NCBI GenBank assembly: GCA_018648645.1 | Contig: JABGQS010000014.1 | Location: forward strand, 1-64,000 | Direction: 5' to 3' | Source of the DNA: Clostridia bacterium | GTDB taxonomy: Bacteria; Bacillota; Clostridia; Christensenellales; SZUA-584 | DNA: 64,000 nucleotides | Shown: positions 1-64,000 of the stretch, in pieces | How the letters are laid out: every line of letters begins with the position of its first letter | How positions within the stretch are numbered: the first letter of the stretch is position 1 | Made by a program: the position numbers and the translations under genes | Notes under the pieces: model-generated | The model's input: the letters and a program-made list of their open reading frames with translations, nothing else | The model's database searches: none | What the model was told of the DNA's origin: nothing

Positions 1-353
1 ACAGATAGCTGCTAACCAATCAGCTGCTTAGATAAATGTAACCGAGGAATTTACACACTTATATGGACTTGACTAAATATATATATACAGGTATAGTACT
101 CCTTAATCAAAGAAAATACAAAAAATTAAATATAATCCCTTGCTTTATACAAATTATGGCCTATGCCATCATAAAAAAATACTTACATGGGTATTAATAC
201 CATATGGAGTAGTCATAAGGGCACATCACTACCTGTGGTTGCGATTACTGTATGTATCTACAAGTCATCCTGTGCTGTGCTTTCTTGACGATAACTTCAA
301 ATCGACAGGTATAAAGGATAAAAACCCCATTATGCTTCCGCTCTTTATGGTTT
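1..353. other. non-coding left edge
   Basis: No ribosome-site-preceded reading frame is visible. The DNA is A+T-rich up to about 140. From about 298 to 353 it holds a worn copy of the 147-bp repeat that follows: the text around 298-330 resembles the 'gttcgaatcggcaggcataaaa' end of the units with several changes. I see no promoter or RNA gene that I would defend here. Confidence 0.5.
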
Positions 354-797
354 CGGGATTCGCTCCGCAAGGCTTTGCCTTGCTATCACGCCCGGGCTTG
401 TGCCTGTTTCCTCCCTATTCGGTCGGAGGCACAAACCCGTTCGAATCGGCAGGCATAAAACAAAAAGCACCCCAGTAAGCAATGTATATTTACACTGTTC
501 CGGGATTCGCTCCGCAAGGCTACGCCTTGCTATCACGCCTGGGCTTGTGCCTGTTTCCTCCCTATTCGGTCGGCGGCACAAACCCGTTCGAATCGGCAGG
601 CATAAAAAGAGAAGCACCCCAGTAAGCAATGTATATTTACACTGTTCCGGGATTCGCTCCGCAAGGCTTTGCCTTGCTATCACGCCCGGGCTTGTGCCTT
701 TTCCCTCCCTATTCGGTCGGCGGCACAAACCCGTTCGAATCGGCAGGCATAAAACAAAAAGCACCCCAAAGGTAACAATTTTATATTAACTCTGGAC
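354..797. repeat. tandem array of three ~147-bp structured repeats
   Basis: Three near-identical units begin with CGGGATTCGCTCCGC at 354, 501 and 648 (periods 147, 147, 150), and a diverged fourth unit begins at 798. Each unit has a first hairpin GCAAGGC-(3 nt)-GCCTTGC whose loop varies (TTT or TAC) while the stem does not, and a second long hairpin GGGcTTGTGCC paired with GGCACAAaCCC. These are followed by a tRNA T-arm-like GTTCGAATC and an A-rich run ending AGCACCCC. That last run is also the left half of the tRNA-Arg terminator at 898-937. The array lies downstream of tRNA-Arg on the minus strand. It encodes no convincing protein. Function unknown; fixed stems with variable loops suggest structure in RNA or single-stranded DNA. 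Confidence 0.9.
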
Positions 798-897
798 CGG
801 GATTCGCTCCGCAAGGCTTTGCCTTGCTATCACGCCGGCTCGGGCATACGTGCCACTGGCACGTATGCTTGTCCTCGCGTTCGAATCCCTCCAGGCC
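798..897. repeat. diverged fourth repeat unit with perfect hairpin and mirrored tRNA-Arg tail
   Basis: The unit begins like the three upstream units up to 'tatcacgcc'. It then carries a perfect 11-bp hairpin (844-868) around the core ACGTGCCACTGGCACGT (848-864). The stretch 879-895, GTTCGAATCCCTCCAGG, is an exact inverted copy of the T-loop/acceptor end of the adjacent tRNA-Arg gene (944-960). The same 17-bp hairpin core recurs at 45467-45483, beside a mirrored tRNA-Tyr tail. Confidence 0.85.
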
Positions 898-937
898 AAA
901 AAAGAGAAGCACCCCATATGGGGTGCTTCTCTTTTTT
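898..937 (-). terminator. tRNA-Arg terminator, near-perfect 18-bp hairpin
   Basis: AAAAAAGAGAAGCACCCC and its exact inverse flank a 4-nt ATAT loop (916-919), directly after the encoded CCA of tRNA-Arg on the minus strand. Because both arms end in A/T runs it could stop transcription from either side. Confidence 0.85.
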
Positions 938-1013
938 GGCGTGCCTGGAGGGATTCGAACCCACGACCTTTTAGTTCGTAGCCAAACACTCTATCCAGCT
1001 GAGCTACAGGCAC
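937..1013 (-). tRNA. tRNA-Arg (ACG)
   Basis: The 77-nt cloverleaf on the minus strand has acceptor GTGCCTG/CAGGCAC, discriminator G and encoded CCA. The anticodon loop is CTACGAA, giving anticodon ACG (read as ICG after deamination). TadA, the deaminase that makes this inosine, is encoded at 37958-38416. The T stem GTGGG/CCCTC contains one T-T mismatch at the second pair. The 3' end is mirrored upstream (879-895). Confidence 0.95.
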
Positions 1014-1040
1014 ATACACCACGATTTTTGATGCTTTTCC

Positions 1041-1069
1041 ATTCTAATATAAACATCGGTAGATGTCAA
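1041..1069 (-). promoter_or_regulatory. promoter of tRNA-Arg
   Basis: On the minus strand TTGACA (1064-1069), a 17-bp spacer and TAGAAT (1041-1046) lie 28 bp ahead of the tRNA. Confidence 0.75.
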
Positions 1070-1088
1070 TAATAATACGATGATAATA

Positions 1089-1116
1089 TTGCTAATTGAA
1101 ATAAACGAGATATAAT
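1089..1116 (+). promoter_or_regulatory. candidate promoter of the molybdoenzyme operon
   Basis: TTGCTA, a 16-bp spacer and TATAAT (1111-1116), 43 bp before the first start codon and divergent from the tRNA-Arg promoter. Confidence 0.55.
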
Positions 1117-1158
1117 AGTACAATGCAATTATATAAAAAATAACTCTTTAGGAATCTT

Positions 1159-3666
1159 ATGATGACTAGAAAATTAGACGACCAAGAAAACCTGTGCGCC
1201 GGGTGTGATTACATGGTTAATACGTTTCACCCGATGCACTGCGGCGGCGCTTGTATGTTGAAGCTGCACATGAAGGACGGCGATGTCAGCAAGGTTACTT
1301 CTGCCGGAGATATACCTCGGCAAGGTTCATATGAGCATGATGAGTCGCTGGTGCCGATGCAGCGGCGTGCGTGCCTTTTGGGGCTGTCAGAAAAAAGACG
1401 CATATACGCTCCTGACAGACTCAAATACCCTTTGATGCAAACAAAACAAAGGGGCGATATAAGTGGATTTAAGCGCATATCGTGGGAGCAGGCGCTGGAT
1501 ACCGTTGCGGGCTGGTATAAGCAGATGATTGTGCGCAAAGATTCGCTCGGTTATTTGCCGATATGGGATGAAGGAGGGCTTGCCCCGTATCTTGGTACAT
1601 ATCTAAAGCGTTTCGGAAATCCTTCGGCAGGGAATGTGCAGGCCGCGATGTACGGCGCAATCGGCGATTATTATAATGTGATTGGAAACCCTGTTTTAGA
1701 TATGCTGAACGCTAGGTATATTGTAGTTTGGGCAAATGACAACGTTGCTGCGTTTCCGGTATCGTCATTTATTATGATGAAAGCTAAGGAAGCGGGAATC
1801 CCGATTACAGTTGTGGATTGCAGGTACACCGACACGGCATCCACGATGGCTACGGGAGAGGGCGAAGTACCGCGTCATTTATGCGTACGCCCGGGCACCG
1901 ACGGCGCTTTGATGGCGGCTATGTGCAACGTTATCTATCGAAAAAATCTGCACGATGAGAAGTTTATAAAGCAACATTGCTTTGGTTTCTATAAGAACGA
2001 CACGGTTGTCAGCAGATCAAAGAAGCGACATCCCATAACAAATGAACCGTATAAAGGACAAACGTTTACTGTGCCGCAAGGCTTGTCGTTTGTCGAGTAT
2101 CTAGATGAGCTGCAAGAGGAACACGGCGGGTACGAAGGTGTTTTAAACTGGGCGCAAAAACTCACTGGTGTGTCGAGCGTTGATATCGAGAACTTTGCAA
2201 TTCACTATGCAACGGCTGATCCGACATTTTTGTTCACGAGATATACGGGCGCACAGCGTACAAACAACGGTATGTACTTTTCGTGGATGTTGATTGCTCT
2301 GTCTGCAATGACAGGCAATATCAATAAGCGCGGAGGCGGCTTTGGCGAAGTCAGCATGAGCGACGGTTATAAAATCGAAATGCAGAATCCACGCGAGCAC
2401 TCACGAGCAAAGGAATATGAGCCAATACTGTTTTCCGGGTTTCGGCACAGCGATGTGCTGCTTAGCGGAAGTGACGGACGTACAAAAGCGCAGCTTCGAG
2501 ACGATGTGATGCAGATGAACGGGATTGACCTTGGAGAAGATGCGCAGCTTTGTCTTGAAATGTACGTTAGAGGCGCTGTCGGCGGCGATGTAATGAACTC
2601 TACTCAAAACGTTAACAAAAGCAAAATTGCGTGGAAGCGGTTTAAGCACGTCGTTTCGTATGAGCGCTTTTTGACTTCGACGGCATCTTGGTCAGATATC
2701 GTGCTGCCGACTGTAGCCAATTTTGAGGAATCATATTTTAACTCTCAGGTTGTTTCGGACAGCTTTGTGGTAAACGGTCCGATTGAGCCAATGTATGAAG
2801 CGAAGCCTGACGAGTGGATAAACGAGCAGATTGCCAAGAGGCTTGATATTGACTACGTGCGCAAACGCAAGCCGGGCAAGAAGGCGATGAAGAAGCAGTG
2901 GGAGAAAGCCAAAGTTCCAAAAGAGTATTTGCAAATCAATCCGAAGTTCAAAAAACCCGAGTTTGATGAGCTTGTTGAAGCGGGCAGCTTGCAGCTTCCT
3001 GTGCCGCCGGAGAAGTCGCTGATTCACACAGCCAAGATAAGGCAGGGGGAGTTTGACACGGATACAGGAAGAATCAATTTCTATTCGCCTTATTTTGCCC
3101 AGCGAGGCCGCGCGGTTCTAAAAAGTCCGAGAGTACGTTATGTGCCGCTTAAAGGCGGATACGAGCATGTATTGGAGAACGGCGGGGTAGTTGGTGCAAA
3201 GAATATAAAGTACATGCTGCAGTTCATTACGCCGCATGTGCGTCAAAGAGCGCTGTCAACGTATGGCAACATGCCTGTTGTGCAAGAACAACACGTACAC
3301 GCTGTAGAAATATCGGAAGTTGATGCAGACACGCGCGATATAGCTGACGGCGACATTGTTTACGTGTTTACCGATTTTGGGTGCATCAAGCTGCCTGCAA
3401 AGCTGACGAAGCGCATTATGCCCGGTGTCGTGTCGATTGGTCAGGGCATGTGGTATAGGGCGAGCAAGAGCGAAACGTATGAAGTGTGGCTGGATATAAA
3501 AGGTGAAGGCAACCCGGAGAAGCACGTAGTGCCTGTCGATATTGGCGGTTGTGTCAATACGATATCAAAAGATAGGAACTGCGGTATACTCGACCCGTTC
3601 TTCGAGGGGATGGGGCTGAACGCAGGCGGAGAGCTTTGCGAGATCAGCAAAGATAAACCAATATAG
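1159..3666 (+). CDS. molybdopterin oxidoreductase, DMSO reductase family, catalytic subunit
   Basis: 835 residues with the fold markers of bis-molybdopterin-guanine-dinucleotide enzymes: an N-terminal iron-sulphur site, RISWEQALD near residue 113, a central molybdopterin region, and a C-terminal cofactor-binding domain. The cluster site reads H24-x3-C28-x3-C32 with a fourth ligand at C72 in RRACLLG. His in the first place is the NarG-type arrangement, whereas DmsA has Cys. C13 and C16 lie just before and could be alternative ligands. GDYYN near residue 173 is a possible position for the metal ligand, but I cannot fix it. There is no twin-arginine signal and no anchor or TorD chaperone gene nearby, so a soluble cytoplasmic reductase or dehydrogenase is inferred; the substrate is unknown. 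The ferredoxin subunit follows after 21 bp. Start: ATG1159, with ATG1162 as an alternative. Confidence 0.85.
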   Translation: MMTRKLDDQENLCAGCDYMVNTFHPMHCGGACMLKLHMKDGDVSKVTSAGDIPRQGSYEHDESLVPMQRRACLLGLSEKRRIYAPDRLKYPLMQTKQRGDISGFKRISWEQALDTVAGWYKQMIVRKDSLGYLPIWDEGGLAPYLGTYLKRFGNPSAGNVQAAMYGAIGDYYNVIGNPVLDMLNARYIVVWANDNVAAFPVSSFIMMKAKEAGIPITVVDCRYTDTASTMATGEGEVPRHLCVRPGTDGALMAAMCNVIYRKNLHDEKFIKQHCFGFYKNDTVVSRSKKRHPITNEPYKGQTFTVPQGLSFVEYLDELQEEHGGYEGVLNWAQKLTGVSSVDIENFAIHYATADPTFLFTRYTGAQRTNNGMYFSWMLIALSAMTGNINKRGGGFGEVSMSDGYKIEMQNPREHSRAKEYEPILFSGFRHSDVLLSGSDGRTKAQLRDDVMQMNGIDLGEDAQLCLEMYVRGAVGGDVMNSTQNVNKSKIAWKRFKHVVSYERFLTSTASWSDIVLPTVANFEESYFNSQVVSDSFVVNGPIEPMYEAKPDEWINEQIAKRLDIDYVRKRKPGKKAMKKQWEKAKVPKEYLQINPKFKKPEFDELVEAGSLQLPVPPEKSLIHTAKIRQGEFDTDTGRINFYSPYFAQRGRAVLKSPRVRYVPLKGGYEHVLENGGVVGAKNIKYMLQFITPHVRQRALSTYGNMPVVQEQHVHAVEISEVDADTRDIADGDIVYVFTDFGCIKLPAKLTKRIMPGVVSIGQGMWYRASKSETYEVWLDIKGEGNPEKHVVPVDIGGCVNTISKDRNCGILDPFFEGMGLNAGGELCEISKDKPI

Positions 3667-3687
3667 AAATGAAAGCAGGAGACTAAG

Positions 3688-4413
3688 TTGGAACAATGGG
3701 GTTTTTATTTTGACCAGACACGATGTGTCGGGTGCAAGGCTTGTGTGATCGCGTGCAAATCTTGGAACGAGGACAAAAGGGGTGATGCGCTTATCAACCC
3801 CGAGTTGAGCTGGATTGAAAACGATAAGTATGCCGAGCCGCGCGACTTAGAAAACCCAACCGACAGCGATGGCAGCCTGAATTTCGAAGAGAACAGTAAG
3901 TATCACATGAAGGAGAATTGGAGAAATGTCACCACGCAGGAGTACGGCACAGTTTTGCCGAACGTGGACGTGCTGCATTTGAGTATATCCTGCCACCACT
4001 GCGCAAAGCCAGCCTGCACTGCCGTGTGTCCAACGCATTTTGTATACAAGGACAGCGACAAAGGTCTAGTGCGCACCGATCCGCAAAAGCCGTGTTTGTC
4101 GTGCAGAGCTTGCCAAAGAAACTGCCCGTGGAAAAGCCCGCAGTTCTATGATGATTATATTGACGTAGGCGAATCATCTGAGAGGATAAGGATGACGAAG
4201 TGTACGCTGTGTGTTGAGCGCATAGGCGAAGGACTAAAGCCCGCGTGTGTTGCAGCGTGCCCGATGCGCGCGCTAGATGCCGGACCGATTGAGCAGCTTA
4301 AAGCGAAGTACACGCAGCATAGTGAAAGCGTCCGTAATTTTGAGAGTGACGAGAAATCAATGAGCTATAAGCCAAACATTATTTTTAAGAAGAAAGAGAT
4401 TAAGTCACGATGA
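3688..4413 (+). CDS. four-cluster ferredoxin subunit (DmsB/NrfC/NarH-like)
   Basis: 241 residues with four Cys groups: CVGCKACVIAC near residue 13, CHHCAKPACTAVCP near 95, CLSCRACQRNCP near 133, and CTLCVERIG followed by CVAACP near 170-190. This is the electron-transfer subunit that pairs with DMSO-reductase-family catalytic subunits and passes electrons through [4Fe-4S] clusters. It starts with TTG after AGGAGAC, 21 bp behind the catalytic gene, and overlaps mobA by 4 bp (ATGA), so the three genes are one operon. The usual third, membrane-bound quinol-oxidising subunit is missing. The electron partner may therefore be soluble. Confidence 0.9.
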   Translation: MEQWGFYFDQTRCVGCKACVIACKSWNEDKRGDALINPELSWIENDKYAEPRDLENPTDSDGSLNFEENSKYHMKENWRNVTTQEYGTVLPNVDVLHLSISCHHCAKPACTAVCPTHFVYKDSDKGLVRTDPQKPCLSCRACQRNCPWKSPQFYDDYIDVGESSERIRMTKCTLCVERIGEGLKPACVAACPMRALDAGPIEQLKAKYTQHSESVRNFESDEKSMSYKPNIIFKKKEIKSR

Positions 4414-4967
4414 CCGGTATTATATTAGCCGGAGGCAAAGCCACGCGCATGGGGCAAGACAAAGCGCGCATCGTAATCGACGGAAGGGCTATAATCGACT
4501 CTGCGATAGCCGTGCTTGCGCCGCTGTTTAGTGAAGTGATTATCGTCAGCAATTCTGCGCAAAAGTATGCGTATACAAATCTGTGCGTTGTGAAAGACGA
4601 TTTTGCGGACAAAGGAGTGCTTGGCGGCATATACACCGGATTGAAGCGTGCGAGCTGTGACAAATGCTTTGTAACGGCGTGCGACATGCCGTATATTGAG
4701 AAAGACCTCGTTGCTCATTTGATGAGTTATGACGGCTATGACGTTGTAGTGCCGGTCGTGAACGGCTACTACGAGCCGCTGCTGGCACAGTACTCGAAGA
4801 ACTGCTTGAGTAGAATAGAGAAAGCGTTGGAGGAAGGCAATTTAAAGGTATCGGATTTCTATGAAGGATTAAATGTGAAGGAAGTTGGCGAGGAAGAGAT
4901 TAGCATGTTTGATAAGAAACTAAGGTCATTTGTGAATATGAATACGCCGCATGATTTGAAGCTTTAG
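4410..4967 (+). CDS. mobA: molybdenum cofactor guanylyltransferase MobA
   Basis: 185 residues, the usual MobA length. The N-terminal nucleotide-binding motif ILAGGKATRMGQDKA is diagnostic, with the conserved VTACDMPY further on. It transfers GMP from GTP to molybdopterin, making the guanine dinucleotide form used by DMSO-reductase-family enzymes. Its 4-bp overlap with the ferredoxin gene ties it to the oxidoreductase at 1159-3666. It is distinct from the cytidylyltransferase-like protein at 27759-28343, which would serve the xanthine dehydrogenases. Confidence 0.92.
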   Translation: MTGIILAGGKATRMGQDKARIVIDGRAIIDSAIAVLAPLFSEVIIVSNSAQKYAYTNLCVVKDDFADKGVLGGIYTGLKRASCDKCFVTACDMPYIEKDLVAHLMSYDGYDVVVPVVNGYYEPLLAQYSKNCLSRIEKALEEGNLKVSDFYEGLNVKEVGEEEISMFDKKLRSFVNMNTPHDLKL

Positions 4968-4994
4968 AGCTTAAACACGGCAACTTGGTATACA

Positions 4995-5027
4995 AAAGGA
5001 GCAATCGAGAATTCTACTGCTCCTTTA
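4995..5027. terminator. bidirectional terminator between mobA and the SPFH gene
   Basis: AAAAGGAGCA and TGCTCCTTTA form the stem around a 14-nt loop, between two convergent genes. Confidence 0.75.
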
Positions 5028-5057
5028 TAATATTGAAATACTGTTAGCTATACTATG

Positions 5058-6023
5058 TTACTCCGAAGCTTGCTCTGTTGGTGCGGGTGTTGGCGCAGGT
5101 GTCGGCTCCGGTGTCGGTGTTGGGTCCATAGATTCCGCTACGTCCTGCAAATCACCGAGGTCAAGCAATACGCCGCCCGAGCCGTCCGACATGTAGATCG
5201 GCAATATACCGTTCCACTTCTTAATCCATTCAAGCTCTAAGATTTCAGGATTCTCTGAAATCGCCGCTGCCAGTATCTCTTTCTCTTTGGCTTCAGCTTC
5301 TGCTTGTATGATGCGCGTCTCTGCTTCAATCTCCGCCCTTGTTCTGCGCTGTTCGGCGGTTTCGCCGGCTTTCTTTTCTACAGCCTCGTCGCGAATCGCC
5401 TGCTCGATTTGCTCGCCGCCGTCGGTGTCGAGGAACGTTATTGAGTGAAGATGCAACCCGTTGTCTTCAAAACGCGTTGTCAGGAAATCTTCGATTTTCT
5501 TGTACACCTGCGAACGCTTATCGCCCAAGATCTCAATAATGTTGTAATCGATCATTGCACCGTCAATCGCGCGCTGTGCTGAAGGGCGCACAAGTGTGGA
5601 GTTGATGTTGTCTAGTGACCTGAACTTCTGGAATACGTCAACAGCCTTTGTCGGATCCACGTAATACTTGACGTCGATGGAAATAGTCAGATACTGCGAG
5701 TCCTTTGTTTGACCGTGAAGGTTATCAAGCGTGTTCGTTTGGACTTCTGTTGATATGTGATATACGGTATCAAACGGTCCTTTTGCTTTGATTCCTTCGT
5801 TAAGCACGACTTCCTGCACACCGCCCGAGAACGGTGAGTAAACGATGCCTACGTTGTTTGCGGGCACGACGGTAAAGAACGCAGGGATAGCGAGCAGTAT
5901 ACCGAGCGCAGCCAGCCATTGCTTGGGGTTTGTCTTCCACCCAAGGTTCCCATTCACCTTTTTGATACCTGCGACAACAAAGATAACGAGTATCAGAATC
6001 GCAGATAGAATAATAAATGTCAT
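5058..6023 (-). CDS. SPFH/prohibitin-family membrane protein
   Basis: 321 residues. Two hydrophobic segments (about 3-20 and 36-53) are followed by a prohibitin/SPFH domain (about 55-220: VYSPFSGGVQEVVLNEG, then RPSAQRAIDGAM and the NGLHLHSITFLD strand). A coiled coil rich in Glu/Ala/Arg spans about 215-262 (EQRRTRAEIEAETR). The last 25 residues are a Pro/Thr repeat (TPTPEPTPAPTPAPT). Family members form membrane-associated ring assemblies that organise membrane domains or chaperone membrane proteases; the client here is unknown. It is monocistronic with AGGAGAAATACT before the ATG. Confidence 0.85.
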   Translation of the reverse strand: MTFIILSAILILVIFVVAGIKKVNGNLGWKTNPKQWLAALGILLAIPAFFTVVPANNVGIVYSPFSGGVQEVVLNEGIKAKGPFDTVYHISTEVQTNTLDNLHGQTKDSQYLTISIDVKYYVDPTKAVDVFQKFRSLDNINSTLVRPSAQRAIDGAMIDYNIIEILGDKRSQVYKKIEDFLTTRFEDNGLHLHSITFLDTDGGEQIEQAIRDEAVEKKAGETAEQRRTRAEIEAETRIIQAEAEAKEKEILAAAISENPEILELEWIKKWNGILPIYMSDGSGGVLLDLGDLQDVAESMDPTPTPEPTPAPTPAPTEQASE

Positions 6024-6198
6024 AGTATTTCTCCTTTATTTGATAGTCCACATTATATTACATATTGATAGTGAATAAAAGTGAAACTTCTGTAAACGAT
6101 AGCTGCGCATGCGCGATTTGTGAACAGAGCGTAAAAAAGCAAATAGAAATTTGAGAAAAGAGTTTGGTCGTGGTAATATAGGAAATGGTGAAAAAATA

Positions 6199-7065
6199 AT
6201 GTTTGGATATGTACAGCCATTGCAGCCCGAGCTCAAGGTAAAGGAACAGCAAGCCTATAAGGGTTATTATTGCGGGCTTTGCAAGGCGATAAAAGAAAAA
6301 TATACCAACACAGCGCGATTTATGTTAAGCTACGATTGTGCTGTGCTTATGCTGTTGCTTGGCTCTATGAGTGAGGAAGTACCAGAGGTCGTGCAGGAGC
6401 GATGTGCAGCAAATCCGCTGAAGCGAAAGACTGTTGTGCGCAGCGAGGTGGGCGAGTATGCGGCGGCGATAAACGTGATGCTCGGCTATGGCAAAGTGGA
6501 AGACACGTACGTGGACGACAAGAAGTTTTATGCGCGCATTCTGATGGGTGTATACAAGCGCGTGAACAGCAAGGCGTCAAGTGAATACGAAGCGTTGGCG
6601 GACGAGTTTGCAATGCGGATGAGTAATTTGAGGGAACTGGAGCGCAGCAAAAGCGACAATATCGACGCAGTGTCGGGCGAGTTCGCTAAGCTATTGGCGG
6701 CGGTGTTCAGCATGGCGCCGTTCGAGTTTATGGACGAGCGCGCGAAAAAGGCGATGTGGCACTTTGGGTATAACCTTGGGCGCTGGATATACATCGCAGA
6801 TGCTGTGGACGACATATTAGAGGACGAGACACAGGGCAGTTACAATGTGTATTTGCAGCGCGAATACAGCGATATAGAGGCGCACAGGCAAAACATTATC
6901 GAGGAAGCGCGCTTTAACTTGCACTACTCGCTTTCAGAGGCGTGCAAAGCGTACGAGCTGCTGGACATAAAGCGGGACAAGGAGTTGCTTGATAACATTA
7001 TGTATTTGGGTCTCGCAAAAAAAACTGAGGACATATTAAAGGGGGACATGAATGGATCCGTATAA
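6199..7065 (+). CDS. DUF5685-family protein
   Basis: 288 residues beginning [16 protein letters not shown] and [16 protein letters not shown], the recognisable start of the DUF5685 family, whose function is unknown. The protein is mostly helical, with no signal peptide or membrane span. A Cys pair (C-G-L-C near residue 27) could bind metal. I chose ATG6199 because the family begins at this MFGYV; the upstream in-frame codons add a basic, unconserved stretch. The ribosome site is weak (GGTGA). It overlaps the next gene, a J-domain protein, by 14 bp, so the two are translationally coupled. Confidence 0.75.
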
Positions 7066-7681
7066 AGTTTTGGGGGTCAGACGGTCGGATTCGGACGATC
7101 ACATTAAATCTGCCTATAGGAAACTGGCAAAGAAATATCATCCTGATAAATATCGAGGTCACGATTTGGAAGACCTCGCTAACGAAAAAATTAAGGAAAT
7201 CAACTTGGCGTATGATATGGTTCAAGGCGAGCGTGGGACCGGTCCAAACAGCACCAGAGGACCCTCGAACACGCGAGGTCCAGGCTCGAGCTATACGGGA
7301 AGCAGAACCGGCAGCAAGGCCAGTTATGCAAGGATTCGGCAGATGATACAAGTAGGCAATCTATCGCAGGCGGATGCGGAGCTTGACGCTATGGGCAATC
7401 ACGATGCTGAATGGCATTATTTAAAAGGTGTGGTTTTGCAGCGCAAGGGCTGGTACGACGGCGCGCGTCAGCACTTTACAAATGCACGCAATATGAACCC
7501 CAACAACCCCGAATATGCAAGCGCGTGGAACAACGTGAACAAGAACGCCACGAGCTATGCACAAACGCAGTACGGCAACCAAACCAGCGGTGACGGCGGA
7601 TGCAGCGTGTGCAACATATGCGCAGGGCTGATTTGCGCTGACTGCTGCTGCGATTGTATGGGCGGCGGAGGGTGCTGCTAA
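7052..7681 (+). CDS. J-domain co-chaperone with Cys-rich tail
   Basis: 209 residues. The N-terminal J domain (about 1-60) has the HPD triad in [10 protein letters not shown], which stimulates DnaK ATPase. A Gly/Ser/Thr/Arg-rich linker (about 66-90) follows, then a short helical repeat segment ([20 protein letters not shown] and a TPR-like [20 protein letters not shown]). The tail is packed with cysteines ([18 protein letters not shown]), probably for metal binding or acylation. DnaJ's own zinc-finger and substrate domains are absent, so this is a specialised J protein. It is coupled to the DUF5685 gene. ATG7052 follows AAAGGGGGAC. Confidence 0.85.
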
Positions 7682-7705
7682 CAGAACATTTTTGGAGGAG
7701 GGCTA

Positions 7706-8233
7706 ATGCCTCGATTTAAACACACAGCTCACAGAATCAGCTTGACGGCGATGTTTGTAACAATGTCGCTGCTGTTTCTGTACCTTTCCTCAATTATACC
7801 TGTTATGCGAATCACGTTTTACTTTCTTAGCTCTGTTTTCATCATGGGCATATTGCTGGAAGACGAAGTCGGGTTAGCGTTCCTTATGTTTGCTGCGGTG
7901 TCGTTGTTGTCGCTGCTGCTGATGCCGTTTACCAAATCGCTGCCGTACATACTGTTCTTTGGACATTACGGCATCGGTAAATACTTCATCGAAAAGAACA
8001 TCAAAGACAAAATCGTGAGATACGTGCTAAAGCTGCTTTATTACAACATCGCGGTTTTCCTCATATTTTTGCTGGCACGAGCGTTCTTTACAGAGGACAT
8101 ATTAAGCTCCGGGCTGCCGCTCTGGGTGATTATCATAATAGCAGAGGTCGCGTTTGTGGCTTATGACTATATTTATACTAAGGTGACGGGGTACTATTTT
8201 AATAGTATTAGGCGGCTGCTGATAAAGAGTTAG
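7706..8233 (+). CDS. polytopic membrane protein, unknown function
   Basis: 175 residues, mostly hydrophobic, with about five membrane spans. The start MPRFKHTAHRISLTAMFVTMSLLFLYLSS recalls small integral membrane proteins of substrate-capture or regulatory type, but I cannot name a family. A basic cytoplasmic loop KYFIEKNIKDK lies near the middle. GGAGGAGGGCTA precedes ATG7706. It lies 25 bp after the J-domain gene and may belong to the same operon. Its stop overlaps the convergent YdcF-like gene by 4 bp. Confidence 0.6.
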   Translation: MPRFKHTAHRISLTAMFVTMSLLFLYLSSIIPVMRITFYFLSSVFIMGILLEDEVGLAFLMFAAVSLLSLLLMPFTKSLPYILFFGHYGIGKYFIEKNIKDKIVRYVLKLLYYNIAVFLIFLLARAFFTEDILSSGLPLWVIIIIAEVAFVAYDYIYTKVTGYYFNSIRRLLIKS

Positions 8234-8913
8234 TCTTTATCATGCGTCAACCCACTATCGCCCAAAATCGGAATCTTATCACCCAAATACGTTGGGTCGG
8301 GACGGCTCACGTTCACGAAGAAGAAGTCTTTCACGCGAGCTAGGCTTTCGCGCAGGGCGTCGTAGCCTGCGTTTCGGTATCTGCGCGGGTCAGAGTTTAC
8401 GCCGCTGGCGTTAAGCCCAAGGCTTTGTGCGATGTACACAGCTCTGCTGATATGAAAACGCTGCGTCACGATGATTGTGTCGGTGACGCAGAAAACTTCT
8501 TTTGCGCGAACCAAACTCTCATATGTAGAAAACCCGGCGTGGTCGAGGAAAATGTCTTCCTTGGGCACGCCTTTGCTTATCGCGTAGTTCATCATGGCGT
8601 TCACTTCGTCGTACTCGGTTTGCCCGTGGTCGCCGCTGAAAAGGATTGCAGCCGCTTTGCCCGCTTTGTATATCGCGATGGCATAATCGACACGGTCGAG
8701 AAGCACGGGAGAAAGGCGCTCGTTGGAGTATACTTTTGCGCCAAGCACAAGCACGCACTGTGCGGGCTCTAGGGTTTCAATATCGCTGATGTCGTAGATG
8801 TCTCTGCCTGCGCTGCCAATCACTACGGCGTTGATGATGACGAAAACGAGTGCAACAACTAAAAAAAGCGCCATCATAAAAATTAGACTAATGCGCAAAT
8901 ATCTCTTTAACAT
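8230..8913 (-). CDS. YdcF/SanA/ElyC-family membrane protein (DUF218)
   Basis: 227 residues with one N-terminal membrane anchor (about 8-30) and a DUF218 domain. Markers are CVLVLGAKVYSNERLSPVL, AAILFSGDHGQTEYDE, a segment ending FLDHAGFSTYES, and IIVTQRFHISRAVYIA. SanA and ElyC members affect envelope integrity; the catalytic activity is not established. The start ATG8913 is chosen because AGGA lies 7 bp ahead of it. An in-frame ATG 30 bp upstream has no ribosome site. Confidence 0.82.
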   Translation of the reverse strand: MLKRYLRISLIFMMALFLVVALVFVIINAVVIGSAGRDIYDISDIETLEPAQCVLVLGAKVYSNERLSPVLLDRVDYAIAIYKAGKAAAILFSGDHGQTEYDEVNAMMNYAISKGVPKEDIFLDHAGFSTYESLVRAKEVFCVTDTIIVTQRFHISRAVYIAQSLGLNASGVNSDPRRYRNAGYDALRESLARVKDFFFVNVSRPDPTYLGDKIPILGDSGLTHDKD

Positions 8914-9028
8914 ATTGATTCCTGCAACTTTCTCCACCGACATTTATGATACTTTAATTTGGGCATAATTGCAAGATTCATATTACGGGGATGCCTCTTC
9001 GGTACGCAAATAACGTAAAAACCGAGCA

Positions 9029-9057
9029 TTGGTTATTATTTAATTAAATGGTATGAT
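9029..9057 (+). promoter_or_regulatory. candidate promoter of the C_GCAxxG gene
   Basis: TTGGTT, 17-bp spacer, TATGAT (9052-9057). Confidence 0.5.
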
Positions 9058-9105
9058 ACGTATATGCACAAAAGAGTTAATAATCTTAAGGAGATGGGGA
9101 GAACT

Positions 9106-9549
9106 ATGACAGAGAAGGACAAGAAAATACAAGAAGCAGCTGAAATGTTTTTATCGGGTTATAACTGTGCGCAAGCAACTGCCGCGCCTTTTGCCGATTT
9201 GGTGGGCATGGACAGCAAAACGATGATAAAGGCCAGCGCGGCGTTTGGCGGCGGTGTATCAAAGCTGCGCGAAGTGTGCGGCGTTGTCAGCGGAATGATG
9301 CTGATATATGGGCTTAGTCAGGATGACAATACCGACTTGTCTAACAAGGAAGTTAAGGGCGAGCTGTATGCAAACGGGCAGGTACTTGTCAAAAAGTTTT
9401 CGGATATGAACGACACGATAAACTGCGGAGAGCTGCTGGACGAGTTCGAGAAGAATCCGCCATCGCAGGAGCGTTACAAAGCCAAGCCCTGTTTAAAGCT
9501 GGTCGAGGACGGCGCAGGTATTCTTTGTGACTATTTTGGTATTGAATAG
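9106..9549 (+). CDS. C_GCAxxG_C_C-family redox protein
   Basis: 147 residues with the family pattern: C in GYNCAQATAA, then the AFGGGVSKLREVCGVVSGM block, CGELL and the late Cys of KPCLKLVEDG. The family is split between anaerobe proteins thought to use the conserved cysteines for redox chemistry or metal binding; no reaction is proven. ATG9106 gives MTEKDKK, the usual family start, with GGGGAGA before it; an earlier in-frame ATG lies inside the ribosome-site region. Confidence 0.8.
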   Translation: MTEKDKKIQEAAEMFLSGYNCAQATAAPFADLVGMDSKTMIKASAAFGGGVSKLREVCGVVSGMMLIYGLSQDDNTDLSNKEVKGELYANGQVLVKKFSDMNDTINCGELLDEFEKNPPSQERYKAKPCLKLVEDGAGILCDYFGIE

Positions 9550-9562
9550 ACAGAAAACGAAT

Positions 9563-9640
9563 AACTACTCGCCGGTAAATTACTCAGCGGGCAAACTACT
9601 CAGCGGATAAATTACTCAGCGAGTAAGCTACTCTTCGATA
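9563..9640. repeat. 16-bp tandem repeat at the 3' end of the CobW gene
   Basis: Five imperfect copies of a 16-bp unit close to ATTACTCAGCGGGTAA run up to and into the last codons of the CobW-like gene (minus stop at 9628). The last copy, GCTACTCTTCGATATA, is the coding end itself, so the array seems to have grown from the gene's 3' end. Confidence 0.75.
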
Positions 9641-10572
9641 TAGTTTGGCTGCTCGCCGAAAAGCTGCTGCCAAAGTTTCGTTACGGTATCGTCAAACTCA
9701 GTCCCGTTTTTGCCGATGATGACGATGCCTTGTTTTGAAATTAGCTCGTCGTCAATATCTGCGACGGGTTTAAAACGGTAATCATCGTCAACAATATCAA
9801 TGTGTATCCAGCCTTCGTCGGTATTGACAAAGCCTTTTATACGCAAGGCAAAGTTTTTCAAACCGCGCGCAAATGTTTCAATGTCAGTTTTGCTGTACTT
9901 TTTACTGAGCTTGATGGTATACGTCGCAGTCCGGTTTTGTGGTGTGTTGTACGAATCACTGTCAAAACCGCTGTTTTTCAGGTGTTCGCCCAGCAGCGAA
10001 ATGGGCACATCTGCCTGCACAGCCTCAATCACAAATGCGCCGGGATTAAGTTTATTGACGCGCTGTCTGATTTGCGCGATTTTCTCTGCGCCCGCCAAGT
10101 CGGTTTTGTTCAATATGACAAAGCTGCTCGAAATGATTTGGTTGGTCAGCTGGGGGAGCATATCGACATAGCGCAAGAATATTGAGCTGTCCACCATGCA
10201 AATGCTGCCTTTATAGTCGTAACCGCGCTCCATAAGGTGATCCAGCTCGGTCAAAATACTGTTTATGGAAGAAGGGTCGGCAAGCCCCGAGTTTTCGATG
10301 ACGAGCACGTCGATGTCTTGTTTTTGCAGCGATATTAGCGTTTTGAGGAAGTTGGCTTTGATGCAGCTGCAAAAGATTGAGCCGTTGTTGACCTCGACAT
10401 ATTCTATGCCGTCTTTGCGCAGCGTTGTGCCGTCCACGCCGATTACGCCGAACTCGTTGACCAGCACGCCGAGCCTCTCGCCCGAAAAGTCGGCTAGAAC
10501 ACGCTTTAGAAAAGTCGTTTTACCGGAGCCCAAAAACCCCGAAATGATGTACAGCTTTATCTTGTTTCTCAT
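9628..10572 (-). CDS. CobW/YjiA-family G3E GTPase
   Basis: 314 residues. Walker A is GFLGSGKTTFLKR at about 10-22. The metal motif, normally CxCC, appears as FCSCIK near residue 66. Walker B-like VLVIENSGLADPSSI and the guanine-specificity NKTD near 155 follow. The C-terminal CobW domain starts at about 215. G3E GTPases insert or deliver metals (zinc, cobalt, nickel); the metal here is not fixed by sequence. It is divergent from the purine operon and shares a 254-bp intergenic region with it. Start ATG10572 after GGGAGCGG. Confidence 0.85.
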   Translation of the reverse strand: MRNKIKLYIISGFLGSGKTTFLKRVLADFSGERLGVLVNEFGVIGVDGTTLRKDGIEYVEVNNGSIFCSCIKANFLKTLISLQKQDIDVLVIENSGLADPSSINSILTELDHLMERGYDYKGSICMVDSSIFLRYVDMLPQLTNQIISSSFVILNKTDLAGAEKIAQIRQRVNKLNPGAFVIEAVQADVPISLLGEHLKNSGFDSDSYNTPQNRTATYTIKLSKKYSKTDIETFARGLKNFALRIKGFVNTDEGWIHIDIVDDDYRFKPVADIDDELISKQGIVIIGKNGTEFDDTVTKLWQQLFGEQPNYIEE

Positions 10573-10752
10573 ATGCCGCTCCCGTCAATTTCAATTAATA
10601 TATTTATGATACCACAACGCGCAAAAAAACAATGTAAATATCAGCATAAAATTTGTACATATTTGCTTATTGTGATAAATTATTAGTGCGCGTACAACAA
10701 AAGTTGCAATAGCCGGAAAGCGATAATTTGCGACCAAAAATAAATTTAGATG

Positions 10753-10781
10753 TTTAAAAAGTTTTTGGAATGTGTTAATAT
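10753..10781 (+). promoter_or_regulatory. candidate promoter of the purine-degradation operon
   Basis: TTTAAA, a 17-bp spacer and TAATAT with a TG-n extended -10 lie 46 bp before ygeY. A second TTGTGATAAATT stretch at 10670-10681 resembles the extended -10 ahead of the DauR-like regulator gene. Confidence 0.45.
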
Positions 10782-10826
10782 ATACATAGTTAAAAAGTAA
10801 TTTTATATAATTTGTGAGGAGACGGT

Positions 10827-12023
10827 ATGCAACCAAACATAATTGACCAAAAAGCAAACGAATACTTGCCGCAAATGACGAAGTTCCTGCGCGATTTAAT
10901 CGCCATTCCGGGAGAGAGCGCAAACGAGAAAGAAACAGTAAAACGCATCAAACAAGAGATGGAAAGCCTTGAATTTGATAAAATCGAAGTGGACGACATG
11001 GGCAACATCTTGGGCTACATGGGCGAGGGGGAAAAAATCATCGCGTACGACGCGCATATCGACACCGTTGGCGTCGGCAACCTCGAGAACTGGGATTTTG
11101 ACCCGTATATCGGGTACGAGAACGAAACCGAAATCGGCGGCAGGGGCGCAAGTGACCAGCTTGGCGGCATCGTCAGCGCGGTATACGGCGCGAGAATAAT
11201 GAAAGAGATGGGATTGCTGGCGGGATACACCGTGCTGGTAACCGGCACAGTGCAGGAAGAAGACTGCGACGGACTTTGCTGGCAGTATATAATCGCTGAG
11301 GGCAAAATAGAGCCGGAGTTTGTTGTTATCACCGAACCGACGGACGGCAGGATACACAGAGGACAGCGAGGGCGTATGGAAATCCGCGTTGACGTTTCGG
11401 GGATTTCGTGCCACGGCAGCGCGCCCGAACGCGGCGACAACGCGATATACAAGATGGCGGAAATCATCACTGAGGTAAAGGAGCTGAACGAGCGGCTGAA
11501 GGATGACGAGTTTCTCGGCAAGGGCACGCTCGCTGTGTCAGAAGTTTTCTTTACGTCGCCAAGCAGATGCGCGGTGGCGGACAGCTGCGCGATATCAATC
11601 GACAGGAGACTGACAGCAGGCGAAACGTACGAGATGGCGCTGGAGGAGATTAGATCGCTTTCCGCAGTTAAAAAATATGACGCGGCAGTGTGCATGTACA
11701 AGTATGACAGACCGTCCTACACCGATTTGGTGTACCCGACCGACTGCTATTTCCCGACATGGGTGATAAAAGAGGACCACGATGCCACACAGGCGATGGT
11801 GGACGCGTTTACAGCGCTGTACGGCGAGCCAGTAGTGGACAAATGGACGTTCTCGACAAACGGCGTGTCCATCATGGGCAGATATAATATACCGTGCATT
11901 GGCTTTGGACCGGGCAAGGAAAACCAAGCACACGCGCCGAATGAGATGACATATAAAGCAGACCTTGTGCGCTGCGCGGTCGTATACGCGGCGCTGCCGA
12001 CAAGTTACGCAAAACGAATATAA
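10827..12023 (+). CDS. ygeY: YgeY-family M20 metallohydrolase
   Basis: 398 residues, the usual YgeY length. M20 zinc ligands and catalytic residues are visible: [10 protein letters not shown] near 72-81, [10 protein letters not shown] near 108, VQEEDCDG near 146, the EPTDGR motif, and a late His in NQAHAPNE. The family is annotated as selenium-metabolism-linked hydrolases. In E. coli and gut Firmicutes it belongs to the anaerobic urate/purine gene set, where it is thought to cleave an acyclic ring-opened intermediate. First gene of an eight-gene operon; GAGGAGACGGT precedes the ATG. Confidence 0.92.
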
Positions 12024-12035
12024 AGGGAGAGTTAA

Positions 12036-13229
12036 ATGAAAGATATCAAAACCATCATCAATGAGATAAGTAAGCTGAACTTAGCAAATATGTATAACGA
12101 TGATTTTCTGCTCACATGGGAGAAAAGCGACGACGAATTAAGCGGTGTATTCGCCGTCGCAAACGCGCTTCGCGGTATGAGAGAAAGCAATATATCGCCA
12201 AAGATATTTGTCAGCGGGCTTGCTGTTTCGCTGTTTCGCGATAACTCGACGCGAACACGATTCAGCTTTGCAAGCGCTTGCAACATGCTTGGGCTGACCG
12301 TGCAGGATTTGGACGAAGGCAAATCGCAGATTGCGCACGGCGAGACTGTGAGGGAAACCGCTAACATGGTCTCGTTTATGGCGGACGTTATCGGCATTCG
12401 TGATGACATGTATATCGGCAAAGGCAACGCGTATATGAAAGAAGTGTCGCGCTCTGTTTTGGACGGATATAACGACGGTATTCTCGAGCAGCGACCGACG
12501 CTGGTTAACTTGCAGTGTGATATCGACCATCCAACGCAGTCGATGGCGGACATGGCGCATATCATAGATCACTTTGGCGGTGTGGAAAACCTCAAAGGCA
12601 AGAAAATCGCAATGTCGTGGGCGCATTCGCCGTCGTACGGTAAACCGCTTTCCGTACCGCAGGGTATCGTTGGGCTGATGACGCGCTTTGGTATGGACGT
12701 ATCGCTCGCGCATCCACAAGGCTATGAGATTATGTCGCACGTTGAAGACGTAGCGGCAAAAAATGCAGTGGAATCGGGTGGAAGCTTCATTAGAACCAAC
12801 AGCATGAAAGAGGCGTTTGAAGGTGCAGACATCGTTTATCCAAAAAGCTGGGCGCCGTACGCCGCGATGGAAGAAAGGACACAGCTTTACGGCAACGGCG
12901 ACACTCACGGAATACACAGGCTGGAGAAGCAGATGTTAAAGCACAACGAGCAACACACCGACTGGGAGTGCACAGAACAGATGATGGCTTTGACGAAGGA
13001 CAAGAGCGCGCTGTACATGCACTGTCTGCCCGCCGATATAACCGGCGTTTCTTGCGAGATGGGCGAGGTTAGCGCAAGTGTGTTTGACAGATATCGCGTG
13101 CCACTTTATAAAGAGGCCGGATACAAACCGTACATTATCGCTGCGATGATATTTCTAAGCAAAGTGAGGAACCCTTCGCAGTTTTTAAACGAAGCGCTGG
13201 AAAAAAACACGAAGCGCTGGATAGGATAG
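12036..13229 (+). CDS. ygeW: knotted carbamoyltransferase YgeW
   Basis: 397 residues. The carbamoyl-phosphate signature STRTR sits in FRDNSTRTRFSF near residue 69, and the ornithine-carbamoyltransferase-like HCLPADI near 328. DHPTQSMADM matches the family's second carbamoyl-binding block. YgeW is one of the knotted transcarbamylases of the anaerobic purine pathway. It is believed to run towards carbamoyl phosphate from a ureido intermediate, feeding the carbamate kinase encoded next. It lies 13 bp after ygeY with AAAGGGAGAG as ribosome site. Confidence 0.93.
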   Translation: MKDIKTIINEISKLNLANMYNDDFLLTWEKSDDELSGVFAVANALRGMRESNISPKIFVSGLAVSLFRDNSTRTRFSFASACNMLGLTVQDLDEGKSQIAHGETVRETANMVSFMADVIGIRDDMYIGKGNAYMKEVSRSVLDGYNDGILEQRPTLVNLQCDIDHPTQSMADMAHIIDHFGGVENLKGKKIAMSWAHSPSYGKPLSVPQGIVGLMTRFGMDVSLAHPQGYEIMSHVEDVAAKNAVESGGSFIRTNSMKEAFEGADIVYPKSWAPYAAMEERTQLYGNGDTHGIHRLEKQMLKHNEQHTDWECTEQMMALTKDKSALYMHCLPADITGVSCEMGEVSASVFDRYRVPLYKEAGYKPYIIAAMIFLSKVRNPSQFLNEALEKNTKRWIG

Positions 13230-13233
13230 CATC

Positions 13234-14160
13234 ATGAGCAGGATTGTGATTGCTCTTGGGGGCAACGCGCTTGGCGCAAATCTTTCTGACCAGATGAAAG
13301 CTGTGCGCAAAACGAGCAGGAAAATTGCAGAGCTGATAAAAGACGGTCACGAGGTAGTGCTGACGCACGGCAACGGTCCGCAGGTTGGGCTTATGCTAGA
13401 CTGCTTTGACAGCTATAAGGTGAACCACGACATCGACGCATTCACGATGTCCGTTTGTGTTAGCATCACGCAAGGCTATATAGGCTACGACCTGCAAAAC
13501 TTTATGCGCGAGGCGCTGCTTGACATCGGGCTAAGTATCCCCGTGTCTACCGTAATCACGCAGGTAATCGTCGACAAAGACGATCCGGCATTCAGCAATC
13601 CGACTAAGCCAATTGGGCTTTTTCTAAACGAAGCGCAGGCGCAGGTCGCCAGAGCAAAGGGCGAGGATATCGTTAAAATTGACAAGCGTGGATATCGGCA
13701 GGTGGTTGCGTCACCTATGCCGCAGCACATTGTAGAGAGCGCGACAATTAAAACGCTGCTGGATGCAGGGCAGCTCGTAATAGCGTGCGGCGGCGGCGGA
13801 ATACCTGTTATAGAGCAGGGCAATCATCTCAAGGGCGTGCAGGCTGTTATCGACAAAGATTTTAGCAGCGCAAAGTTGGCTAAATTGATACATGCAGACT
13901 ATTTTGTTATACTGACAGCAGTGGAAAAAGTGTACATTGACTTTTGTACGCCTGAGCAGAGCGCAATCGATACGATGACGTGTAAGCAGGCGCAGGAGCA
14001 TATCGAAAACGGTCATTTCGGCAAAGGTTCGATGCTTCCAAAAGTGCAGGCGGCGATGCAGGTTGTAAAGCAAACGCCAAGCTGCACAGCGCTGATCACA
14101 TCGCTGGAAGGGCTGCTCGATGGATTGGACGGAATGACTGGGACACGAATCACACCATAA
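13234..14160 (+). CDS. yqeA: carbamate kinase (YqeA/ArcC-type)
   Basis: 308 residues with IVIALGGNALG at the N-terminus, THGNGPQVGLM near 45, a segment ending IACGGGGIPV near 185, and HFGKGSMLPKVQAA near 260, all amino-acid-kinase marks. It makes ATP from carbamoyl phosphate and ADP, releasing ammonia and CO2. In this operon it is the substrate-level phosphorylation step fed by YgeW. It starts 5 bp after the ygeW stop, so translational coupling is likely. Confidence 0.94.
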   Translation: MSRIVIALGGNALGANLSDQMKAVRKTSRKIAELIKDGHEVVLTHGNGPQVGLMLDCFDSYKVNHDIDAFTMSVCVSITQGYIGYDLQNFMREALLDIGLSIPVSTVITQVIVDKDDPAFSNPTKPIGLFLNEAQAQVARAKGEDIVKIDKRGYRQVVASPMPQHIVESATIKTLLDAGQLVIACGGGGIPVIEQGNHLKGVQAVIDKDFSSAKLAKLIHADYFVILTAVEKVYIDFCTPEQSAIDTMTCKQAQEHIENGHFGKGSMLPKVQAAMQVVKQTPSCTALITSLEGLLDGLDGMTGTRITP

Positions 14161-14175
14161 AACACGAGGTGCGCT

Positions 14176-15504
14176 ATGACACATTTGATTGGCAACGGCA
14201 TATTGATTACGAGAAACGCGGAGCTGCCGCTGATTGGTGACGGCTGCGTTGCGATTGAAGGCAACACGATTGTCGATTTTGGCACGAGCGCTGATATGAA
14301 ACGCAAATACGAATCTGCCGCATTTGACGACGTGTACGGCAGCTTGATTATGCCGGGGCTTATCAACACACACGGGCATATTTACAGCGCGCTGGCACGG
14401 GGCATGAGCCTTTCGGGCGGCAAGGTGTCAAAAAACTTTACACAGATACTAGAGAACCTTTGGTGGCGTGTAGACAGAGCGCTCGGCATAGAGGAAATCA
14501 AATCGAGTGCGTACACAACATATCTTGATGGCATACGAAACGGCGTGACTACAGTTTTTGACCATCATGCAAGCGCAGGCAAAGTGCAAGGAAGTTTGTT
14601 TACAATTGCAGACGTGGCAAAGGAGATTGGCGTGCGCACGTCGCTGTGCTACGAAGTTTCAGACAGGGATGGGCAGCAAATCAGCGATGCGGGGATAGCC
14701 GAGAACGCAGACTTTATCGACTACGCAAAAGCACAAAACAGCAATATGCTAAAAGCCATGTTCGGGCTGCACGCGTCCTTCACGCTGTCGGACGAAACGC
14801 TGACTAAATGTGCTGATGCGGCAGGAGACACCGGCTTTCATGTACACGTTGCAGAAGGCATAGATGACTTGAATGACTGCATTGCCAAACACGGCAAACG
14901 CGTTGTACAGCGGCTAAATGATTTCGGAATCATAGGAAACAACACTTTGTCGGTGCATTGCATACACATTGACGAAGCTGAAAAAGACATATTGAAACAA
15001 AACGACTGCATTGTAGTGCACAACCCCGAGTCCAATATGGGCAACGCGGTTGGATGCAGTGATGTACTGGGTATGATGGACAAAGGCATATTGGTTGGTC
15101 TTGGAACAGACGGATTCACTACGGACATGCTGGAGTCGCTAAAGGTCGCCAACTTGATACACAAGCATCAACAGGGCGACCCGAGCGTAGGTTGGGCACA
15201 GGCGCCGCAAATGCTGTTTGAGAAAAACGCGAAGATATGCGCAAGATTTTTTGACAAGCCGCTTGGCATCATTGATCGCGGAGCGCTTGCCGATATTATT
15301 ATTATAGACTACAACGCACCTACGCCGATTACGCAGGATAACATTGACGCTCACATGCTGTTCGGGCTGATGGGACGAAGTGTGACAAGTACGATGATAA
15401 ACGGCAAGTATGTGATGAGAAACAGAGATATTATCGACGTGGACGAGAGTAAGATATACGCAGACAGCAGGCAGGTCGCAAAAGAGTTTTGGGACAAAGT
15501 GTAG
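14176..15504 (+). CDS. ssnA: SsnA-type amidohydrolase
   Basis: 442 residues of the metal-dependent amidohydrolase superfamily. First metal motif is NTHGHIYSALARGM near residue 63 (HxH). The FGLHASFTLSD block lies near 197, LSVHCIHIDE near 260, and the late Asp in GLGTDGFTTDML near 315. SsnA is annotated as a putative aminohydrolase of the selenium-linked purine cluster, and probably deaminates or opens an aminopurine or ring-opened intermediate. It lies between carbamate kinase and ygfK, in an order resembling the E. coli set. Confidence 0.92.
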   Translation: MTHLIGNGILITRNAELPLIGDGCVAIEGNTIVDFGTSADMKRKYESAAFDDVYGSLIMPGLINTHGHIYSALARGMSLSGGKVSKNFTQILENLWWRVDRALGIEEIKSSAYTTYLDGIRNGVTTVFDHHASAGKVQGSLFTIADVAKEIGVRTSLCYEVSDRDGQQISDAGIAENADFIDYAKAQNSNMLKAMFGLHASFTLSDETLTKCADAAGDTGFHVHVAEGIDDLNDCIAKHGKRVVQRLNDFGIIGNNTLSVHCIHIDEAEKDILKQNDCIVVHNPESNMGNAVGCSDVLGMMDKGILVGLGTDGFTTDMLESLKVANLIHKHQQGDPSVGWAQAPQMLFEKNAKICARFFDKPLGIIDRGALADIIIIDYNAPTPITQDNIDAHMLFGLMGRSVTSTMINGKYVMRNRDIIDVDESKIYADSRQVAKEFWDKV

Positions 15505-15516
15505 AAGGAGCAGACA

Positions 15517-18498
15517 TTGAGCGAGAAGATGACGCCAATTCCGTTTGACAAGCTGATCAAATGGATGATAAGTGAATACAAAACAAGCAGCAGCGTTTTT
15601 GGTATCGACAAAGGCAAGTTCTGCGAAGGCCAGAATGCGGGCGAGATGTTTGGCAGCGCGCTCGGCAGCTTTCTTGGACCTGCCGCCGGGCCGAACACGC
15701 AGCTTGCACAAAACCTCGTTGCGGCGTATGTGTCGGGTTTTCGTTTCATGGAATTGAAAACCGTGCAGACGCTGGATGGGGAGGATTTAGCGGCGCTGAT
15801 ACCGCGCCCGTGCATCAACGCAATGGACGAAGGGTATAACGTCGAGTGGTCGACAGAGCTGACGGTCAGTGGGGCGTATGAAGAGTACGTAAAAGGCTGG
15901 TTTGCGGTGCACATCGCTGCTAAAGAGTTTGGACTGAGCGAGCAGTGCGACGCGATATTCAATATGAGTGTTGGTTACGACTATGAGGGGATTACCTCAC
16001 CCAAAATCGACACGTTTATAAACGAAATGAAGGATGCATCGGGCACGGATATATTTGAGCATTGTAGAACGTATTTGGTGGACAACATTGGTTTGTTCGA
16101 AAACGTCACAGTACAAGATGTTAAGCACATATCGCCGAGCATTTCCGCATCTATTACTTTATCCACATTGCATGGATGTCCGCCGCTCGAAATCGAAAAG
16201 CTTGCTGACTACTTCTTGAGCGTTAAAGGGCTGCACACGTTTGTGAAAGTCAACCCGACACTGCTCGGTTACGACTTTGTGAGGGACACGCTCGATAAAA
16301 TGGGCTACAATTATATCGCTTTTGACCATCAGCATTTTGACCAGGACTTGAAACCGGATGACGCGGAAGCATTGATAGAGCGCTTGCAGACAACAGCGTC
16401 AAAAAGCAATCTCGAGTTTGGGGTGAAGGTGTCTAACACGTTCCCTGTACAGATAAAAAATGACGAGCTGCCGGGAGAGCACATGTACATGTCGGGCAGA
16501 GCGTTGTATGTGCTATCAGTCAACGTTGCTAAAATGCTTTCTGAGCGATTTGACGGGAAGCTGGCGATATCGTACTCGGGCGGAGCAGATTTCTTTAATG
16601 TAGAGAGGTTGCTTGCTGTAGGCATTAAACCCGTTACGGTTGCAACGACGATATTAAAGCCGGGTGGATATGCCAGAGCCAAGCAGATGTGTGAAACCGT
16701 AAGCGGTATAAAAACGCCAAAGGATATAGACGTATCAGGGCTTGCCAAGCTGGCACAAGATGCCTTGAGCGATAAACACCTAAATAAAGAATACCGCGCT
16801 GCGGACTCAAGAAAGACAGAAAGCAAGCTTAGTTTGTATGATTGTTATAAAGCCCCGTGCGCAGACGGCGGATGCCCTATAGGTCAGCAGATACCAGAGT
16901 ATTTGAATATGGTGGAGCAAGGCAAGTATAAGCAGGCGCTGAGGATTATCACGATTGACAACCCGCTGCCGAGTATCCTTGGCGAGATTTGCGACCACGT
17001 TTGTCAAGACAAATGCACGCGGCTCGATTATGACCAGCCGCTGCAGATACGCAGTGCAAAGAAAATGGCTGCGGATAACGCGCAGAATAAGCTAATCGGC
17101 AACACAGAGGAGGCACCGCTAGTCACTGACAAGAAAGCCGTCATCATCGGCGCAGGACCTGCCGGCATCGCAGCGGGCGCATTCTTACGCAGAAACGGCG
17201 TTAACGTCACCATCATGGAAAAGCGCGACAGACCGATGGGCATTGTGCAATACATCATCCCGGAGTTTCGTATCAGCAACGAGCTGATTGACCGCGACGT
17301 AAATATGGCGCTTAAAGAGGGTGTACAGATTGAGTACAACTGTGATGAGAACTATGACATTACTAAGCTGAAAGAGAGATACGATTTTGTAATTGTTGCG
17401 ACGGGGGCGTGGAAAGAAGGGTACTGTCCAGTTCAGTCGGGGCAGGAGCATTTGATCGAAGCGCTGGATTTTCTGCTGGAGTCTAAAGCAAAAAAATGTG
17501 CTGTTGACCTCGGGAAGAACGTGGCGGTAATCGGCGGGGGCGATGTTGCGATGGACTGCGCACGCGCCGCTAAAAGAGCGCCGGGCGTACAGAACGTGCA
17601 CATTGTATACAGACGAACGCAAGAGTTTATGCCGGCGGAGCGCGAGGAGATTGCGCTTACATTGGCAGACGGCGTGGAGTTCAAAGAGCTGTTGTCGCCA
17701 TTGACGTGCAGCCGTGATAGTCTTGAAGTCCAGATGATGCAGCTTGGTGAAAAGGACACGGATGGACGCAGGAAGACGCTGCCGACGCAGCAGACGGATG
17801 AACTGCAATACGACACGGTTATCAGTGCAATTGGCGCACGGGTCGATAAATCGTTATTAGAGTCAAACAACATCGACCTTAGTAAACTAAAGGACAACAA
17901 CGAAAGCAACATAGACGGTGTATATATCGCAGGTGACTGCGCAAGAGGCGCGGCGACAATCGTACAAGCGGTTGCGGACAGCAAGACAATCGCTGTTGAT
18001 ATACTCGACAAGTGCGGTATCGCGAATGACTTTATAAAAGCGGATGTGCCGCTGGAGCAGAGCGCTATCAGAGAGCGTAAAGCCGTTTTAGCGGATGCGA
18101 GCGCGGACAAGGACGATTGTGCGCGTTGCCTATCATGTGAGCAGCTTTGCGAGATCTGCTGCGAAGTGTGTCCGAACAGAGCGAACATCAGTATAGTTGT
18201 AAATGGCAAACCGCAAATTGTGCACATCGACGGCATGTGTAACGAATGCGGAAACTGCGAAGTATTCTGTCCGCACACCGGCGACCCTGCGAAGGATAAA
18301 CCGACGCTGTTTTGGGATACGCTGGCATTCGATAACAGTCGAAACAGTGGATGGGTGTATATGTCGGATGATAGGGTGCTCGTTCGAGACGCAGGGGGCG
18401 AGGAGTTTGAAGCGGCAATCGGCGACAAAAGTGTTTCGTCAATGCTGAGTGAAATCATAGAAGAAGTTAAGCGGAGTCGCGATTACATAATTGTTTAA
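15517..18498 (+). CDS. ygfK: YgfK, putative FAD/Fe-S reductase of the purine cluster
   Basis: 993 residues. The N-terminal half (about 1-420) has a dihydroorotate-dehydrogenase-like barrel feel (STLHGCPPLEIEKLA, KVNPTLLGYDFV, SYSGGADFFNV). From about 445 it resembles the glutamate synthase small subunit: Cys-rich CADGGCPIGQQIP, FAD site GAGPAGIAAGAFLRR near 545, NAD(P) site GGGDVAMDCARAAKR near 672. A C-terminal ferredoxin part (about 867-925) has clustered Cys residues. Named putative selenate reductase subunit in E. coli. In the current urate model it supplies electrons for reductive ring attack, and I follow that as inference. TTG start after GAAGGAG. Confidence 0.92.
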   Translation: MSEKMTPIPFDKLIKWMISEYKTSSSVFGIDKGKFCEGQNAGEMFGSALGSFLGPAAGPNTQLAQNLVAAYVSGFRFMELKTVQTLDGEDLAALIPRPCINAMDEGYNVEWSTELTVSGAYEEYVKGWFAVHIAAKEFGLSEQCDAIFNMSVGYDYEGITSPKIDTFINEMKDASGTDIFEHCRTYLVDNIGLFENVTVQDVKHISPSISASITLSTLHGCPPLEIEKLADYFLSVKGLHTFVKVNPTLLGYDFVRDTLDKMGYNYIAFDHQHFDQDLKPDDAEALIERLQTTASKSNLEFGVKVSNTFPVQIKNDELPGEHMYMSGRALYVLSVNVAKMLSERFDGKLAISYSGGADFFNVERLLAVGIKPVTVATTILKPGGYARAKQMCETVSGIKTPKDIDVSGLAKLAQDALSDKHLNKEYRAADSRKTESKLSLYDCYKAPCADGGCPIGQQIPEYLNMVEQGKYKQALRIITIDNPLPSILGEICDHVCQDKCTRLDYDQPLQIRSAKKMAADNAQNKLIGNTEEAPLVTDKKAVIIGAGPAGIAAGAFLRRNGVNVTIMEKRDRPMGIVQYIIPEFRISNELIDRDVNMALKEGVQIEYNCDENYDITKLKERYDFVIVATGAWKEGYCPVQSGQEHLIEALDFLLESKAKKCAVDLGKNVAVIGGGDVAMDCARAAKRAPGVQNVHIVYRRTQEFMPAEREEIALTLADGVEFKELLSPLTCSRDSLEVQMMQLGEKDTDGRRKTLPTQQTDELQYDTVISAIGARVDKSLLESNNIDLSKLKDNNESNIDGVYIAGDCARGAATIVQAVADSKTIAVDILDKCGIANDFIKADVPLEQSAIRERKAVLADASADKDDCARCLSCEQLCEICCEVCPNRANISIVVNGKPQIVHIDGMCNECGNCEVFCPHTGDPAKDKPTLFWDTLAFDNSRNSGWVYMSDDRVLVRDAGGEEFEAAIGDKSVSSMLSEIIEEVKRSRDYIIV

Positions 18499-18506
18499 GG
18501 AGACAT

Positions 18507-21074
18507 ATGTCGGCATTTTATTTGAATGACAACTTGATAGAAACCAATGTTGATAAGTGTTTGCTGCGCTTCCTGCGCGATGATATGCACATCAAATCGG
18601 TCAAGGACGGATGCAGCGAAGGTGCTTGCGGTGCTTGCAGTGTGTTGATTAACGGCGTCAGCAAGCGTGCGTGTCTTCAGCGCACGCAGAAGCTGGACGG
18701 TAAGCGAATTGTAACGGTTGAAGGGCTCAGCGACTATGAGAAACAAGTGTATACTTTTTGCTTTAGCAAAGCTGGTGCGGTGCAATGCGGTTTTTGCACG
18801 CCCGGAATGGTCATCAGCGCAAAAGCACTGCTCGATCAGAACAAGTCGCCATCTGTGAAAGAAATTGCGAAGGCGCTTCGGGGCAATATATGCCGTTGTA
18901 CAGGGTATACAAAGATAATTGAGGCCGTGCAAATGGCGGCGCAAATGCTGCGAGACGAAACACAAATACCTGCACAGCCGATTTCAACAGGAGTAATGAG
19001 CGAGGTTTTTCGGCCGAGTGCTTACGCCAAAACGATGGGTACAGGTGTGTACACGGATGATATAGAGTTGCCTGACATGGCATACGCAAGCGCGGTTAGA
19101 AGCAGGCACCCACGAGCAGTAGTCGAAGAGATTGACATATCGCGGGCGAGTGCGCATAAAGACACGATTGCTGTGCTTACCGCAGCCGATATTCCGGGCA
19201 ACGTGAAGGCTGGTCACATCGTCAAAGACTGGGATACCCTGATCGCAAAGGGGCAAACCACTCGATATATCGGGGATGCCATCGTGCTTGTTATATCACG
19301 AGTAGAACAATCATTGCAGCAAATCAAAAGCCTCGTAAGAATCAAATATACGGTGCTTGAACCAATTACAAATCCGCAGGCAGCGCTGGCAAAGGGAGCG
19401 CCGATGATTCATGAGAGCGGGAACGTGCTTCGCCACGACCATATTGTGCGCGGTGCGCCGATTGACGAAGTGATTGCACGCTCTGTGCACACGGTTACGC
19501 AAACGTACGAAACGCCGTTCACCGAACACGCGTATCTTGAGCCCGAATGTGCTGTATGCACGAGCGACGGCGAGAGCGTGACGATATATACCGGCGGTCA
19601 GAATATCTATGACGAGCAGCGCGAAATTGCGCACATACTCGGAATAGACAAAGATAAAGTGCACGTAATCACCAAGCTTGTTGGTGGTGCATTTGGCGGC
19701 AAAGAGGACATGAGCGTTCAGCACCACGCAGCGCTTGCGTCGTTTGTAACCGAGCGTACGGTAAAAGTGAAGCTGACGAGGCGCGAGAGCATTCGTGTTT
19801 CGACCAAACGTCATGCCATGCGAATAGAGCTAAGCACAGGATGTGACGCACATGGAAGGCTGACGGGAATCAAGGCAAACATAATTGCTGACACAGGCGC
19901 GTATGCTTCGCTTGGAGGGCCTGTAACGCAGCGTGCCTGTACACACGCGGGCGGGCCATATAAATACGATAGCGTGGATATAGAAAGCCGGGCGGTGTAC
20001 ACCAACAATCCACCTGCGGGTGCGTTTAGAGGATTCGGTGTGCCGCAAAGTTGCTTTGCGATTGAGAGCAACATCAACTTACTCGCGCAAAAAGTGGGGA
20101 TATCACCGTGGGAGATTAGATACCTTAATGCGGTTGAACAGGGTGACGAGCTGCCAAACGGTCAGATAGCAGATGAATCGACAGCGCTTAAAGAGTGTCT
20201 GCTGGCGTTAAAAGACAAGTATGAAAACAACGAAATTGCAGGGATTGCCGCAGCGTTTAAAAACACAGGACTTGGTGTGGGTGTACCGGATGTCGGGCGC
20301 GCAATTGTATCGGTGCAAAACGGCAAAGTGCACGTGCGTACGGGTGCAGCGCGTGTTGGGCAGGGGCTTGACAGTGTGGTGCTGCAAATCGCGTGCCAAA
20401 CGCTCGGGTTCACGTCTGATATAGTAGTAGTAGAACAGCCTGACACGCTTAGAACGCCAAATTCTGGTACAACAACGGCATCACGCCAAACGGTGTTTGC
20501 AGGGGAGGCTGTGCGCATCGCGTGTAGTAAACTAAGGAAGCAGCTTGATGACGGGAAATCACTTGAAAACCTTGACGGCGAGGAGTTCTATGGCGAGTTC
20601 GAATGCGTCACAGATCCCATAATAAACGACAAGGAAAACCCAAAAAGTCATCTCGCGTATTCATACGGCGCACAGGTGGTTGTGCTGGATGATAATGGGA
20701 AGGTAACAAATGTGTACTCTGCTTATGACATCGGACAAGTGATTAATCACAGCAATGCGCTGGGTCAGATGCAGGGCGGTATTGTGATGGCACTCGGCTA
20801 TGCGCTGACCGAAGACTTCCCGCTGGACGAATGTGTACCGCAAGCAAAGTTTGGAACGCTTGGGTTGATGCGAAGCACGGCTGTGCCGCAGATGGACACG
20901 CAATTTTTACACAGTCGTGAACTCTCGAGTATCGCATACGGGGCAAAAGGCGTGGGTGAGATATCATCCATTCCGACAGCGCCCGCTGTCAGCGGAGCGT
21001 ACTATAAAAAGGACGGAATCTTTAGAACACGGCTTCCTCTAGAGCAAACTGCGTACAGAAAGCAGGACAAGTAA
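18507..21074 (+). CDS. xdhD: XdhD, molybdenum hydroxylase with fused 2Fe-2S domain
   Basis: 855 residues. An N-terminal 2Fe-2S unit (about 1-155) has CSEGACGACSV, QCGFCTPGM and CRCTGY. It is fused to aldehyde/xanthine-dehydrogenase molybdopterin domains (from about 165): GGAFGGKED near 390, FRGFGVPQ near 505, RVGQGLDSVV near 615, and catalytic Glu in GVGEISS near 815. There is no FAD domain, as in E. coli XdhD, so electrons must leave through a partner such as YgfK or the XdhB protein. It is thought to act on purines in anaerobic urate metabolism. AAGGAGACAT precedes the ATG; the TAATG junction overlaps hyuA by one base. Confidence 0.92.
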   Translation: MSAFYLNDNLIETNVDKCLLRFLRDDMHIKSVKDGCSEGACGACSVLINGVSKRACLQRTQKLDGKRIVTVEGLSDYEKQVYTFCFSKAGAVQCGFCTPGMVISAKALLDQNKSPSVKEIAKALRGNICRCTGYTKIIEAVQMAAQMLRDETQIPAQPISTGVMSEVFRPSAYAKTMGTGVYTDDIELPDMAYASAVRSRHPRAVVEEIDISRASAHKDTIAVLTAADIPGNVKAGHIVKDWDTLIAKGQTTRYIGDAIVLVISRVEQSLQQIKSLVRIKYTVLEPITNPQAALAKGAPMIHESGNVLRHDHIVRGAPIDEVIARSVHTVTQTYETPFTEHAYLEPECAVCTSDGESVTIYTGGQNIYDEQREIAHILGIDKDKVHVITKLVGGAFGGKEDMSVQHHAALASFVTERTVKVKLTRRESIRVSTKRHAMRIELSTGCDAHGRLTGIKANIIADTGAYASLGGPVTQRACTHAGGPYKYDSVDIESRAVYTNNPPAGAFRGFGVPQSCFAIESNINLLAQKVGISPWEIRYLNAVEQGDELPNGQIADESTALKECLLALKDKYENNEIAGIAAAFKNTGLGVGVPDVGRAIVSVQNGKVHVRTGAARVGQGLDSVVLQIACQTLGFTSDIVVVEQPDTLRTPNSGTTTASRQTVFAGEAVRIACSKLRKQLDDGKSLENLDGEEFYGEFECVTDPIINDKENPKSHLAYSYGAQVVVLDDNGKVTNVYSAYDIGQVINHSNALGQMQGGIVMALGYALTEDFPLDECVPQAKFGTLGLMRSTAVPQMDTQFLHSRELSSIAYGAKGVGEISSIPTAPAVSGAYYKKDGIFRTRLPLEQTAYRKQDK

Positions 21075-22441
21075 TGGTAATCAAAAACGGAAAAGTGGTT
21101 ACAGAAAACAGCTTAGTCAAAACGGATGTGCTGATCCGGCACGGCGTCATTAAAGCGATTGGCGACAATCTTTCTGACCGAGACGAAATTGATGCAACCG
21201 GTAAGTACGTGCTGCCTGGCGGTATTGATGTGCACACACACTTTGACCTCGATGTCGGTATCGCAGTTGCGCAGGATGATTTTTATACAGGAACGATTGC
21301 GGCAGCGTGCGGAGGCACAACCACGATTGTCGACCACGTAGCGTTTGGTCCAAAGGGCTGCAATCTGGAGCATCAAATTAATCAATATCATAAACTGGCG
21401 CGCGGCAAAGCGGTTATTGACTACGGCTTTCACGGTGTGATTCAGCACATAGACACCGACGTGCTTTATAAAATGAAGACGCTGATCGACGAAGGAATCA
21501 CCAGCTACAAGATATATATGACGTACGACTATAAGCTGAGCGATGAGGATATTTACACTACGCTTATGCGCGCCAAAGAGCTTGGGTTAATCATCGCTGT
21601 GCATCCCGAAAACGACGGCATTGTGAACAGGCGCAGAGCCGACTTTGTGCAAGCAGGCAAAACGGCGCCGATATATCACGCGCTAAGCAGACCTGAGCAG
21701 TGCGAAGCAGAAGCGATTGGGCGCGTTCTGCAAATTAACCGTATGGCAGGTGACGCAATGGTCTACATCGTGCATTTATCCAATAATTTGGGCATGCAGC
21801 AAATTAACATGGTTAGGCAAAACGGATATGAGAATATCTTTGTCGAAACGTGTCCGCAGTACTTGACGCTATCTGACGATAAATACAACGATGACGACGG
21901 CATCAAGTATATCGCAAGCCCGCCGCTTCGGCACGAGAGCAACAACGAGCTACTCTGGCAGGACATCGAAAACGGCGATATCGACACGATTGGCACCGAC
22001 CACTGCCCGTTTGACTATGCGCTCAAACAAAAAATGGGCGCGGATGATTTTACAAAATGTCCGAACGGGCTGCCCGGTGTCGAGACGAGAATGCCGATAT
22101 TGTTTAGCGAAGGCGTTATCAAAATGCGAATATCGCCAAAGCGCTTTGCAGATATCACAGCGGCAAACCCGGCAAAGCTGTTTGGAATGTATCCGCAAAA
22201 GGGCGTGATAAAAGAAGGAAGCGACGCCGATATAGTTATTATCGACCCGAGCAAAAAGGTAACGGTGAGACACGAGAGCTTGCACGAGAATGTTGACTTC
22301 ACGCCATACGAAGGGCTGGATTTAGAATGTGCTATCGACTGCGTGATTTCCAGAGGCGATATCATTGTGCGAAACAACGAGTACATAGGCGCAAAGAAAC
22401 GAGGAAAGTTTATCAAACGCGGATTACCGCAAAGCGTTTAA
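21074..22441 (+). CDS. hyuA: dihydropyrimidinase/hydantoinase HyuA
   Basis: 455 residues of the cyclic amidohydrolase family. Metal motif GGIDVHTHFDL near 50-60, the carbamylated-lysine region SYKIYMTYDYK near 142, His in AVHPEND near 178 and VYIVHLSNN near 230, Asp in GTDHCPFDY near 310. It opens cyclic amides such as hydantoins or dihydropyrimidine-like rings. In this operon it probably opens a reduced ring of the purine skeleton. It corresponds to E. coli HyuA (YgeZ). Coupled to xdhD by a one-base overlap. Confidence 0.92.
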   Translation: MVIKNGKVVTENSLVKTDVLIRHGVIKAIGDNLSDRDEIDATGKYVLPGGIDVHTHFDLDVGIAVAQDDFYTGTIAAACGGTTTIVDHVAFGPKGCNLEHQINQYHKLARGKAVIDYGFHGVIQHIDTDVLYKMKTLIDEGITSYKIYMTYDYKLSDEDIYTTLMRAKELGLIIAVHPENDGIVNRRRADFVQAGKTAPIYHALSRPEQCEAEAIGRVLQINRMAGDAMVYIVHLSNNLGMQQINMVRQNGYENIFVETCPQYLTLSDDKYNDDDGIKYIASPPLRHESNNELLWQDIENGDIDTIGTDHCPFDYALKQKMGADDFTKCPNGLPGVETRMPILFSEGVIKMRISPKRFADITAANPAKLFGMYPQKGVIKEGSDADIVIIDPSKKVTVRHESLHENVDFTPYEGLDLECAIDCVISRGDIIVRNNEYIGAKKRGKFIKRGLPQSV

Positions 22442-22468
22442 TATATAAAGAACACAAAGGAGAGTTAT

Positions 22469-23941
22469 ATGAGCAAATATAATCTGATCGACCTGACCGT
22501 TATGGAAGATCGTCAAAAGCGAGCAGTAAAGCGTGCAAAGGAGCAAGGGATTACTATTCCGACTTTTGCGCAGATGAAAGATCCGGGACTGATTAGCGAT
22601 GAAGTAAAAGAGGAGTTAAAAAACATCGGGCTTTGGGATATAAACCCGTTGAATTTGTTTCGCATATCGTGGAAAAACGAACCGAAGGAGAGCGGGGGCG
22701 GTTTTGGCGGTGTCAACTATATTGAGCTGCCGAGTGAGATTACCGGGGTCAAGGCAAAAATTGTCGTTATCGTCGGCAAATTCTTTCCGACAGGTTCGCA
22801 CAAGGTTGGCGCAGCGTTCGGTTGTCTCGTTCCACGCTTGGTGACGGGTCAGTTCGACCCAACCACACAAAAAGCGGTGTGGCCGTCTACGGGCAATTAT
22901 TGCCGAGGCGGCGCATACGATAGCAAGCTGCTGGCATGCGAATCAATTGCGATATTGCCGGAAGAGATGAGCAATGAGCGTTTCGAGTGGCTGAGCAATA
23001 TAGCGGGGGAGACCATCAAAACGCCCGGCAGCGAAAGTAACGTAAAAGAGATTTTTGACAAGTGTCACGAGCTAAGGGACTCTGGACAGGACTTGATGAT
23101 ATTCAACCAGTTCGACGAGTTTGGCAACTATCTGTGGCATCACGAAGTAACAGGCGCGGCAATCGAAGAGGTATTGAGCAAAGTAATGGGCGAAAGTGAT
23201 CATTATCACGGGCTTGTCAGCTGCACTGGCTCGGGCGGAACAATTGCGGCAGGTGACTACTTGAAGAAGAAGTTTCCGACCAGCAGGATTGCCGCCAGCG
23301 AAGCGCTTCAGTGCCCGACGATATACAATAACGGCTTTGGCGCGCACAGGATTGAAGGCATCGGCGACAAACACATACCGTGGGTGCACAACGTTAAAAA
23401 CACGGATGTAGCTATTGCAGTAGACGACGAGATTCCGATGCAGTGGATACGAATGTTTAACGAACCGCAGGGCATTAAGCTATTGAAAGACAAGGGCGTG
23501 AAGCAGGACGTTATTGACAAGCTGAACTGGGTGGGCATATCGGGCGCTGCTAATATTATCGGAGCAATCAAATATGCCAAGTACTTTGAGCTAACAGAAA
23601 ACGATGTGGTGGTGACGATGCTGACCGACTCGATGGAAATGTACGAGAGCAGACTAGCTGAGTTAACTGCTGAGCATGGTGAGTTCACCGATTATAACGC
23701 ACACGAAGTAAACGCCAGATATTTTGACGGTATCGGTATAGATTATATTAAGGAGTTGAACTATTACGACAGGAAAGCTATTCACAATTTGAAGTATTAT
23801 ACGTGGGTAGAGCAACAGGGCAAAACGTATGACGAGATAATGGCACAGTGGGAGGACGACAGCTATTGGACGAACATTCCGAGCAAAGCGACGGAAATTG
23901 ACGAGTTGATTGCAGACTTCAACAGCAAGGTTGCGAAATAA
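22469..23941 (+). CDS. fold-type II PLP-dependent lyase, in the ygeX slot
   Basis: 490 residues. The PLP lysine is expected in FPTGSHKVGAAFG near residue 111; the Gly-rich phosphate loop is TGSGGTIAAGDYL near 255; STGNYCRGGAY near 145 is the substrate-loop equivalent. It belongs to the cysteine synthase/threonine dehydratase fold. It does not resemble E. coli YgeX (diaminopropionate ammonia-lyase): it is about 90 residues longer and lacks that family's landmarks. Being last in the purine operon, where an ammonia-lyase step is expected, it may be a replacement for YgeX; this is inference. A strong AAAGGAGAG site precedes the ATG, and a terminator follows 14 bp after the stop. Confidence 0.8.
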   Translation: MSKYNLIDLTVMEDRQKRAVKRAKEQGITIPTFAQMKDPGLISDEVKEELKNIGLWDINPLNLFRISWKNEPKESGGGFGGVNYIELPSEITGVKAKIVVIVGKFFPTGSHKVGAAFGCLVPRLVTGQFDPTTQKAVWPSTGNYCRGGAYDSKLLACESIAILPEEMSNERFEWLSNIAGETIKTPGSESNVKEIFDKCHELRDSGQDLMIFNQFDEFGNYLWHHEVTGAAIEEVLSKVMGESDHYHGLVSCTGSGGTIAAGDYLKKKFPTSRIAASEALQCPTIYNNGFGAHRIEGIGDKHIPWVHNVKNTDVAIAVDDEIPMQWIRMFNEPQGIKLLKDKGVKQDVIDKLNWVGISGAANIIGAIKYAKYFELTENDVVVTMLTDSMEMYESRLAELTAEHGEFTDYNAHEVNARYFDGIGIDYIKELNYYDRKAIHNLKYYTWVEQQGKTYDEIMAQWEDDSYWTNIPSKATEIDELIADFNSKVAK

Positions 23942-23954
23942 GAATAGACTAAAT

Positions 23955-23987
23955 AAAAAATGCGCCGCTAGTCTTGGCGCATTTTTT
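23955..23987. terminator. bidirectional terminator ending the purine operon
   Basis: AAAAAATGCGCC and GGCGCATTTTTT form a perfect stem around a 9-nt loop, between convergent genes. Confidence 0.9.
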
Positions 23988-24327
23988 CTATCTCGGTTTT
24001 AAATGTTTCAAACTCTCTGTCTGCGACAGTGGAGATCTCTTCATCGAAAGCTTCGTACAGCGCGATTATTTTCTTTGCTTCGGGTGTCAGCTTACTGCCG
24101 CCGCCGCTTATGCCGCCGATTTTCTGATTAAGCAGCTTGAACCCAAGGTTGGTTTCAGCCGTTTTAACCAATTTGAGAGCTTTGGTGTACGCCATCGACA
24201 TCTCTTTGCTAGCCTTGTGCAGCGAATGGCACAAGTGCACGCGCTGCAAAAGCTCTACAACGCCGGGACCAAAGAACTTGACGTCCCTGTGCAACACTAA
24301 TTTCGCAGAATACCGTAATTCGTTCAT
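23968..24327 (-). CDS. ModE N-terminal-type winged-helix regulator
   Basis: 119 residues, equal to the DNA-binding half of ModE: a winged helix with FFGPGVVELLQRV, the recognition helix in MSMAYTKALKLVKTAE and GGGSKLTPEAKKII near 85. No molybdate-binding (Mop) domains follow, so it would sense through a partner or bind DNA constitutively. It lies behind the substrate-binding protein gene of a metal importer, with a ModE-like palindrome in that divergent promoter (25417-25440). ATG24327 follows GGAGGATATT; the earlier in-frame TTG lies upstream of that site. Confidence 0.85.
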   Translation of the reverse strand: MNELRYSAKLVLHRDVKFFGPGVVELLQRVHLCHSLHKASKEMSMAYTKALKLVKTAETNLGFKLLNQKIGGISGGGSKLTPEAKKIIALYEAFDEEISTVADREFETFKTEIEKMRQD

Positions 24328-24341
24328 AATATCCTCCAAGC

Positions 24342-25379
24342 TTATTGATTGAGAAGCTCATCTATTTGTGTATCAGTTAGGTCTACGTGATAAAACAATG
24401 CGTAGAAGTTCCGTATGTCCTCGTTAGAGAAAGAGTAATTATCGGGATAAAGTATGCTTCCGAGCCACCCGATACCGATCAGCAGATTAACGCTTCTTGG
24501 TCTGTCTACCCAAGCAAACGGTGCTTTGGGAATGCTGATTACATTACCGTCTTTAACCGCCTGTACATTTGCAAGATGCGGGTCGCTTAACACGTTTTGT
24601 GCGGCAGTCGAACCTGACAGACCTTGCGTAGGTTCGCCATTCACAAATATAAACTGCGGGTTCCAGTCGATAATGTGCTCCTTGGTCACAGTGATTCGGT
24701 CGCCCGATTCGCTCTGTAAGTCACAGACATTGTCTGCCTGCACCATATCGAAAAGCTGCGAAGCCGCTGTGCCTTTTGCAGATGTGTCCAGCGACACCAC
24801 ACCATTAGCATAATATATAGAAGTCGGCTCGTCAATGGCGGCGATGCGCTCGATTGCATTGGTAGCATATGAGCTCAATGCAGCGGCTTGCTTTGTGTTG
24901 CCGGTAATCTGCCCAAGCAGAGCAAATACACTCGGTGCTTGTGTGAGAGCGTTGTCGAGAATCACAACGGGTATGCCGAGCTTTTCGGCAAACATATCAG
25001 CCTTTTCGACCAAACCGTCGCTGAGTGTTCCTGTCAACAGCGCGATGTCCGGCTTAGCCGCCAGCGCCGCTTCAAAGTTGATACTGCCGCCCATGCCAAA
25101 CACAGGTAAATCCCGATACTCCTCCAATATGTACGCCGACTCAAACTCATTCAAAGCGTAATTCCATCCGGCGAGCATGTCTGGGGCAACAGTATAAAGC
25201 GTTATTGAGCTCATAGGATCTATGCAGAAAATCGTGTCTATCTGCCCGGGTATCTCAATCTCGCGTCCCATCATATCTTCAATAATAATAGTTTGCTTAT
25301 CCTGCGAGTCCGCTGCGCACGCGACAAGTGAGGCGATCATTGCAATTGCAAGTAGAAAAAGCAGTATTTTTTTGGTCAT
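24342..25379 (-). CDS. periplasmic-binding-type lipoprotein of a metal/oxyanion ABC importer
   Basis: 345 residues. Lipoprotein signal MTKKILLFLLAIAM with lipobox LVAC near residue 21. The mature part is the FecB/BtuF/TroA-helical class: MMGREIEIPGQIDTIFCIDP, then ALLTGT and a C-terminal FVNGEPTQGLSG and GNVISIPKAPFAWVDRP. Such proteins carry siderophores, cobalamin or, in the MolA group, molybdate/tungstate. Because it sits between a ModE-type regulator and xanthine dehydrogenase genes, molybdate or tungstate is inferred. ATG25379 follows GGAAGGATACCCGAT. Confidence 0.85.
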   Translation of the reverse strand: MTKKILLFLLAIAMIASLVACAADSQDKQTIIIEDMMGREIEIPGQIDTIFCIDPMSSITLYTVAPDMLAGWNYALNEFESAYILEEYRDLPVFGMGGSINFEAALAAKPDIALLTGTLSDGLVEKADMFAEKLGIPVVILDNALTQAPSVFALLGQITGNTKQAAALSSYATNAIERIAAIDEPTSIYYANGVVSLDTSAKGTAASQLFDMVQADNVCDLQSESGDRITVTKEHIIDWNPQFIFVNGEPTQGLSGSTAAQNVLSDPHLANVQAVKDGNVISIPKAPFAWVDRPRSVNLLIGIGWLGSILYPDNYSFSNEDIRNFYALFYHVDLTDTQIDELLNQ

Positions 25380-25396
25380 ATCGGGTATCCTTCCTA

Positions 25397-25425
25397 TTGA
25401 CAAAAATGCAAAAAAGCGTTATGTT
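25397..25425 (+). promoter_or_regulatory. promoter of the importer permease operon
   Basis: TTGACA (25397-25402), 17-bp spacer, TATGTT (25420-25425), about 60 bp before the permease start; the -10 lies inside the palindrome 25417-25440. Confidence 0.65.
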
Positions 25426-25440
25426 TATTAAACAACAACG
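25417..25440. promoter_or_regulatory. ModE-like operator palindrome
   Basis: Left arm CGTTATGTTTA and right arm TAAACAACAACG, inverse of CGTTGTTGTTTA, make an imperfect 24-bp palindrome between the divergent importer genes. The outer CGTTAT half matches the known ModE half-site pattern, and it covers the plus-strand -10, so repression when molybdate is plentiful is a reasonable inference. Confidence 0.55.
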
Positions 25441-25487
25441 ATTAAATGTTACCACTTTTATAGTATGCTGTCAACACGGAGGCAGGA

Positions 25488-26492
25488 ATGAGAAAGCTTC
25501 ATCACATATCACAGAAAAATACCAAGTATTTAGTACTAGGGTTGGCGATGACGAGCGTTTTATTAATCGTGCTTTCCCTTGGCTTCGGTTATTATCGCAT
25601 GAACATAGCGGATGTCTTTCATGTGATTACCGGCGCTTCGGGTGACCCAAACGGCTGGATTGTTCTCGGCATCCGTTTTCCTCGAATAATAGCGGCGTAT
25701 ATAATCGGCGCAGCGCTTTCGGTGTCGGGCGCAACGTATCAAGGCGTTCTGAAAAACCCGCTTGTTTCGCCAGATATACTGGGCGTTGCATCCGGCGCAG
25801 GCATGGGAGCGGCGCTCGCCATTATGCTTGGACTTAATAACCTGATGATACAAATCTTCGCGTTTGGTGCAGGGCTGGTTGCCGTTCTTGCCACTTATAT
25901 ATTTGCCAAACACGTCAAATTTGACCGGCGAGTCAGCTTGATACTGTCGGGTGTGCTCGTGGGCAGCCTCGCTTTTTCGATAACAACGATGATGAAATAC
26001 TTAGCGGACACGACCGACCAACTGCCCGAAATCACGTATTGGTTGATGGGGAGTCTGTCGCGGGTCAGCACGAACTCGCTGCTGGTATCGCTTCCGTTTA
26101 TGGCGGTGGGGTTTGCTTTGCTGTTCGTAATGCGCTGGCGAATCAACGTGTTAACATTGGACGACATCGAAAGCAAGAGCCTTGGCGTCAACACAAAGCG
26201 AGATATGCGCATTGTAATTGTCGGCGCAACGCTTGCTTGCAGCGCGGCTGTGGGGCTGGGTGGGCTAATCGGCTGGGTCGGGTTGATGATACCGCACATC
26301 ACCCGCGCGATTACAGGACCGCAGTACACGCGGCTGCTGCCAGTTTCGGCTATGATAGGCGGCATATTCCTGCTGTTGATGGACGACATAGTGCGCTCGC
26401 TGTTCGTGATGGAGATTCCAATAGGGCTGGCCGTGGCGTTTATAGGCGCGCCGTTCTTCTATATGCTTATCAGAAGGAGACGAAAATGCTGA
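25488..26492 (+). CDS. FecCD-family ABC permease (metal/molybdate importer)
   Basis: 334 residues, about ten membrane spans. Typical FecCD blocks: RFPRIIAAYIIGAALSVSG near 58, YQGVLKNPLVSPDILGVASG near 80, GGLIGWVGLMIPHITRAI near 255 and the EIPIGLAVAFIGAPFF end. It forms the membrane channel for the binding lipoprotein. GGAGGCAGGA precedes ATG25488. It overlaps the ATPase gene by 7 bp. Confidence 0.9.
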   Translation: MRKLHHISQKNTKYLVLGLAMTSVLLIVLSLGFGYYRMNIADVFHVITGASGDPNGWIVLGIRFPRIIAAYIIGAALSVSGATYQGVLKNPLVSPDILGVASGAGMGAALAIMLGLNNLMIQIFAFGAGLVAVLATYIFAKHVKFDRRVSLILSGVLVGSLAFSITTMMKYLADTTDQLPEITYWLMGSLSRVSTNSLLVSLPFMAVGFALLFVMRWRINVLTLDDIESKSLGVNTKRDMRIVIVGATLACSAAVGLGGLIGWVGLMIPHITRAITGPQYTRLLPVSAMIGGIFLLLMDDIVRSLFVMEIPIGLAVAFIGAPFFYMLIRRRRKC

Positions 26493-27265
26493 ACGTGACT
26501 TCGCTTTGCGGCGGCTATTATAAGAATATCGTGGTGAATGAAGTGTCTTTGCAAGCAAATGAGGGCGACATGATATATGTGCTTGGTGCTAACGGGTGCG
26601 GTAAAACGACACTGCTCAATATGATTATCGGCTACAAAAAGCGAGAATCGGGAAGTATTGAGTTTGATGGGATAAACATTGACGAGCTTTCCGTGAAGCA
26701 AATGGCGAAGCTCGTGTCGTACATTCCGCAGCAGCATGTTCCGGCGTACAACTATAACGTGCGCGATGTCGTTGTGATGGGCAGAGCAGGCAGTCTGCCG
26801 ATTTACGCAGCACCGAAAGATAAAGATTTCGCTCTGGTCAACGAGTCGCTCGATATGCTTGGAATAGCACACTTTATCGACGCGCAGTATAGCGAGCTTA
26901 GCGGTGGGGAGCGTCAGCTTGTGCTGATTGCGCGGGCGCTGTGCCAGCAAGCAAAAATAATTATTATGGACGAGCCGCTGCAAAGCCTCGATTTCGTAAA
27001 CCAAGCGATGGTGCTGCGCGCACTAAAGCTGCTGATAAAAAAAGGTTACAGCGTAATGATGTCCACGCATACCGCTATAAGCAATTACGCGGACACCGAC
27101 AAAGTGCTGCTTATGAGTCGCAAAGGCAGCGCAGTTTTCGGCAGCATCGAGGACATTTTAACGCGCGAGAACATCGAGCGTGCTTACGGCACACCGCTGC
27201 AAGCGATATTTAGTATTGACGAGAGAGGCGGCAAGCACATTATTTGCATGCCGACGAACGTATGA
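26486..27265 (+). CDS. ABC importer ATPase (FecE-like)
   Basis: 259 residues. Walker A GANGCGKTT near 36-44, Q-loop YIPQQHVPAYN near 82, ABC signature SELSGGERQLVLIARAL near 137 and Walker B IIIMDEPLQSLDF near 160; switch His in MMSTHTAISN near 195. It drives the FecCD permease. ATG26486 follows GAAGGAGACG and overlaps the permease stop; it overlaps the next gene by ATGA. A longer in-frame reading upstream lies inside the permease gene and is not used. Confidence 0.92.
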   Translation: MLNVTSLCGGYYKNIVVNEVSLQANEGDMIYVLGANGCGKTTLLNMIIGYKKRESGSIEFDGINIDELSVKQMAKLVSYIPQQHVPAYNYNVRDVVVMGRAGSLPIYAAPKDKDFALVNESLDMLGIAHFIDAQYSELSGGERQLVLIARALCQQAKIIIMDEPLQSLDFVNQAMVLRALKLLIKKGYSVMMSTHTAISNYADTDKVLLMSRKGSAVFGSIEDILTRENIERAYGTPLQAIFSIDERGGKHIICMPTNV

Positions 27266-27774
27266 ATATATTTTTGACGGGCGAGATAAACGCCGGGAAA
27301 AGCAGATTGATAGACGCATTTCTGAAAGAATACTCCGGCAGCGTTGGGGGGTATAAAACGGTGCGGGAGAAAACGAGTCTCGACGAGTTCTTCGGAATAT
27401 ATCTGCTTGATATACGCGATCTAGATGCGCCGCTGACTATCGACAACAGAGTCGGTACGTGTTTTCCTGACAGAACGCTCGGCTGCCACTCTGATGTGCT
27501 AGAAAAGGCGGGCATATACGCGCTTACCTTTGACGTGGTGCCAAGTCTGATTGTCATGGATGAAATCGGCGTGCTTGAAAAAAACTGTACTGCGTTTAAA
27601 AACAAGATATCCGAATGTCTTGACTCGGACACAAACGTGCTGGGGGTAATAAAAAAGAAGCGAAGCCGCTTCTTAGATACTATATCTGCCCGACCTGACG
27701 TCACCACTCTTGAGGTAGCCGGCATATCGCGAGAACAATTATTACACACGCTGAAGTGTTACTTATCCGTTTGA
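27262..27774 (+). CDS. THEP1-like P-loop nucleoside triphosphatase
   Basis: 170 residues. P-loop TGEINAGKSRLI near 6-17, Walker B-like LIVMDEIGVLEKN near 94, and the KKKRSRF basic patch, as in the THEP1/NTPase_1 family. Family proteins hydrolyse NTPs in vitro and their cellular role is unclear. Its translational coupling to the importer ATPase (ATGA overlap) and convergent overlap (16 bp) with a MocA-like gene suggest a job in molybdenum loading or cofactor processing. It does not look like YqeC. Confidence 0.7.
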   Translation: MNIFLTGEINAGKSRLIDAFLKEYSGSVGGYKTVREKTSLDEFFGIYLLDIRDLDAPLTIDNRVGTCFPDRTLGCHSDVLEKAGIYALTFDVVPSLIVMDEIGVLEKNCTAFKNKISECLDSDTNVLGVIKKKRSRFLDTISARPDVTTLEVAGISREQLLHTLKCYLSV

Positions 27775-28343
27775 CAATCTCTAAAATCGTGCTTGGTGTC
27801 TATGTCGACAAGCTGCTTTTCGTCCGCAATGTCATACAGCTTTAAAATTTCGCTGTGGCGGTTAATCACGCAAACGCCGTTTTCGTTTATTGATAGATTC
27901 GACAGCTCTTCAAGCAGGAATGCCGGAAAGATTACGGGGTTGCCGCGCTTGCCGTGAAAGCTAAGCGATAGTATTGACCCGCTCACATAGCTATCCACCA
28001 TGTCGATGAGCGTAACGCGTGTCAAGTTTGGCTGATCGCACACCAAAAACATGCATGCGTCAATATCGCCCATCTGCTCTATACCCACGCGTATACTGTG
28101 CGCAAGCTTAAGCTCGGGTTTGTCGTTAATAACGCCGCCTATTCCATATTTGCCCGCCAGCTTAAAAATCTTGCTGTCCGCCGCAACAATCGCGCAGTCA
28201 GCGAATTTGCTCGTGGGCAGCGCCTTTAGAATGTGCTCCAAAATAGGCACGCCATTCAGCTTTGTTAAGAGCTTGTTGCCGCCAAATCGTTTTCCTTCGC
28301 CGGCTGCTAATAGAATGCAACCGAATTTCAAATCATTACTCAT
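27759..28343 (-). CDS. mocA: MocA-type molybdopterin nucleotidyltransferase (CTP, inferred)
   Basis: 194 residues. The NTP-transferase start GCILLAAGEGKRFGGNKLL and the MFLVCDQPNLTR block identify the MobA-like Rossmann family; GNPVIFP near 150 is typical of the MocA/YgfJ branch. MocA transfers CMP to molybdopterin, giving the dinucleotide used by xanthine dehydrogenases, which fits the xdhABC and xdhD neighbours. Start ATG28343 begins MSNDLKFG; the upstream in-frame reading (to 28520) has no ribosome site. A consensus promoter places the transcript start at or within a base or two of this ATG, so the mRNA appears leaderless. Confidence 0.82.
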   Translation of the reverse strand: MSNDLKFGCILLAAGEGKRFGGNKLLTKLNGVPILEHILKALPTSKFADCAIVAADSKIFKLAGKYGIGGVINDKPELKLAHSIRVGIEQMGDIDACMFLVCDQPNLTRVTLIDMVDSYVSGSILSLSFHGKRGNPVIFPAFLLEELSNLSINENGVCVINRHSEILKLYDIADEKQLVDIDTKHDFRDCQTDK

Positions 28344-28349
28344 GCCTAT

Positions 28350-28378
28350 ATTATACATCAACAATTTTACATTGACAA
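28350..28378 (-). promoter_or_regulatory. promoter of mocA, only 6 bp before the start codon
   Basis: On the minus strand TTGTCA (28373-28378), 17-bp spacer, TATAAT (28350-28355), then 6 bp to ATG. Confidence 0.7.
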
Positions 28379-28397
28379 ATATTTTTTGTGACATGTC

Positions 28398-28426
28398 TTT
28401 TAAAAAACCACGTTTTGTGATAAAAT
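28398..28426 (+). promoter_or_regulatory. candidate promoter of the DauR-like gene
   Basis: A weak TTTTAA (28398-28403), 17 bp and an extended -10 TGATAAAAT (TAAAAT 28421-28426). Confidence 0.5.
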
Positions 28427-28448
28427 AATTTTTAGATAGCATCACAAA
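28414..28448. promoter_or_regulatory. candidate operator TTTGTGAT-N19-ATCACAAA
   Basis: A perfect 8-bp inverted repeat straddles the -10 and transcript start of the DauR-like regulator gene; a third TTTTGTGA lies at 28384-28391. This is the position expected for an autoregulatory site. Confidence 0.45.
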
Positions 28449-28476
28449 TTCAAAAAGTTTTTGAGGGGATAAGCCA

Positions 28477-29121
28477 ATGGAGCAGACATTCAAACGTGCA
28501 ACATGGGAGCAGCTTGCCAAAGGGATTACCGGGCAGTTCGGCGAAAGCTGTGAAGTTGTGATTCACGACCTTACGCAGGACATGGATCATACAATAGTGT
28601 ATATAGAGAACGGTCACGTAACGGGCAGGAAAGTCGGCGACGGTTCGTCAAAGATTGTGATTGAGACGCTAAACAGTCCGTCAGAGGAATTAAAGGATCG
28701 CATCAATTATCGTACGCAGACTGAGGACGGCAAGATACTAAAATCTACAACGCTTTATATCAGAAATGAGGAGGGTGTTGTGGTCGGTGTGTTTTCTATT
28801 AACCTTGACATCACCAGCTTCATGAAAGCGGAGAGAACGCTTAACGAGCTGATTGGCATTGAAGACGCGACAAAAGAAGTAGACTGCATCCACAACGGCG
28901 TTATGAGCACGCTGAACGATTTGATTGGGCAGTCTGTCAAACTTGTCAACAAGCCGGTTGGCGAGATGACGAGGGATGATAAAATTAAAGCTATCAAGTT
29001 TTTACAGGACTCGGGCGCGTTTTTGATAAAGAAGTCGGGTGACAAAGTATCGAAGTTCTTTGGGATATCCAAGTTTACGTTATACAATTACATCGATGTT
29101 AAAGATACAAAGACGCAATAG
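28477..29121 (+). CDS. YheO/DauR-family PAS-HTH regulator
   Basis: 214 residues. PAS-like YheO domain (about 1-120: FGESCEVVIHDL, STTLYIRNEEGVVVGVFSINLD) and a C-terminal HTH (about 165-210: DKIKAIKFLQDSGAFLIK, KVSKFFGISKFTLYNYI). Regulators of this type control catabolism of amino acids and of purines or hydantoins. Its placement 30 bp before xdhABC points to control of this operon and perhaps the ygeY operon. GAGGGGATAAGCCA precedes ATG28477. Confidence 0.85.
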   Translation: MEQTFKRATWEQLAKGITGQFGESCEVVIHDLTQDMDHTIVYIENGHVTGRKVGDGSSKIVIETLNSPSEELKDRINYRTQTEDGKILKSTTLYIRNEEGVVVGVFSINLDITSFMKAERTLNELIGIEDATKEVDCIHNGVMSTLNDLIGQSVKLVNKPVGEMTRDDKIKAIKFLQDSGAFLIKKSGDKVSKFFGISKFTLYNYIDVKDTKTQ

Positions 29122-29151
29122 TCGCAGGCGAGAACAAGAAGGGGAATGCTA

Positions 29152-31437
29152 ATGAGTGTAGGCAAGGGCATACATCGCGTAGATGCACGTGGAAAAGTAA
29201 CGGGCACGGCTGACTATACCGACGACTTGTGCGGCAAAGCGCTGGTCGCCAAGGTGCTGCACGCCACGATAGCCAACGGAAAAGTGCTTAGCATCGACAC
29301 GAGCGAGGCGAGCAAGATTAAAGGCGTTGTCAAAATACTAACGTGTTTTGAGGTGCCGGATATTCGGTTCGGGACAGCAGGGCATCCTTTTGTGCTGGAA
29401 GCGGGTCACAAGGACGTAGAGGACAGAAAGCTACTTAACGAGCGTGTACGGCTGTACGGCGACGAGATAGCGGCTGTGGTTGCTGTGGACGAGGTTGCTG
29501 CAAAGCGCGCTCTAAAAGCCATAAAGGTAGAATACGAAGAGTATGAACCGATTCTTACGTCGCAGCAGGCTATGAGCGATAAAGCAACGCAGCTGCACGA
29601 AGGCTATGAGAAAAATATACTGAAATACTCAGAGCAAAACGAGGGTGATTACGACAGCGCGGTAAAGCGCGACGATTTAACGATCTTTGAAGAGACGGTA
29701 AGCACGCAGCGCGTACAACATGCGCATCTCGAGAATTCGACATCATTCGCGTATATGGAGGGCGAGCGAATTGTCATAGTCGCATCCACCCAGATACCGC
29801 ACATTATGCGTCGTATCGTAGGTCAGGCGCTGGGGCTTCCTTGGGGCAGAGTTCGCATTATCAAACCATACCTTGGCGGAGGCTTTGGAAACAAGCAGGA
29901 CATCCTCTACGAGCCTCTGAACGCATATTTGTCTATGATACTTGGCGGCAGGAAAGTTAAGCTGGAGCTTACAAGAGAAGAAACGTTTATGTGCACACGA
30001 AGTCGTCACGCTATGGAATTCAAGCTCAAAACGGGCGTTGACAAAGACGGCAGACTGGTAACACGATATATAGAAATAATCTCGAGCCAAGGCGCATACG
30101 CTTCGCACGGGCATACGGTTACGGGAAACTGCCTGACGAACTATTCTCAAATATATTCGCAGACAGGCGGGTTTAAAGGACAAGCGTACACGGTATACAG
30201 CAACCTTGGTGTCGGCGGCGCTATGCGGGCATACGGCGTGCCACAGGCAGCGTTTGCAAGCGAAGTGCACATGGAGACAATTGCAGATAAGATGGGAATT
30301 GACCCCATAGAATTCCGCATGAAAAACATGATGACGAGTGACTATAAGATGCCGGGCAAAGACTTGCAATGTCACTCCACCGGTCTGCTTGAGTGTCTGC
30401 AGCAGGGCAAGAAGTATATCGACTGGGATAAAAAGAGAGCTTTGTATAAAAACCAGACAGGCATATTGCGACGAGGAGTCGGGTGCGCAATATTCTGCTA
30501 TAAAACGGGCGTGTATCCGTTTGGTCTAGAGATTTCGGGCTGCCGCATGACGCTGAATCAGGACGGCTCGGTTCAGCTGCAAATGGGCGCAACAGAGATT
30601 GGTCAAGGCGCGGACACTGTGTTTACGCAAATGGCGGCACAAGCGATTGGGCTGCATACCAGTCGGGTGAACATCGTATCAACACAGGACACGGACGTAA
30701 CACCTTTTGACCTTGGAGCTTTTGCATCGCGGCAGACGTACATTGCAGGCAAAGCAATAAAACAAACTGCGGGCATACTAAGAGACAAGATATTTGCCTA
30801 TGCCGAAAAGATGCTGGGTGTCCCGGCAGAAAAAATGGATTTGAAGGACGGCGACGTGATCAACAAGGAAAACGGTGAATTGATAGCAGACTTGACTGTA
30901 TTGGCGACAGACGCGTTCTATAGCTTAGAGAACGCAATGCACCTAAGCGCAGAGAGCACTGTAAACGTCAAACAGAACACGTTCAGCTTCGGCGCTACCT
31001 TTGTCGAGGTAGAGGTGGACATGGAGCTTGGACGAGTCGATATCATTGACATTATCAATGTACACGACAGCGGCAAAATCATAAACCCCGCAACCGCGCA
31101 GTCTCAGGTTCACGGTGGAATGCACATGTCGCAAGGCTACGCAATCATGGAGCAGATGAAGTATAACGAGCGGGGACAGCTGATAAACGGCAACTTCCTC
31201 GATTACAAGATGCCGACAGCCGTGGACACGCCCGAGTGGAGCAACGCTTTTGTAGACATAGACGACCCGACCGGACCGTTCGGCAACAAGTCGCTCGGCG
31301 AACCTACGACGGTAGCACCTGCTCCCGCTATACGAAACGCAGTTTTCCACGCGACCGGAGTAGCGTTCAATTCGCTGCCGCTGGACAGAGAAAAACTTGC
31401 GCTGACGTTCAAAAAGCAGCTGAAGGGAGACGCTTAA
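29152..31437 (+). CDS. xdhA: xanthine dehydrogenase molybdenum subunit XdhA
   Basis: 761 residues. KVTGTADYTDDL at the N-terminus; GGGFGNKQDILYEP near 240; AMRAYGVPQ near 355; GATEIGQGADTVF near 478; the catalytic Glu in GEPTTVAPAPA near 718. These mark the molybdopterin-cytosine-dinucleotide binding subunit that hydroxylates hypoxanthine or xanthine. The Fe-S and FAD functions lie on separate genes downstream. I chose ATG29152 because AAGGGGA is then 9 bp upstream; an ATG two codons earlier sits too close. Confidence 0.93.
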   Translation: MSVGKGIHRVDARGKVTGTADYTDDLCGKALVAKVLHATIANGKVLSIDTSEASKIKGVVKILTCFEVPDIRFGTAGHPFVLEAGHKDVEDRKLLNERVRLYGDEIAAVVAVDEVAAKRALKAIKVEYEEYEPILTSQQAMSDKATQLHEGYEKNILKYSEQNEGDYDSAVKRDDLTIFEETVSTQRVQHAHLENSTSFAYMEGERIVIVASTQIPHIMRRIVGQALGLPWGRVRIIKPYLGGGFGNKQDILYEPLNAYLSMILGGRKVKLELTREETFMCTRSRHAMEFKLKTGVDKDGRLVTRYIEIISSQGAYASHGHTVTGNCLTNYSQIYSQTGGFKGQAYTVYSNLGVGGAMRAYGVPQAAFASEVHMETIADKMGIDPIEFRMKNMMTSDYKMPGKDLQCHSTGLLECLQQGKKYIDWDKKRALYKNQTGILRRGVGCAIFCYKTGVYPFGLEISGCRMTLNQDGSVQLQMGATEIGQGADTVFTQMAAQAIGLHTSRVNIVSTQDTDVTPFDLGAFASRQTYIAGKAIKQTAGILRDKIFAYAEKMLGVPAEKMDLKDGDVINKENGELIADLTVLATDAFYSLENAMHLSAESTVNVKQNTFSFGATFVEVEVDMELGRVDIIDIINVHDSGKIINPATAQSQVHGGMHMSQGYAIMEQMKYNERGQLINGNFLDYKMPTAVDTPEWSNAFVDIDDPTGPFGNKSLGEPTTVAPAPAIRNAVFHATGVAFNSLPLDREKLALTFKKQLKGDA

Positions 31438-32324
31438 TGTACGATTTAAACAGCATTTACATAGCAAAAACAATTGACGATGCAATAGGCGCGATGATAG
31501 CAGCCCCCGATGCGACGCTGATTTGCGGCGGTACAGATATTTTGGTGGGGCTGCGCGACGGCGTAAAAGTGGGTGGCGACTTTATCAGCATAAAGGATAT
31601 TGAAGAGCTGAAAGGGATTTACATAGACAAAGACAAAAACATTCACATTAAGCCGGGGACGACGTTTAACGAGATATTGAGCAGCGATATAATTAAGCAG
31701 CATGTACCGTGTCTTTTAAGCGCTGTTATTGACATAGGCGGCTCGCAGATTCGGAACATTGGAACAATTGGCGGTAACATATGCAATGGTTTTACAACTG
31801 CTGACGCTCCGCCGATGCTGCTTGGCTTGAACGCGATTGCTTGTATCACCGGCAAAGGTACGTATCGGCAGAAGCCTGTTGAGTATTTCTACGTAAAGCC
31901 GGAAGTCATGGATCTGCAAACCGGTGAGCTGTTGACAGATATAATTATAAAGCACGAGGACTACAGTGGCTATGTCGGTCACTACATAAAATTCTCGTTG
32001 CGAGATGCTATGGATATTGCCATAATCGGCTGCTCGGTGGTGTGCAAAACGGACGGCGATGTTCTTCAAGACATACGCATATCGTTCGCTGCAGCAGGAC
32101 CGTTGCCGATGCGTGCGAGGTCGGCAGAAAAGCAGCTGATTGGCGTTAAGATAAACGTCGAGCTGTTTGAGACAATGGGCAAATTGTGCTTGCCTGATGT
32201 AAGCGTGATAACGGACAAGCGCGTTTCAAAGGAGTTCAGGGAGCACTTGGTCGAAGTGTTGCCGGGCAGAGCGTGCAAGCAGGCGTTGAGCAAATCAAAC
32301 GACAAGGTGGTGGATGCGCGATGA
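31437..32324 (+). CDS. xdhB: xanthine dehydrogenase FAD subunit XdhB
   Basis: 295 residues, a FAD-binding molybdopterin dehydrogenase subunit: GGTDILVGLRDG near 27, and the FAD loop RNIGTIGGNICNGFTTAD near 107, with DIRISFAAAGPLPMRA near 212 from the C-terminal domain. It passes electrons from the 2Fe-2S subunit to NAD+ or ferredoxin. Overlaps: one base (TAATG) with xdhA, ATGA with xdhC. Confidence 0.93.
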   Translation: MYDLNSIYIAKTIDDAIGAMIAAPDATLICGGTDILVGLRDGVKVGGDFISIKDIEELKGIYIDKDKNIHIKPGTTFNEILSSDIIKQHVPCLLSAVIDIGGSQIRNIGTIGGNICNGFTTADAPPMLLGLNAIACITGKGTYRQKPVEYFYVKPEVMDLQTGELLTDIIIKHEDYSGYVGHYIKFSLRDAMDIAIIGCSVVCKTDGDVLQDIRISFAAAGPLPMRARSAEKQLIGVKINVELFETMGKLCLPDVSVITDKRVSKEFREHLVEVLPGRACKQALSKSNDKVVDAR

Positions 32325-32800
32325 TGAAAATAATCAATTTCAACGTAAACGGCTCGGATATAGAGCTTGCAATAGACGAGAGAGAATCGCTTGCCGATAC
32401 ACTGCGCGAGAGGCTCGATCTTACCAGCGTTAAGAAAGGCTGCGAGGTCGGCGAATGCGGTGCGTGCACTGTGCTGATTGACGGCAAGGCAACCGATACG
32501 TGTTTGTATCTTTCGGTGTGGGCAGACGGCAGAAGTATAATAACCACAGAAGGGCTGCAAGACGAAAGCGGCAAACTGCATCCTGTTCAACAAGCGTTTA
32601 TCGAAAAGACGGCTGTACAGTGCGGTTTTTGTATCCCCGGAATCATTATGACTTGCGTAGAGATTGTCGGGCGCGGTGAGAGCTACACACGTGAGCAGCT
32701 TAAAAAAGAGATTGAAGGACACCTTTGCAGATGTACAGGCTATCAAAATATAATCAACGCGATAGAGCGAGCAATCGAAATCATCGAGGAAGCAAAATAA
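32321..32800 (+). CDS. xdhC: xanthine dehydrogenase 2Fe-2S subunit XdhC
   Basis: 159 residues. Plant-type 2Fe-2S cluster in GCEVGECGACTVLIDG near 40 and the second cluster in QCGFCIPG near 100 with HLCRCTGYQNI near 138. It relays electrons between the molybdenum and FAD subunits. It may also serve XdhD's electron exit, though XdhD has its own clusters. ATG32321 overlaps the xdhB stop; AAGGTGG lies about 10 bp upstream. Confidence 0.93.
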   Translation: MMKIINFNVNGSDIELAIDERESLADTLRERLDLTSVKKGCEVGECGACTVLIDGKATDTCLYLSVWADGRSIITTEGLQDESGKLHPVQQAFIEKTAVQCGFCIPGIIMTCVEIVGRGESYTREQLKKEIEGHLCRCTGYQNIINAIERAIEIIEEAK

Positions 32801-32830
32801 AAGGAGGATAAGCGTTATGCCGGTCCTCCT
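32797..32830 (-). terminator. rmuC terminator
   Basis: On the minus strand AGGAGGA and TCCTCCT flank a 15-nt loop, followed by TTTTAT. Confidence 0.6.
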
Positions 32831-32832
32831 AT

Positions 32833-32860
32833 AACGTTCACTTATGTGGGCGTTTTTTTA
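32833..32860 (+). terminator. xdhABC terminator
   Basis: AACGTTCAC-TTAT-GTGGGCGTT, a 9-bp stem with two G-U pairs, ends in a run of T. It lies beside the rmuC terminator. Confidence 0.7.
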
Positions 32861-34063
32861 TTCCTCAGGTGGCTCCAATTCAAAACCGTCCACCTTATTA
32901 AGCTGGCGCTCAATCGTGCGAGATTTTCTTGATGCATCGTCAAGGTTATTCTGCGCAGCGTTCAGGCTCTTCTTGGTTTTATCGATAGCGATGCTGAAGT
33001 TGCCAAAGGCTTTACGTGTAGACTCAAGCAGCTTTAGCACTTCGCTGCTTTGCTGCTCTATAGCAAGCGTTCTAAAGCCCATCTGCAGGCTGTTAAGCAG
33101 CGCAGTCAGCGTAGACGGGCCTGCAATCGTTACATTGTGCTTGCGTTGACAAACGTCGGATATGCCGAGCGATATAGCATCGGCATACAGCCCCTCCGTC
33201 GGCAGATACATGATGGCGAAGTCTGTCGTGACGGGCGGATTGATGTATTTTTCGCTGATGCGCTTGGCTTCGAAAATCATACGCTGGCCTAAAATTTTGG
33301 TAGCTTCGTCGATTTGAGCTTTATCGCCTGTATTGGCGATTACATTCTCCTTGCGTATAAAGTCTTCCATAGGAAACTTTGAATCGATGGGCAGCAGCAC
33401 CTTGTCCTCGCCGTTGCCGGGCAGTATAATGGCAAACTCGACGTTCTCGCGGCTGTCGCCTGTCTGCACGTTAGTGACGTACTGGACGGGGGAGAGCATT
33501 GTGGAAATTAGGTTACCGAGCTGCATTTCGCCCCACGTGCCGCGTACTTTGACGTTGGTCAACACGCGCTTTAAGTCGCCAACACCTGTAGCAAGAGATT
33601 TGACCTCGCCCATGCTTTTAAACACTTGCTCAAGCTGGTCGCTGACTAACTTAAACGAGCCGGTGAGTTTTTTCTCCAGCATGTCGGAAAGCTGGTCATC
33701 CACAGTTTTACGTATCTGCTCCAGTCGCTTTTCGTTAGATTCGGACAGCTCTTTAAGCTTTTGCTCTACAGCAAACCGAAGTTTTTCCATACTTTCGCTG
33801 TTGTTTTTTGTGGTCATCGACAGCGTTTTAGTCGAATTCTCGCCAAGCGTGTTAAACATGCCAATCACTTCGCGCCTAAGCTGATACGCGTTGTCACCGC
33901 TGATGCGCGTCATGTCAGCCAGCTGCTTGTTTAAGTCGCGCGACAGCTTTGTCAGCGTATAATCGATGTTAGTGCGGCGCTTGGCGCTCACAATCACCAA
34001 TATCAGAACCGCTATCAGCACAACCAGTATGACTCCTGCAATTATATAAAGAATTTCATTCAT
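32858..34063 (-). CDS. rmuC: DNA recombination protein RmuC
   Basis: 401 residues. An N-terminal membrane anchor (about 5-25) and a coiled coil (about 40-150, rich in K/E/L) are followed by the RmuC nuclease-fold core: VRGTWGEMQLGNLIS near 195, LPIDSKFPMEDF near 240, YLPTEGLYADAI near 290. RmuC limits inversions and other recombination at short inverted repeats; the window's many palindromes are a suggestive background only. GGAGACAT precedes the ATG. Its stop overlaps the terminator of the convergent xdh operon. Confidence 0.92.
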   Translation of the reverse strand: MNEILYIIAGVILVVLIAVLILVIVSAKRRTNIDYTLTKLSRDLNKQLADMTRISGDNAYQLRREVIGMFNTLGENSTKTLSMTTKNNSESMEKLRFAVEQKLKELSESNEKRLEQIRKTVDDQLSDMLEKKLTGSFKLVSDQLEQVFKSMGEVKSLATGVGDLKRVLTNVKVRGTWGEMQLGNLISTMLSPVQYVTNVQTGDSRENVEFAIILPGNGEDKVLLPIDSKFPMEDFIRKENVIANTGDKAQIDEATKILGQRMIFEAKRISEKYINPPVTTDFAIMYLPTEGLYADAISLGISDVCQRKHNVTIAGPSTLTALLNSLQMGFRTLAIEQQSSEVLKLLESTRKAFGNFSIAIDKTKKSLNAAQNNLDDASRKSRTIERQLNKVDGFELEPPEE

Positions 34064-34148
34064 ATGTCTCCGCCTTTCTGCTTAAATTATACCACAAATA
34101 TGTTCGTTTGCCCAAATATTAAATTTATCGAAAAACAATAAATAATTG

Positions 34149-34177
34149 TTGACAGTTATCTTTGGCTGTGTTAGTAT
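34149..34177 (+). promoter_or_regulatory. promoter of the DUF2975/HTH unit
   Basis: TTGACA (34149-34154), 17-bp spacer, TAGTAT (34172-34177), 22 bp before the start codon. Confidence 0.75.
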
Positions 34178-34199
34178 CACACCGAATGGAGGCGAGCCT

Positions 34200-34670
34200 A
34201 TGTTTAAATCCAAATGGAATATCCCTCATATACTAAAACGCATGCTCGAAGCATTGCTGATATTGAGCCCGCTGGTTATGATAGCGCTGCCTTTTCTTTT
34301 TGCTCCGATAGAGCAGGATACAGTTATTACGCACGTGTCCAGCGCTTCGCAGAACAGATGGGTGACGTTGGCGTTTCTCGAGGTATGCGGCGCAATATGC
34401 TGGGTGATAATTCTGTTTTTGCAAAGGCTGCTGACAACTGTAATCAAAACATCTCCGTTCGTAATCAAAAATGTTAAGTATCTAAAATATATATCGTATC
34501 TGTGCGCAGGCGCGGCTGTGGTGCTAATAGTAAAATCTTTTGTAGATTTTTCTATACTGACACCTGTTATCGCGGTGCTTGCGCTGCTTTCCAGCATGTT
34601 TTGTCAAACGCTCGCCGCAGTTTTTGACAAAGCCATACGCTTAAAGGCAGAGAACGATCTTACGATATAG
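34200..34670 (+). CDS. DUF2975 membrane protein
   Basis: 156 residues with four membrane spans (about 14-36, 54-77, 95-117, 120-142), matching the DUF2975 family in layout. Such genes usually precede a small YozG-type HTH gene, as here (16 bp downstream). The function is unknown; membrane-protein plus small-repressor pairs suggest an envelope-sensing switch. ATG34200 follows GGAGGCGAGCC; an upstream in-frame TTG overlaps the promoter and is rejected. Confidence 0.75.
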   Translation: MFKSKWNIPHILKRMLEALLILSPLVMIALPFLFAPIEQDTVITHVSSASQNRWVTLAFLEVCGAICWVIILFLQRLLTTVIKTSPFVIKNVKYLKYISYLCAGAAVVLIVKSFVDFSILTPVIAVLALLSSMFCQTLAAVFDKAIRLKAENDLTI

Positions 34671-34685
34671 AACGGAGGAAAAACA

Positions 34686-34901
34686 TTGGCGATAATCGTA
34701 AATTTAGACGTAATGATGGCAAAACGGAAAATGTCGCTTAACGAGCTTTCGGACAGAGTCGGCATTACCAAGGCTAATTTATCTATATTAAAAACAGGAA
34801 AAGCGAAAGCAGTACGTTTTTCCACGTTGAACGCTATTTGCCGCCAGCTAGATTGCCAGCCCGGCGACATCTTAGAATATAGGGAGGACCAAGATGACTG
34901 A
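34686..34901 (+). CDS. small HTH regulator (YozG/Cro-C1-like)
   Basis: 71 residues forming one helix-turn-helix: DVMMAKRKMSLNELSDRVGI, then TKANLSILKTGKAKAVRFSTLNAICRQLDCQPGDIL. It resembles YozG/HTH_26 proteins encoded next to DUF2975 genes. It probably represses its own operon. TTG start after CGGAGGAAA. Confidence 0.85.
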   Translation: MAIIVNLDVMMAKRKMSLNELSDRVGITKANLSILKTGKAKAVRFSTLNAICRQLDCQPGDILEYREDQDD

Positions 34902-34980
34902 TACCAATTATCTTTACGAATACTTTTTAGAAAAAAGTGATGACGATAGCAGCGAAAAAGACTCAGAAGAAAATAAGTGA
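34894..34980 (+). CDS. 28-residue acidic small protein
   Basis: MTDTNYLYEYFLEKSDDDSS continues with a run of D/E/S/K to 28 residues. It has a strong AGGGAGG site 6 bp before ATG34894 and overlaps the HTH gene by 8 bp, so it is co-translated. A terminator follows. The hydrophobic N-terminal half and acidic tail suggest a partner peptide of the DUF2975 protein or the HTH regulator. No known family. Confidence 0.6.
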   Translation: MTDTNYLYEYFLEKSDDDSSEKDSEENK

Positions 34981-34994
34981 ATAAACGCAGGATA

Positions 34995-35031
34995 AAATAG
35001 TACGTGCATGTTGCATGTGCTATTTTTTTAC
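34995..35031 (+). terminator. terminator of the DUF2975 unit
   Basis: AAATAGTACGTGCATG-ttg-CATGTGCTATTT followed by T residues. Confidence 0.85.
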
Positions 35032-35065
35032 GGAAAACTGGTAATCAAAATAATCGCAGGTCAGT

Positions 35066-35094
35066 TTGATAAAGAAGACTGATAATGATACAAT
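35066..35094 (+). promoter_or_regulatory. promoter of the DJ-1-like lipoprotein gene
   Basis: TTGATA, 17-bp spacer, TACAAT with an extended TGA (TACAAT 35089-35094). Confidence 0.7.
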
Positions 35095-35125
35095 ATAGAT
35101 GAAAATATTTTGGAGGTGGATTAAT

Positions 35126-35836
35126 ATGAAAAAAATCATCTTCGTAATACTCATAATCGTTGTATTCGCAGCCTCGGCTTGTACCACTCCTGTTGCAGTT
35201 CCGCAGGAGAGTGATCCGGAGCTGCCATCACAAGAGCCGACAGCGGCACCGACAGAGGCTCAAACTCCGGCACCGACAAAGGCACCGACAGAGAAACCAA
35301 CGCTGCAGCAGCAGCCAAACACGATTGTCATTGTAGTGGCAAAGGCAGACTATCAAGAAAGAGAATTCAACCCGGTATTTGACGCATTGACAGCCGCAGG
35401 CTACGACGTAATTATCGCAAGTGATGAGATGGGTACGGCGACCGGCGGCAGCGAAACAGTTCAGGTGGATGCGACATTTGACGAGCTGAACGGACAGGAC
35501 ATTTTGGGCATCGTTGTTATCGGCGGAGGCGGCGTGCGAAATCTTTGGGAGAACACACAGCTTCACCGCGTAATAAACGAAGTGGATGCGCTGAACCGGA
35601 CCGTTGCGGCAATCTGCCTTGCACCGCTGACACTTGCGAACGCGGGGGCCATATCATCCGGCGAAAATGCGTGCTGGTATAACAGCTCGGATATCGATGC
35701 TGGTATGAACGCGCTTGGCGTAGTTGATTCAAGCAATCCGGTTACGGTTTTTGAAAACGTAATTACCGGCAACGGTCCCGACGCAGCACCGGCGTTTGCT
35801 GTCGAAGTAGTAAACGCACTTGAGATGTTAAAGTAA
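35126..35836 (+). CDS. DJ-1/PfpI-domain lipoprotein
   Basis: 236 residues. Signal MKKIIFVILIIVVFAASAC with the lipobox ASAC at about 16-19 (a membrane-linked Cys). A Pro/Thr/Ala/Glu linker (about 30-65) precedes a DJ-1/PfpI-type domain (about 66-236) with TIVIVVAKADYQE, IVVIGGGGVRNLWE and the nucleophile-elbow Cys in VAAICLAPLTLANAG. DJ-1-like proteins include deglycase- and chaperone-type members; the substrate is unknown. Surface display is inferred from the lipobox. ATG35126 follows GGAGGTGG. Confidence 0.85.
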   Translation: MKKIIFVILIIVVFAASACTTPVAVPQESDPELPSQEPTAAPTEAQTPAPTKAPTEKPTLQQQPNTIVIVVAKADYQEREFNPVFDALTAAGYDVIIASDEMGTATGGSETVQVDATFDELNGQDILGIVVIGGGGVRNLWENTQLHRVINEVDALNRTVAAICLAPLTLANAGAISSGENACWYNSSDIDAGMNALGVVDSSNPVTVFENVITGNGPDAAPAFAVEVVNALEMLK

Positions 35837-35880
35837 CGTGTTCAGACAATAATATAGAAGGATACAATTTGCGGTTTCGA

Positions 35881-35909
35881 TTGACAAAAATTCGCCCGCA
35901 TGATAAAAT
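35881..35909 (+). promoter_or_regulatory. promoter of the riboswitch/antiporter transcript
   Basis: TTGACA (35881-35886), 17-bp spacer, TAAAAT (35904-35909) with an extended TGA. Confidence 0.8.
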
Positions 35910-35915
35910 ACGCCC

Positions 35916-36006
35916 ATTAAAGGGGAGTAGCGCCCTAACCTTGAGGTAGCGATGTTCGTCAACACGATGGGGTTACCCATCCGGGCACGCTATAATTGCG
36001 AGACTT
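35916..36006 (+). promoter_or_regulatory. yybP-ykoY (manganese) riboswitch aptamer
   Basis: Starts with TTAAAGGGGAGTAGCG, the conserved first strand and loop, carries TTCGTCAACACG in the middle and ends GCGAGACTTTTG, where CTTT can pair with the initial AAAG. These are the hallmark segments of the Mn2+-sensing yybP-ykoY class, which normally controls metal exporters. It is immediately followed by a terminator and then an antiporter gene, giving a metal-on switch. Confidence 0.85.
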
Positions 36007-36033
36007 TTGATGCTTTTGCATTGAGGTCTTTTT
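36001..36033 (+). terminator. riboswitch-controlled intrinsic terminator
   Basis: AGACTTTTGATGC-tttt-GCATTGAGGTCT with T run; its first strand overlaps the aptamer's final AGACTTTT, so metal binding should free the polymerase. Confidence 0.75.
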
Positions 36034-36050
36034 TTATGAAAGGGAATCAT

Positions 36051-37040
36051 ATGGTTTGGACAGTATTACTTTTTGCACTCGGGCTTGCAATCATCATTAA
36101 AGGCGGTGACTGGTTTGTCGAAGCCGCGGTTTGGCTTGCAGAAATTACGGGCGTGCCCAAGATACTAATCGGCGCGACTGTCGTTTCACTGGCGACGACA
36201 CTGCCGGAGTTTTTTGTATCCGTGCTGGCGGTTTCGGGCGGGCAGGCAGGGCTTGGGATCGGCAACGCGCTTGGGTCCATCATATGTAACACCGGTATGA
36301 TACTTGCAATATCGCTGGTTGTAAGACCGTCAAAGGTAGAAAAAAGTCTTTTCTATAAAAAAGCGATTATCATGTTCGTATCGCTGGTAGTGCTAGTTGT
36401 CGCAAGTCTTGACGGCGTGCTTTCAAGGCTGGAAGCGATTCCGCTGCTCGTACTGCTCGGCGTTTTCGTATTTCTCAACGTTTATCACGTAAAGAAGTCC
36501 AATTTAGAGCAGCAAAAGCAGGTGCATCATATCGACACGCACCGAAAAAAGAAGTGGATCAACATTGCAAAATTCGTCGGCGGTGCTGCGGGCATCGTTG
36601 TCGGTGCGCAGCTGCTCGTCACATACGGCTCGAAGATTGCACTTGCGCTCGGCGTGTCCGAAGGCATAGTAGGCGTCACCATCATTGCGGTCGGCACATC
36701 GCTGCCAGAGCTTGTCACGACAATTACAGCGATACGCAAAAACGAGGCGTCACTTGGCATCGGCAACATTCTCGGCGCGAACATTCTCAACATGACGATG
36801 ATACTGTCTACATGCGCGCTCATTGCGCCGAGTGGGCTTGCTGTGGGTGCAGAGAGCATCACTCTCGGAGGTGCGGACATATCGCGTACGTTGTTCATAG
36901 ACCTGCCGGTTGTGGGGCTGCTGTTCTTGCTGCTTATAATACCGCCAATCATATTTAAAGGTAAATTAAAAAGACTGCAAGGCATATCTATGCTCGCAGT
37001 CTATATTGCGTTTATTGCATTGCTGGTACTAAATGTATAG
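36051..37040 (+). CDS. calcium/sodium antiporter family (CaCA/YrbG)
   Basis: 329 residues, about ten membrane spans in two inverted halves. The alpha-repeat motifs are VSLATTLPEFFVSVLAVSG near 47 and VGTSLPELVTTITAIRKN near 222, each with the family GNALG or GNILG after it (GIGNALGSIICNTGM near 70; GIGNILGANILNM near 245). CaCA members exchange Ca2+ or other divalent cations for Na+. The yybP-ykoY riboswitch upstream suggests Mn2+ export here. ATG36051 follows AAAGGGA. Convergent with the deoR-type gene. Confidence 0.9.
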   Translation: MVWTVLLFALGLAIIIKGGDWFVEAAVWLAEITGVPKILIGATVVSLATTLPEFFVSVLAVSGGQAGLGIGNALGSIICNTGMILAISLVVRPSKVEKSLFYKKAIIMFVSLVVLVVASLDGVLSRLEAIPLLVLLGVFVFLNVYHVKKSNLEQQKQVHHIDTHRKKKWINIAKFVGGAAGIVVGAQLLVTYGSKIALALGVSEGIVGVTIIAVGTSLPELVTTITAIRKNEASLGIGNILGANILNMTMILSTCALIAPSGLAVGAESITLGGADISRTLFIDLPVVGLLFLLLIIPPIIFKGKLKRLQGISMLAVYIAFIALLVLNV

Positions 37041-37050
37041 CGATTTTCTG

Positions 37051-37809
37051 CTATTGAATCTCTGTGCCGGCGGCGCTTGCAGCTGTGGCAATGTCCTCAT
37101 CCAGCATACCGTCGGTGATTAGCACATCTATGTCTTCCAATGAGCCAAACGTGTACGGTAGGCTTTTGCCGACTTTTGATGAGTCCATCAGCATAATCAC
37201 TTTGGACGCGCGTTTAAGCACTTCGCGCTTCAATTCGCATTCAGAATATGTGCCGCTGGTAAATCCGTTTTGCAACGAAAATCCGCTCGACGCCATAAAA
37301 GCTGTGTCGATATTCATGCCGGACAGAAATATGTTAGCGTTGACTCCCGAGACAGACAACGTGTTTCTGCCAAGCTGCCCGCCGATAAGCGTGACGTTCG
37401 GTTTGCTGTTTTTGATAAGCTCGAGCGCTATGTTAGGTCCGCTGGTCAATATCGCGAAATAGTCGTCAGGAACTTCTTTTGCAAACTGCATCAGCGTTGT
37501 ACCCGAGTCGAGATACAGCGATCTGCCGCTTTCGATGTATTGCACGGCCTTTAGCGCTATTTCTTTCTTTGCGGCAGTGTTGTCGAGCGCACGCCGCGAA
37601 TACATATCCTCGGCTGTCATAGAAAGCCTGCTGAGTGCAACAGCACCGCCTCGCGTTCGCTTAACAAAGCCGGTATCTTCAAGAAACTTGAGATCGCGCC
37701 TTAGCGTCATGCTGGAGCAGTCGGTAAATATCTCTTCTAAATCCTTTAGAAGAACTTCACCTTTGGTATTTAGCAGCTCTTTGATTTCCTCGCGTCTTTT
37801 TATATTCAC
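37051..37809 (-). CDS. DeoR/GlpR-family transcriptional regulator
   Basis: 252 residues. Winged helix at about 1-55 (RREEIKELLNTKGEVLLKDL, then DCSSMTLRRDLKFLEDTGF and RTRGGAV). A phosphosugar-sensing isomerase-like domain follows (LDSGTTLMQFAKEVP near 100, IGGQLGRNTLSVSG near 138, MLMDSSKVGKSLP near 208). Members repress sugar or nucleoside catabolism; the target here is unknown. GTG start after GGAGAGATGCT. Two palindromes lie upstream (37852-37902). Confidence 0.9.
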   Translation of the reverse strand: MNIKRREEIKELLNTKGEVLLKDLEEIFTDCSSMTLRRDLKFLEDTGFVKRTRGGAVALSRLSMTAEDMYSRRALDNTAAKKEIALKAVQYIESGRSLYLDSGTTLMQFAKEVPDDYFAILTSGPNIALELIKNSKPNVTLIGGQLGRNTLSVSGVNANIFLSGMNIDTAFMASSGFSLQNGFTSGTYSECELKREVLKRASKVIMLMDSSKVGKSLPYTFGSLEDIDVLITDGMLDEDIATAASAAGTEIQ

Positions 37810-37851
37810 AGCATCTCTCCAAACTTATAAATATTGCATACATAATATCAC

Positions 37852-37902
37852 TTTGTAACACAAATTACAATGAAAAGCGACTGAAAATCACAAGATTTGT
37901 GA
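37852..37902. promoter_or_regulatory. two candidate DeoR operators
   Basis: TTTGT-aac-ACAAA (37852-37864) and TCACAA-gat-TTGTGA (37888-37902), about 37 bp apart, lie just upstream of the regulator gene and before tadA. Confidence 0.5.
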
Positions 37903-37923
37903 ATTATGTTCAAACTATGTACT

Positions 37924-37951
37924 TTGTTTTTTAGCTATTTTATAGTATAAT
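37924..37951 (+). promoter_or_regulatory. promoter of tadA, 6 bp before the start codon
   Basis: TTGTTT, 16-bp spacer, TATAAT (37946-37951), then AGCCGC and ATG. No ribosome site is present. Confidence 0.65.
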
Positions 37952-37957
37952 AGCCGC

Positions 37958-38416
37958 ATGAACTCTAACTCGATGTACATGGAAATAGCGTTATCCGAAG
38001 CTCAAAAGGCTCAAGCAAAGGACGAAGTGCCCGTTGGCGCTGTGATTGTTCAGCATGGCAAGGTGATTGCAAAAGCGTTCAATAAGAGAGAGAGCAGCTT
38101 AAGCCCGATTGCGCACGCAGAAATTCTGGCGATACAAAAGGCTGCCAAGAAGCTAAAAGGCTGGCGTCTGCCGGGGTGCTCGCTGTATGTCACACTAGAG
38201 CCGTGTCCAATGTGCGCCGGCGCGATTATTAACGCGCGCATCGACAACGTGTATTTTGGCGCGTATGACAGCAAAGCGGGCGCATTCGGAACGCTGTACG
38301 ACCTGTCCGAAGGCAAATTGAACCACGCTCCGAGCGTTGTTGGCGGCATTTTGGAGGAGAAGTGCGCATCAATACTAACAAACTATTTTAAGGGCAAACG
38401 AGGCAGGCACAAATAG
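37958..38416 (+). CDS. tadA: tRNA adenosine(34) deaminase TadA
   Basis: 152 residues, the usual length. Zinc/catalytic motif HAEILAIQKAA near 49 and PCPMCAGAI near 86. It converts A34 to inosine in tRNA-Arg(ACG), whose gene is at 937-1013. The promoter -10 ends 6 bp before the ATG and no Shine-Dalgarno sequence is seen, so the mRNA is probably leaderless. Confidence 0.93.
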   Translation: MNSNSMYMEIALSEAQKAQAKDEVPVGAVIVQHGKVIAKAFNKRESSLSPIAHAEILAIQKAAKKLKGWRLPGCSLYVTLEPCPMCAGAIINARIDNVYFGAYDSKAGAFGTLYDLSEGKLNHAPSVVGGILEEKCASILTNYFKGKRGRHK

Positions 38417-38538
38417 CGGTTTTACTTTCAATTATTTATTTACTCATTGTGTTTCAAAGCGGCGCATTTTGTTTATCAATACAAAGCGATTATATCAAAG
38501 AAAGTATTTGATTTGGAGCTAGTATATACGAGGTATTT

Positions 38539-39132
38539 ATGAAGTTTCTTAAAGTTCTCAGAAAGAAAAAAGGTTTTACTCTAATCGAGGTTATTTGTGT
38601 TATTGCGATTCTTGGAATACTTATCTTTTTGGCAGTCCCACAGTTTACATCAATTCGAGACAATGCGAAGCAAGCCACAACGGTTGCCAGCGCAAGAGCA
38701 ACTGTAAGCACGATCCTCGGGGCAACTGCACATTACGAGAAAGACGATTGGTATGCACCGCGTGCCGGTTCTGTACCCGCGGCTTATTCTGAAGGTTCGA
38801 TGAACAACTATCTCGAAAAGGTTTTTGAGGGCGGAACACCGGAAAATAACACGCATGGGTACTCGAACGCATATAGCGACAGCAGGTTTATTCTAAACTG
38901 GACATCACCAATATCAGGATCGGGAAAAGACCCGGCGGTTTTCCTGACAAACACTACGACATATTCGTTTGCCAACAGCAACGAATCGAACATGGAAATG
39001 CTAAAGGGGACAATCGTTGTATATTTTGCAACAGAAGGAGCAGGGGAGTCAATGACAACAAAGCATATTGAGGTTTACTACACTGACGAGAATGGCACCA
39101 AAAGTGAAAAACCCTTTATTATAGTGTTGTAG
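38539..39132 (+). CDS. type IV pilin-like prepilin (orphan)
   Basis: 197 residues. The basic leader MKFLKVLRKKK is followed by G-FTLIEV, the prepilin peptidase site, and a long hydrophobic helix (VICVIAILGILIFLAVPQF). The rest is soluble, with Ser/Thr/Asn and no Cys pair. No pilus motor, platform or peptidase gene lies within this window. It may be a minor or surface pseudopilin used with machinery elsewhere. A terminator follows. Confidence 0.85.
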   Translation: MKFLKVLRKKKGFTLIEVICVIAILGILIFLAVPQFTSIRDNAKQATTVASARATVSTILGATAHYEKDDWYAPRAGSVPAAYSEGSMNNYLEKVFEGGTPENNTHGYSNAYSDSRFILNWTSPISGSGKDPAVFLTNTTTYSFANSNESNMEMLKGTIVVYFATEGAGESMTTKHIEVYYTDENGTKSEKPFIIVL

Positions 39133-39135
39133 CAT

Positions 39136-39174
39136 AAAAAGAGCACATCGATTTAGTATCGACATGCTCTTTTT
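39136..39174. terminator. bidirectional terminator after the prepilin gene
   Basis: AAAAAGAGCA and TGCTCTTTTT with an inner ATCGA/TCGAT stem, between convergent genes. Confidence 0.8.
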
Positions 39175-39191
39175 ACTTGCTTAATTATTGT

Positions 39192-40448
39192 TTACTCTAA
39201 GCCATACTCACCAAAGTCAAAAGTGCAAAAATAGTCCTTCGGTGTCTCGGCGCGCCGTATCATCGAAAACGTGCCGTCTTCGTGTAGCAGTATTTCGGAG
39301 GATTTCAGTTTACCGTTATAGTTATAGCCCATCGCGAACCCGTGCGCGCCTGTGTCGTGGATAACCACCAAGTCACCGACTTCAATAAGCGGCAGCATAC
39401 GGTCGACTGCAAATTTGTCGTTGTTCTCACACAAACCGCCTGTTACGTCATACATATGGTCGTGGGGCAGCTCGTCCTTGCCCATCACAGTGATATGATG
39501 ATACGCGCCGTACATAGCCGGGCGCATAAGATTGACAGCACACGCGTCCAGCCCAACGTAGTTCTTGTGGATTTCCTTCATGTGCATAACCTTGCTTACA
39601 AGATGTCCGTACGGTCCCAGCACATAGCGCCCAAGCTCCGTATAAATAGCGATATCACCAAGCCCCGCAGGAACTAAGAGTTCTTCAAACGCTTTTTGCA
39701 CACCGCGACCGATTTTACGAATGTCCGCTTTTTCCTGATCCGGCAGATAGGGGATACCCACGCCGCCCGACAGATTGATAAACTTGATATTCGCGCCCGT
39801 TCGCTCTTTCAGCTTAACAGCGCGCTTAAACAACACTCTGGCAAGCTCGGGATAATACTCGTTGGCAACCGTGTTGCTGGCAAGAAACGCGTGCAGCCCA
39901 AAGTTTTTTACGCCGTCTTTCATCATCGAGGTATATGCGTCGGACATTTGACGTTTGGTCAGCCCGTATTTAGCTTCCTCCGGCGTGTCCATAATCGAGT
40001 TGTTGATGTTAAAAGTGCCGCCCGGGTTGAACCTGCAGCTAACCGTTTCGGGCAGCGGCATTTCCTTCTTAAAAAAGTCGATGTGCGAAATGTCGTCAAA
40101 GTTGATGATGGCACCCAGCTTGTTAGCGTACACAAAATCCTCCATCGGAGTCACGTTGCTGGAGAACATAATCTCCTCGCCGGCAAACCCAACTGCTTCG
40201 CTCATCATAAGTTCGGTGTAACTGCTGCAATCTACGCCAAAACCCTCTTCCTTGAGAATCTTCAAAATAGTGGGGTTGGGGCATGCTTTTACAGCAAAAT
40301 ACTCTTTGAAGCCCTTGTTCCAGGAAAACGCTTCATTGAACTCTCTGGCATTTTCTCGGATACCCTTCTCGTCGTATAGATGAAACGGGGTGGGAAACTG
40401 CGTTATAATCTCTTCCAGCTTTTCTTTGTTTACAAATGTCTTCTTCAT
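39192..40448 (-). CDS. lysA: diaminopimelate decarboxylase-like PLP enzyme
   Basis: 418 residues, alanine-racemase-fold. PLP lysine in EYFAVKACPNPTIL near 47, NLSGGVGIPYLPD near 227, ELGRYVLGPYGHLVS near 277 and CENNDKFAVDR near 343 (substrate Cys). It decarboxylates meso-diaminopimelate to lysine in the standard family. Because some relatives act on other D-amino acids, the substrate is not certain. ATG40448 follows GGAGATAGCAAG. The trmB-like gene lies 27 bp upstream, in the same direction, so the two are probably co-transcribed. Confidence 0.82.
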   Translation of the reverse strand: MKKTFVNKEKLEEIITQFPTPFHLYDEKGIRENAREFNEAFSWNKGFKEYFAVKACPNPTILKILKEEGFGVDCSSYTELMMSEAVGFAGEEIMFSSNVTPMEDFVYANKLGAIINFDDISHIDFFKKEMPLPETVSCRFNPGGTFNINNSIMDTPEEAKYGLTKRQMSDAYTSMMKDGVKNFGLHAFLASNTVANEYYPELARVLFKRAVKLKERTGANIKFINLSGGVGIPYLPDQEKADIRKIGRGVQKAFEELLVPAGLGDIAIYTELGRYVLGPYGHLVSKVMHMKEIHKNYVGLDACAVNLMRPAMYGAYHHITVMGKDELPHDHMYDVTGGLCENNDKFAVDRMLPLIEVGDLVVIHDTGAHGFAMGYNYNGKLKSSEILLHEDGTFSMIRRAETPKDYFCTFDFGEYGLE

Positions 40449-40475
40449 CTTGCTATCTCCATAAATATTTATTAA

Positions 40476-41180
40476 TCAGCTCTCTGATTTAGTTTTCTGC
40501 ATCTCAATTAACGTCATTTCATTCTTGATAGAATCCTTTATCAAATCCACAAGGTTCTTCTTTTCTGAATACAAACACGAGGCATCGCGGCTCTCGTCAA
40601 AGTCGCCTGTCAGCACTTTGGTTGAATCAGAGATAATACGAACCTGTTTAATTGGCGTATCAGATATATATATGCTGGTGTTATCAAGCTCTGTTGCCTC
40701 ATCGGTAATAATGACCACTTTGATACCTTTGCCTGCCAGCGTTTTAATCTCGTTGCTAAACAAATCGAGCAACTTTTTTGACGCCGACAAATAGATTCTT
40801 TTCCTTGTTTCGCTCATCATGTTTTTGATTTTATCGCGTATGTGCAAGCTTCCTGCAATGGTGATGTAGCCTTGTTGGTCTTCGCATTTTTGCGGAGCAA
40901 GTGCAATCAGCGCGTCTTTGGCAAGCTCGAGCGTGCGCAGCCTGTTGCTGCAAAACTCGTCGATGCTGAGTGGGCTGTACATCGTAGACTCGCCTTCGAT
41001 TACATATGCGCAGCCCATTTGTACCAGCGAGCTGAGTGTAGTATACGTGTTAGAACGCGATATACCCGACAATTTTGCGAGCTGATATCCATTCATGCTG
41101 CCATGGGTCAGAAGTGCATAATAAATCGTCGCTTCGTTGCGGCTCAGATTAAATTGTGATAATAATTCTATTGCCCTCAT
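40476..41180 (-). CDS. TrmB-family transcriptional regulator
   Basis: 234 residues. N-terminal winged helix (about 5-65: FNLSRNEATIYYALLTHGSMNG, then LAKLSGISRSNTYTTLSSL) and a C-terminal PLD-like domain (KRIYLSASKKLLDLFS near 138). TrmB proteins control sugar or amino-acid genes. It precedes the lysA-like gene in one operon and has a palindrome overlapping its own promoter, suggesting autoregulation. AGGAGTTAGCAT precedes the ATG. Confidence 0.85.
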   Translation of the reverse strand: MRAIELLSQFNLSRNEATIYYALLTHGSMNGYQLAKLSGISRSNTYTTLSSLVQMGCAYVIEGESTMYSPLSIDEFCSNRLRTLELAKDALIALAPQKCEDQQGYITIAGSLHIRDKIKNMMSETRKRIYLSASKKLLDLFSNEIKTLAGKGIKVVIITDEATELDNTSIYISDTPIKQVRIISDSTKVLTGDFDESRDASCLYSEKKNLVDLIKDSIKNEMTLIEMQKTKSES

Positions 41181-41196
41181 ATGCTAACTCCTAAAA

Positions 41197-41245
41197 TAGT
41201 GTTCCTGTTAAGCAACACTATAATACCAAACCTACGATTTGTCAA
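41197..41245 (-). promoter_or_regulatory. trmB promoter with overlapping operator
   Basis: On the minus strand TTGACA (41240-41245), 17-bp spacer, TATAGT (41217-41222). The inverted repeat TAGTGTT-N10-AACACTA (41197-41220) covers the -10 and transcript start. Confidence 0.75.
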
Positions 41246-41253
41246 CACAATTC

Positions 41254-41282
41254 TTGATATGCACACAGCGTGATGGTATACT
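41254..41282 (+). promoter_or_regulatory. promoter of mscL
   Basis: TTGATA (41254-41259), 17-bp spacer, TATACT (41277-41282); divergent from the trmB promoter. Confidence 0.75.
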
Positions 41283-41316
41283 TTAACAAATATATATTGA
41301 TAAGGAGACAGCGAAA

Positions 41317-41721
41317 ATGAAAATTGTGAAAGAGTTCAAGGAATTCATCAGCAAGGGCAATGTTATGGATCTAGCTGTTGGTATCATTATCGGCGCAGCG
41401 TTCAAGGCGATTATTTCCTCATTTGTTGCAGATATTCTAATGCCGTTCATATCTCTGATTCTAGGCAACATCAACATTTCGGCGTTAAAGGTTGTGTTGA
41501 GGCCGGCCTTTGGAGACGTACCCGAGCTTGCTTTGCGTTATGGGTTGTTCATACAAAGCGCGATCGACTTTATTATCATCGCGTTCGTCATATTTATGTT
41601 CATCAAGCTGGTCAACAGGATGAAGCGCAAAAAGGAAGAGACGGAGGAGCCGCCTGCACCGCCAGAGCCTACAAAAGAAGAATTGTTGTTAACTGAAATC
41701 CGCGACTTACTGAAAAAATAG
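41317..41721 (+). CDS. mscL: large-conductance mechanosensitive channel MscL
   Basis: 134 residues, usual length. [20 protein letters not shown] at the N-terminus is the MscL signature helix and first membrane span; the second span is near 75-98, and a charged Pro-rich stretch (EEPPAPPEP) precedes the C-terminal bundle helix. It releases solutes during hypo-osmotic shock. AAGGAGACAG precedes the ATG. The amidohydrolase gene follows 21 bp later. Confidence 0.94.
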
Positions 41722-41742
41722 ATATTGACAAGGAGACAGGCT

Positions 41743-42756
41743 ATGAACGACTGGAACTTTGACGAGTACTGCGCGAAAACCGCTGCCGAATTGCAATTAT
41801 TTCTGCCAAGCAGGGTGTTTGATGCTCATGCCCACCCCGGCGAGAAAAGCGAGCTTGACCTAAAGCGTGTCAGCATACTAAACGAACTGCCGCAGGATGT
41901 CGGTATTGCGACATGGCGGGAGTTCACATCGCTGCACGTAGGTAAGGAACGTTTGAAGGGCGGGTTGTTCTTTGCGTTGCCACTTTTTGATGAGCAGGCG
42001 GACATAAGGCAAAGTATGCGGCGCGCAAACGATTTTGTAGTAAGCGACTTGAGAAACTCGGGTGAAGCAAAGAGCAAGTGTTTGCTGTTGGTGTCGCGGC
42101 TGCTTAAGCCAAGCGACGTTGAGGAACACCTAAAGGAAGATTGTGTGTGCGGGTTCAAGCCGTACGTAACGCTCAGCCCCGGCTGTGATGCATCATCTCG
42201 CATTAGTGATTTTGTGCCCGATTGGGTGTTTGCTCTGGCGCACGAGCGCGAGCTTGTCATTACTCTGCATATACAAAAGCACGGCGCGCTCAGCGACGCT
42301 GGCAACATACGTGACATTCACGAAATCTGCAAAAAGTATCCTAACATGAAGCTGATTTTGGCGCATTGCGGTTGCAGCTTCAACGTCTATAACACATTAA
42401 ACGGCGCGAAGTACTATACCGATATCGACAACATCTACTTCGACACGTCTGCGTTGTGCGAAGGGCTCGCGTTAACGCACATGTTCAAGCTATTCGCTGC
42501 TAACAGGTTCATGTGGGGGACGGACTTCCCGATTTCGGTGCGACACGGCAGATTTGTCGGGCTCGGAGACTTCGTGTTCTCGCTGCAAAACAATACTGTT
42601 GACGGTGGGAACCTGCCGGACAATATAATGACGATGCATCAAGGGCTTGAGAGCCTGCGTGCGCTCGTTTACGCCATCAAAGAGAGCGGCTTGAGCGACA
42701 GTGAGGTAGAGGGCATATTCTACGACAACGCAGCAAATCTGCTTGGGATACAATAA
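41743..42756 (+). CDS. amidohydrolase-2 (ACMSD-like) family protein
   Basis: 337 residues with the metal-binding HxH in VFDAHAHPG near 27, ITLHIQKHG near 170, LAHCGCSFN near 205 and the Asp in WGTDFPISVR near 258. The fold is the TIM-barrel amidohydrolase-2 group, which includes decarboxylases and lactonases; no substrate can be assigned. ATG41743 follows AAGGAGACAGGCT; the earlier in-frame TTG is upstream of the site. Probably one transcript with mscL and the GNAT gene. Confidence 0.75.
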   Translation: MNDWNFDEYCAKTAAELQLFLPSRVFDAHAHPGEKSELDLKRVSILNELPQDVGIATWREFTSLHVGKERLKGGLFFALPLFDEQADIRQSMRRANDFVVSDLRNSGEAKSKCLLLVSRLLKPSDVEEHLKEDCVCGFKPYVTLSPGCDASSRISDFVPDWVFALAHERELVITLHIQKHGALSDAGNIRDIHEICKKYPNMKLILAHCGCSFNVYNTLNGAKYYTDIDNIYFDTSALCEGLALTHMFKLFAANRFMWGTDFPISVRHGRFVGLGDFVFSLQNNTVDGGNLPDNIMTMHQGLESLRALVYAIKESGLSDSEVEGIFYDNAANLLGIQ

Positions 42757-42774
42757 TATTTTTTGGAGGACATC

Positions 42775-43317
42775 ATGCAATCTATACGCACAGAAAAACT
42801 GACACTACGACCATTTGTAATGGACGATATTGAAACAGTTCATTCCTATATAAGCGACGGTGAGAACGCAAAGTATTTACTTTTTGCAACGGATTCGCGC
42901 GATGATACAAAAGCGTTTATTGAAAAAGCAATAGAAGATTACAGCGAAGTACCGCTTAGAAATTACAATTATGCGATTGAGTTAAACGAAAACAGCAAAC
43001 ACATTGGCGGATGCAGCATAATGATTGATGCGGACGGCAGCGAAGCAGAGGTCGGTTGGGTTATTCGCAAGGAGTATTGGGGGCGCGGGCTGGGCACTCT
43101 TATCGCGCAAATGCTCATCAAACACGGCTTCGAGCAACTGGGTCTGCGCAGAATATATGCGGCTTGCGACAGCGAAAATGTCGGCTCCTACCGCGTGATG
43201 GAAAAGAACGGTATGCGCAGAGAAGGGTATTTTGTCAAAAGCAGGCTATCGCGCGGGCAGTATAAGGACGAGCTGTATTATGCGATTTTGCGAGAAGAGT
43301 GGGAGGGCGCGGAGTGA
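42775..43317 (+). CDS. GNAT N-acetyltransferase (RimJ/RimL-like)
   Basis: 180 residues. RTEKLTLRPFVMDDIETVH at the start and VGWVIRKEYWGRGLGTLIAQ near 95 (acetyl-CoA loop G-R-G-L-G), then NVGSYRVMEKNGMRREG near 140, all typical of the ribosomal-protein-acetylase-like group. The acceptor is unknown. ATG42775 follows TTGGAGGACATC. Confidence 0.88.
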   Translation: MQSIRTEKLTLRPFVMDDIETVHSYISDGENAKYLLFATDSRDDTKAFIEKAIEDYSEVPLRNYNYAIELNENSKHIGGCSIMIDADGSEAEVGWVIRKEYWGRGLGTLIAQMLIKHGFEQLGLRRIYAACDSENVGSYRVMEKNGMRREGYFVKSRLSRGQYKDELYYAILREEWEGAE

Positions 43318-43391
43318 AATAGGCAAAATGCTATTAGCATTGCTTATCTATATGTTAATATTCAACTATACGATTTAAAGGAAGTGCGAAT

Positions 43392-45347
43392 ATGAGTAAT
43401 TTTTATGAAACTGAATTAGACGGGCTTTTTAATCAGGCACGCGATAATGGAAGGATTGAATTCATTTATACGTTAGTGAGAGTTTCTGGAATGGGAGAAG
43501 GAGAAGACAATCTTATTTCCCTGAAATTAGGCTTAGATAAGTTGGATAAAAATGAAGTTAAGAACATTGCTTTTTTTAACACTTGTAAATTAGCATTAAG
43601 TAGTGATATTTTTTTAGTATTGGTAAACTTAATTAATTGTTCCAATAAAAGATTTTTTGATTGCAATCCATTTTTTCATCTTCTAAGAAAAGATTCGTTA
43701 GAATTAATCGAGGCAACTCCTTTTGAGATAGTCTGCGAACTAGTTAATATTATTAAGAAAACTGACAAGGTAAAACTGCAACAAATAATGGAGAAAGTTT
43801 TCAATCAAGATGTATTAGATTATTTGCAATCTGATTTTTCATTTGAGAAATCAAAAGAATTGGAAGGGGCTTTAAAAGAACTTCGAGAATTTATAAAAGT
43901 TTTTATTGATTTATATTTTGAAATGCGGTTGAAATATAAGAATAATCAACGACTCTTCAAACGACAAAATTTCGAAGTAATAGAATTATTAATTGATGAG
44001 GTTTATAGATTAAATGGATTTAAAATGTATTTTTCTAATGGCACTTCAGCTCACTATATTAGAAATCTAGAAAATACGACATGTTCTAATGTTTTTTCAG
44101 GCAAAACAGTGAGTTTCTATTTAGGTAACGTTAGTGAATTGAAAAAAGAATATATGGTTGAAAATAAAAGATTATATGAAATTGGGCTCCCAGGAAAATT
44201 CAATAAGCATGGTGAGTGGAAACCTTTATTCTTTCCTGGAGATTCAGAACAATTTATTAAAGAAGCAAAATTAGTATCAGAAGACCAAGATGTGCAAGGT
44301 ATTTACTTTTATATGCTATGTACTGGTCATAGAGTAATAGAATTCATCGTTCGCACGACTCTAGAAATACCTTTGGAGTTTACACATCTAGGAGAAAAGT
44401 TCCATCTTTATAAGTGCCTAAAAGAGAATAATGAAAAGAGTTCAAACAGTACAATACAAATCTACGATGGATGGGTAGAATTAGAGACAGGTAGTATCCA
44501 GGAAATAGAAACGCAACTAAACGGGATAAGATATGCATTAAACGTTATTGGTTTTACATATCGTGTTTCTATTGATTGGCGAACTAAGTACAAAATAGCT
44601 GAAAATATGGAAGCTTTAGCAATTCCAACAAACGATGATTTGACAATACTAGACATGGTATTGAAAGAAATGTCTAGCGATGAGAAAGAAGTTTTCGTAT
44701 TAAGCTATGCTTTGGATTGGTACGTAAAAGGCAGAACAACAAAGAATATTCTAATAAGCTTCCTAAGCTATTATATAGCTTTAGAAAGCGTCGCATCAGC
44801 TATAGCGCGTGGTGATGTCGTTTTTGGATTAAACTATCAAAGTGAAAATAAGGGATTGCGTAAGGAAAGAAGAGAAAAAGGTATTCAGGATTTACATGAG
44901 CAATTCTATGAAAGTAATCCTATTCGCTTTGTTCAAGAAGCATATTTGAAATATGTTACTAGTATTACCGGAAACACTAAAAAAATTGCTGAACTAGTGC
45001 TCGGAGAAAATAGCGAAGAGGTTCAATTATTATTTGACAAAACAGGGGATAACGAACCTTCTTTACATCAAATCCGTGGGAAAATAGCTCATGGAGATAT
45101 AGCACTTCTATTAAAAAAAGATGTGGATCTTGTCATGAAACATCTACATGAGATTAGAAGTATTTCTTGGAAGTTTCTAATGAGGATAATTTTAAAACTC
45201 CAACCGACTGAAAATTTGCCAACTTGGTCCAATACATATAAAAGCGAATATAATATGGCTGATCCAAGGAGCACGCTTTGCTATAGTAATGAAAGTTTGT
45301 TACCAAAAGAAGTTGTATGGAATATCAAATCCGAATGGTTTGATTAA
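43392..45347 (+). CDS. large A+T-rich protein with C-terminal HEPN-like domain (ApeA-like candidate)
   Basis: 651 residues with codon and base use visibly richer in A+T than every neighbour. The N-terminal 400 residues have no motif I recognise. The C-terminal part (about 450-620) begins FLSYYIALESVASAI and contains R562-G-K-I-A-H567, matching the R-x4-6-H ribonuclease motif of HEPN domains, followed by a long helix. ApeA-type single-gene abortive-infection proteins end in such a domain; assignment here is tentative. No toxin-antitoxin partner is adjacent. It sits between a GNAT gene and the 3' end of a seven-tRNA operon, a usual place for acquired genes. AAAGGAAG precedes the ATG. Confidence 0.65.
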   Translation: MSNFYETELDGLFNQARDNGRIEFIYTLVRVSGMGEGEDNLISLKLGLDKLDKNEVKNIAFFNTCKLALSSDIFLVLVNLINCSNKRFFDCNPFFHLLRKDSLELIEATPFEIVCELVNIIKKTDKVKLQQIMEKVFNQDVLDYLQSDFSFEKSKELEGALKELREFIKVFIDLYFEMRLKYKNNQRLFKRQNFEVIELLIDEVYRLNGFKMYFSNGTSAHYIRNLENTTCSNVFSGKTVSFYLGNVSELKKEYMVENKRLYEIGLPGKFNKHGEWKPLFFPGDSEQFIKEAKLVSEDQDVQGIYFYMLCTGHRVIEFIVRTTLEIPLEFTHLGEKFHLYKCLKENNEKSSNSTIQIYDGWVELETGSIQEIETQLNGIRYALNVIGFTYRVSIDWRTKYKIAENMEALAIPTNDDLTILDMVLKEMSSDEKEVFVLSYALDWYVKGRTTKNILISFLSYYIALESVASAIARGDVVFGLNYQSENKGLRKERREKGIQDLHEQFYESNPIRFVQEAYLKYVTSITGNTKKIAELVLGENSEEVQLLFDKTGDNEPSLHQIRGKIAHGDIALLLKKDVDLVMKHLHEIRSISWKFLMRIILKLQPTENLPTWSNTYKSEYNMADPRSTLCYSNESLLPKEVVWNIKSEWFD

Positions 45348-45463
45348 AAAATAAACTTTAAGGATTATGGGAGCGAAGGGAGGTTACGCTAACCTAAACC
45401 CGACCAAACTGCCCACGCCTGAGCGTTAATATAACCAAAAACTAAACAAAAGCCACCTCACTA

Positions 45464-45488
45464 AAAACGTGCCACTGGCACGTTTTTT
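45464..45488. terminator. hairpin terminator containing the shared 17-bp palindrome
   Basis: ACGTGCCACTGGCACGT (45467-45483) flanked by AAA and TTTTTT, 120 bp after the HEPN gene. The identical 17-bp core lies at 848-864. Confidence 0.75.
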
Positions 45489-45508
45489 ATGCTACGCATA
45501 CCGTTCGC

Positions 45509-45524
45509 TTCGACTCCACCTCCC
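45509..45524. repeat. mirrored copy of the tRNA-Tyr 3' end
   Basis: TTCGACTCCACCTCCC is the exact inverse of 45577-45592 inside tRNA-Tyr, placed symmetrically across the tRNA terminator. The same layout exists for tRNA-Arg at 879-960. Confidence 0.9.
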
Positions 45525-45533
45525 GGAATCAGA

Positions 45534-45569
45534 AACGAAAAAAGCACCCCTTGGGGTGCTTTTCGTTTC
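45534..45569 (-). terminator. tRNA operon terminator
   Basis: AAACGAAAAAAGCACCCC and GGGTGCTTTTCGTTT around a short loop, right after the CCA of tRNA-Tyr. Confidence 0.85.
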
Positions 45570-45654
<85 letters not shown>

Positions 45655-45673
45655 AAAAAACACGCTAAGCGTG

Positions 45674-45750
45674 TGGAGCTGATGATGGGACTTGAACCCG
45701 CAACCTGCTCATTACAAGTGAGCTGCTCTGCCAAATTGAGCTACATCAGC
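45674..45750 (-). tRNA. tRNA-Thr (TGT)
   Basis: 77 nt; begins GCTGATGTAGCTCAA, anticodon TGT in ACTTGTAAT, discriminator T, encoded CCA. Confidence 0.95.
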
Positions 45751-45759
45751 AAAATACTT

Positions 45760-45835
45760 TGGTGCCTCAGGACAGAATCGAACTGTCGACACATGGATTT
45801 TCAGTCCATTGCTCTACCAACTGAGCTACCGAGGC
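45760..45835 (-). tRNA. tRNA-Phe (GAA)
   Basis: 76 nt; acceptor GCCTCGG/CTGAGGC with one G-T pair, anticodon GAA in ACTGAAAAT, encoded CCA. Confidence 0.95.
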
Positions 45836-45870
45836 ACGTAATGCGGTGGCTTTCACACCGCGTGTTTTTA

Positions 45871-45947
45871 TGGCGACCCGGAAGAGATTCGAACTCTCGA
45901 CCTCTAGCGTGACAGGCTAGCGTTCTAACCAGCTGAACTACCGGGCC
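45871..45947 (-). tRNA. tRNA-Asp (GTC)
   Basis: 77 nt; acceptor GGCCCGG/CCGGGTC, anticodon GTC in CCTGTCACG, discriminator G, encoded CCA. Confidence 0.95.
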
Positions 45948-45973
45948 ACGTGATTGTTTGCAGGCAAGCCTGC

Positions 45974-46050
45974 TGGTGGGGCCTCAGGGACTCGAACCCC
46001 GGACCGATCGGTTATGAGCCGATTGCTCTAACCAGCTGAGCTAAGGCCCC
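45974..46050 (-). tRNA. tRNA-Met (CAT), elongator; tRNA-Ile2 possible
   Basis: 77 nt; begins GGGGCCTTAGCTCAG, anticodon CAT in GCTCATAAC, encoded CCA. It is not an initiator type. Whether it is elongator Met or an Ile tRNA read after lysidine modification cannot be settled from one gene. Confidence 0.9.
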
Positions 46051-46078
46051 AAATACTTTGTCACTATTAAATAAAAAT

Positions 46079-46153
46079 TGGTGACCCCTAGGAGAGTTGA
46101 ACTCCTGTTACCGCCGTGAAAGGGCGGTGTCTTAACCACTTGACCAAGGGGCC
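46079..46153 (-). tRNA. tRNA-Glu (TTC)
   Basis: 75 nt; begins GGCCCCTTGGTCAAG, anticodon TTC in CCTTTCACG, encoded CCA. Confidence 0.95.
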
Positions 46154-46170
46154 ACATATATTGCGCATAC

Positions 46171-46247
46171 TGGTCGGGGTGAGAGGATTCGAACCTCCGG
46201 CCCCATGGTCCCAAACCATGTGCGCTACCAAACTGCGCTACACCCCG
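46171..46247 (-). tRNA. tRNA-Pro (TGG)
   Basis: 77 nt; begins CGGGGTGTAGCGCAG, anticodon TGG in GTTTGGGAC, encoded CCA. First gene of the minus-strand tRNA operon. Confidence 0.95.
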
Positions 46248-46270
46248 TCTAAGTTTTTGCAACGAAGTAT

Positions 46271-46299
46271 AATATACAATATTATCGGGTCAATGTCAA
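46271..46299 (-). promoter_or_regulatory. promoter of the tRNA operon
   Basis: Minus strand TTGACA (46294-46299), 17-bp spacer, TATATT (46271-46276), 24 bp before tRNA-Pro. Confidence 0.7.
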
Positions 46300-46383
46300 C
46301 AGATATTTACGCATTACGCTGTATTTTGTGCTATTGTGATTTTGCGGTTAAAAGCGCGCTACCAAATACTAAATATATTGTCA

Positions 46384-46412
46384 TTGATATATTATCACAG
46401 TAGTTATATAAT
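46384..46412 (+). promoter_or_regulatory. promoter of the Gfo/Idh/MocA gene
   Basis: TTGATA (46384-46389), 17-bp spacer, TATAAT (46407-46412). Confidence 0.65.
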
Positions 46413-46479
46413 TAGTATCACAAAGTAGCAAATAAGAGTAAAAAAGAGCTCGTACATTATTGAAAAGGCGGTAGACATC

Positions 46480-47484
46480 ATGATTAAATTGGGCGCAATC
46501 GGAGCCGGTATGATAGCCGGTGTCAACCTCGAAGCTATCCTGAATTTCGATGTGGAAGTGGTCGCAATCGCAAACAGGACTGTTAGCAGGGCGCAGGCGC
46601 TGGCAGACAAACTAGGCATAAAAGACGCGTTGTTCTACGCCGACTATAACGAGATGATTGCGAAGGAAAACCTCGATGCTGTGCTCATCACGCTCTCGCA
46701 CGACCTTCATTTAGACTCGTTCAAAGCGTGCGCCAACGCCGGAGTTGACGTTATCATCGAAAAACCGCTTGCGATGACGTTTGAGGAGTGCGAAGTCATA
46801 CAAGAGTTGGCTGAGAAAAACAACATCAAAGCTTGTGTCTGCCACACCCAGCGCTATAACCCGAGCATGGCGACAGCGCGGCACTTGATGGACACTATGG
46901 ACTTTGGCAAGGTGCACCACATAGACGACACAATGAGCATTTTCTATTACCACGACGAGCGCGCAGACTGGATGCTGAGCAAAGAAATCTCCGGCAACGG
47001 TCCGATGATAAACTACGGCGTGCATCAGTTCGATCGCGTATATTTTCTTAAAGGTGCTCTGCCCGACCCCAAATCGCTGTACGCGCAGCTGTCTTACTGC
47101 ATACCCGAGCAGGAGTGCATTTCGGCATACACCATCAGCGGAAGCGACAACGACGGGTTCACGTATAACTTCAGCTTCTCGGGGTATAGCGGTCCTGTGC
47201 TCGGCGGTACAGATGTGTTTTGCGAGAACGGCGTAATCCGCGTAATGGTGGGCGATTGTCCACGCTCCGGCGTGTTCTATAGCGTCGATAACGAACAGTT
47301 TAAAGAAGCACCGCTTTTGTACGAGAACAGCGAGATGTACAAGCATCAGTTCAAGGAAGCTGTGGCGTGTCTAAACGGCGAGGAAAACAAAGCAGTTGAT
47401 ATAAACTGGTCTGCGCAGATGGTACGCATGATTGATATATGTAACGAATCGGAAGCAAAGGAAACGGTAATTAAGGACTTTTAG
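46480..47484 (+). CDS. Gfo/Idh/MocA-family NAD(P)-dependent oxidoreductase
   Basis: 334 residues. Rossmann start IKLGAIGAGMIAGVN, the family lysine in VIIEKPLAMTFEE near 96, and the catalytic His in MINYGVHQFDRVYF near 182. Members oxidise or reduce sugars, inositols or sugar amines; the substrate cannot be read. AAAAGGCGG lies upstream of ATG46480. Confidence 0.88.
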   Translation: MIKLGAIGAGMIAGVNLEAILNFDVEVVAIANRTVSRAQALADKLGIKDALFYADYNEMIAKENLDAVLITLSHDLHLDSFKACANAGVDVIIEKPLAMTFEECEVIQELAEKNNIKACVCHTQRYNPSMATARHLMDTMDFGKVHHIDDTMSIFYYHDERADWMLSKEISGNGPMINYGVHQFDRVYFLKGALPDPKSLYAQLSYCIPEQECISAYTISGSDNDGFTYNFSFSGYSGPVLGGTDVFCENGVIRVMVGDCPRSGVFYSVDNEQFKEAPLLYENSEMYKHQFKEAVACLNGEENKAVDINWSAQMVRMIDICNESEAKETVIKDF

Positions 47485-47513
47485 TCTACAGTAGAAAGGA
47501 AACCACGAGTTCA

Positions 47514-48884
47514 TTGATAGAGACGGTAAAAGCAAAAATAGTGCAGAATAATCTAACATATTTTATAGAAACGTACGGATGCCAGATGAACACCCACGAC
47601 AGCGAGAAAATCTGTGGCATCTTGGAATCGATTGGGTACTGCCATGCACAAAGCAAAAAAGACGCTGATCTGATACTTTTCAACACGTGCTGTATCAGAG
47701 AGCACGCAGAAGAGCGACTTTACGGCAATATAGGCGCGCTAAAGCGTCACAAAGACAAAAAACCAAACGCGATAATCGGCGTTTGCGGTTGCATGACACA
47801 GCAGAAGGATACTGCAGAGGGGCTGCAAAAGCGCTTTAAGTTTGTCGATATCGTTTTTGGCACGAACAAGATTCATATGTTGCCCGACATGTTGCACGAT
47901 GTTATGATAGACGGCAAAAGGGCGGCGTACACCGACGAGGACGCAAGTATAAACGAAGGCGTGGCCACCAAGCGCAAAAGCAACGGCAGCGCATACGTCA
48001 ACATTATTTACGGATGCAACAATTATTGCACGTATTGCATAGTGCCATATGTGCGGGGGGCGGAGCGCAGCAGAAAATCTGCCGATATCCTCCGGGAAGT
48101 CAAAACACTTTGCAGCGAAGGGGTAAAAGAGATAACGCTGCTCGGGCAAAACGTGAACTCGTACGGCACGGATTTGCAAAACGACCTCTCTTTCCCACAG
48201 TTACTACGCGAGATTGACAAGCAGACCGACGTTAAACGTTTGCGGTTTATGACGTCGCACCCAAAAGACTTAACAGACGAGCTGCTTGCTTGCTACGGCG
48301 ATTTGCCAAGTCTGTGCGAGCACATACACCTGCCTGTGCAATCGGGCAGCAACAGCGTTCTCACTCGCATGAACCGCCGCTACACGCGCGAGCATTACAT
48401 AGGACTCACTGAGCAGCTTAGAGCGCGAGTGCCAAACATCTCGATTACCACCGACATTATTGTCGGGTTTCCGGGCGAGACGGAAGAGGAGTTTTCGCAG
48501 ACGATGGATTTAGCGGAGCAGATAGGCTTTGACTCGGCGTACACATTCGTTTACTCGAGCAGACCGGGTACCGCGGCGGCAGACATGAGCGATCATCTTG
48601 ATCAAGACACAAAGAGCGAGCGTCTTGCGCGGCTGAACGTAGTGATTAAAAGCAGCATGAGGGACAAGAACAGTCTTTATGACGGACAAATCGTAAAGGT
48701 GCTGGTAGACGGTGCCAGAAAACGCACTGATGGCGAGGTCGGCGGACGCACACGTACAGCGAAAACGGTAAACTTCTTAGGCGAAACATCGGACATAGGC
48801 AAGATTGTAAACGTGAGGATTAACAAAGTGAAAGTGCACACGCTGTACGGAGAGAAAATTGGCGAGGAAATGACAGATGCCTAA
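47514..48884 (+). CDS. miaB: tRNA methylthiotransferase MiaB
   Basis: 456 residues. UPF0004 domain with ETYGCQMNTHDSEK near 20 and the three cluster Cys; radical-SAM motif CNNYCTYCIVPYVRG near 165; C-terminal TRAM domain (VKVLVDGARK, AKTVNFLG). It adds the methylthio group to i6A37 of tRNAs, the base isopentenylated by MiaA, encoded at 55394-56413. TTG start; the ribosome site AGAAAGGAAA is about 15 bp upstream, so an alternative start is possible. Confidence 0.93.
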   Translation: MIETVKAKIVQNNLTYFIETYGCQMNTHDSEKICGILESIGYCHAQSKKDADLILFNTCCIREHAEERLYGNIGALKRHKDKKPNAIIGVCGCMTQQKDTAEGLQKRFKFVDIVFGTNKIHMLPDMLHDVMIDGKRAAYTDEDASINEGVATKRKSNGSAYVNIIYGCNNYCTYCIVPYVRGAERSRKSADILREVKTLCSEGVKEITLLGQNVNSYGTDLQNDLSFPQLLREIDKQTDVKRLRFMTSHPKDLTDELLACYGDLPSLCEHIHLPVQSGSNSVLTRMNRRYTREHYIGLTEQLRARVPNISITTDIIVGFPGETEEEFSQTMDLAEQIGFDSAYTFVYSSRPGTAAADMSDHLDQDTKSERLARLNVVIKSSMRDKNSLYDGQIVKVLVDGARKRTDGEVGGRTRTAKTVNFLGETSDIGKIVNVRINKVKVHTLYGEKIGEEMTDA

Positions 48885-50202
48885 CTACTACAGGAGCAGA
48901 AAAGTTATAATAATTATTATTGCGCTCATTGTGCTGCTAACATTAGTGGTTGGTGCGGGTGTCTATTACTATGTGAAAAGCAACAACACGGCGAAAAGAA
49001 TGAACGAGATAGATACTGAGGATTATTCGGTAAAAATGCTGTCAGCACAAAGCGAAAGCGCTGCGCAAGCAGTTGGCATTTCCGTTAAGGAGACAACAGG
49101 AGAGCAGCTTGGCGATGGTATATACATCACACCCATTGGCTTTCCGATTATCAGTTACAGCGATAAATGGCAGGGGAGTCGGTTGATTGAGATCTATGAC
49201 GAGCTGCTAAAGAACACGCACGGTGACGAAATCAACTACATTTCTAAGGTTGTTGTGCAGCCGGGGCTTTCTTCGATGGGCACAGCCGACAGCATCGTAG
49301 CGGGCACGCACTCTACCACGCAAGAGCGCTACATGGTGTTTTTTGACGTGCCGCTGCTGGCTCCAAGCTCGCTCGAGTACGGGTTTTCGTCAAAGCAGAG
49401 TGTGATAGAGCTGTTCGGCATGGACGAATATGACACCATAGAGCAGGCGGCCAAAACGATAGCGCACGAGTACGGACACCATTACACGATATTTTACTTT
49501 TTGGCTGACGAGGAAGGTGCGTTGAACTCGCAATACTATCAATTGCGTAACTTTGCCGATTTTGGACATCCGATATTTTTTAGTAACCAACAGGAATACC
49601 TTAATAATCACCAATGGAGTATATTTGAGCTTGCGGCAGAAGACTATGTGCAGCTGCTTGGAAGCGAAAACGCGAAGCAAGTCAAGTTCTACATGGACAT
49701 CTACGATGCGCTTCGTTCCAACGACGGCGAGGACTATTTTGCAACGGCTGATCAAACAACCTCCAACGTGTTCCCGCAGGAAAACCTGTTTGTTCCGCTT
49801 GCAGAGCAGGTTGAATCGCTGCGTGATTATTACTTTTCGTTTATTGACGCACAGAACGAAATGGAGCCACTTGAAACGGTCGATTTCAATTTGCAAATCA
49901 AGAAAAGAAGCTCATACGGTAACACGTATTATGATATAACATGGGATAATGTATACAGCGGCAAAGATGTGTTGTACACGCTAGTATGCTTTGACAAGGA
50001 TTATAACATCTTTTCGCCGATAAAAACGCTCTATGGAAACGAGAAGCCGATTGCACGAGTTGGCACCGTGTCAAGAGTGTCCGGAAGCACCCTATTAACG
50101 TACTCCAATACCGTTACTGACGAGGATAGATACTTCCGGCTGCACATCGTATTGCCGGACGGGCGAATCATCGCCTCAGAGTTTTTCTTTGTCGAGTTTT
50201 AA
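48877..50202 (+). CDS. membrane-anchored protein with HEYGH metalloprotease-like motif
   Basis: 441 residues. One N-terminal membrane span (about 10-32), the rest outside. AKTIAHEYGHHYTIFYF near 191 contains HExxH, the zinc site of many metalloproteases; a downstream third ligand is not obvious. C-terminal part (about 335-440) has beta-sandwich-like stretches (YYDITWDNVYSGKDVLYTLV). Overlaps the miaB stop by 8 bp and the next gene convergently by 4 bp. No family recognised. Confidence 0.65.
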   Translation: MPNYYRSRKVIIIIIALIVLLTLVVGAGVYYYVKSNNTAKRMNEIDTEDYSVKMLSAQSESAAQAVGISVKETTGEQLGDGIYITPIGFPIISYSDKWQGSRLIEIYDELLKNTHGDEINYISKVVVQPGLSSMGTADSIVAGTHSTTQERYMVFFDVPLLAPSSLEYGFSSKQSVIELFGMDEYDTIEQAAKTIAHEYGHHYTIFYFLADEEGALNSQYYQLRNFADFGHPIFFSNQQEYLNNHQWSIFELAAEDYVQLLGSENAKQVKFYMDIYDALRSNDGEDYFATADQTTSNVFPQENLFVPLAEQVESLRDYYFSFIDAQNEMEPLETVDFNLQIKKRSSYGNTYYDITWDNVYSGKDVLYTLVCFDKDYNIFSPIKTLYGNEKPIARVGTVSRVSGSTLLTYSNTVTDEDRYFRLHIVLPDGRIIASEFFFVEF

Positions 50203-50957
50203 GCTCGCCTGTTTCTCACACGCCTGATAATGAATATCAAAACAAGCGCAAGCGCAAAAGCGCCGGCGGCAGCGATGCCGATTCGCACAAACATGTCGCT
50301 TTGACTTTGCGTTTTTTGCAGCTGCTCATAAGCAAGTATATTTTCCGTATTGACGATAATTGCTCGCAGATTAATTTGAGTCGTATCACCGTACACTAAA
50401 TTCCAAGTACACTTCTGCCCATCTATTTCATCCGCATTGGTAGACTCGATCTCGCCGGGAAGCGAAACGCTGAAAGTATAAGTACCATTTTGTGCGCTCA
50501 TAAGAAGCTCGTCCAAATCCTGATCAGGGATGTCTTGAATCTCGTTTTGGCGGATTACGTCATCAATTGTAATGGAAGCGCTGAGGTAAAATGTATCGCT
50601 CTCATAGCTTGGTGTATACTCAAAAACGACATTTGTCAGCAGAGAATCGTCCGCTGTCAGCAAATCGGATAATCTTTTGGTGGCAATAGCTCTATCCTCG
50701 TAAATTACTGCTGATTTGCCGACTATTAGCACGCCCTCGTCCTGCAATTCAATTTGAGTGTCAATGCCTTTGCTCTCCCAAAAGCTCTTAATCGAATCTG
50801 CATATGTGCGCGCAGGCAGCTCCATATTGTCAATGTACACAGTGTAGCGCTGCGAGACAGCGTTGTTGTCACTCAGCCCATAGTACACCTGCGCATCTGC
50901 GCAAGAAGCACAAATCAAAACGATGAAAACGCTAAAACCTAAAATAATTTTTCTCAT
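50199..50957 (-). CDS. secreted protein with C-terminal membrane anchor (LppM/DUF3153-like)
   Basis: 252 residues. N-terminal signal MRKIILGFSVFIVLICASC, an extracellular domain (about 25-210) ending CTWNLVYGDTTQINLRAI, and one membrane span near 224-245 followed by a basic RRVRNRRA tail. The TWNLVYGD-type strand recalls the LppM/DUF3153 group. Function unknown. It is convergent with the HEYGH-protein gene, from which it could differ in target rather than belong to its operon. Start ATG50957 has AAGGGAT ahead. Confidence 0.65.
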   Translation of the reverse strand: MRKIILGFSVFIVLICASCADAQVYYGLSDNNAVSQRYTVYIDNMELPARTYADSIKSFWESKGIDTQIELQDEGVLIVGKSAVIYEDRAIATKRLSDLLTADDSLLTNVVFEYTPSYESDTFYLSASITIDDVIRQNEIQDIPDQDLDELLMSAQNGTYTFSVSLPGEIESTNADEIDGQKCTWNLVYGDTTQINLRAIIVNTENILAYEQLQKTQSQSDMFVRIGIAAAGAFALALVLIFIIRRVRNRRA

Positions 50958-51033
50958 GTTATCCCTTCAAAGCTCTAATAAAAAAATTATAGTGCAAAAC
51001 ACGAAAAAAAACAACAACAACAGATATTTGTGA

Positions 51034-51039
51034 TATAAT
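51034..51039 (+). promoter_or_regulatory. extended -10 of the mutS operon
   Basis: TGATATAAT; no good -35 is present, so the TG element likely compensates. Confidence 0.5.
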
Positions 51040-51065
51040 TGTAAAAACAAAACTGGAGCGGATAT

Positions 51066-53621
51066 ATGGCAAAACTTACACCAATGATGAGACAATATAT
51101 AGAAATCAAAGAGAAGCACAAGGATTGTTTGCTGTTGTATCGGCTAGGTGATTTTTATGAATTATTCTTTGAAGACGCTGCGACCGCTTCAAAAGAATTA
51201 GGACTAACACTAACAAAACGTCACGATTATCCTATGGCGGGCGTTCCGTATCACGCGGTTCAAAGCTATATAGACACGTTGATTAAAAAGGGTTACAAAG
51301 TAGCCATTTGCGAGCAGACGAGCGACCCCAAAGCGGCTAAAGGCATTGTAGACCGCGACGTCGTGCGCATCATCACGCCCGGCACGGTGATAGAAAACGC
51401 TATGCTCAGCGAGACGGAAAACAACTATATTGTGTCTGTGTTCACCGAGGAAAATAAAGTCGGTATCGCATACGCCGATGTGTCCACAGGTGATTTTTAT
51501 ATCGGCGATACTACAGCCGATGGTGATTATTCGCAGGTTATCAGCGAAATTTCAAGAATATTGCCCAGCGAGATTATATATGCGCAGAGTGACAAGGCTC
51601 TTATGGACATTTTAGCTCCGATGATAGCCGAGCAAAGCATTTATATCAGCGAATATCCTGCGTTCACTTACGAGAAGGATACGGCTGCAGACTCGCTGAT
51701 GTCACATTTCAACGTGCTTAATCTGGCCGGCTTTGGACTTGCCGAAAACAGCATAGGCATATGCGCCGGCGGAGCACTGATAGATTACTTGCGAGAAACG
51801 CAAAAGAACGCGCTCGCTCACATCAACACTATCAAAGTAAACAACAAACAGGAGTTTATGGCACTTGACGTTTTTACGAGAGCGAATTTAGAGTTGACCA
51901 AAACGCTGAGAGAAGGAAAAGTTAGAGGATCGCTGTTTGGCGTAGTCGACAAAACGCGAACGGCTATGGGCGCGCGGCTGCTTAAGCGATATATAAACGA
52001 ACCGCTGCAAAACCGCAGCCAAATCGAGCTGAGGCTGAATGCGGTGCAAGAGTTGAAAAAAGACTTGCGGCTAATGGACGACATCGAAAACGCGATTGAC
52101 GGCGTGTTTGATCTTGAAAGGTTGATATCGCGCATATCCTACGCGTCGCTTGACGCCAGAAACTGCCTTGCGCTAAAGGCTTCGCTAATTAGATTACCTG
52201 CGCTCAAAAGTGTGCTTTCCGACTGTCAGAGTGCGCTTTTACAGCGGCTGCACGGCGAGCTTGACGTTATGGAGGACATTCACGCGCTGCTCGAAGTCTC
52301 GATAGAAGAAAACCCGCCAATCGGCATCACGAACGGCGGCATCATAAAGCAGGGCTATAACGCGCAGATCGACGAGCTGAAAGTCGCATCGCGCAACGGC
52401 AAGGAGTGGATTGCATCTCTGCAGGCCAGCGAGCAGCAGGCAACGGGCATCAAAAAGCTGAAAATCGGTTACAACAAGGTTTTTGGGTACTATATCGAGG
52501 TAACTAAATCGTATTTGGAGCTTGTGCCGTATCGCTATATAAGAAAGCAGACGCTTGCAAACTGCGAGCGATTTGTCACGCCCGAGCTTAAGGAGATGGA
52601 GGAAAAGATACTCGGCGCACAGGAGACTTGCATCGCGCTGGAGTACGATTGCTTTGTGCAGGTCAGAAGCACGCTCGCGCTGAATATAAAACGTTTTCAA
52701 GACGCGGCAAAAGTGATCGCAAATGCAGATGTGCTGCGCAGCTTTGCGGCATTGGCGTTCTCGAAAAACTATGTGAAACCGACGCTTATCGACAGCGGAG
52801 ATTTGACGATTCATGGCGGTCGGCATCCTGTTGTCGAGTCGTTTGTAAAGCAGTCTTTCGTGGCTAACGACACCACAATCACCGATGACGATAAAATTAT
52901 GATACTCACGGGGCCGAATATGGCAGGTAAAAGCACGTACATGCGCCAAGTCGCGCTCATCGTTTTGATGGCGCACATGGGCAGCTTTGTGCCGGCTGAT
53001 AGTGCTACAATCTGCATCGTGGACAAGATATTCACGCGGGTGGGCGCGTCGGACAACTTGGCATCAGGGCAAAGCACGTTCATGGTAGAAATGAACGAAG
53101 TTGCGCATATCCTGCACAATGCAACACCGAACAGCCTGCTGATTCTTGACGAAATCGGCAGAGGCACAAGCACTCTCGACGGTTTGTCGATTGCGTGGTC
53201 GGTGGTAGAGTATCTAAGCGCGAATATAAAAGCGAAAACGTTGTTTGCAACCCACTTTCATGAGCTGAGTGAGCTTGAGGGTATTGTTGACGGAGTCAGC
53301 AACTATTCAATCAGCGTGAAAGAGCTGGAAGACACGGTTATTTTTCTGCACAAAATTGTGCGGGGGGGAGCGGACAGAAGTTTTGGAATAGAAGTCGCGA
53401 AGCTTGCGGGGGTGCCGTCTGCCGTCACGGAGCGAGCCAAAGTGCTGATGAGTTCGCTTATCGAGAAGGACGAGAGTATACTTGGTATCAAACCTGCGAA
53501 TCAGGAGAAAAAGGCAATCAGCAAGGATGAAGTGACAAAAATGCTGGAAGCAATTAACCTTGATAACATTACGCCGCTGGATGCGCTGAAGATATTGACC
53601 GAAATAAAGTATAAGATGTAG
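51066..53621 (+). CDS. mutS: DNA mismatch repair protein MutS
   Basis: 851 residues, normal length. N-terminal mismatch-binding motif GDFYELF with Phe and Glu near 31; connector; lever/clamp; Walker A GPNMAGKSTYMRQ near 617; LILDEIGRGTSTLDG near 695 (Walker B); LFATHFHEL near 725. It binds mismatches and recruits MutL, encoded 12 bp downstream. It begins the mutS-mutL-miaA-hfq operon. GGAGCGGATAT precedes the ATG. Confidence 0.97.
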   Translation: MAKLTPMMRQYIEIKEKHKDCLLLYRLGDFYELFFEDAATASKELGLTLTKRHDYPMAGVPYHAVQSYIDTLIKKGYKVAICEQTSDPKAAKGIVDRDVVRIITPGTVIENAMLSETENNYIVSVFTEENKVGIAYADVSTGDFYIGDTTADGDYSQVISEISRILPSEIIYAQSDKALMDILAPMIAEQSIYISEYPAFTYEKDTAADSLMSHFNVLNLAGFGLAENSIGICAGGALIDYLRETQKNALAHINTIKVNNKQEFMALDVFTRANLELTKTLREGKVRGSLFGVVDKTRTAMGARLLKRYINEPLQNRSQIELRLNAVQELKKDLRLMDDIENAIDGVFDLERLISRISYASLDARNCLALKASLIRLPALKSVLSDCQSALLQRLHGELDVMEDIHALLEVSIEENPPIGITNGGIIKQGYNAQIDELKVASRNGKEWIASLQASEQQATGIKKLKIGYNKVFGYYIEVTKSYLELVPYRYIRKQTLANCERFVTPELKEMEEKILGAQETCIALEYDCFVQVRSTLALNIKRFQDAAKVIANADVLRSFAALAFSKNYVKPTLIDSGDLTIHGGRHPVVESFVKQSFVANDTTITDDDKIMILTGPNMAGKSTYMRQVALIVLMAHMGSFVPADSATICIVDKIFTRVGASDNLASGQSTFMVEMNEVAHILHNATPNSLLILDEIGRGTSTLDGLSIAWSVVEYLSANIKAKTLFATHFHELSELEGIVDGVSNYSISVKELEDTVIFLHKIVRGGADRSFGIEVAKLAGVPSAVTERAKVLMSSLIEKDESILGIKPANQEKKAISKDEVTKMLEAINLDNITPLDALKILTEIKYKM

Positions 53622-53633
53622 CATGGAGAAGCA

Positions 53634-55397
53634 ATGATTAGAGTACTCGATAAAAACGTATCGAATAAAATTGCTGCAGGCGAGGTTGTCGAGCGGCCGC
53701 TTAGCGTTATCAAAGAGCTTGTTGAGAACGCAATTGATGCGGGAGCCAGCGCAATCAGCGTAGATATAACGGACGGTGGCATCAAGCAAATGTGCGTTAC
53801 GGACAATGGTGTAGGTATACCGAGTGATGACGTATTGCTGGCTTTTGAAAAACACGCGACCAGCAAAATTTCTACAGTGAATGACTTGAACCATATTGTT
53901 ACGCAAGGGTTTCGGGGAGAGGCTTTATCCAGCATCGCTGCTGTAAGCGTTTGCGATATGAAGACCAAAACGAAAGACGAGGAAGCAGGCACGCATTTGC
54001 GCATATCGGGCGGGCGAGTAGATTTTTGCAGACCTGCGGGATTGCCCGGCGGTACAAGTATTACGGTCAGCAACCTGTTTTACAACGTACCCGCGCGACT
54101 GAAGTTCTTAAAAAAGCCGGGGAGCGAAGCTGCGTATATATCCGACCTCATAAGCAGATACATACTCGCATTTGCTGAGATATCGTTTCATTATCGCGCG
54201 CAAGGCAAAACTATGTATCACAGCGCAGGCAACGGCGACTTAAAATCGGCTATTTACTGTGTTTACGGCAGCAACTTAATGGACAACATCACCGCTGTGG
54301 ACGAAGTGTTTAACGATATTCGCGTTTCGGGTTACGTCAGCAAACCCGGTATGACGATGAAAAACAGACGCTCCGGTTCGATTTTTGTCAATCGGCGCTA
54401 TGTGCGAAGCACCGCGATTTTTGATATGGTTACATCAGCGTACGGGCAAACGCTCGTCAAAGGCGAGTTCCCGTTTTTCGCGCTTAACATTACGCTGCCG
54501 GCGTCGCAAGTGGATGTAAACGTACATCCAAACAAGCTGCAAGTTCGCTTTGTTGACGCAGCGGCAGTCGAGCACGTAATCAAGGAAGCGGTATCAAGCG
54601 CAGCCGTAAACATACGCGGCAAGGTAGATATTTCGTTGAGCAAATCAGAAAATATACCTGTGCAAAAAATAGAGATGCAAACACAGGAGAGCTTTGAGCA
54701 GCCCGACTTGTTTACCGGGTTTGCACGCAGCGAAATGAAGGAAGCAAACGGTGTTTTTGGTGATTTGCAAATGCAGCAGGCGGAGGAGCAATGGGAGGAT
54801 GAGGACCTTTATGAGGAGCAAATAAGCAAATCGGGCGTTATAGTTCCGCAGCAATATCGCGTTATCGGCAGCTTTGGTAACACTTACGTGCTTGTCGAGC
54901 AGGCGGGCAATCTGCTGATGATAGACCAGCATGCTGCGCACGAGCGGCTTTTATACGACAAATTTATCAGCGAGAAGGATGTGGTTTCGCAGCCGCTTCT
55001 CTCGCCGCAAATCATCACGTTGTCACACGAGCAGAAGAACTTGATTGACGATAACATTGATGTATTCAGCGAGCTAGGGTTCGACATATCGCCATTTGGT
55101 GCGCTCGAGTATAAAATAAACGCATTGCCATCCTTGTTGAAAAACGCGAGTGCAGAAGAACTTATTGCTGAAGTACTTGCTGACGTTAAGAACCCTGTGC
55201 TTGGGCGCGAAGATTTGATACGACTTGCGTGCAGACGCGCAGTAAAAGCAAATGACAAGCTGAACGACATGGAGCTGTCAAGTATAGTAGACAGCTTTTT
55301 GAAAACGGATGTGATACCAACATGTCCGCATGGGCGACCCATAATTACTGTGATCACGAAAAAGCAAATCGAGAAAAGCTTCAAAAGGATCGTATGA
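53634..55397 (+). CDS. mutL: DNA mismatch repair protein MutL
   Basis: 587 residues. GHKL ATPase motifs IAAGEVVERPLSVIKELVEN near 12, DNGVGIP near 60, GFRGEALSSIAAV near 90; C-terminal dimerisation domain with DQHAAHERLLYDK near 428 and CPHGRPI near 562, the latter two belonging to the MutL endonuclease site found in organisms without MutH. It nicks and licenses excision after MutS recognition. Its stop overlaps miaA by ATGA. Confidence 0.96.
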   Translation: MIRVLDKNVSNKIAAGEVVERPLSVIKELVENAIDAGASAISVDITDGGIKQMCVTDNGVGIPSDDVLLAFEKHATSKISTVNDLNHIVTQGFRGEALSSIAAVSVCDMKTKTKDEEAGTHLRISGGRVDFCRPAGLPGGTSITVSNLFYNVPARLKFLKKPGSEAAYISDLISRYILAFAEISFHYRAQGKTMYHSAGNGDLKSAIYCVYGSNLMDNITAVDEVFNDIRVSGYVSKPGMTMKNRRSGSIFVNRRYVRSTAIFDMVTSAYGQTLVKGEFPFFALNITLPASQVDVNVHPNKLQVRFVDAAAVEHVIKEAVSSAAVNIRGKVDISLSKSENIPVQKIEMQTQESFEQPDLFTGFARSEMKEANGVFGDLQMQQAEEQWEDEDLYEEQISKSGVIVPQQYRVIGSFGNTYVLVEQAGNLLMIDQHAAHERLLYDKFISEKDVVSQPLLSPQIITLSHEQKNLIDDNIDVFSELGFDISPFGALEYKINALPSLLKNASAEELIAEVLADVKNPVLGREDLIRLACRRAVKANDKLNDMELSSIVDSFLKTDVIPTCPHGRPIITVITKKQIEKSFKRIV

Positions 55398-56413
55398 AGA
55401 AGTTTATTGTTATTACCGGTCCGACGGCGACAGGAAAAACAGCATTGTCTGTATCGCTTGCAAAGCGCCTGAATAGCGAGGTTATTTCAGCCGACAGCAT
55501 GCAGATTTACAAGGGTATGGACATCGGCACCGCGAAAGTAAGCCCGCACGAAATGCAGGGCGTTCGTCACCACTTTGTTGATATTATAGAGCCAAATGAG
55601 GATTATTCTGTTGCGATATTTCAGAGAGACGCGCTAAAAGTAATCGACGAGATTAATGAGGATGGTCGCGTTCCGATAATCGCGGGAGGCAGCGGATTGT
55701 ACGTCAATGCGCTGGTTTATCAGCTCGAGTTCAGCAAAGTACAAAGAAACGACGATATCCGACAAAAATATACCAAAATGGCAGATGACAAAAGCGTTGA
55801 ATACCTGTATAATGAGCTTGAGAAAATAGACCCAAAATATGCAAGTATCATCGCAAAGCAGGACAAACGCCGCATTATACGTCGGCTGGAGATTATCGAG
55901 TCGGGTGCAGATACGGATTACGACTTTCGGCGGTATAACGAGGACTACGAGATTATCATCATCGGGCTTACTATGCCGCGAGACATATTGTACGAGAGAG
56001 TCAACAAGCGCGTGGACGCCATGATGGAATTAGGACTCTTGCAAGAGGTCAAAAGTGTGTATGAGAAGTTTGGCATGACTACTGCGCTAAAGGCAATTGG
56101 CTATAAAGAAATGATTGGCTATCTGGACGGCGAGTACGATTTGGACGAAGCGGTACGCCTTGTTAAGCGCAACACACGACGTTTTGCGAAAAGGCAGCTG
56201 ACGTGGTTCAAAAAAGACGAAAGAATTAAATGGTTTGATGTAATAAATAGGCAGGGCACAGGGGACACTTTGAGCGACATGCTCGATTACATGAAAGAAA
56301 AGGGGTTTCAACATGCAAAAATCAATGATTATACTTCAGGATGTTTTTCTGAATCAAGTCCGCAAGGAGAAGGTCGTCGTAACAATCCACTTGACGAACG
56401 GGTATCAGATTAA
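55394..56413 (+). CDS. miaA: tRNA dimethylallyltransferase MiaA, long C-terminus overlapping hfq
   Basis: 339 residues. P-loop [12 protein letters not shown] near 10-21, [17 protein letters not shown] near 34, and the tRNA-binding [15 protein letters not shown] near 257-271. It adds the isopentenyl group to A37 of tRNAs for codons starting with U; MiaB then acts on it. Typical MiaA ends soon after the KWFDV segment. Here about 33 extra residues (ending [19 protein letters not shown]) run 101 nt into hfq in another frame, so the stop seems to have been lost or shifted. ATG55394 overlaps the mutL stop by ATGA. Confidence 0.93.
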
Positions 56414-56624
56414 GGGCGTGATCAAAGGCTTTGATAACTTTATAATCATTCTTGAAAGCGAAGGCAAACAGCTGATGATATACAAACACGCTGTGTCCAC
56501 AGTTTCGCCGTCAAAAACTGTGTTGTTCCCGTTCACCGACAAACCTGCAGTAAAACCTGCAGAAAAACCCGAAGAAAAACCCGATGATTTGGAGCCAAAG
56601 CGGCGTTTCGTAAAGGAAGATTGA
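56313..56624 (+). CDS. hfq: RNA chaperone Hfq with charged tail
   Basis: 103 residues. Sm1: [20 protein letters not shown] and [14 protein letters not shown]; Sm2: [11 protein letters not shown] charged, Pro-rich tail [20 protein letters not shown] follows. It forms a ring that helps small RNAs pair with mRNAs. AAAGGGGT precedes ATG56313; the reading frame lies inside the tail of miaA. Confidence 0.95.
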
Positions 56625-56625
56625 T

Positions 56626-57888
56626 TTGCCGCAGCGATTTAATATAGACAAGAAAATCATATCGCTTGTCGAGGAATCTGAGGAGCAACTGACCCGCGTA
56701 TTTAAGGTCGTCGATAAGATAAGTGAGCATAACCAGTACAAAGTTATTGACGCCTTTCAAAAGTGCAATATTGGCGCGCATCATTTTGCGCAATCTACAG
56801 GCTACGGATACAGCGACATTGGCCGCGAAGCACTCGGCAGAGTTTTTGCGCACACTGTAAAGGCGCAAAGCGCTGTTGTCAGCCCGCACATAGCCAGCGG
56901 CACTCACGCCATAACATTGGCGCTCTTTGCGCTGCTGCGCCCGCTTGACACGCTTATAAGCGTTACCGGGCGCCTATACGACACGCTGAACAGCGTTATT
57001 GGCAGCGAGAAAGGCGCTGATACAGGTTCGCTCGCCGATTTCGCAATCAAGTACAAGCAGGTCGAGCTTACGAGTGATGGCGATATCGACTATGAAAACG
57101 TCATCAAAACAATAGAAAAGTGTGACAAACCAAAGGCGTTATTCATTCAACGCAGCCGAGGGTACGAATGGCGCAAAGCGTTGTCCAATCAGCAGATCAA
57201 AGAGTTTACACAGAAGTTAAAGAGCGTTTATCCGGATATAATTGTTATCGTAGATAATTGTTACGGTGAGTTTTGTGAAACGAGCGAGCCGCTTGAGGCG
57301 GGTGCCGACTTGATTGCGGGCTCGCTGATAAAGAACCCCGGCGGAGGCATCGCGCCTACAGGCGGATACGTTGCGGGAAGAGCAGATTTAGTAGAGCTTG
57401 TCGAAAACAGATTGACCAGCCCGGGTCTCGGTGCGCAGGTCGGTTCATACGAAGCGTCGTATCGACCGTTTTTTCAGGGGCTGTATTATGCGCCGCACGT
57501 TGTTGGGCAGGCGCTGAAAGGCAGCATACTTTGCGCCAAAGTGTTTGAAACGCTGGGGTATGAAGTGTTTCCGACGTCGCTTGCAAGCCGAAGCGATATA
57601 ACGCAGTCCATACGCTTAAACAGCGAAAAGTTACTTTTAGCATACACAAAAGGTATACAAAAAGCGGCCGCCATAGACAGCCGCGCAGTACCTATTCCTG
57701 ATGATATGCCCGGATACGATGACAAAATAGTCATGGCAGCAGGCACTTTTGTTCAAGGTGCTTCGATAGAATTATCTGCCGATGCACCCATAAAGCCGCC
57801 CTATATCGTTTACGCACAGGGCGCACTCACTTATCCTCACATGAAGCTTGGGCTCATGATGGCACTTAGCGAAATGGGCATCATCTAA
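56626..57888 (+). CDS. aluminium-resistance/methionine gamma-lyase-like PLP protein
   Basis: 420 residues of the YnbB-type cystathionine-lyase fold. SGTHAITLALFALLRPLDTL near 91, the aspartate in IVIVDNCYGEF near 206, and the PLP lysine in GSLIKNPGGGIAPTGGY near 229. In Firmicutes this gene follows hfq and is annotated as aluminium resistance; the reaction is not established, though the family contains methionine gamma-lyase-like sequences. TTG start after AAGGAAG; convergent with lexA. Confidence 0.9.
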   Translation: MPQRFNIDKKIISLVEESEEQLTRVFKVVDKISEHNQYKVIDAFQKCNIGAHHFAQSTGYGYSDIGREALGRVFAHTVKAQSAVVSPHIASGTHAITLALFALLRPLDTLISVTGRLYDTLNSVIGSEKGADTGSLADFAIKYKQVELTSDGDIDYENVIKTIEKCDKPKALFIQRSRGYEWRKALSNQQIKEFTQKLKSVYPDIIVIVDNCYGEFCETSEPLEAGADLIAGSLIKNPGGGIAPTGGYVAGRADLVELVENRLTSPGLGAQVGSYEASYRPFFQGLYYAPHVVGQALKGSILCAKVFETLGYEVFPTSLASRSDITQSIRLNSEKLLLAYTKGIQKAAAIDSRAVPIPDDMPGYDDKIVMAAGTFVQGASIELSADAPIKPPYIVYAQGALTYPHMKLGLMMALSEMGII

Positions 57889-57899
57889 CAATTAATCAA

Positions 57900-58517
57900 T
57901 TAAAACATTCTTAAGACACCGATAACCTTGCCAAGAACATCAACTTCCTTTGAATAAATCGGCTCATAGTTCTCGTTCTCGGGTTGCAGACGAATTGAAT
58001 CCTTTTCTTTGAAAAAACGCTTTACGGTTGCTTCCTCGTCGAGCATCGCTACAACTATGTCGCCATTCTGCGCAGTTTCCTGCTTTTGCGCGATGATGCG
58101 GTCGCTGTCGAGTATACCCGCTTCAATCATGCTGTCGCCTTTGACGTTAAGTATAAACACGTCTTCTGTACCAAGCATAGAATGGGGGAGAGTCACATAC
58201 TCTTCGATGTTTTCCACCGCAGTAATCGGCATACCTGCCGCAACGTTGCCGACAACCGGCACTCTGATCATGCGTTCGCTGCAACGCTCGTCACGCGGAT
58301 CCTGCCCGTGCAGTATGGTTGTTGTGCGTGGCCGCGCGTTGTTTCTGTAGATATAGCCTTTTTTCTCGAGCTGAGTAAGATGCGCATGAGCGGTCGAAGT
58401 AGATTTGAGATTCAATGCGTCGCAAACTTCTCGTACACTGGGTGCATAGCCAATCTCAGCAATGTAGTTTTTCATGTAATCAAATACGTCTTTTTGCCTT
58501 GTTGTTAACTCAGTCAT
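57900..58517 (-). CDS. lexA: SOS repressor LexA
   Basis: 205 residues. Winged helix at about 5-70 (TRQKDVFDYMKNYIAEIGY, SVREVCDALNLKSTSTAHAHL), cleavage site Ala-Gly in VAAGMPI near 92, catalytic Ser in GDSMIEAGILD near 127 and Lys in EEATVKRFF near 164. It represses SOS genes until RecA triggers self-cleavage. A LexA box lies upstream at 58574-58587. Confidence 0.96.
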   Translation of the reverse strand: MTELTTRQKDVFDYMKNYIAEIGYAPSVREVCDALNLKSTSTAHAHLTQLEKKGYIYRNNARPRTTTILHGQDPRDERCSERMIRVPVVGNVAAGMPITAVENIEEYVTLPHSMLGTEDVFILNVKGDSMIEAGILDSDRIIAQKQETAQNGDIVVAMLDEEATVKRFFKEKDSIRLQPENENYEPIYSKEVDVLGKVIGVLRMF

Positions 58518-58536
58518 TTTAAATCACCTCAGATTT

Positions 58537-58565
58537 ATAATACCAAAAAATATATTCTATGTCAA
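58537..58565 (-). promoter_or_regulatory. promoter of lexA
   Basis: Minus strand TTGACA (58560-58565), 17-bp spacer, TATTAT (58537-58542). Confidence 0.75.
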
Positions 58566-58573
58566 CAAAAAAC

Positions 58574-58587
58574 CAAACATTCGTTTG
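58574..58587. promoter_or_regulatory. LexA (SOS) box
   Basis: CAAACATTCGTTTG, an inverted CAAAC/GTTTG repeat with 4-bp spacing, matches the Gram-positive CGAAC-N4-GTTCG pattern at most positions. It lies just upstream of the lexA -35. Confidence 0.7.
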
Positions 58588-58599
58588 TGAAATAAAGCG

Positions 58600-59628
58600 C
58601 TATTGATTTTTCTTGATTTTTACAATGTCAGCTGCATCCTTACGCCGCTGCTCGTCTATTGCAGCATAGTGTTTCTTTGTGGTGTTTACGTCTTTGTGAC
58701 CCAGAACATCCGCAACCAAATATATGTCGCCGGTTTTTTGGTAAAGCATCGTGCCATAAGTGCTTCTAAGCTTGTGCGGAGAGATATTTTTAAGCGGAAC
58801 AGCGATTTTCGCGTACTTCTTCACCAGTTCTTGCAGTGCACGCACGCTCATCCGTTTGTTTTGCATAGACAAGAACAAGGGGGAGTCAAGGCTATACGTC
58901 GATTTCTCTTTGCGCTCTTCTATATATGCGCCAAGTGCATCGTCTGCTTCGTCGCCTAGGTATAAAAACACCTCATTTCCGCCCTTTCGAAGCGCTTTGA
59001 ACTGCCCTGCTTTAAAGTCAAAATCGCTGATATCAAGCGCACAAAGCTCGCTGATACGTATTCCGGTGGTCAAAAGCAGCGTGAATACAGCGATATCGCG
59101 CAATTTTGTCTTTTTTTGGTAGGCGAGCTGACGACTTGACAAACCATAACCAGTATTTACCACATGGAGCAGTTTTTCGGCTTCCTCATTGGTAAGACGC
59201 AATATCGGTTTCTCGTGTATTTTGGGTGTTGTCAGCTTAGAAGTGACGTTAAAGTCGATAATTTCCTTGTTATAGAAGTATTTATACAACGAGCGGATGG
59301 ACGATAATTTGCGCGCAATGCCGTTTTCGTTGTTCTGAATCACTAGGTCGTCTTTATAGTATAGCGTTAAATACTGCATGTAGATTTCGAGATCGCGCAT
59401 GGTAACGTTCTGCAATTCTTTTGCGACGGACACGGGTTTACCAAGGTCGTTGTCTAAAAAACTGAAATAAAGGCGCAGGTCGTACGCATAGTTAATGCGC
59501 GTTAGCAGCGAAGTGCGTTGCTCGATGCCGCGGAAGAAGTCGAGACAGAACTTTGGCAGCGTGTCAAGCACGGCGCGCAGCTTTTGTGTTTTTTGTACGA
59601 TCAATTCGTTTTTGCTCAGCTTAGACAT
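58600..59628 (-). CDS. tyrosine recombinase, XerC/XerD-like
   Basis: 342 residues. N-terminal SAM-like core-binding domain (about 20-130) and a catalytic domain with Arg in TTGIRISELCALD near 190, HKLRSTYG (HxxR) near 284, GHKDVNTTKKHYAAI near 310 with the catalytic Tyr. The chromosome-dimer XerC/XerD or an integrase of similar size are both possible; its place in housekeeping DNA, without attached mobile genes, favours a Xer role. ATG59628 follows AAGGCTGG. An upstream in-frame extension overlaps the promoter. Confidence 0.85.
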   Translation of the reverse strand: MSKLSKNELIVQKTQKLRAVLDTLPKFCLDFFRGIEQRTSLLTRINYAYDLRLYFSFLDNDLGKPVSVAKELQNVTMRDLEIYMQYLTLYYKDDLVIQNNENGIARKLSSIRSLYKYFYNKEIIDFNVTSKLTTPKIHEKPILRLTNEEAEKLLHVVNTGYGLSSRQLAYQKKTKLRDIAVFTLLLTTGIRISELCALDISDFDFKAGQFKALRKGGNEVFLYLGDEADDALGAYIEERKEKSTYSLDSPLFLSMQNKRMSVRALQELVKKYAKIAVPLKNISPHKLRSTYGTMLYQKTGDIYLVADVLGHKDVNTTKKHYAAIDEQRRKDAADIVKIKKNQ

Positions 59629-59658
59629 AGATACCAGCCTTAGTGTGATTATGCGGTA

Positions 59659-59687
59659 ATTATACCATATAAGGCCGTACAATGCAA
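59659..59687 (-). promoter_or_regulatory. promoter of the tyrosine recombinase gene
   Basis: Minus strand TTGCAT (59682-59687), 17-bp spacer, TATAAT (59659-59664). Confidence 0.65.
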
Positions 59688-59723
59688 CAACTATGCGCAA
59701 AACATGTCTTTTACGCATAGTTG
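59688..59723. repeat. 10-bp inverted repeat upstream of the recombinase promoter
   Basis: CAACTATGCG-N16-CGCATAGTTG, perfect. It abuts the -35 of the recombinase promoter and has no T-run, so it is either an operator or an unusual rnhA terminator. Confidence 0.8.
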
Positions 59724-59788
59724 GAAGTATCGAATTGTCCCCTATTTGATGTGTTATTGGCGTTATTGGCGCAAATTATTACTTTAAG

Positions 59789-60244
59789 CTATACCTCGTC
59801 CTCCGCGTTAGCGTTGTCAGTAATCGCTTTTCGCGCTAGCTCGTCGCATATATTGTTGTATTTATTCGTTGAATGCCCTTTAACCTTCTTGTAATGCACC
59901 TTGTGAGCGTCCATTGCAATGAGAATGCCTTTCCAAAGGTCTTGGTTCTCGACATCCTTCTTTGCGGTCGTTCGCCAGCCGTTGCGCTGCCAATTGTTTA
60001 TCCACTTTTTATCAAATGCGTTGAATATGTACGCGCTGTCGGTATGCAGAACAACGTGGCAAGGCTCTCTAAGCGCCTCCAATGCCTTTAATACGGCGGT
60101 AAGCTCCATGCGATTGTTGGTTGTGTCCGACTCATATCCGCTGAAATTTTTTTCGTTACCCTTATGTATTAAAACGGCCGCCCATCCCCCGGGTCCGGGG
60201 TTAAACGAGCACGCGCCATCTGTGTAAATCGTCACTCTTTTCAT
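59789..60244 (-). CDS. rnhA: ribonuclease HI
   Basis: 151 residues. Catalytic Asp in YTDGACSFNPGPGGW near 8, Glu in NNRMELTAVL near 46, Asp in LHTDSAYIFNA near 67, and the basic-protrusion/handle WQRNGWRT; the later KVKGHSTNKYNNICDELA contains the His and last Asp. It removes RNA from RNA-DNA hybrids. Adjacent upstream gene proC ends 1 bp earlier, so the two are probably an operon. Confidence 0.95.
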   Translation of the reverse strand: MKRVTIYTDGACSFNPGPGGWAAVLIHKGNEKNFSGYESDTTNNRMELTAVLKALEALREPCHVVLHTDSAYIFNAFDKKWINNWQRNGWRTTAKKDVENQDLWKGILIAMDAHKVHYKKVKGHSTNKYNNICDELARKAITDNANAEDEV

Positions 60245-60245
60245 G

Positions 60246-61052
60246 TTATTGCGCCAACTTCTTAGATTTTTCCGTGGCCTTTTGCACAGCGCTTATAATC
60301 GCAGCGTTAAATCCGTCTTCCTCAAGCGATTTTACGCCCTCAATCGTTGTGCCACCGGGCGAACATACAGCTTCTTTCAACTCGCTCGGGTGTGTGCCTG
60401 TCTCCTGAACCATTTTTGCTGAGCCGAGAACCGTTTGCGCTGCGAGCGTTGCCGAAAGCTCCTCCTGCAAGCCGCAAACCACGCCTGCTTGTGTCAAAGC
60501 CTCGATAAACATAAAAACATATGCCGGACCACTTCCGGACATTGCTGTAACCGCGTGCATCAGCTTGCTTGGCGCATGTGCAACCTTGCCGAGAGCGCCA
60601 AAAACGCCCTCCACAAACGTGAGAGTCTCGCCGTCTGCATTGCTCGGAGTCTCAAAAACGCTCATGCCCTCCCCCACCATCATGGGAGTATTTGGCATTA
60701 ATCGGATAACGTGTTGGTCTGTGCCGACAACAGATTTAATTTTGTCAGCATCCCATCCTGCGGCAATGGAAACAAGTGTTTTACCGCGCGAGAAGTCCTT
60801 TATCTCACTCAAAACATTGGGCAGCACGTTGGGTTTGACTGCAAGAACGATAATATCGCAGGCTTCGCTTAACGCTTTTGCGGATAATGCAAGTTTAACG
60901 CCATTGGAAGCATTCAGCGCATTTATTTTGTTGTTGTCTATGTCGAAGACAAAAACATTGTCACTTTTAACAACCTTTTTTTCTATCGCGCCGCTGATAA
61001 TAGCCTGCGACATGTTGCCCGCTCCAATAAACCCCAAAATATATTCTCTCAA
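60246..61052 (-). CDS. proC: pyrroline-5-carboxylate reductase ProC
   Basis: 268 residues. NAD(P) site LGFIGAGNMSQAIISG near 6-21; VLAVKPNVLP near 70; conserved substrate motif MSGSGPAYVFMFIEAL near 170; SPGGTTIEGVKSLEE near 230. It makes proline from P5C. TTG start with AGGAGGATTTGAT ahead. It lies opposite the tRNA-Trp promoter. Confidence 0.95.
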   Translation of the reverse strand: MREYILGFIGAGNMSQAIISGAIEKKVVKSDNVFVFDIDNNKINALNASNGVKLALSAKALSEACDIIVLAVKPNVLPNVLSEIKDFSRGKTLVSIAAGWDADKIKSVVGTDQHVIRLMPNTPMMVGEGMSVFETPSNADGETLTFVEGVFGALGKVAHAPSKLMHAVTAMSGSGPAYVFMFIEALTQAGVVCGLQEELSATLAAQTVLGSAKMVQETGTHPSELKEAVCSPGGTTIEGVKSLEEDGFNAAIISAVQKATEKSKKLAQ

Positions 61053-61066
61053 ATCAAATCCTCCTA

Positions 61067-61095
61067 TTGACTACTTACTCGAAATTGTTTATAAT
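61067..61095 (+). promoter_or_regulatory. promoter of tRNA-Trp
   Basis: TTGACT (61067-61072), 17-bp spacer, TATAAT (61090-61095). Confidence 0.8.
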
Positions 61096-61111
61096 ACGAT
61101 TTGTTGCACTT

Positions 61112-61187
61112 AGGGGAGTGGCTCAATTGGTAGAGCATCGGTCTCCAAAACCGACGGTTGCAGGTTCAAGTCCTGTCTCCCCTGCCA
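61112..61187 (+). tRNA. tRNA-Trp (CCA)
   Basis: 76 nt; begins AGGGGAGTGGCTCAAT, anticodon CCA in TCTCCAAAA, discriminator G, encoded CCA. Confidence 0.96.
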
Positions 61188-61207
61188 GCAGGCATCGCCT
61201 GCACATT

Positions 61208-61243
61208 CTGTTCGCGAAATTCACATTATGCGGGCAGTTTTTT
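61208..61243 (+). terminator. first of two tandem terminator hairpins after tRNA-Trp
   Basis: CTGTTCGC paired with GCGGGCAG, then TTTTTT. A further GCAGGC-atc-GCCTGC hairpin lies just upstream. Confidence 0.75.
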
Positions 61244-61299
61244 ATTACCCGCGCTGTTGCTTATAATTAGAAATTTCTGAATGCTTGAAGCCGGTTACG

Positions 61300-61335
61300 C
61301 TGTTCGCGAAGTTAATTCCTCGAGGACAGTTTTTT
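61300..61335 (+). terminator. second tandem terminator, sharing sequence with the first
   Basis: CTGTTCGCGAAG and CTCGAGGACAG, then TTTTTT. The 11-nt CTGTTCGCGAA and the AGTTTTTTATTAC tail repeat those of 61208-61249. Confidence 0.7.
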
Positions 61336-61428
61336 ATTACTAAAAAATACTCATATTGTGCTTGCATGTGCTATTACTAATCGCCCGGTTCAAAGATATC
61401 TCATGTGCAAAGTGAATAATCTATTTCG

Positions 61429-62859
61429 CTAAACCAGAACGTCACCTTTAGCCCCGATAACGTCAGCATATTCTCTCAGCAGCGGCTTTATCTGCGTGTC
61501 TATAAAGTCCTTTGTCTGCTCGCTTGCACATCCTGTGAACTTGACCGGGTCAATCAGCTTGTCAATCTCTTTATCGCTTATGCCAAAGCTCTTGTCTTGC
61601 TTAATAAGGTAAATCAGGTTGTTGCTTTGTCCGTGCATCTTAACGCGCGCGCCGGCCGCCATAGAGTGCTCGCGAATTCTCTCGTGAAGCTCCTGCCTGT
61701 CCCCCCCGCGTTTAACAGCTTCCATCATTATCGTTTCGGTTGCCATAAACGGCAGCTCTTCGTTCACGTGCTTTTTGATAACGTTCTCGTACACTACCAT
61801 GCCGCTTGTGATGTTAAGATACAGGTTTAAAATCGCATCAATAGCCAGGAAGCTCTGTGGCACGATTAGCCGCTTATTCGCAGAATCGTCCAGCGTTCGC
61901 TCAAACCACTGTGTGGATGCCGTTACAGCGGCGCTCATGGGCATACAGAGCACGAAACGGCACAGTGCGCCCATTCTTTCGCTGCGCATAGGATTGCGCT
62001 TATAAGCCATCGCAGAGCTGCCAATCTGCTTCTTGTTGAACGGTTCCTCGATTTCCTTTAAGTTTTGCAGCAATCTTATATCATTGCTGAACTTATAAGC
62101 GCTCTGAGCAAGCAACGAGAGCGCATTGAGCACAATGGTATCGAACTTTCTCGGATACGTTTGTCCGGTCACTGCGTAGGAGCTATTGAACCCCATAGCC
62201 TTGCATACCAGCTCGTCGAGCTTTTTGACTTTATCTGCGTCCCCGTCAAACAACGACACAAAGCTGGCTCCCGTGCCTGTTGTGCCTTTGACGCCCCTCA
62301 ACTTAAAGTCCTTCAATATATCGCGAATCGCTACCAAATCCATCAGCAGATCCTGCATCCAAAGCGTGGCTCGCTTCCCGACCGTTGTCAGTTGCGCAGG
62401 CTGATAGTGCGTGAACCCGAGCGTGGGCATATCCTTGAACTGCAATGCGAAATGCGACAGATTGGCGATAACGCTGACGAGCTTGACTTCGACCAATTTC
62501 AGAGCGTCGTATATGACAATCAAATCGGTGTTGTCACCCACAAAGCAGCTTGTTGCACCAAGATGAATAATCGGCTTAGCTTTTTTGCACTGCACGCCAT
62601 AAGCATACACATGTGACATCACATCGTGGCGAACTTTTTTCTCGCGCTCCAGTGCCACGTCATAGTTAATATCGTCCTGATATTCGATTAATTGCGCAAT
62701 CTGCTCATTGCTAATGTCGAGCCCAAGTTTCTGCTCTGCCTGAGCCAGCGCAATCCATAGCTTACGCCATGTTCTAAACTTTTTGTCATCCGAGAAAGCC
62801 TGCGCCATGCTCTTTGAAGCATATCTCGTAATCAACGGGTTTTCATACACATCTTTCAT
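61429..62859 (-). CDS. purB: adenylosuccinate lyase PurB
   Basis: 476 residues. ASL/fumarase fold: HDVMSHVYAYGV near 78, GATSCFVGDNTDLIV near 102, the signature loop GSSAMAYKRNPMRSERM near 282 (catalytic Ser), and TQWFERTLDDSANKR. It splits SAICAR and adenylosuccinate in purine synthesis, a counterpart to the purine breakdown genes at 10-33 kb. Start ATG62859 after AAAGGCGGTC. Confidence 0.95.
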   Translation of the reverse strand: MKDVYENPLITRYASKSMAQAFSDDKKFRTWRKLWIALAQAEQKLGLDISNEQIAQLIEYQDDINYDVALEREKKVRHDVMSHVYAYGVQCKKAKPIIHLGATSCFVGDNTDLIVIYDALKLVEVKLVSVIANLSHFALQFKDMPTLGFTHYQPAQLTTVGKRATLWMQDLLMDLVAIRDILKDFKLRGVKGTTGTGASFVSLFDGDADKVKKLDELVCKAMGFNSSYAVTGQTYPRKFDTIVLNALSLLAQSAYKFSNDIRLLQNLKEIEEPFNKKQIGSSAMAYKRNPMRSERMGALCRFVLCMPMSAAVTASTQWFERTLDDSANKRLIVPQSFLAIDAILNLYLNITSGMVVYENVIKKHVNEELPFMATETIMMEAVKRGGDRQELHERIREHSMAAGARVKMHGQSNNLIYLIKQDKSFGISDKEIDKLIDPVKFTGCASEQTKDFIDTQIKPLLREYADVIGAKGDVLV

Positions 62860-62950
62860 TTTTCGACCGCCTTTTCATAATCTATAAAGCTTAATATATA
62901 TTTGATGAAAATATCTTAGCAAATTGAATCTACAGAATCTCTCCTCCACC

Positions 62951-62979
62951 ATTATAAGCGTAATTGGTGAATCTTTCAA
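62951..62979 (-). promoter_or_regulatory. promoter of purB
   Basis: Minus strand TTGAAA (62974-62979), 17-bp spacer, TATAAT (62951-62956), leaving about an 85-nt leader. Confidence 0.7.
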
Positions 62980-63010
62980 ACTTATTGAAGTAAAAAATGA
63001 AATTACTTGC

Positions 63011-63043
63011 AAAAAAAGAAGAGCCGCACTTGTCGGCTCTTCT
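63011..63043 (-). terminator. rny terminator
   Basis: AGAAGAGCCG and CGGCTCTTCT around a 7-nt loop, then T-run on the minus strand. Confidence 0.85.
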
Positions 63044-63053
63044 GATAATCCAT

Positions 63054-64000
63054 TTACTTAGCAAAATCTACTGATCTGGTTTCTCGGATAACGTTGACTT
63101 TAATCTGTCCCGGATAATCCAGCTCTTTCTCGATTTTCTTTACGATGTCTTTTGCCAGCAGATGCATTCCATCGTCGTTCACGTCTTCGGGCTTAACGAG
63201 TATTCGCACTTCCCTGCCTGCTTGAATCGCATAGCACGAGTCTACGCCCGAGAACGAGTTTGCGATCTCTTCCAAGTTTTCGAGACGCTTGATGTAGTTC
63301 TCAAGACTCTCGCGCCGTGCACCCGGTCGTGCTGCCGATATTGCGTCAGCCGATTGAACGAGCACGGCTTCTACCGTTGTCGCGTCAATATCGCCGTGAT
63401 GCGCTTGGATACAGTGAATCACGTCAGCGTTTTCGCCATACTTCTTGGCTAGATCTGCACCGATTTGGATATGCGGACCTTCAACTTCGTGGTCAACCGC
63501 TTTGCCGATATCATGCAGCAGTCCGCCGCGCTTTGCCAGCGTAACGTTTGCGCCAAGCTCGCTTGCCATCATTGCAGACAGATGGGCGACCTCCAGCGAA
63601 TGCTTAAGCACGTTCTGACCGTAGCTCGTACGATATTTAAGGCGCCCTAATAGCTTGATAATCTCGACATGCAGATTGTGAATACCGGCATCAAACGCTG
63701 CCTGCTCTCCTGCATCTCTGATTTCCTTATCCACCTCTTTGCGCGCTTTGTTTACCATTTCCTCAATGCGTGCAGGATGAATTCTGCCATCGATGATGAG
63801 CCTCTCAAGAGCAATTCGCGCAACTTCTCTGCGAATCGGGTCAAAACCCGACAGTATTACCGCCTCAGGAGTATCATCAATAATCAAATCGATACCTGTT
63901 GCCGTCTCAAGCGCGCGAATGTTGCGCCCTTCTCTGCCGATGATGCGGCCTTTCATTTCGTCACTTGGCAATGCAACCACAGATACAGTGTTTTCTGCAA
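63054..64000 (-). CDS. rny: ribonuclease Y (3' part, 5' end beyond the window)
   Basis: About 315 residues of the C-terminal half of RNase Y; the upstream frame stays open past 64000, so the N-terminus is missing. The KH domain starts [19 protein letters not shown], the HD-type phosphodiesterase motif is [13 protein letters not shown], and the tail is [21 protein letters not shown]. RNase Y is a membrane-bound endoribonuclease that starts mRNA turnover in Firmicutes. A terminator follows directly. Confidence 0.95.

Follow-up and report, generated by a model that had tools for sequence, protein, structure and literature searches.

A tandem array beside a clostridial tRNA-Arg gene is probably a run of small insertion elements of the tRNA-linked-repeat kind

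A tandem array beside a tRNA-Arg gene in Clostridia bacterium assembly GCA_018648645.1 is probably a run of small insertion elements of the tRNA-linked-repeat (TLR) kind, each ~85-150 bp long, non-coding and non-autonomous. The array lies in the 64,000-nucleotide stretch of contig JABGQS010000014.1 (positions 1 to 64,000) that was analysed here and is called the window. A preliminary description of this DNA, made from the sequence alone, missed that the ends of each unit copy the specific tRNA adjacent to it, both directly and in inverted form, a pattern common to at least eight tRNA families (Gln, Leu, Pro, His, Ser, Arg, Lys and Asp). The variation of the hairpin loops is the least telling feature of the units.

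The repeat finder places four units at about 350-896, with start spacings of 147, 147 and 150 bp and with units 2-4 nearly identical to one another. TRF reports 350-836 with a period of 147 and 92% matches, and the tandem array is thus recovered by two tools. The preliminary description had recognised the array and its 147-150 bp spacing, but it counted three units where there are four cores, the fourth lying at 798-889. The array is convergent to the tRNA-Arg(ACG) gene, and the minus strand, on which transcripts were to be sought, is indeed the tRNA strand and the sense to examine (Table 1). The stem GCAAGGC/GCCTTGC with its loop of TTT or TAC is present as described. In place of the quoted pairing GGGCTTGTGCC/GGCACAAACCC, the P2 hairpin of the tRNA-proximal unit has GCATACGTGCC/GGCACGTATGC. 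The T-loop-like unit ends in the window are copies of the neighbouring tRNA: GTTCGAATC, rightly likened to a T-loop, is in the proximal unit part of an inverted copy of the tRNA-Arg T-arm, and the terminator-like AGCACCCC is one half of the palindromic terminator of the same gene. The open frames across the array have no support as genes and stay open because the period is divisible by three; the array is non-coding, as had been proposed. An Rfam search of window positions 1-3000 at E up to 5 gave only the tRNA as a real match, and the molybdopterin gene of the window locus was found in one of 41 genomes, the source genome itself.

Table 1. Features of the array, the adjoining tRNA-Arg gene and one decayed unit in the window
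Feature	Position	Strand	Evidence
tRNA-Arg(ACG), source of the copied 3' end	937..1013	-	ARAGORN; Rfam tRNA 62.9 bits
Palindromic terminator, tRNA to proximal unit	892..943	.	Inverted repeat, 26-nt arms 892-917/918-943, 96% complementary, 0 nt apart
Unit 1, tRNA-proximal: X' - P2 - GGCGTGATAGC - P3 - GGAG - X2	799..896	-	Model R1 match 798-889, 73.2 bits, E 2.9e-16; fold z -6.91
X' of unit 1, inverted copy of tRNA T-arm and part of acceptor strand	879..896	-	18 nt, 100% complementary to 943-960 within tRNA
P2 hairpin of unit 1	837..878	-	Inverted repeat 844-855/857-868; fold
Conserved core GGCGTGATAGC of unit 1	826..836	-	Exact pattern match; invariant or nearly so in alignment A2
P3 hairpin (GCAAGGC/GCCTTGC) of unit 1	811..827	-	Sequence; G-C closing pairs in 30/30 units
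GGAG directly before X2 of unit 1	807-810	-	Sequence
X2 of unit 1	799..806	-	Only first 8 nt (CGAATCCC) still match tRNA; not full length
Unit 2	644..790	-	R1 match 648-743, E 2.6e-10; repeat D1
Unit 3, P3 loop TAC on + strand	497..643	-	R1 match 501-596, E 1.9e-10; repeat D1
Unit 4, distal	350..496	-	R1 match 354-449, E 2.5e-10; repeat D1
Decayed unit behind tRNA-Tyr(GTA) 45570-45654	45447..45524	-	Long X' and P2, without GGCGTGATAGC core; inverted match 19/24 nt to tRNA-Tyr 3' end

Further copies occur throughout the source genome, where model R1 gives 19 matches at E up to 10, 13 of them below 1e-6. A survey of tRNA 3' flanks located units behind Arg-ACG, Gly-CCC, Leu-CAA, Leu-CAG and Leu-TAA and decayed units behind Gln-CTG and Tyr-GTA, while many other tRNAs had none; related units thus lie 3' of six tRNA genes besides tRNA-Arg(ACG). 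Distal units are the more decayed; in the Leu-CAG array, for instance, the tRNA end is closely matched by its first copy but not by its second. Because related units are found elsewhere in this genome and in other genomes, a chance origin of the repeat is excluded. The near-identity of window units 2-4 would suit a simple duplication event local to the tRNA and of no wider significance, the outcome foreseen in the preliminary description had there been neither further copies nor covariation; both were found, and related units 3' of other tRNAs in the source and many other genomes refute this explanation, to which we give practically no credence.

Read on the tRNA strand, the order is tRNA, CCA, a spacer (often with a terminator), X', P2, the core GGCGTGATAGC, P3, GGAG and X2. 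X' is GGGAYTYGAAC, the complement of the T-arm GTTCRARTCCC, and X2 runs from CRARTCCC onward, starting in the T-loop and continuing through CCA in full-length cases. Alignment A2 of 30 units, the folds and the pair counts all show X' pairing with X2 as an outer stem, P1, and the unit body is branched with three stems. The outer stem holds a mismatched spacer, AAC against GGAG, and the end hairpin P3 is expandable, being replaced in locus L204 by a stretch of well over 100 nt. Folds of five units gave z from -4.4 to -6.9, and among their free-energy structures P1 and P2 are consistent while P3 and the junction vary. In A2, 91.3% of cells are paired, compared with 25-47% in slid controls, and double changes occur in 9 of the 16 pairs. 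These amount to 49 double-change cells against 15.4 (sd 5.3) after shuffling, with none of 500 shuffles as high, which bears out the earlier suggestion that stems are kept while loops vary and supplies the covariation across related genomes that it called for. Model R1 was built from units with the exact core pattern together with the units of the source genome, and the invariance of the core is therefore partly a product of how the units were chosen. As to whether the folded molecule is RNA or single-stranded DNA, the data fit both without separating them.

The agreement between unit ends and host tRNA carries most weight where X' was chosen independently of X2. On this basis, both variable T-loop positions agree in 54 of 55 units, and 41 of the 55 show full 8/8 pairing; the count leaves out 12 of 67 matches in which the pattern found no X', among them two that run off the contig and others with one changed base. 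A second search is biased because it took as X' whatever best complemented the T-arm of the unit itself, and the permutation performed on it shares this bias. With this biased choice X' follows 11 T-arm variants, and the rare T-arms CAAGTCCT, CAAGTCCG, CGATTCTC and CGATTCCC have an exactly complementary X'. Four of the 68 rows in the 11-variant set were dropped as another tRNA lay nearer, and two 5'-truncated units stand outside the X' count. Tandem and near-identical units among the loci (for example L126, L152 and L162) mean that the counts are not all independent. As to the direct copy, 32 of the 42 tRNA-linked matches have a tail identical to the tRNA end for the full 21 nt, through CCA, and the remaining 10 match it over 7-17 nt. 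Inverted matches of at least 12 nt were seen in 24 of 46 units, against 31% for other tRNAs sharing the T-arm start, and the sequences suggest that X' is copied from its target. One exception is L171, where X' fits CAAGTCCC whereas its tRNA and X2 read CGAGTCCC; this mismatch would fit a recent arrival.

To describe the distribution of the family, the exact core pattern was searched over one genome per species. This gave 57 matches in 47 loci, mostly in Clostridia-type species genomes, the carriers being Peptococcaceae, Desulfosporosinus, Dichloromethanomonas, Lutispora, Gracilibacter, gut and rumen Clostridia and other Bacillota or bacteria records. The units on one contig labelled Oligosphaeraceae resemble those of a Peptococcaceae record, and this contig may be mis-binned. 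A same-strand tRNA lies within 600 nt upstream of 42 of the 57 matches, and for 13 of the remaining 15 the available upstream sequence is no longer than 600 nt. The last two have more than 600 nt and no tRNA, which counts against insertion at tRNA genes. Opposite-strand tRNAs were downstream in none of the 57 and upstream in one. Loci may hold several copies (four in the window, three in L128, two each in L139 and L169), and units also occur inside tRNA operons, between tRNAs. In a sample of the class, 11 of 291 genomes had a match, the weaker ones being uncertain, and in one small-genome genus units were present in 12 of 61 genomes; six units were counted in genome G311, five in G332 and one in G295. 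Viral contigs had no exact match to two patterns, and phages and plasmids gave short partial matches only, at most 42% of the query and none covering 80%.

Some loci depart from the common form. At L193 (genome G124), beside tRNA-Thr(CGT), the copied stretch begins further 5', at the anticodon stem (AGAGCAATTGATTCGTAA), which gives the impression of a related element aiming at a different point of the tRNA. At L197 (G186), beside tRNA-Arg(TCT), a divergent relative has GGGCGTGTAGC and GTAG in place of GGCGTGATAGC and GGAG, so that the family is wider than model R1. The 5'-truncated unit beside tRNA-Gln at L125 (JAFQEA010000016.1) is joined to a series of small hairpins in which GATGATATACA recurs and which apparently belong to another repeat family.

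Comparison of orthologous tRNA genes gives filled and empty sites. In a shared Pro-Arg-His cluster, a unit follows tRNA-Pro in L130, L141 and L161, whereas L138 has tRNA-Arg after 21 nt instead; behind tRNA-His there is a unit in L130, L138 and L153, a truncated one in L141 and none in L161. The Lutispora tRNA-Arg(TCG) has a unit in L167 and L206 (the same genome or nearly so) and none in L160. At the orthologous greA site of the 61-genome genus, the 30 loci examined have the tRNA only in the three known carriers, and hence there is no empty site. At strain level no gain or loss was seen. Two units of G332, behind Ser-GGA and Leu-AAG, are 89% identical in the body, while X' differs at 3 of 8 positions and the T-arm at 2 of 8, the X' of the Leu-AAG unit having one mismatch to its tRNA.

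An alternative explanation is that the unit serves the host as an RNA, being co-transcribed with the tRNA and either processed into a small RNA or acting on tRNA 3' maturation, with the copied end read by the processing enzymes and the family spread by descent and gene conversion. Units between tRNAs inside operons, compensatory changes that preserve structure and a tRNA-Ser site common to four genera (L133, L147, L151 and L165) all agree with this, although such shared sites fit long upkeep as well as mobility. According to PMC8144298, three rRNA-linked TLRs of Escherichia coli are transcribed and bind Hfq and CsrA in vitro, which points the same way. Contrary to what such a role would lead us to expect, 49 of the 61 genomes in the carrier-containing genus have no units, orthologous tRNAs without a unit exist, the source genome contains many decayed copies, and several units have lost X2 beyond its first 8-13 nt, so that the copied tail is not strictly kept. 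We regard a host-serving RNA as unlikely, though deserving of serious attention.

The insertion element that we prefer is supported by the position of the units behind tRNAs of many families, by ends that follow the target, by covariation, patchy presence and filled as well as empty orthologous sites, by like bodies at different tRNAs of one genome, and by 5'-truncated units whose 3' junction is exact. For it the following route can be proposed. The element would enter the tRNA gene within the T-loop between bases 55 and 56 (between GGTT and CRARTCCC), a position deduced from the start of the direct repeat, with GGAG marking the downstream junction. X', complementary to 10-11 nt of the T-arm, would either align the folded strand with its target or be copied from it. 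The tRNA would stay whole because its 3' half, from C56 through CCA, is present on both sides after insertion. That copied half would then flank the body as a direct repeat, from which unequal exchange could generate tandem arrays whose distal units decay.

Candidate mobilising enzymes were compared between carriers and non-carriers of the 61-genome genus. Reverse transcriptase (RVT_1) was found in 2 of 12 carriers and 15 of 49 non-carriers, Y1 transposase in 2 of 12 and 4 of 49, and tyrosine recombinase in 12 of 12 and 48 of 49, and none of the three is associated with carriage. Ten of the 12 carriers lack reverse transcriptase and ten lack Y1 transposase, so that neither is a present requirement; a housekeeping recombinase as the agent would be compatible with its presence in all 12. 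Clustering of 904 open frames from 95 loci yielded no partner or mobilising gene, the recurrent neighbour families looking like shared synteny or frames derived from the arrays.

These figures also bear on two further mechanisms. The T-arm is a common integrase site, and integron attC sites fold with paired outer boxes (GTTRRRY/RYYYAAC), a mismatched spacer and a variable end hairpin. It could be imagined that a tyrosine recombinase, perhaps the housekeeping Xer, introduces a folded single-stranded unit resembling an attC cassette into the T-arm by recombination. The units do form tandem arrays and share the paired outer stem, the mismatched spacer (AAC against GGAG) and the expandable end hairpin, and every carrier has a tyrosine recombinase. 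However, so do nearly all non-carriers, and G311 and G295 have one each for six units and one unit, respectively. The Clostridia junctions read GGAG followed by CRARTCCC, and GAACGGG, rather than the GTTRRRY core; no frame lies between the sites and no integrase is among the recurrent neighbours. A circular cassette would moreover bring a foreign acceptor strand, yet X2 agrees with the tRNA in every tRNA family seen, and we consider this route improbable. The other mechanism is a bacterial SINE, with an RNA copied by reverse transcriptase primed at a T-loop nick. An exact 3' junction beside a variable 5' side is what this would produce, and L125 and L229 are 5'-truncated units that lack X' and the front of P2 while their 3' junction is exact; the scarcity of reverse transcriptase among the carriers, and its absence from G311 and from G332 with its five units, make it very improbable.

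The closest known likeness of the insertion element is to the TLRs of E. coli, which include the 178-bp tyrT repeats and RtT RNA. PMC8144298, published in 2021, describes 22 TLRs in ten loci; they were first seen in 1978 and lie directly 3' of a tRNA or rRNA gene in one to several tandem copies, the last 18-19 bp being identical to the upstream gene's 3' end. By the same account they had no known function before the Hfq and CsrA binding described above. The Clostridia units likewise lie 3' of a same-strand tRNA, copy its 3' end and occur in tandem, within the one to five copies per locus expected of a TLR, with the qualification that the window's own proximal unit retains only about 8 nt of the copied end. 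Among eight E. coli K-12 tRNA regions checked, a direct copy was seen at tyrV, lysV and the arg genes. In the RtT RNA (RF00391) consensus the outer stem is formed by the copied tail and an inverted partner, and the argV unit folds alike, with hairpins and then GAGT between the two strands of its outer stem; at lysV, argQ and argZ no inverted partner of at least 7 nt was found. The E. coli copies begin at AATCC or ATCC, unlike the Clostridia copies, which begin at CRARTCC. R1 has no match in the tyrV TLRs, and the Rfam RtT model, which gives three matches in the E. coli locus L287, has none in window positions 1-3000 or in L160, L165, L169, L153, L139, L142, L193, L099, L101, L197 and L204. The units matched no Rfam family in these searches. 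We place the Clostridia units with the TLRs by architecture and, as the models do not cross-match, in a different family by sequence.

Two other systems share individual traits. Casposons (PMC4046053) are among the elements that integrate at tRNA 3' ends. Their insertion duplicates the target, as insertion of the units would do here. The Clostridia units differ from them in being gene-free, ~85-150 bp long and without terminal inverted repeats of their own. REP sequences carry the tetranucleotide GGAG or GTAG next to a hairpin, and the units resemble REP/BIME elements in being short, palindromic and non-coding with GGAG or GTAG beside a hairpin. They differ in that few carriers have a Y1 transposase and in that they copy their target, which REPs are not known to do.

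No report of the Clostridia units was found in the literature, judged by titles and the starts of abstracts, which is no proof of their being unpublished; the tRNA passages of three structured-RNA papers contain no such units, and no account was met of how E. coli TLRs arise. Within one genus the Clostridia family has both carriers and non-carriers; it is found at many different tRNAs, its orthologous sites may be filled or empty, and a strict rule links the ends of a unit to its tRNA. Because of the carriers and non-carriers, the empty sites and the end rule, insertion with target copying and a host-serving RNA can be directly tested against each other, and the origin of the E. coli TLRs could now be tested via this family. 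It is conceivable, if on balance doubtful, that we are dealing with a mobile element without genes that recognises its target through base pairing: its folded strand would carry an 11-nt complement of the T-arm GTTCRARTCCC, insert between T-loop bases 55 and 56, renew address and tail at each new tRNA and rely on host enzymes only. The E. coli TLRs and the Clostridia family would then be two branches of one old class of tRNA-addressed elements. Were insertion addressed by the T-arm complement true, gene-free elements would have a hitherto unrecognised means of reaching conserved targets harmlessly.

Several minor observations were made in the source genome. At L043 (C1: about 880-1240) and L038 (C20:2671-2870) the units face a tRNA-Ser-like 3' end (CTCTTTCTCCGCCA) with the rest of the tRNA missing, and they may mark the distal boundaries of islands that entered tRNA-Ser genes. 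At L044 (C39:1-1616) two unit copies and a third core flank a 367-aa frame (467-1570), giving the look of a gene between units. Judged by eye from the flanks of L107, L108 and L110, a tyrosine-recombinase-like frame lies downstream of tRNA-Ser(GGA), and large serine recombinase-like ends lie downstream of tRNA-Ser(GCT) and (TGA). L120 (C1:193416, tRNA-Met) and L121 (C18:3389, tRNA-Arg CCG) hold repeats of a second kind, whose body does not resemble that of the units reported here. In them a copy of the tRNA end, running from TTCGAATCC through CCA, lies ~180 nt downstream and follows CTGACG..CTCCCGTC. A third kind, seen at L118 (tRNA-Arg CCT), at L123 (tRNA-Val CAC) and at 61188-61400 of the window behind tRNA-Trp, consists of ~100-bp runs that contain a terminator hairpin, of which GCAGCGTGACGCTGC is an example; those behind Arg-CCT include partial copies of the tRNA end GTGTGCCA.
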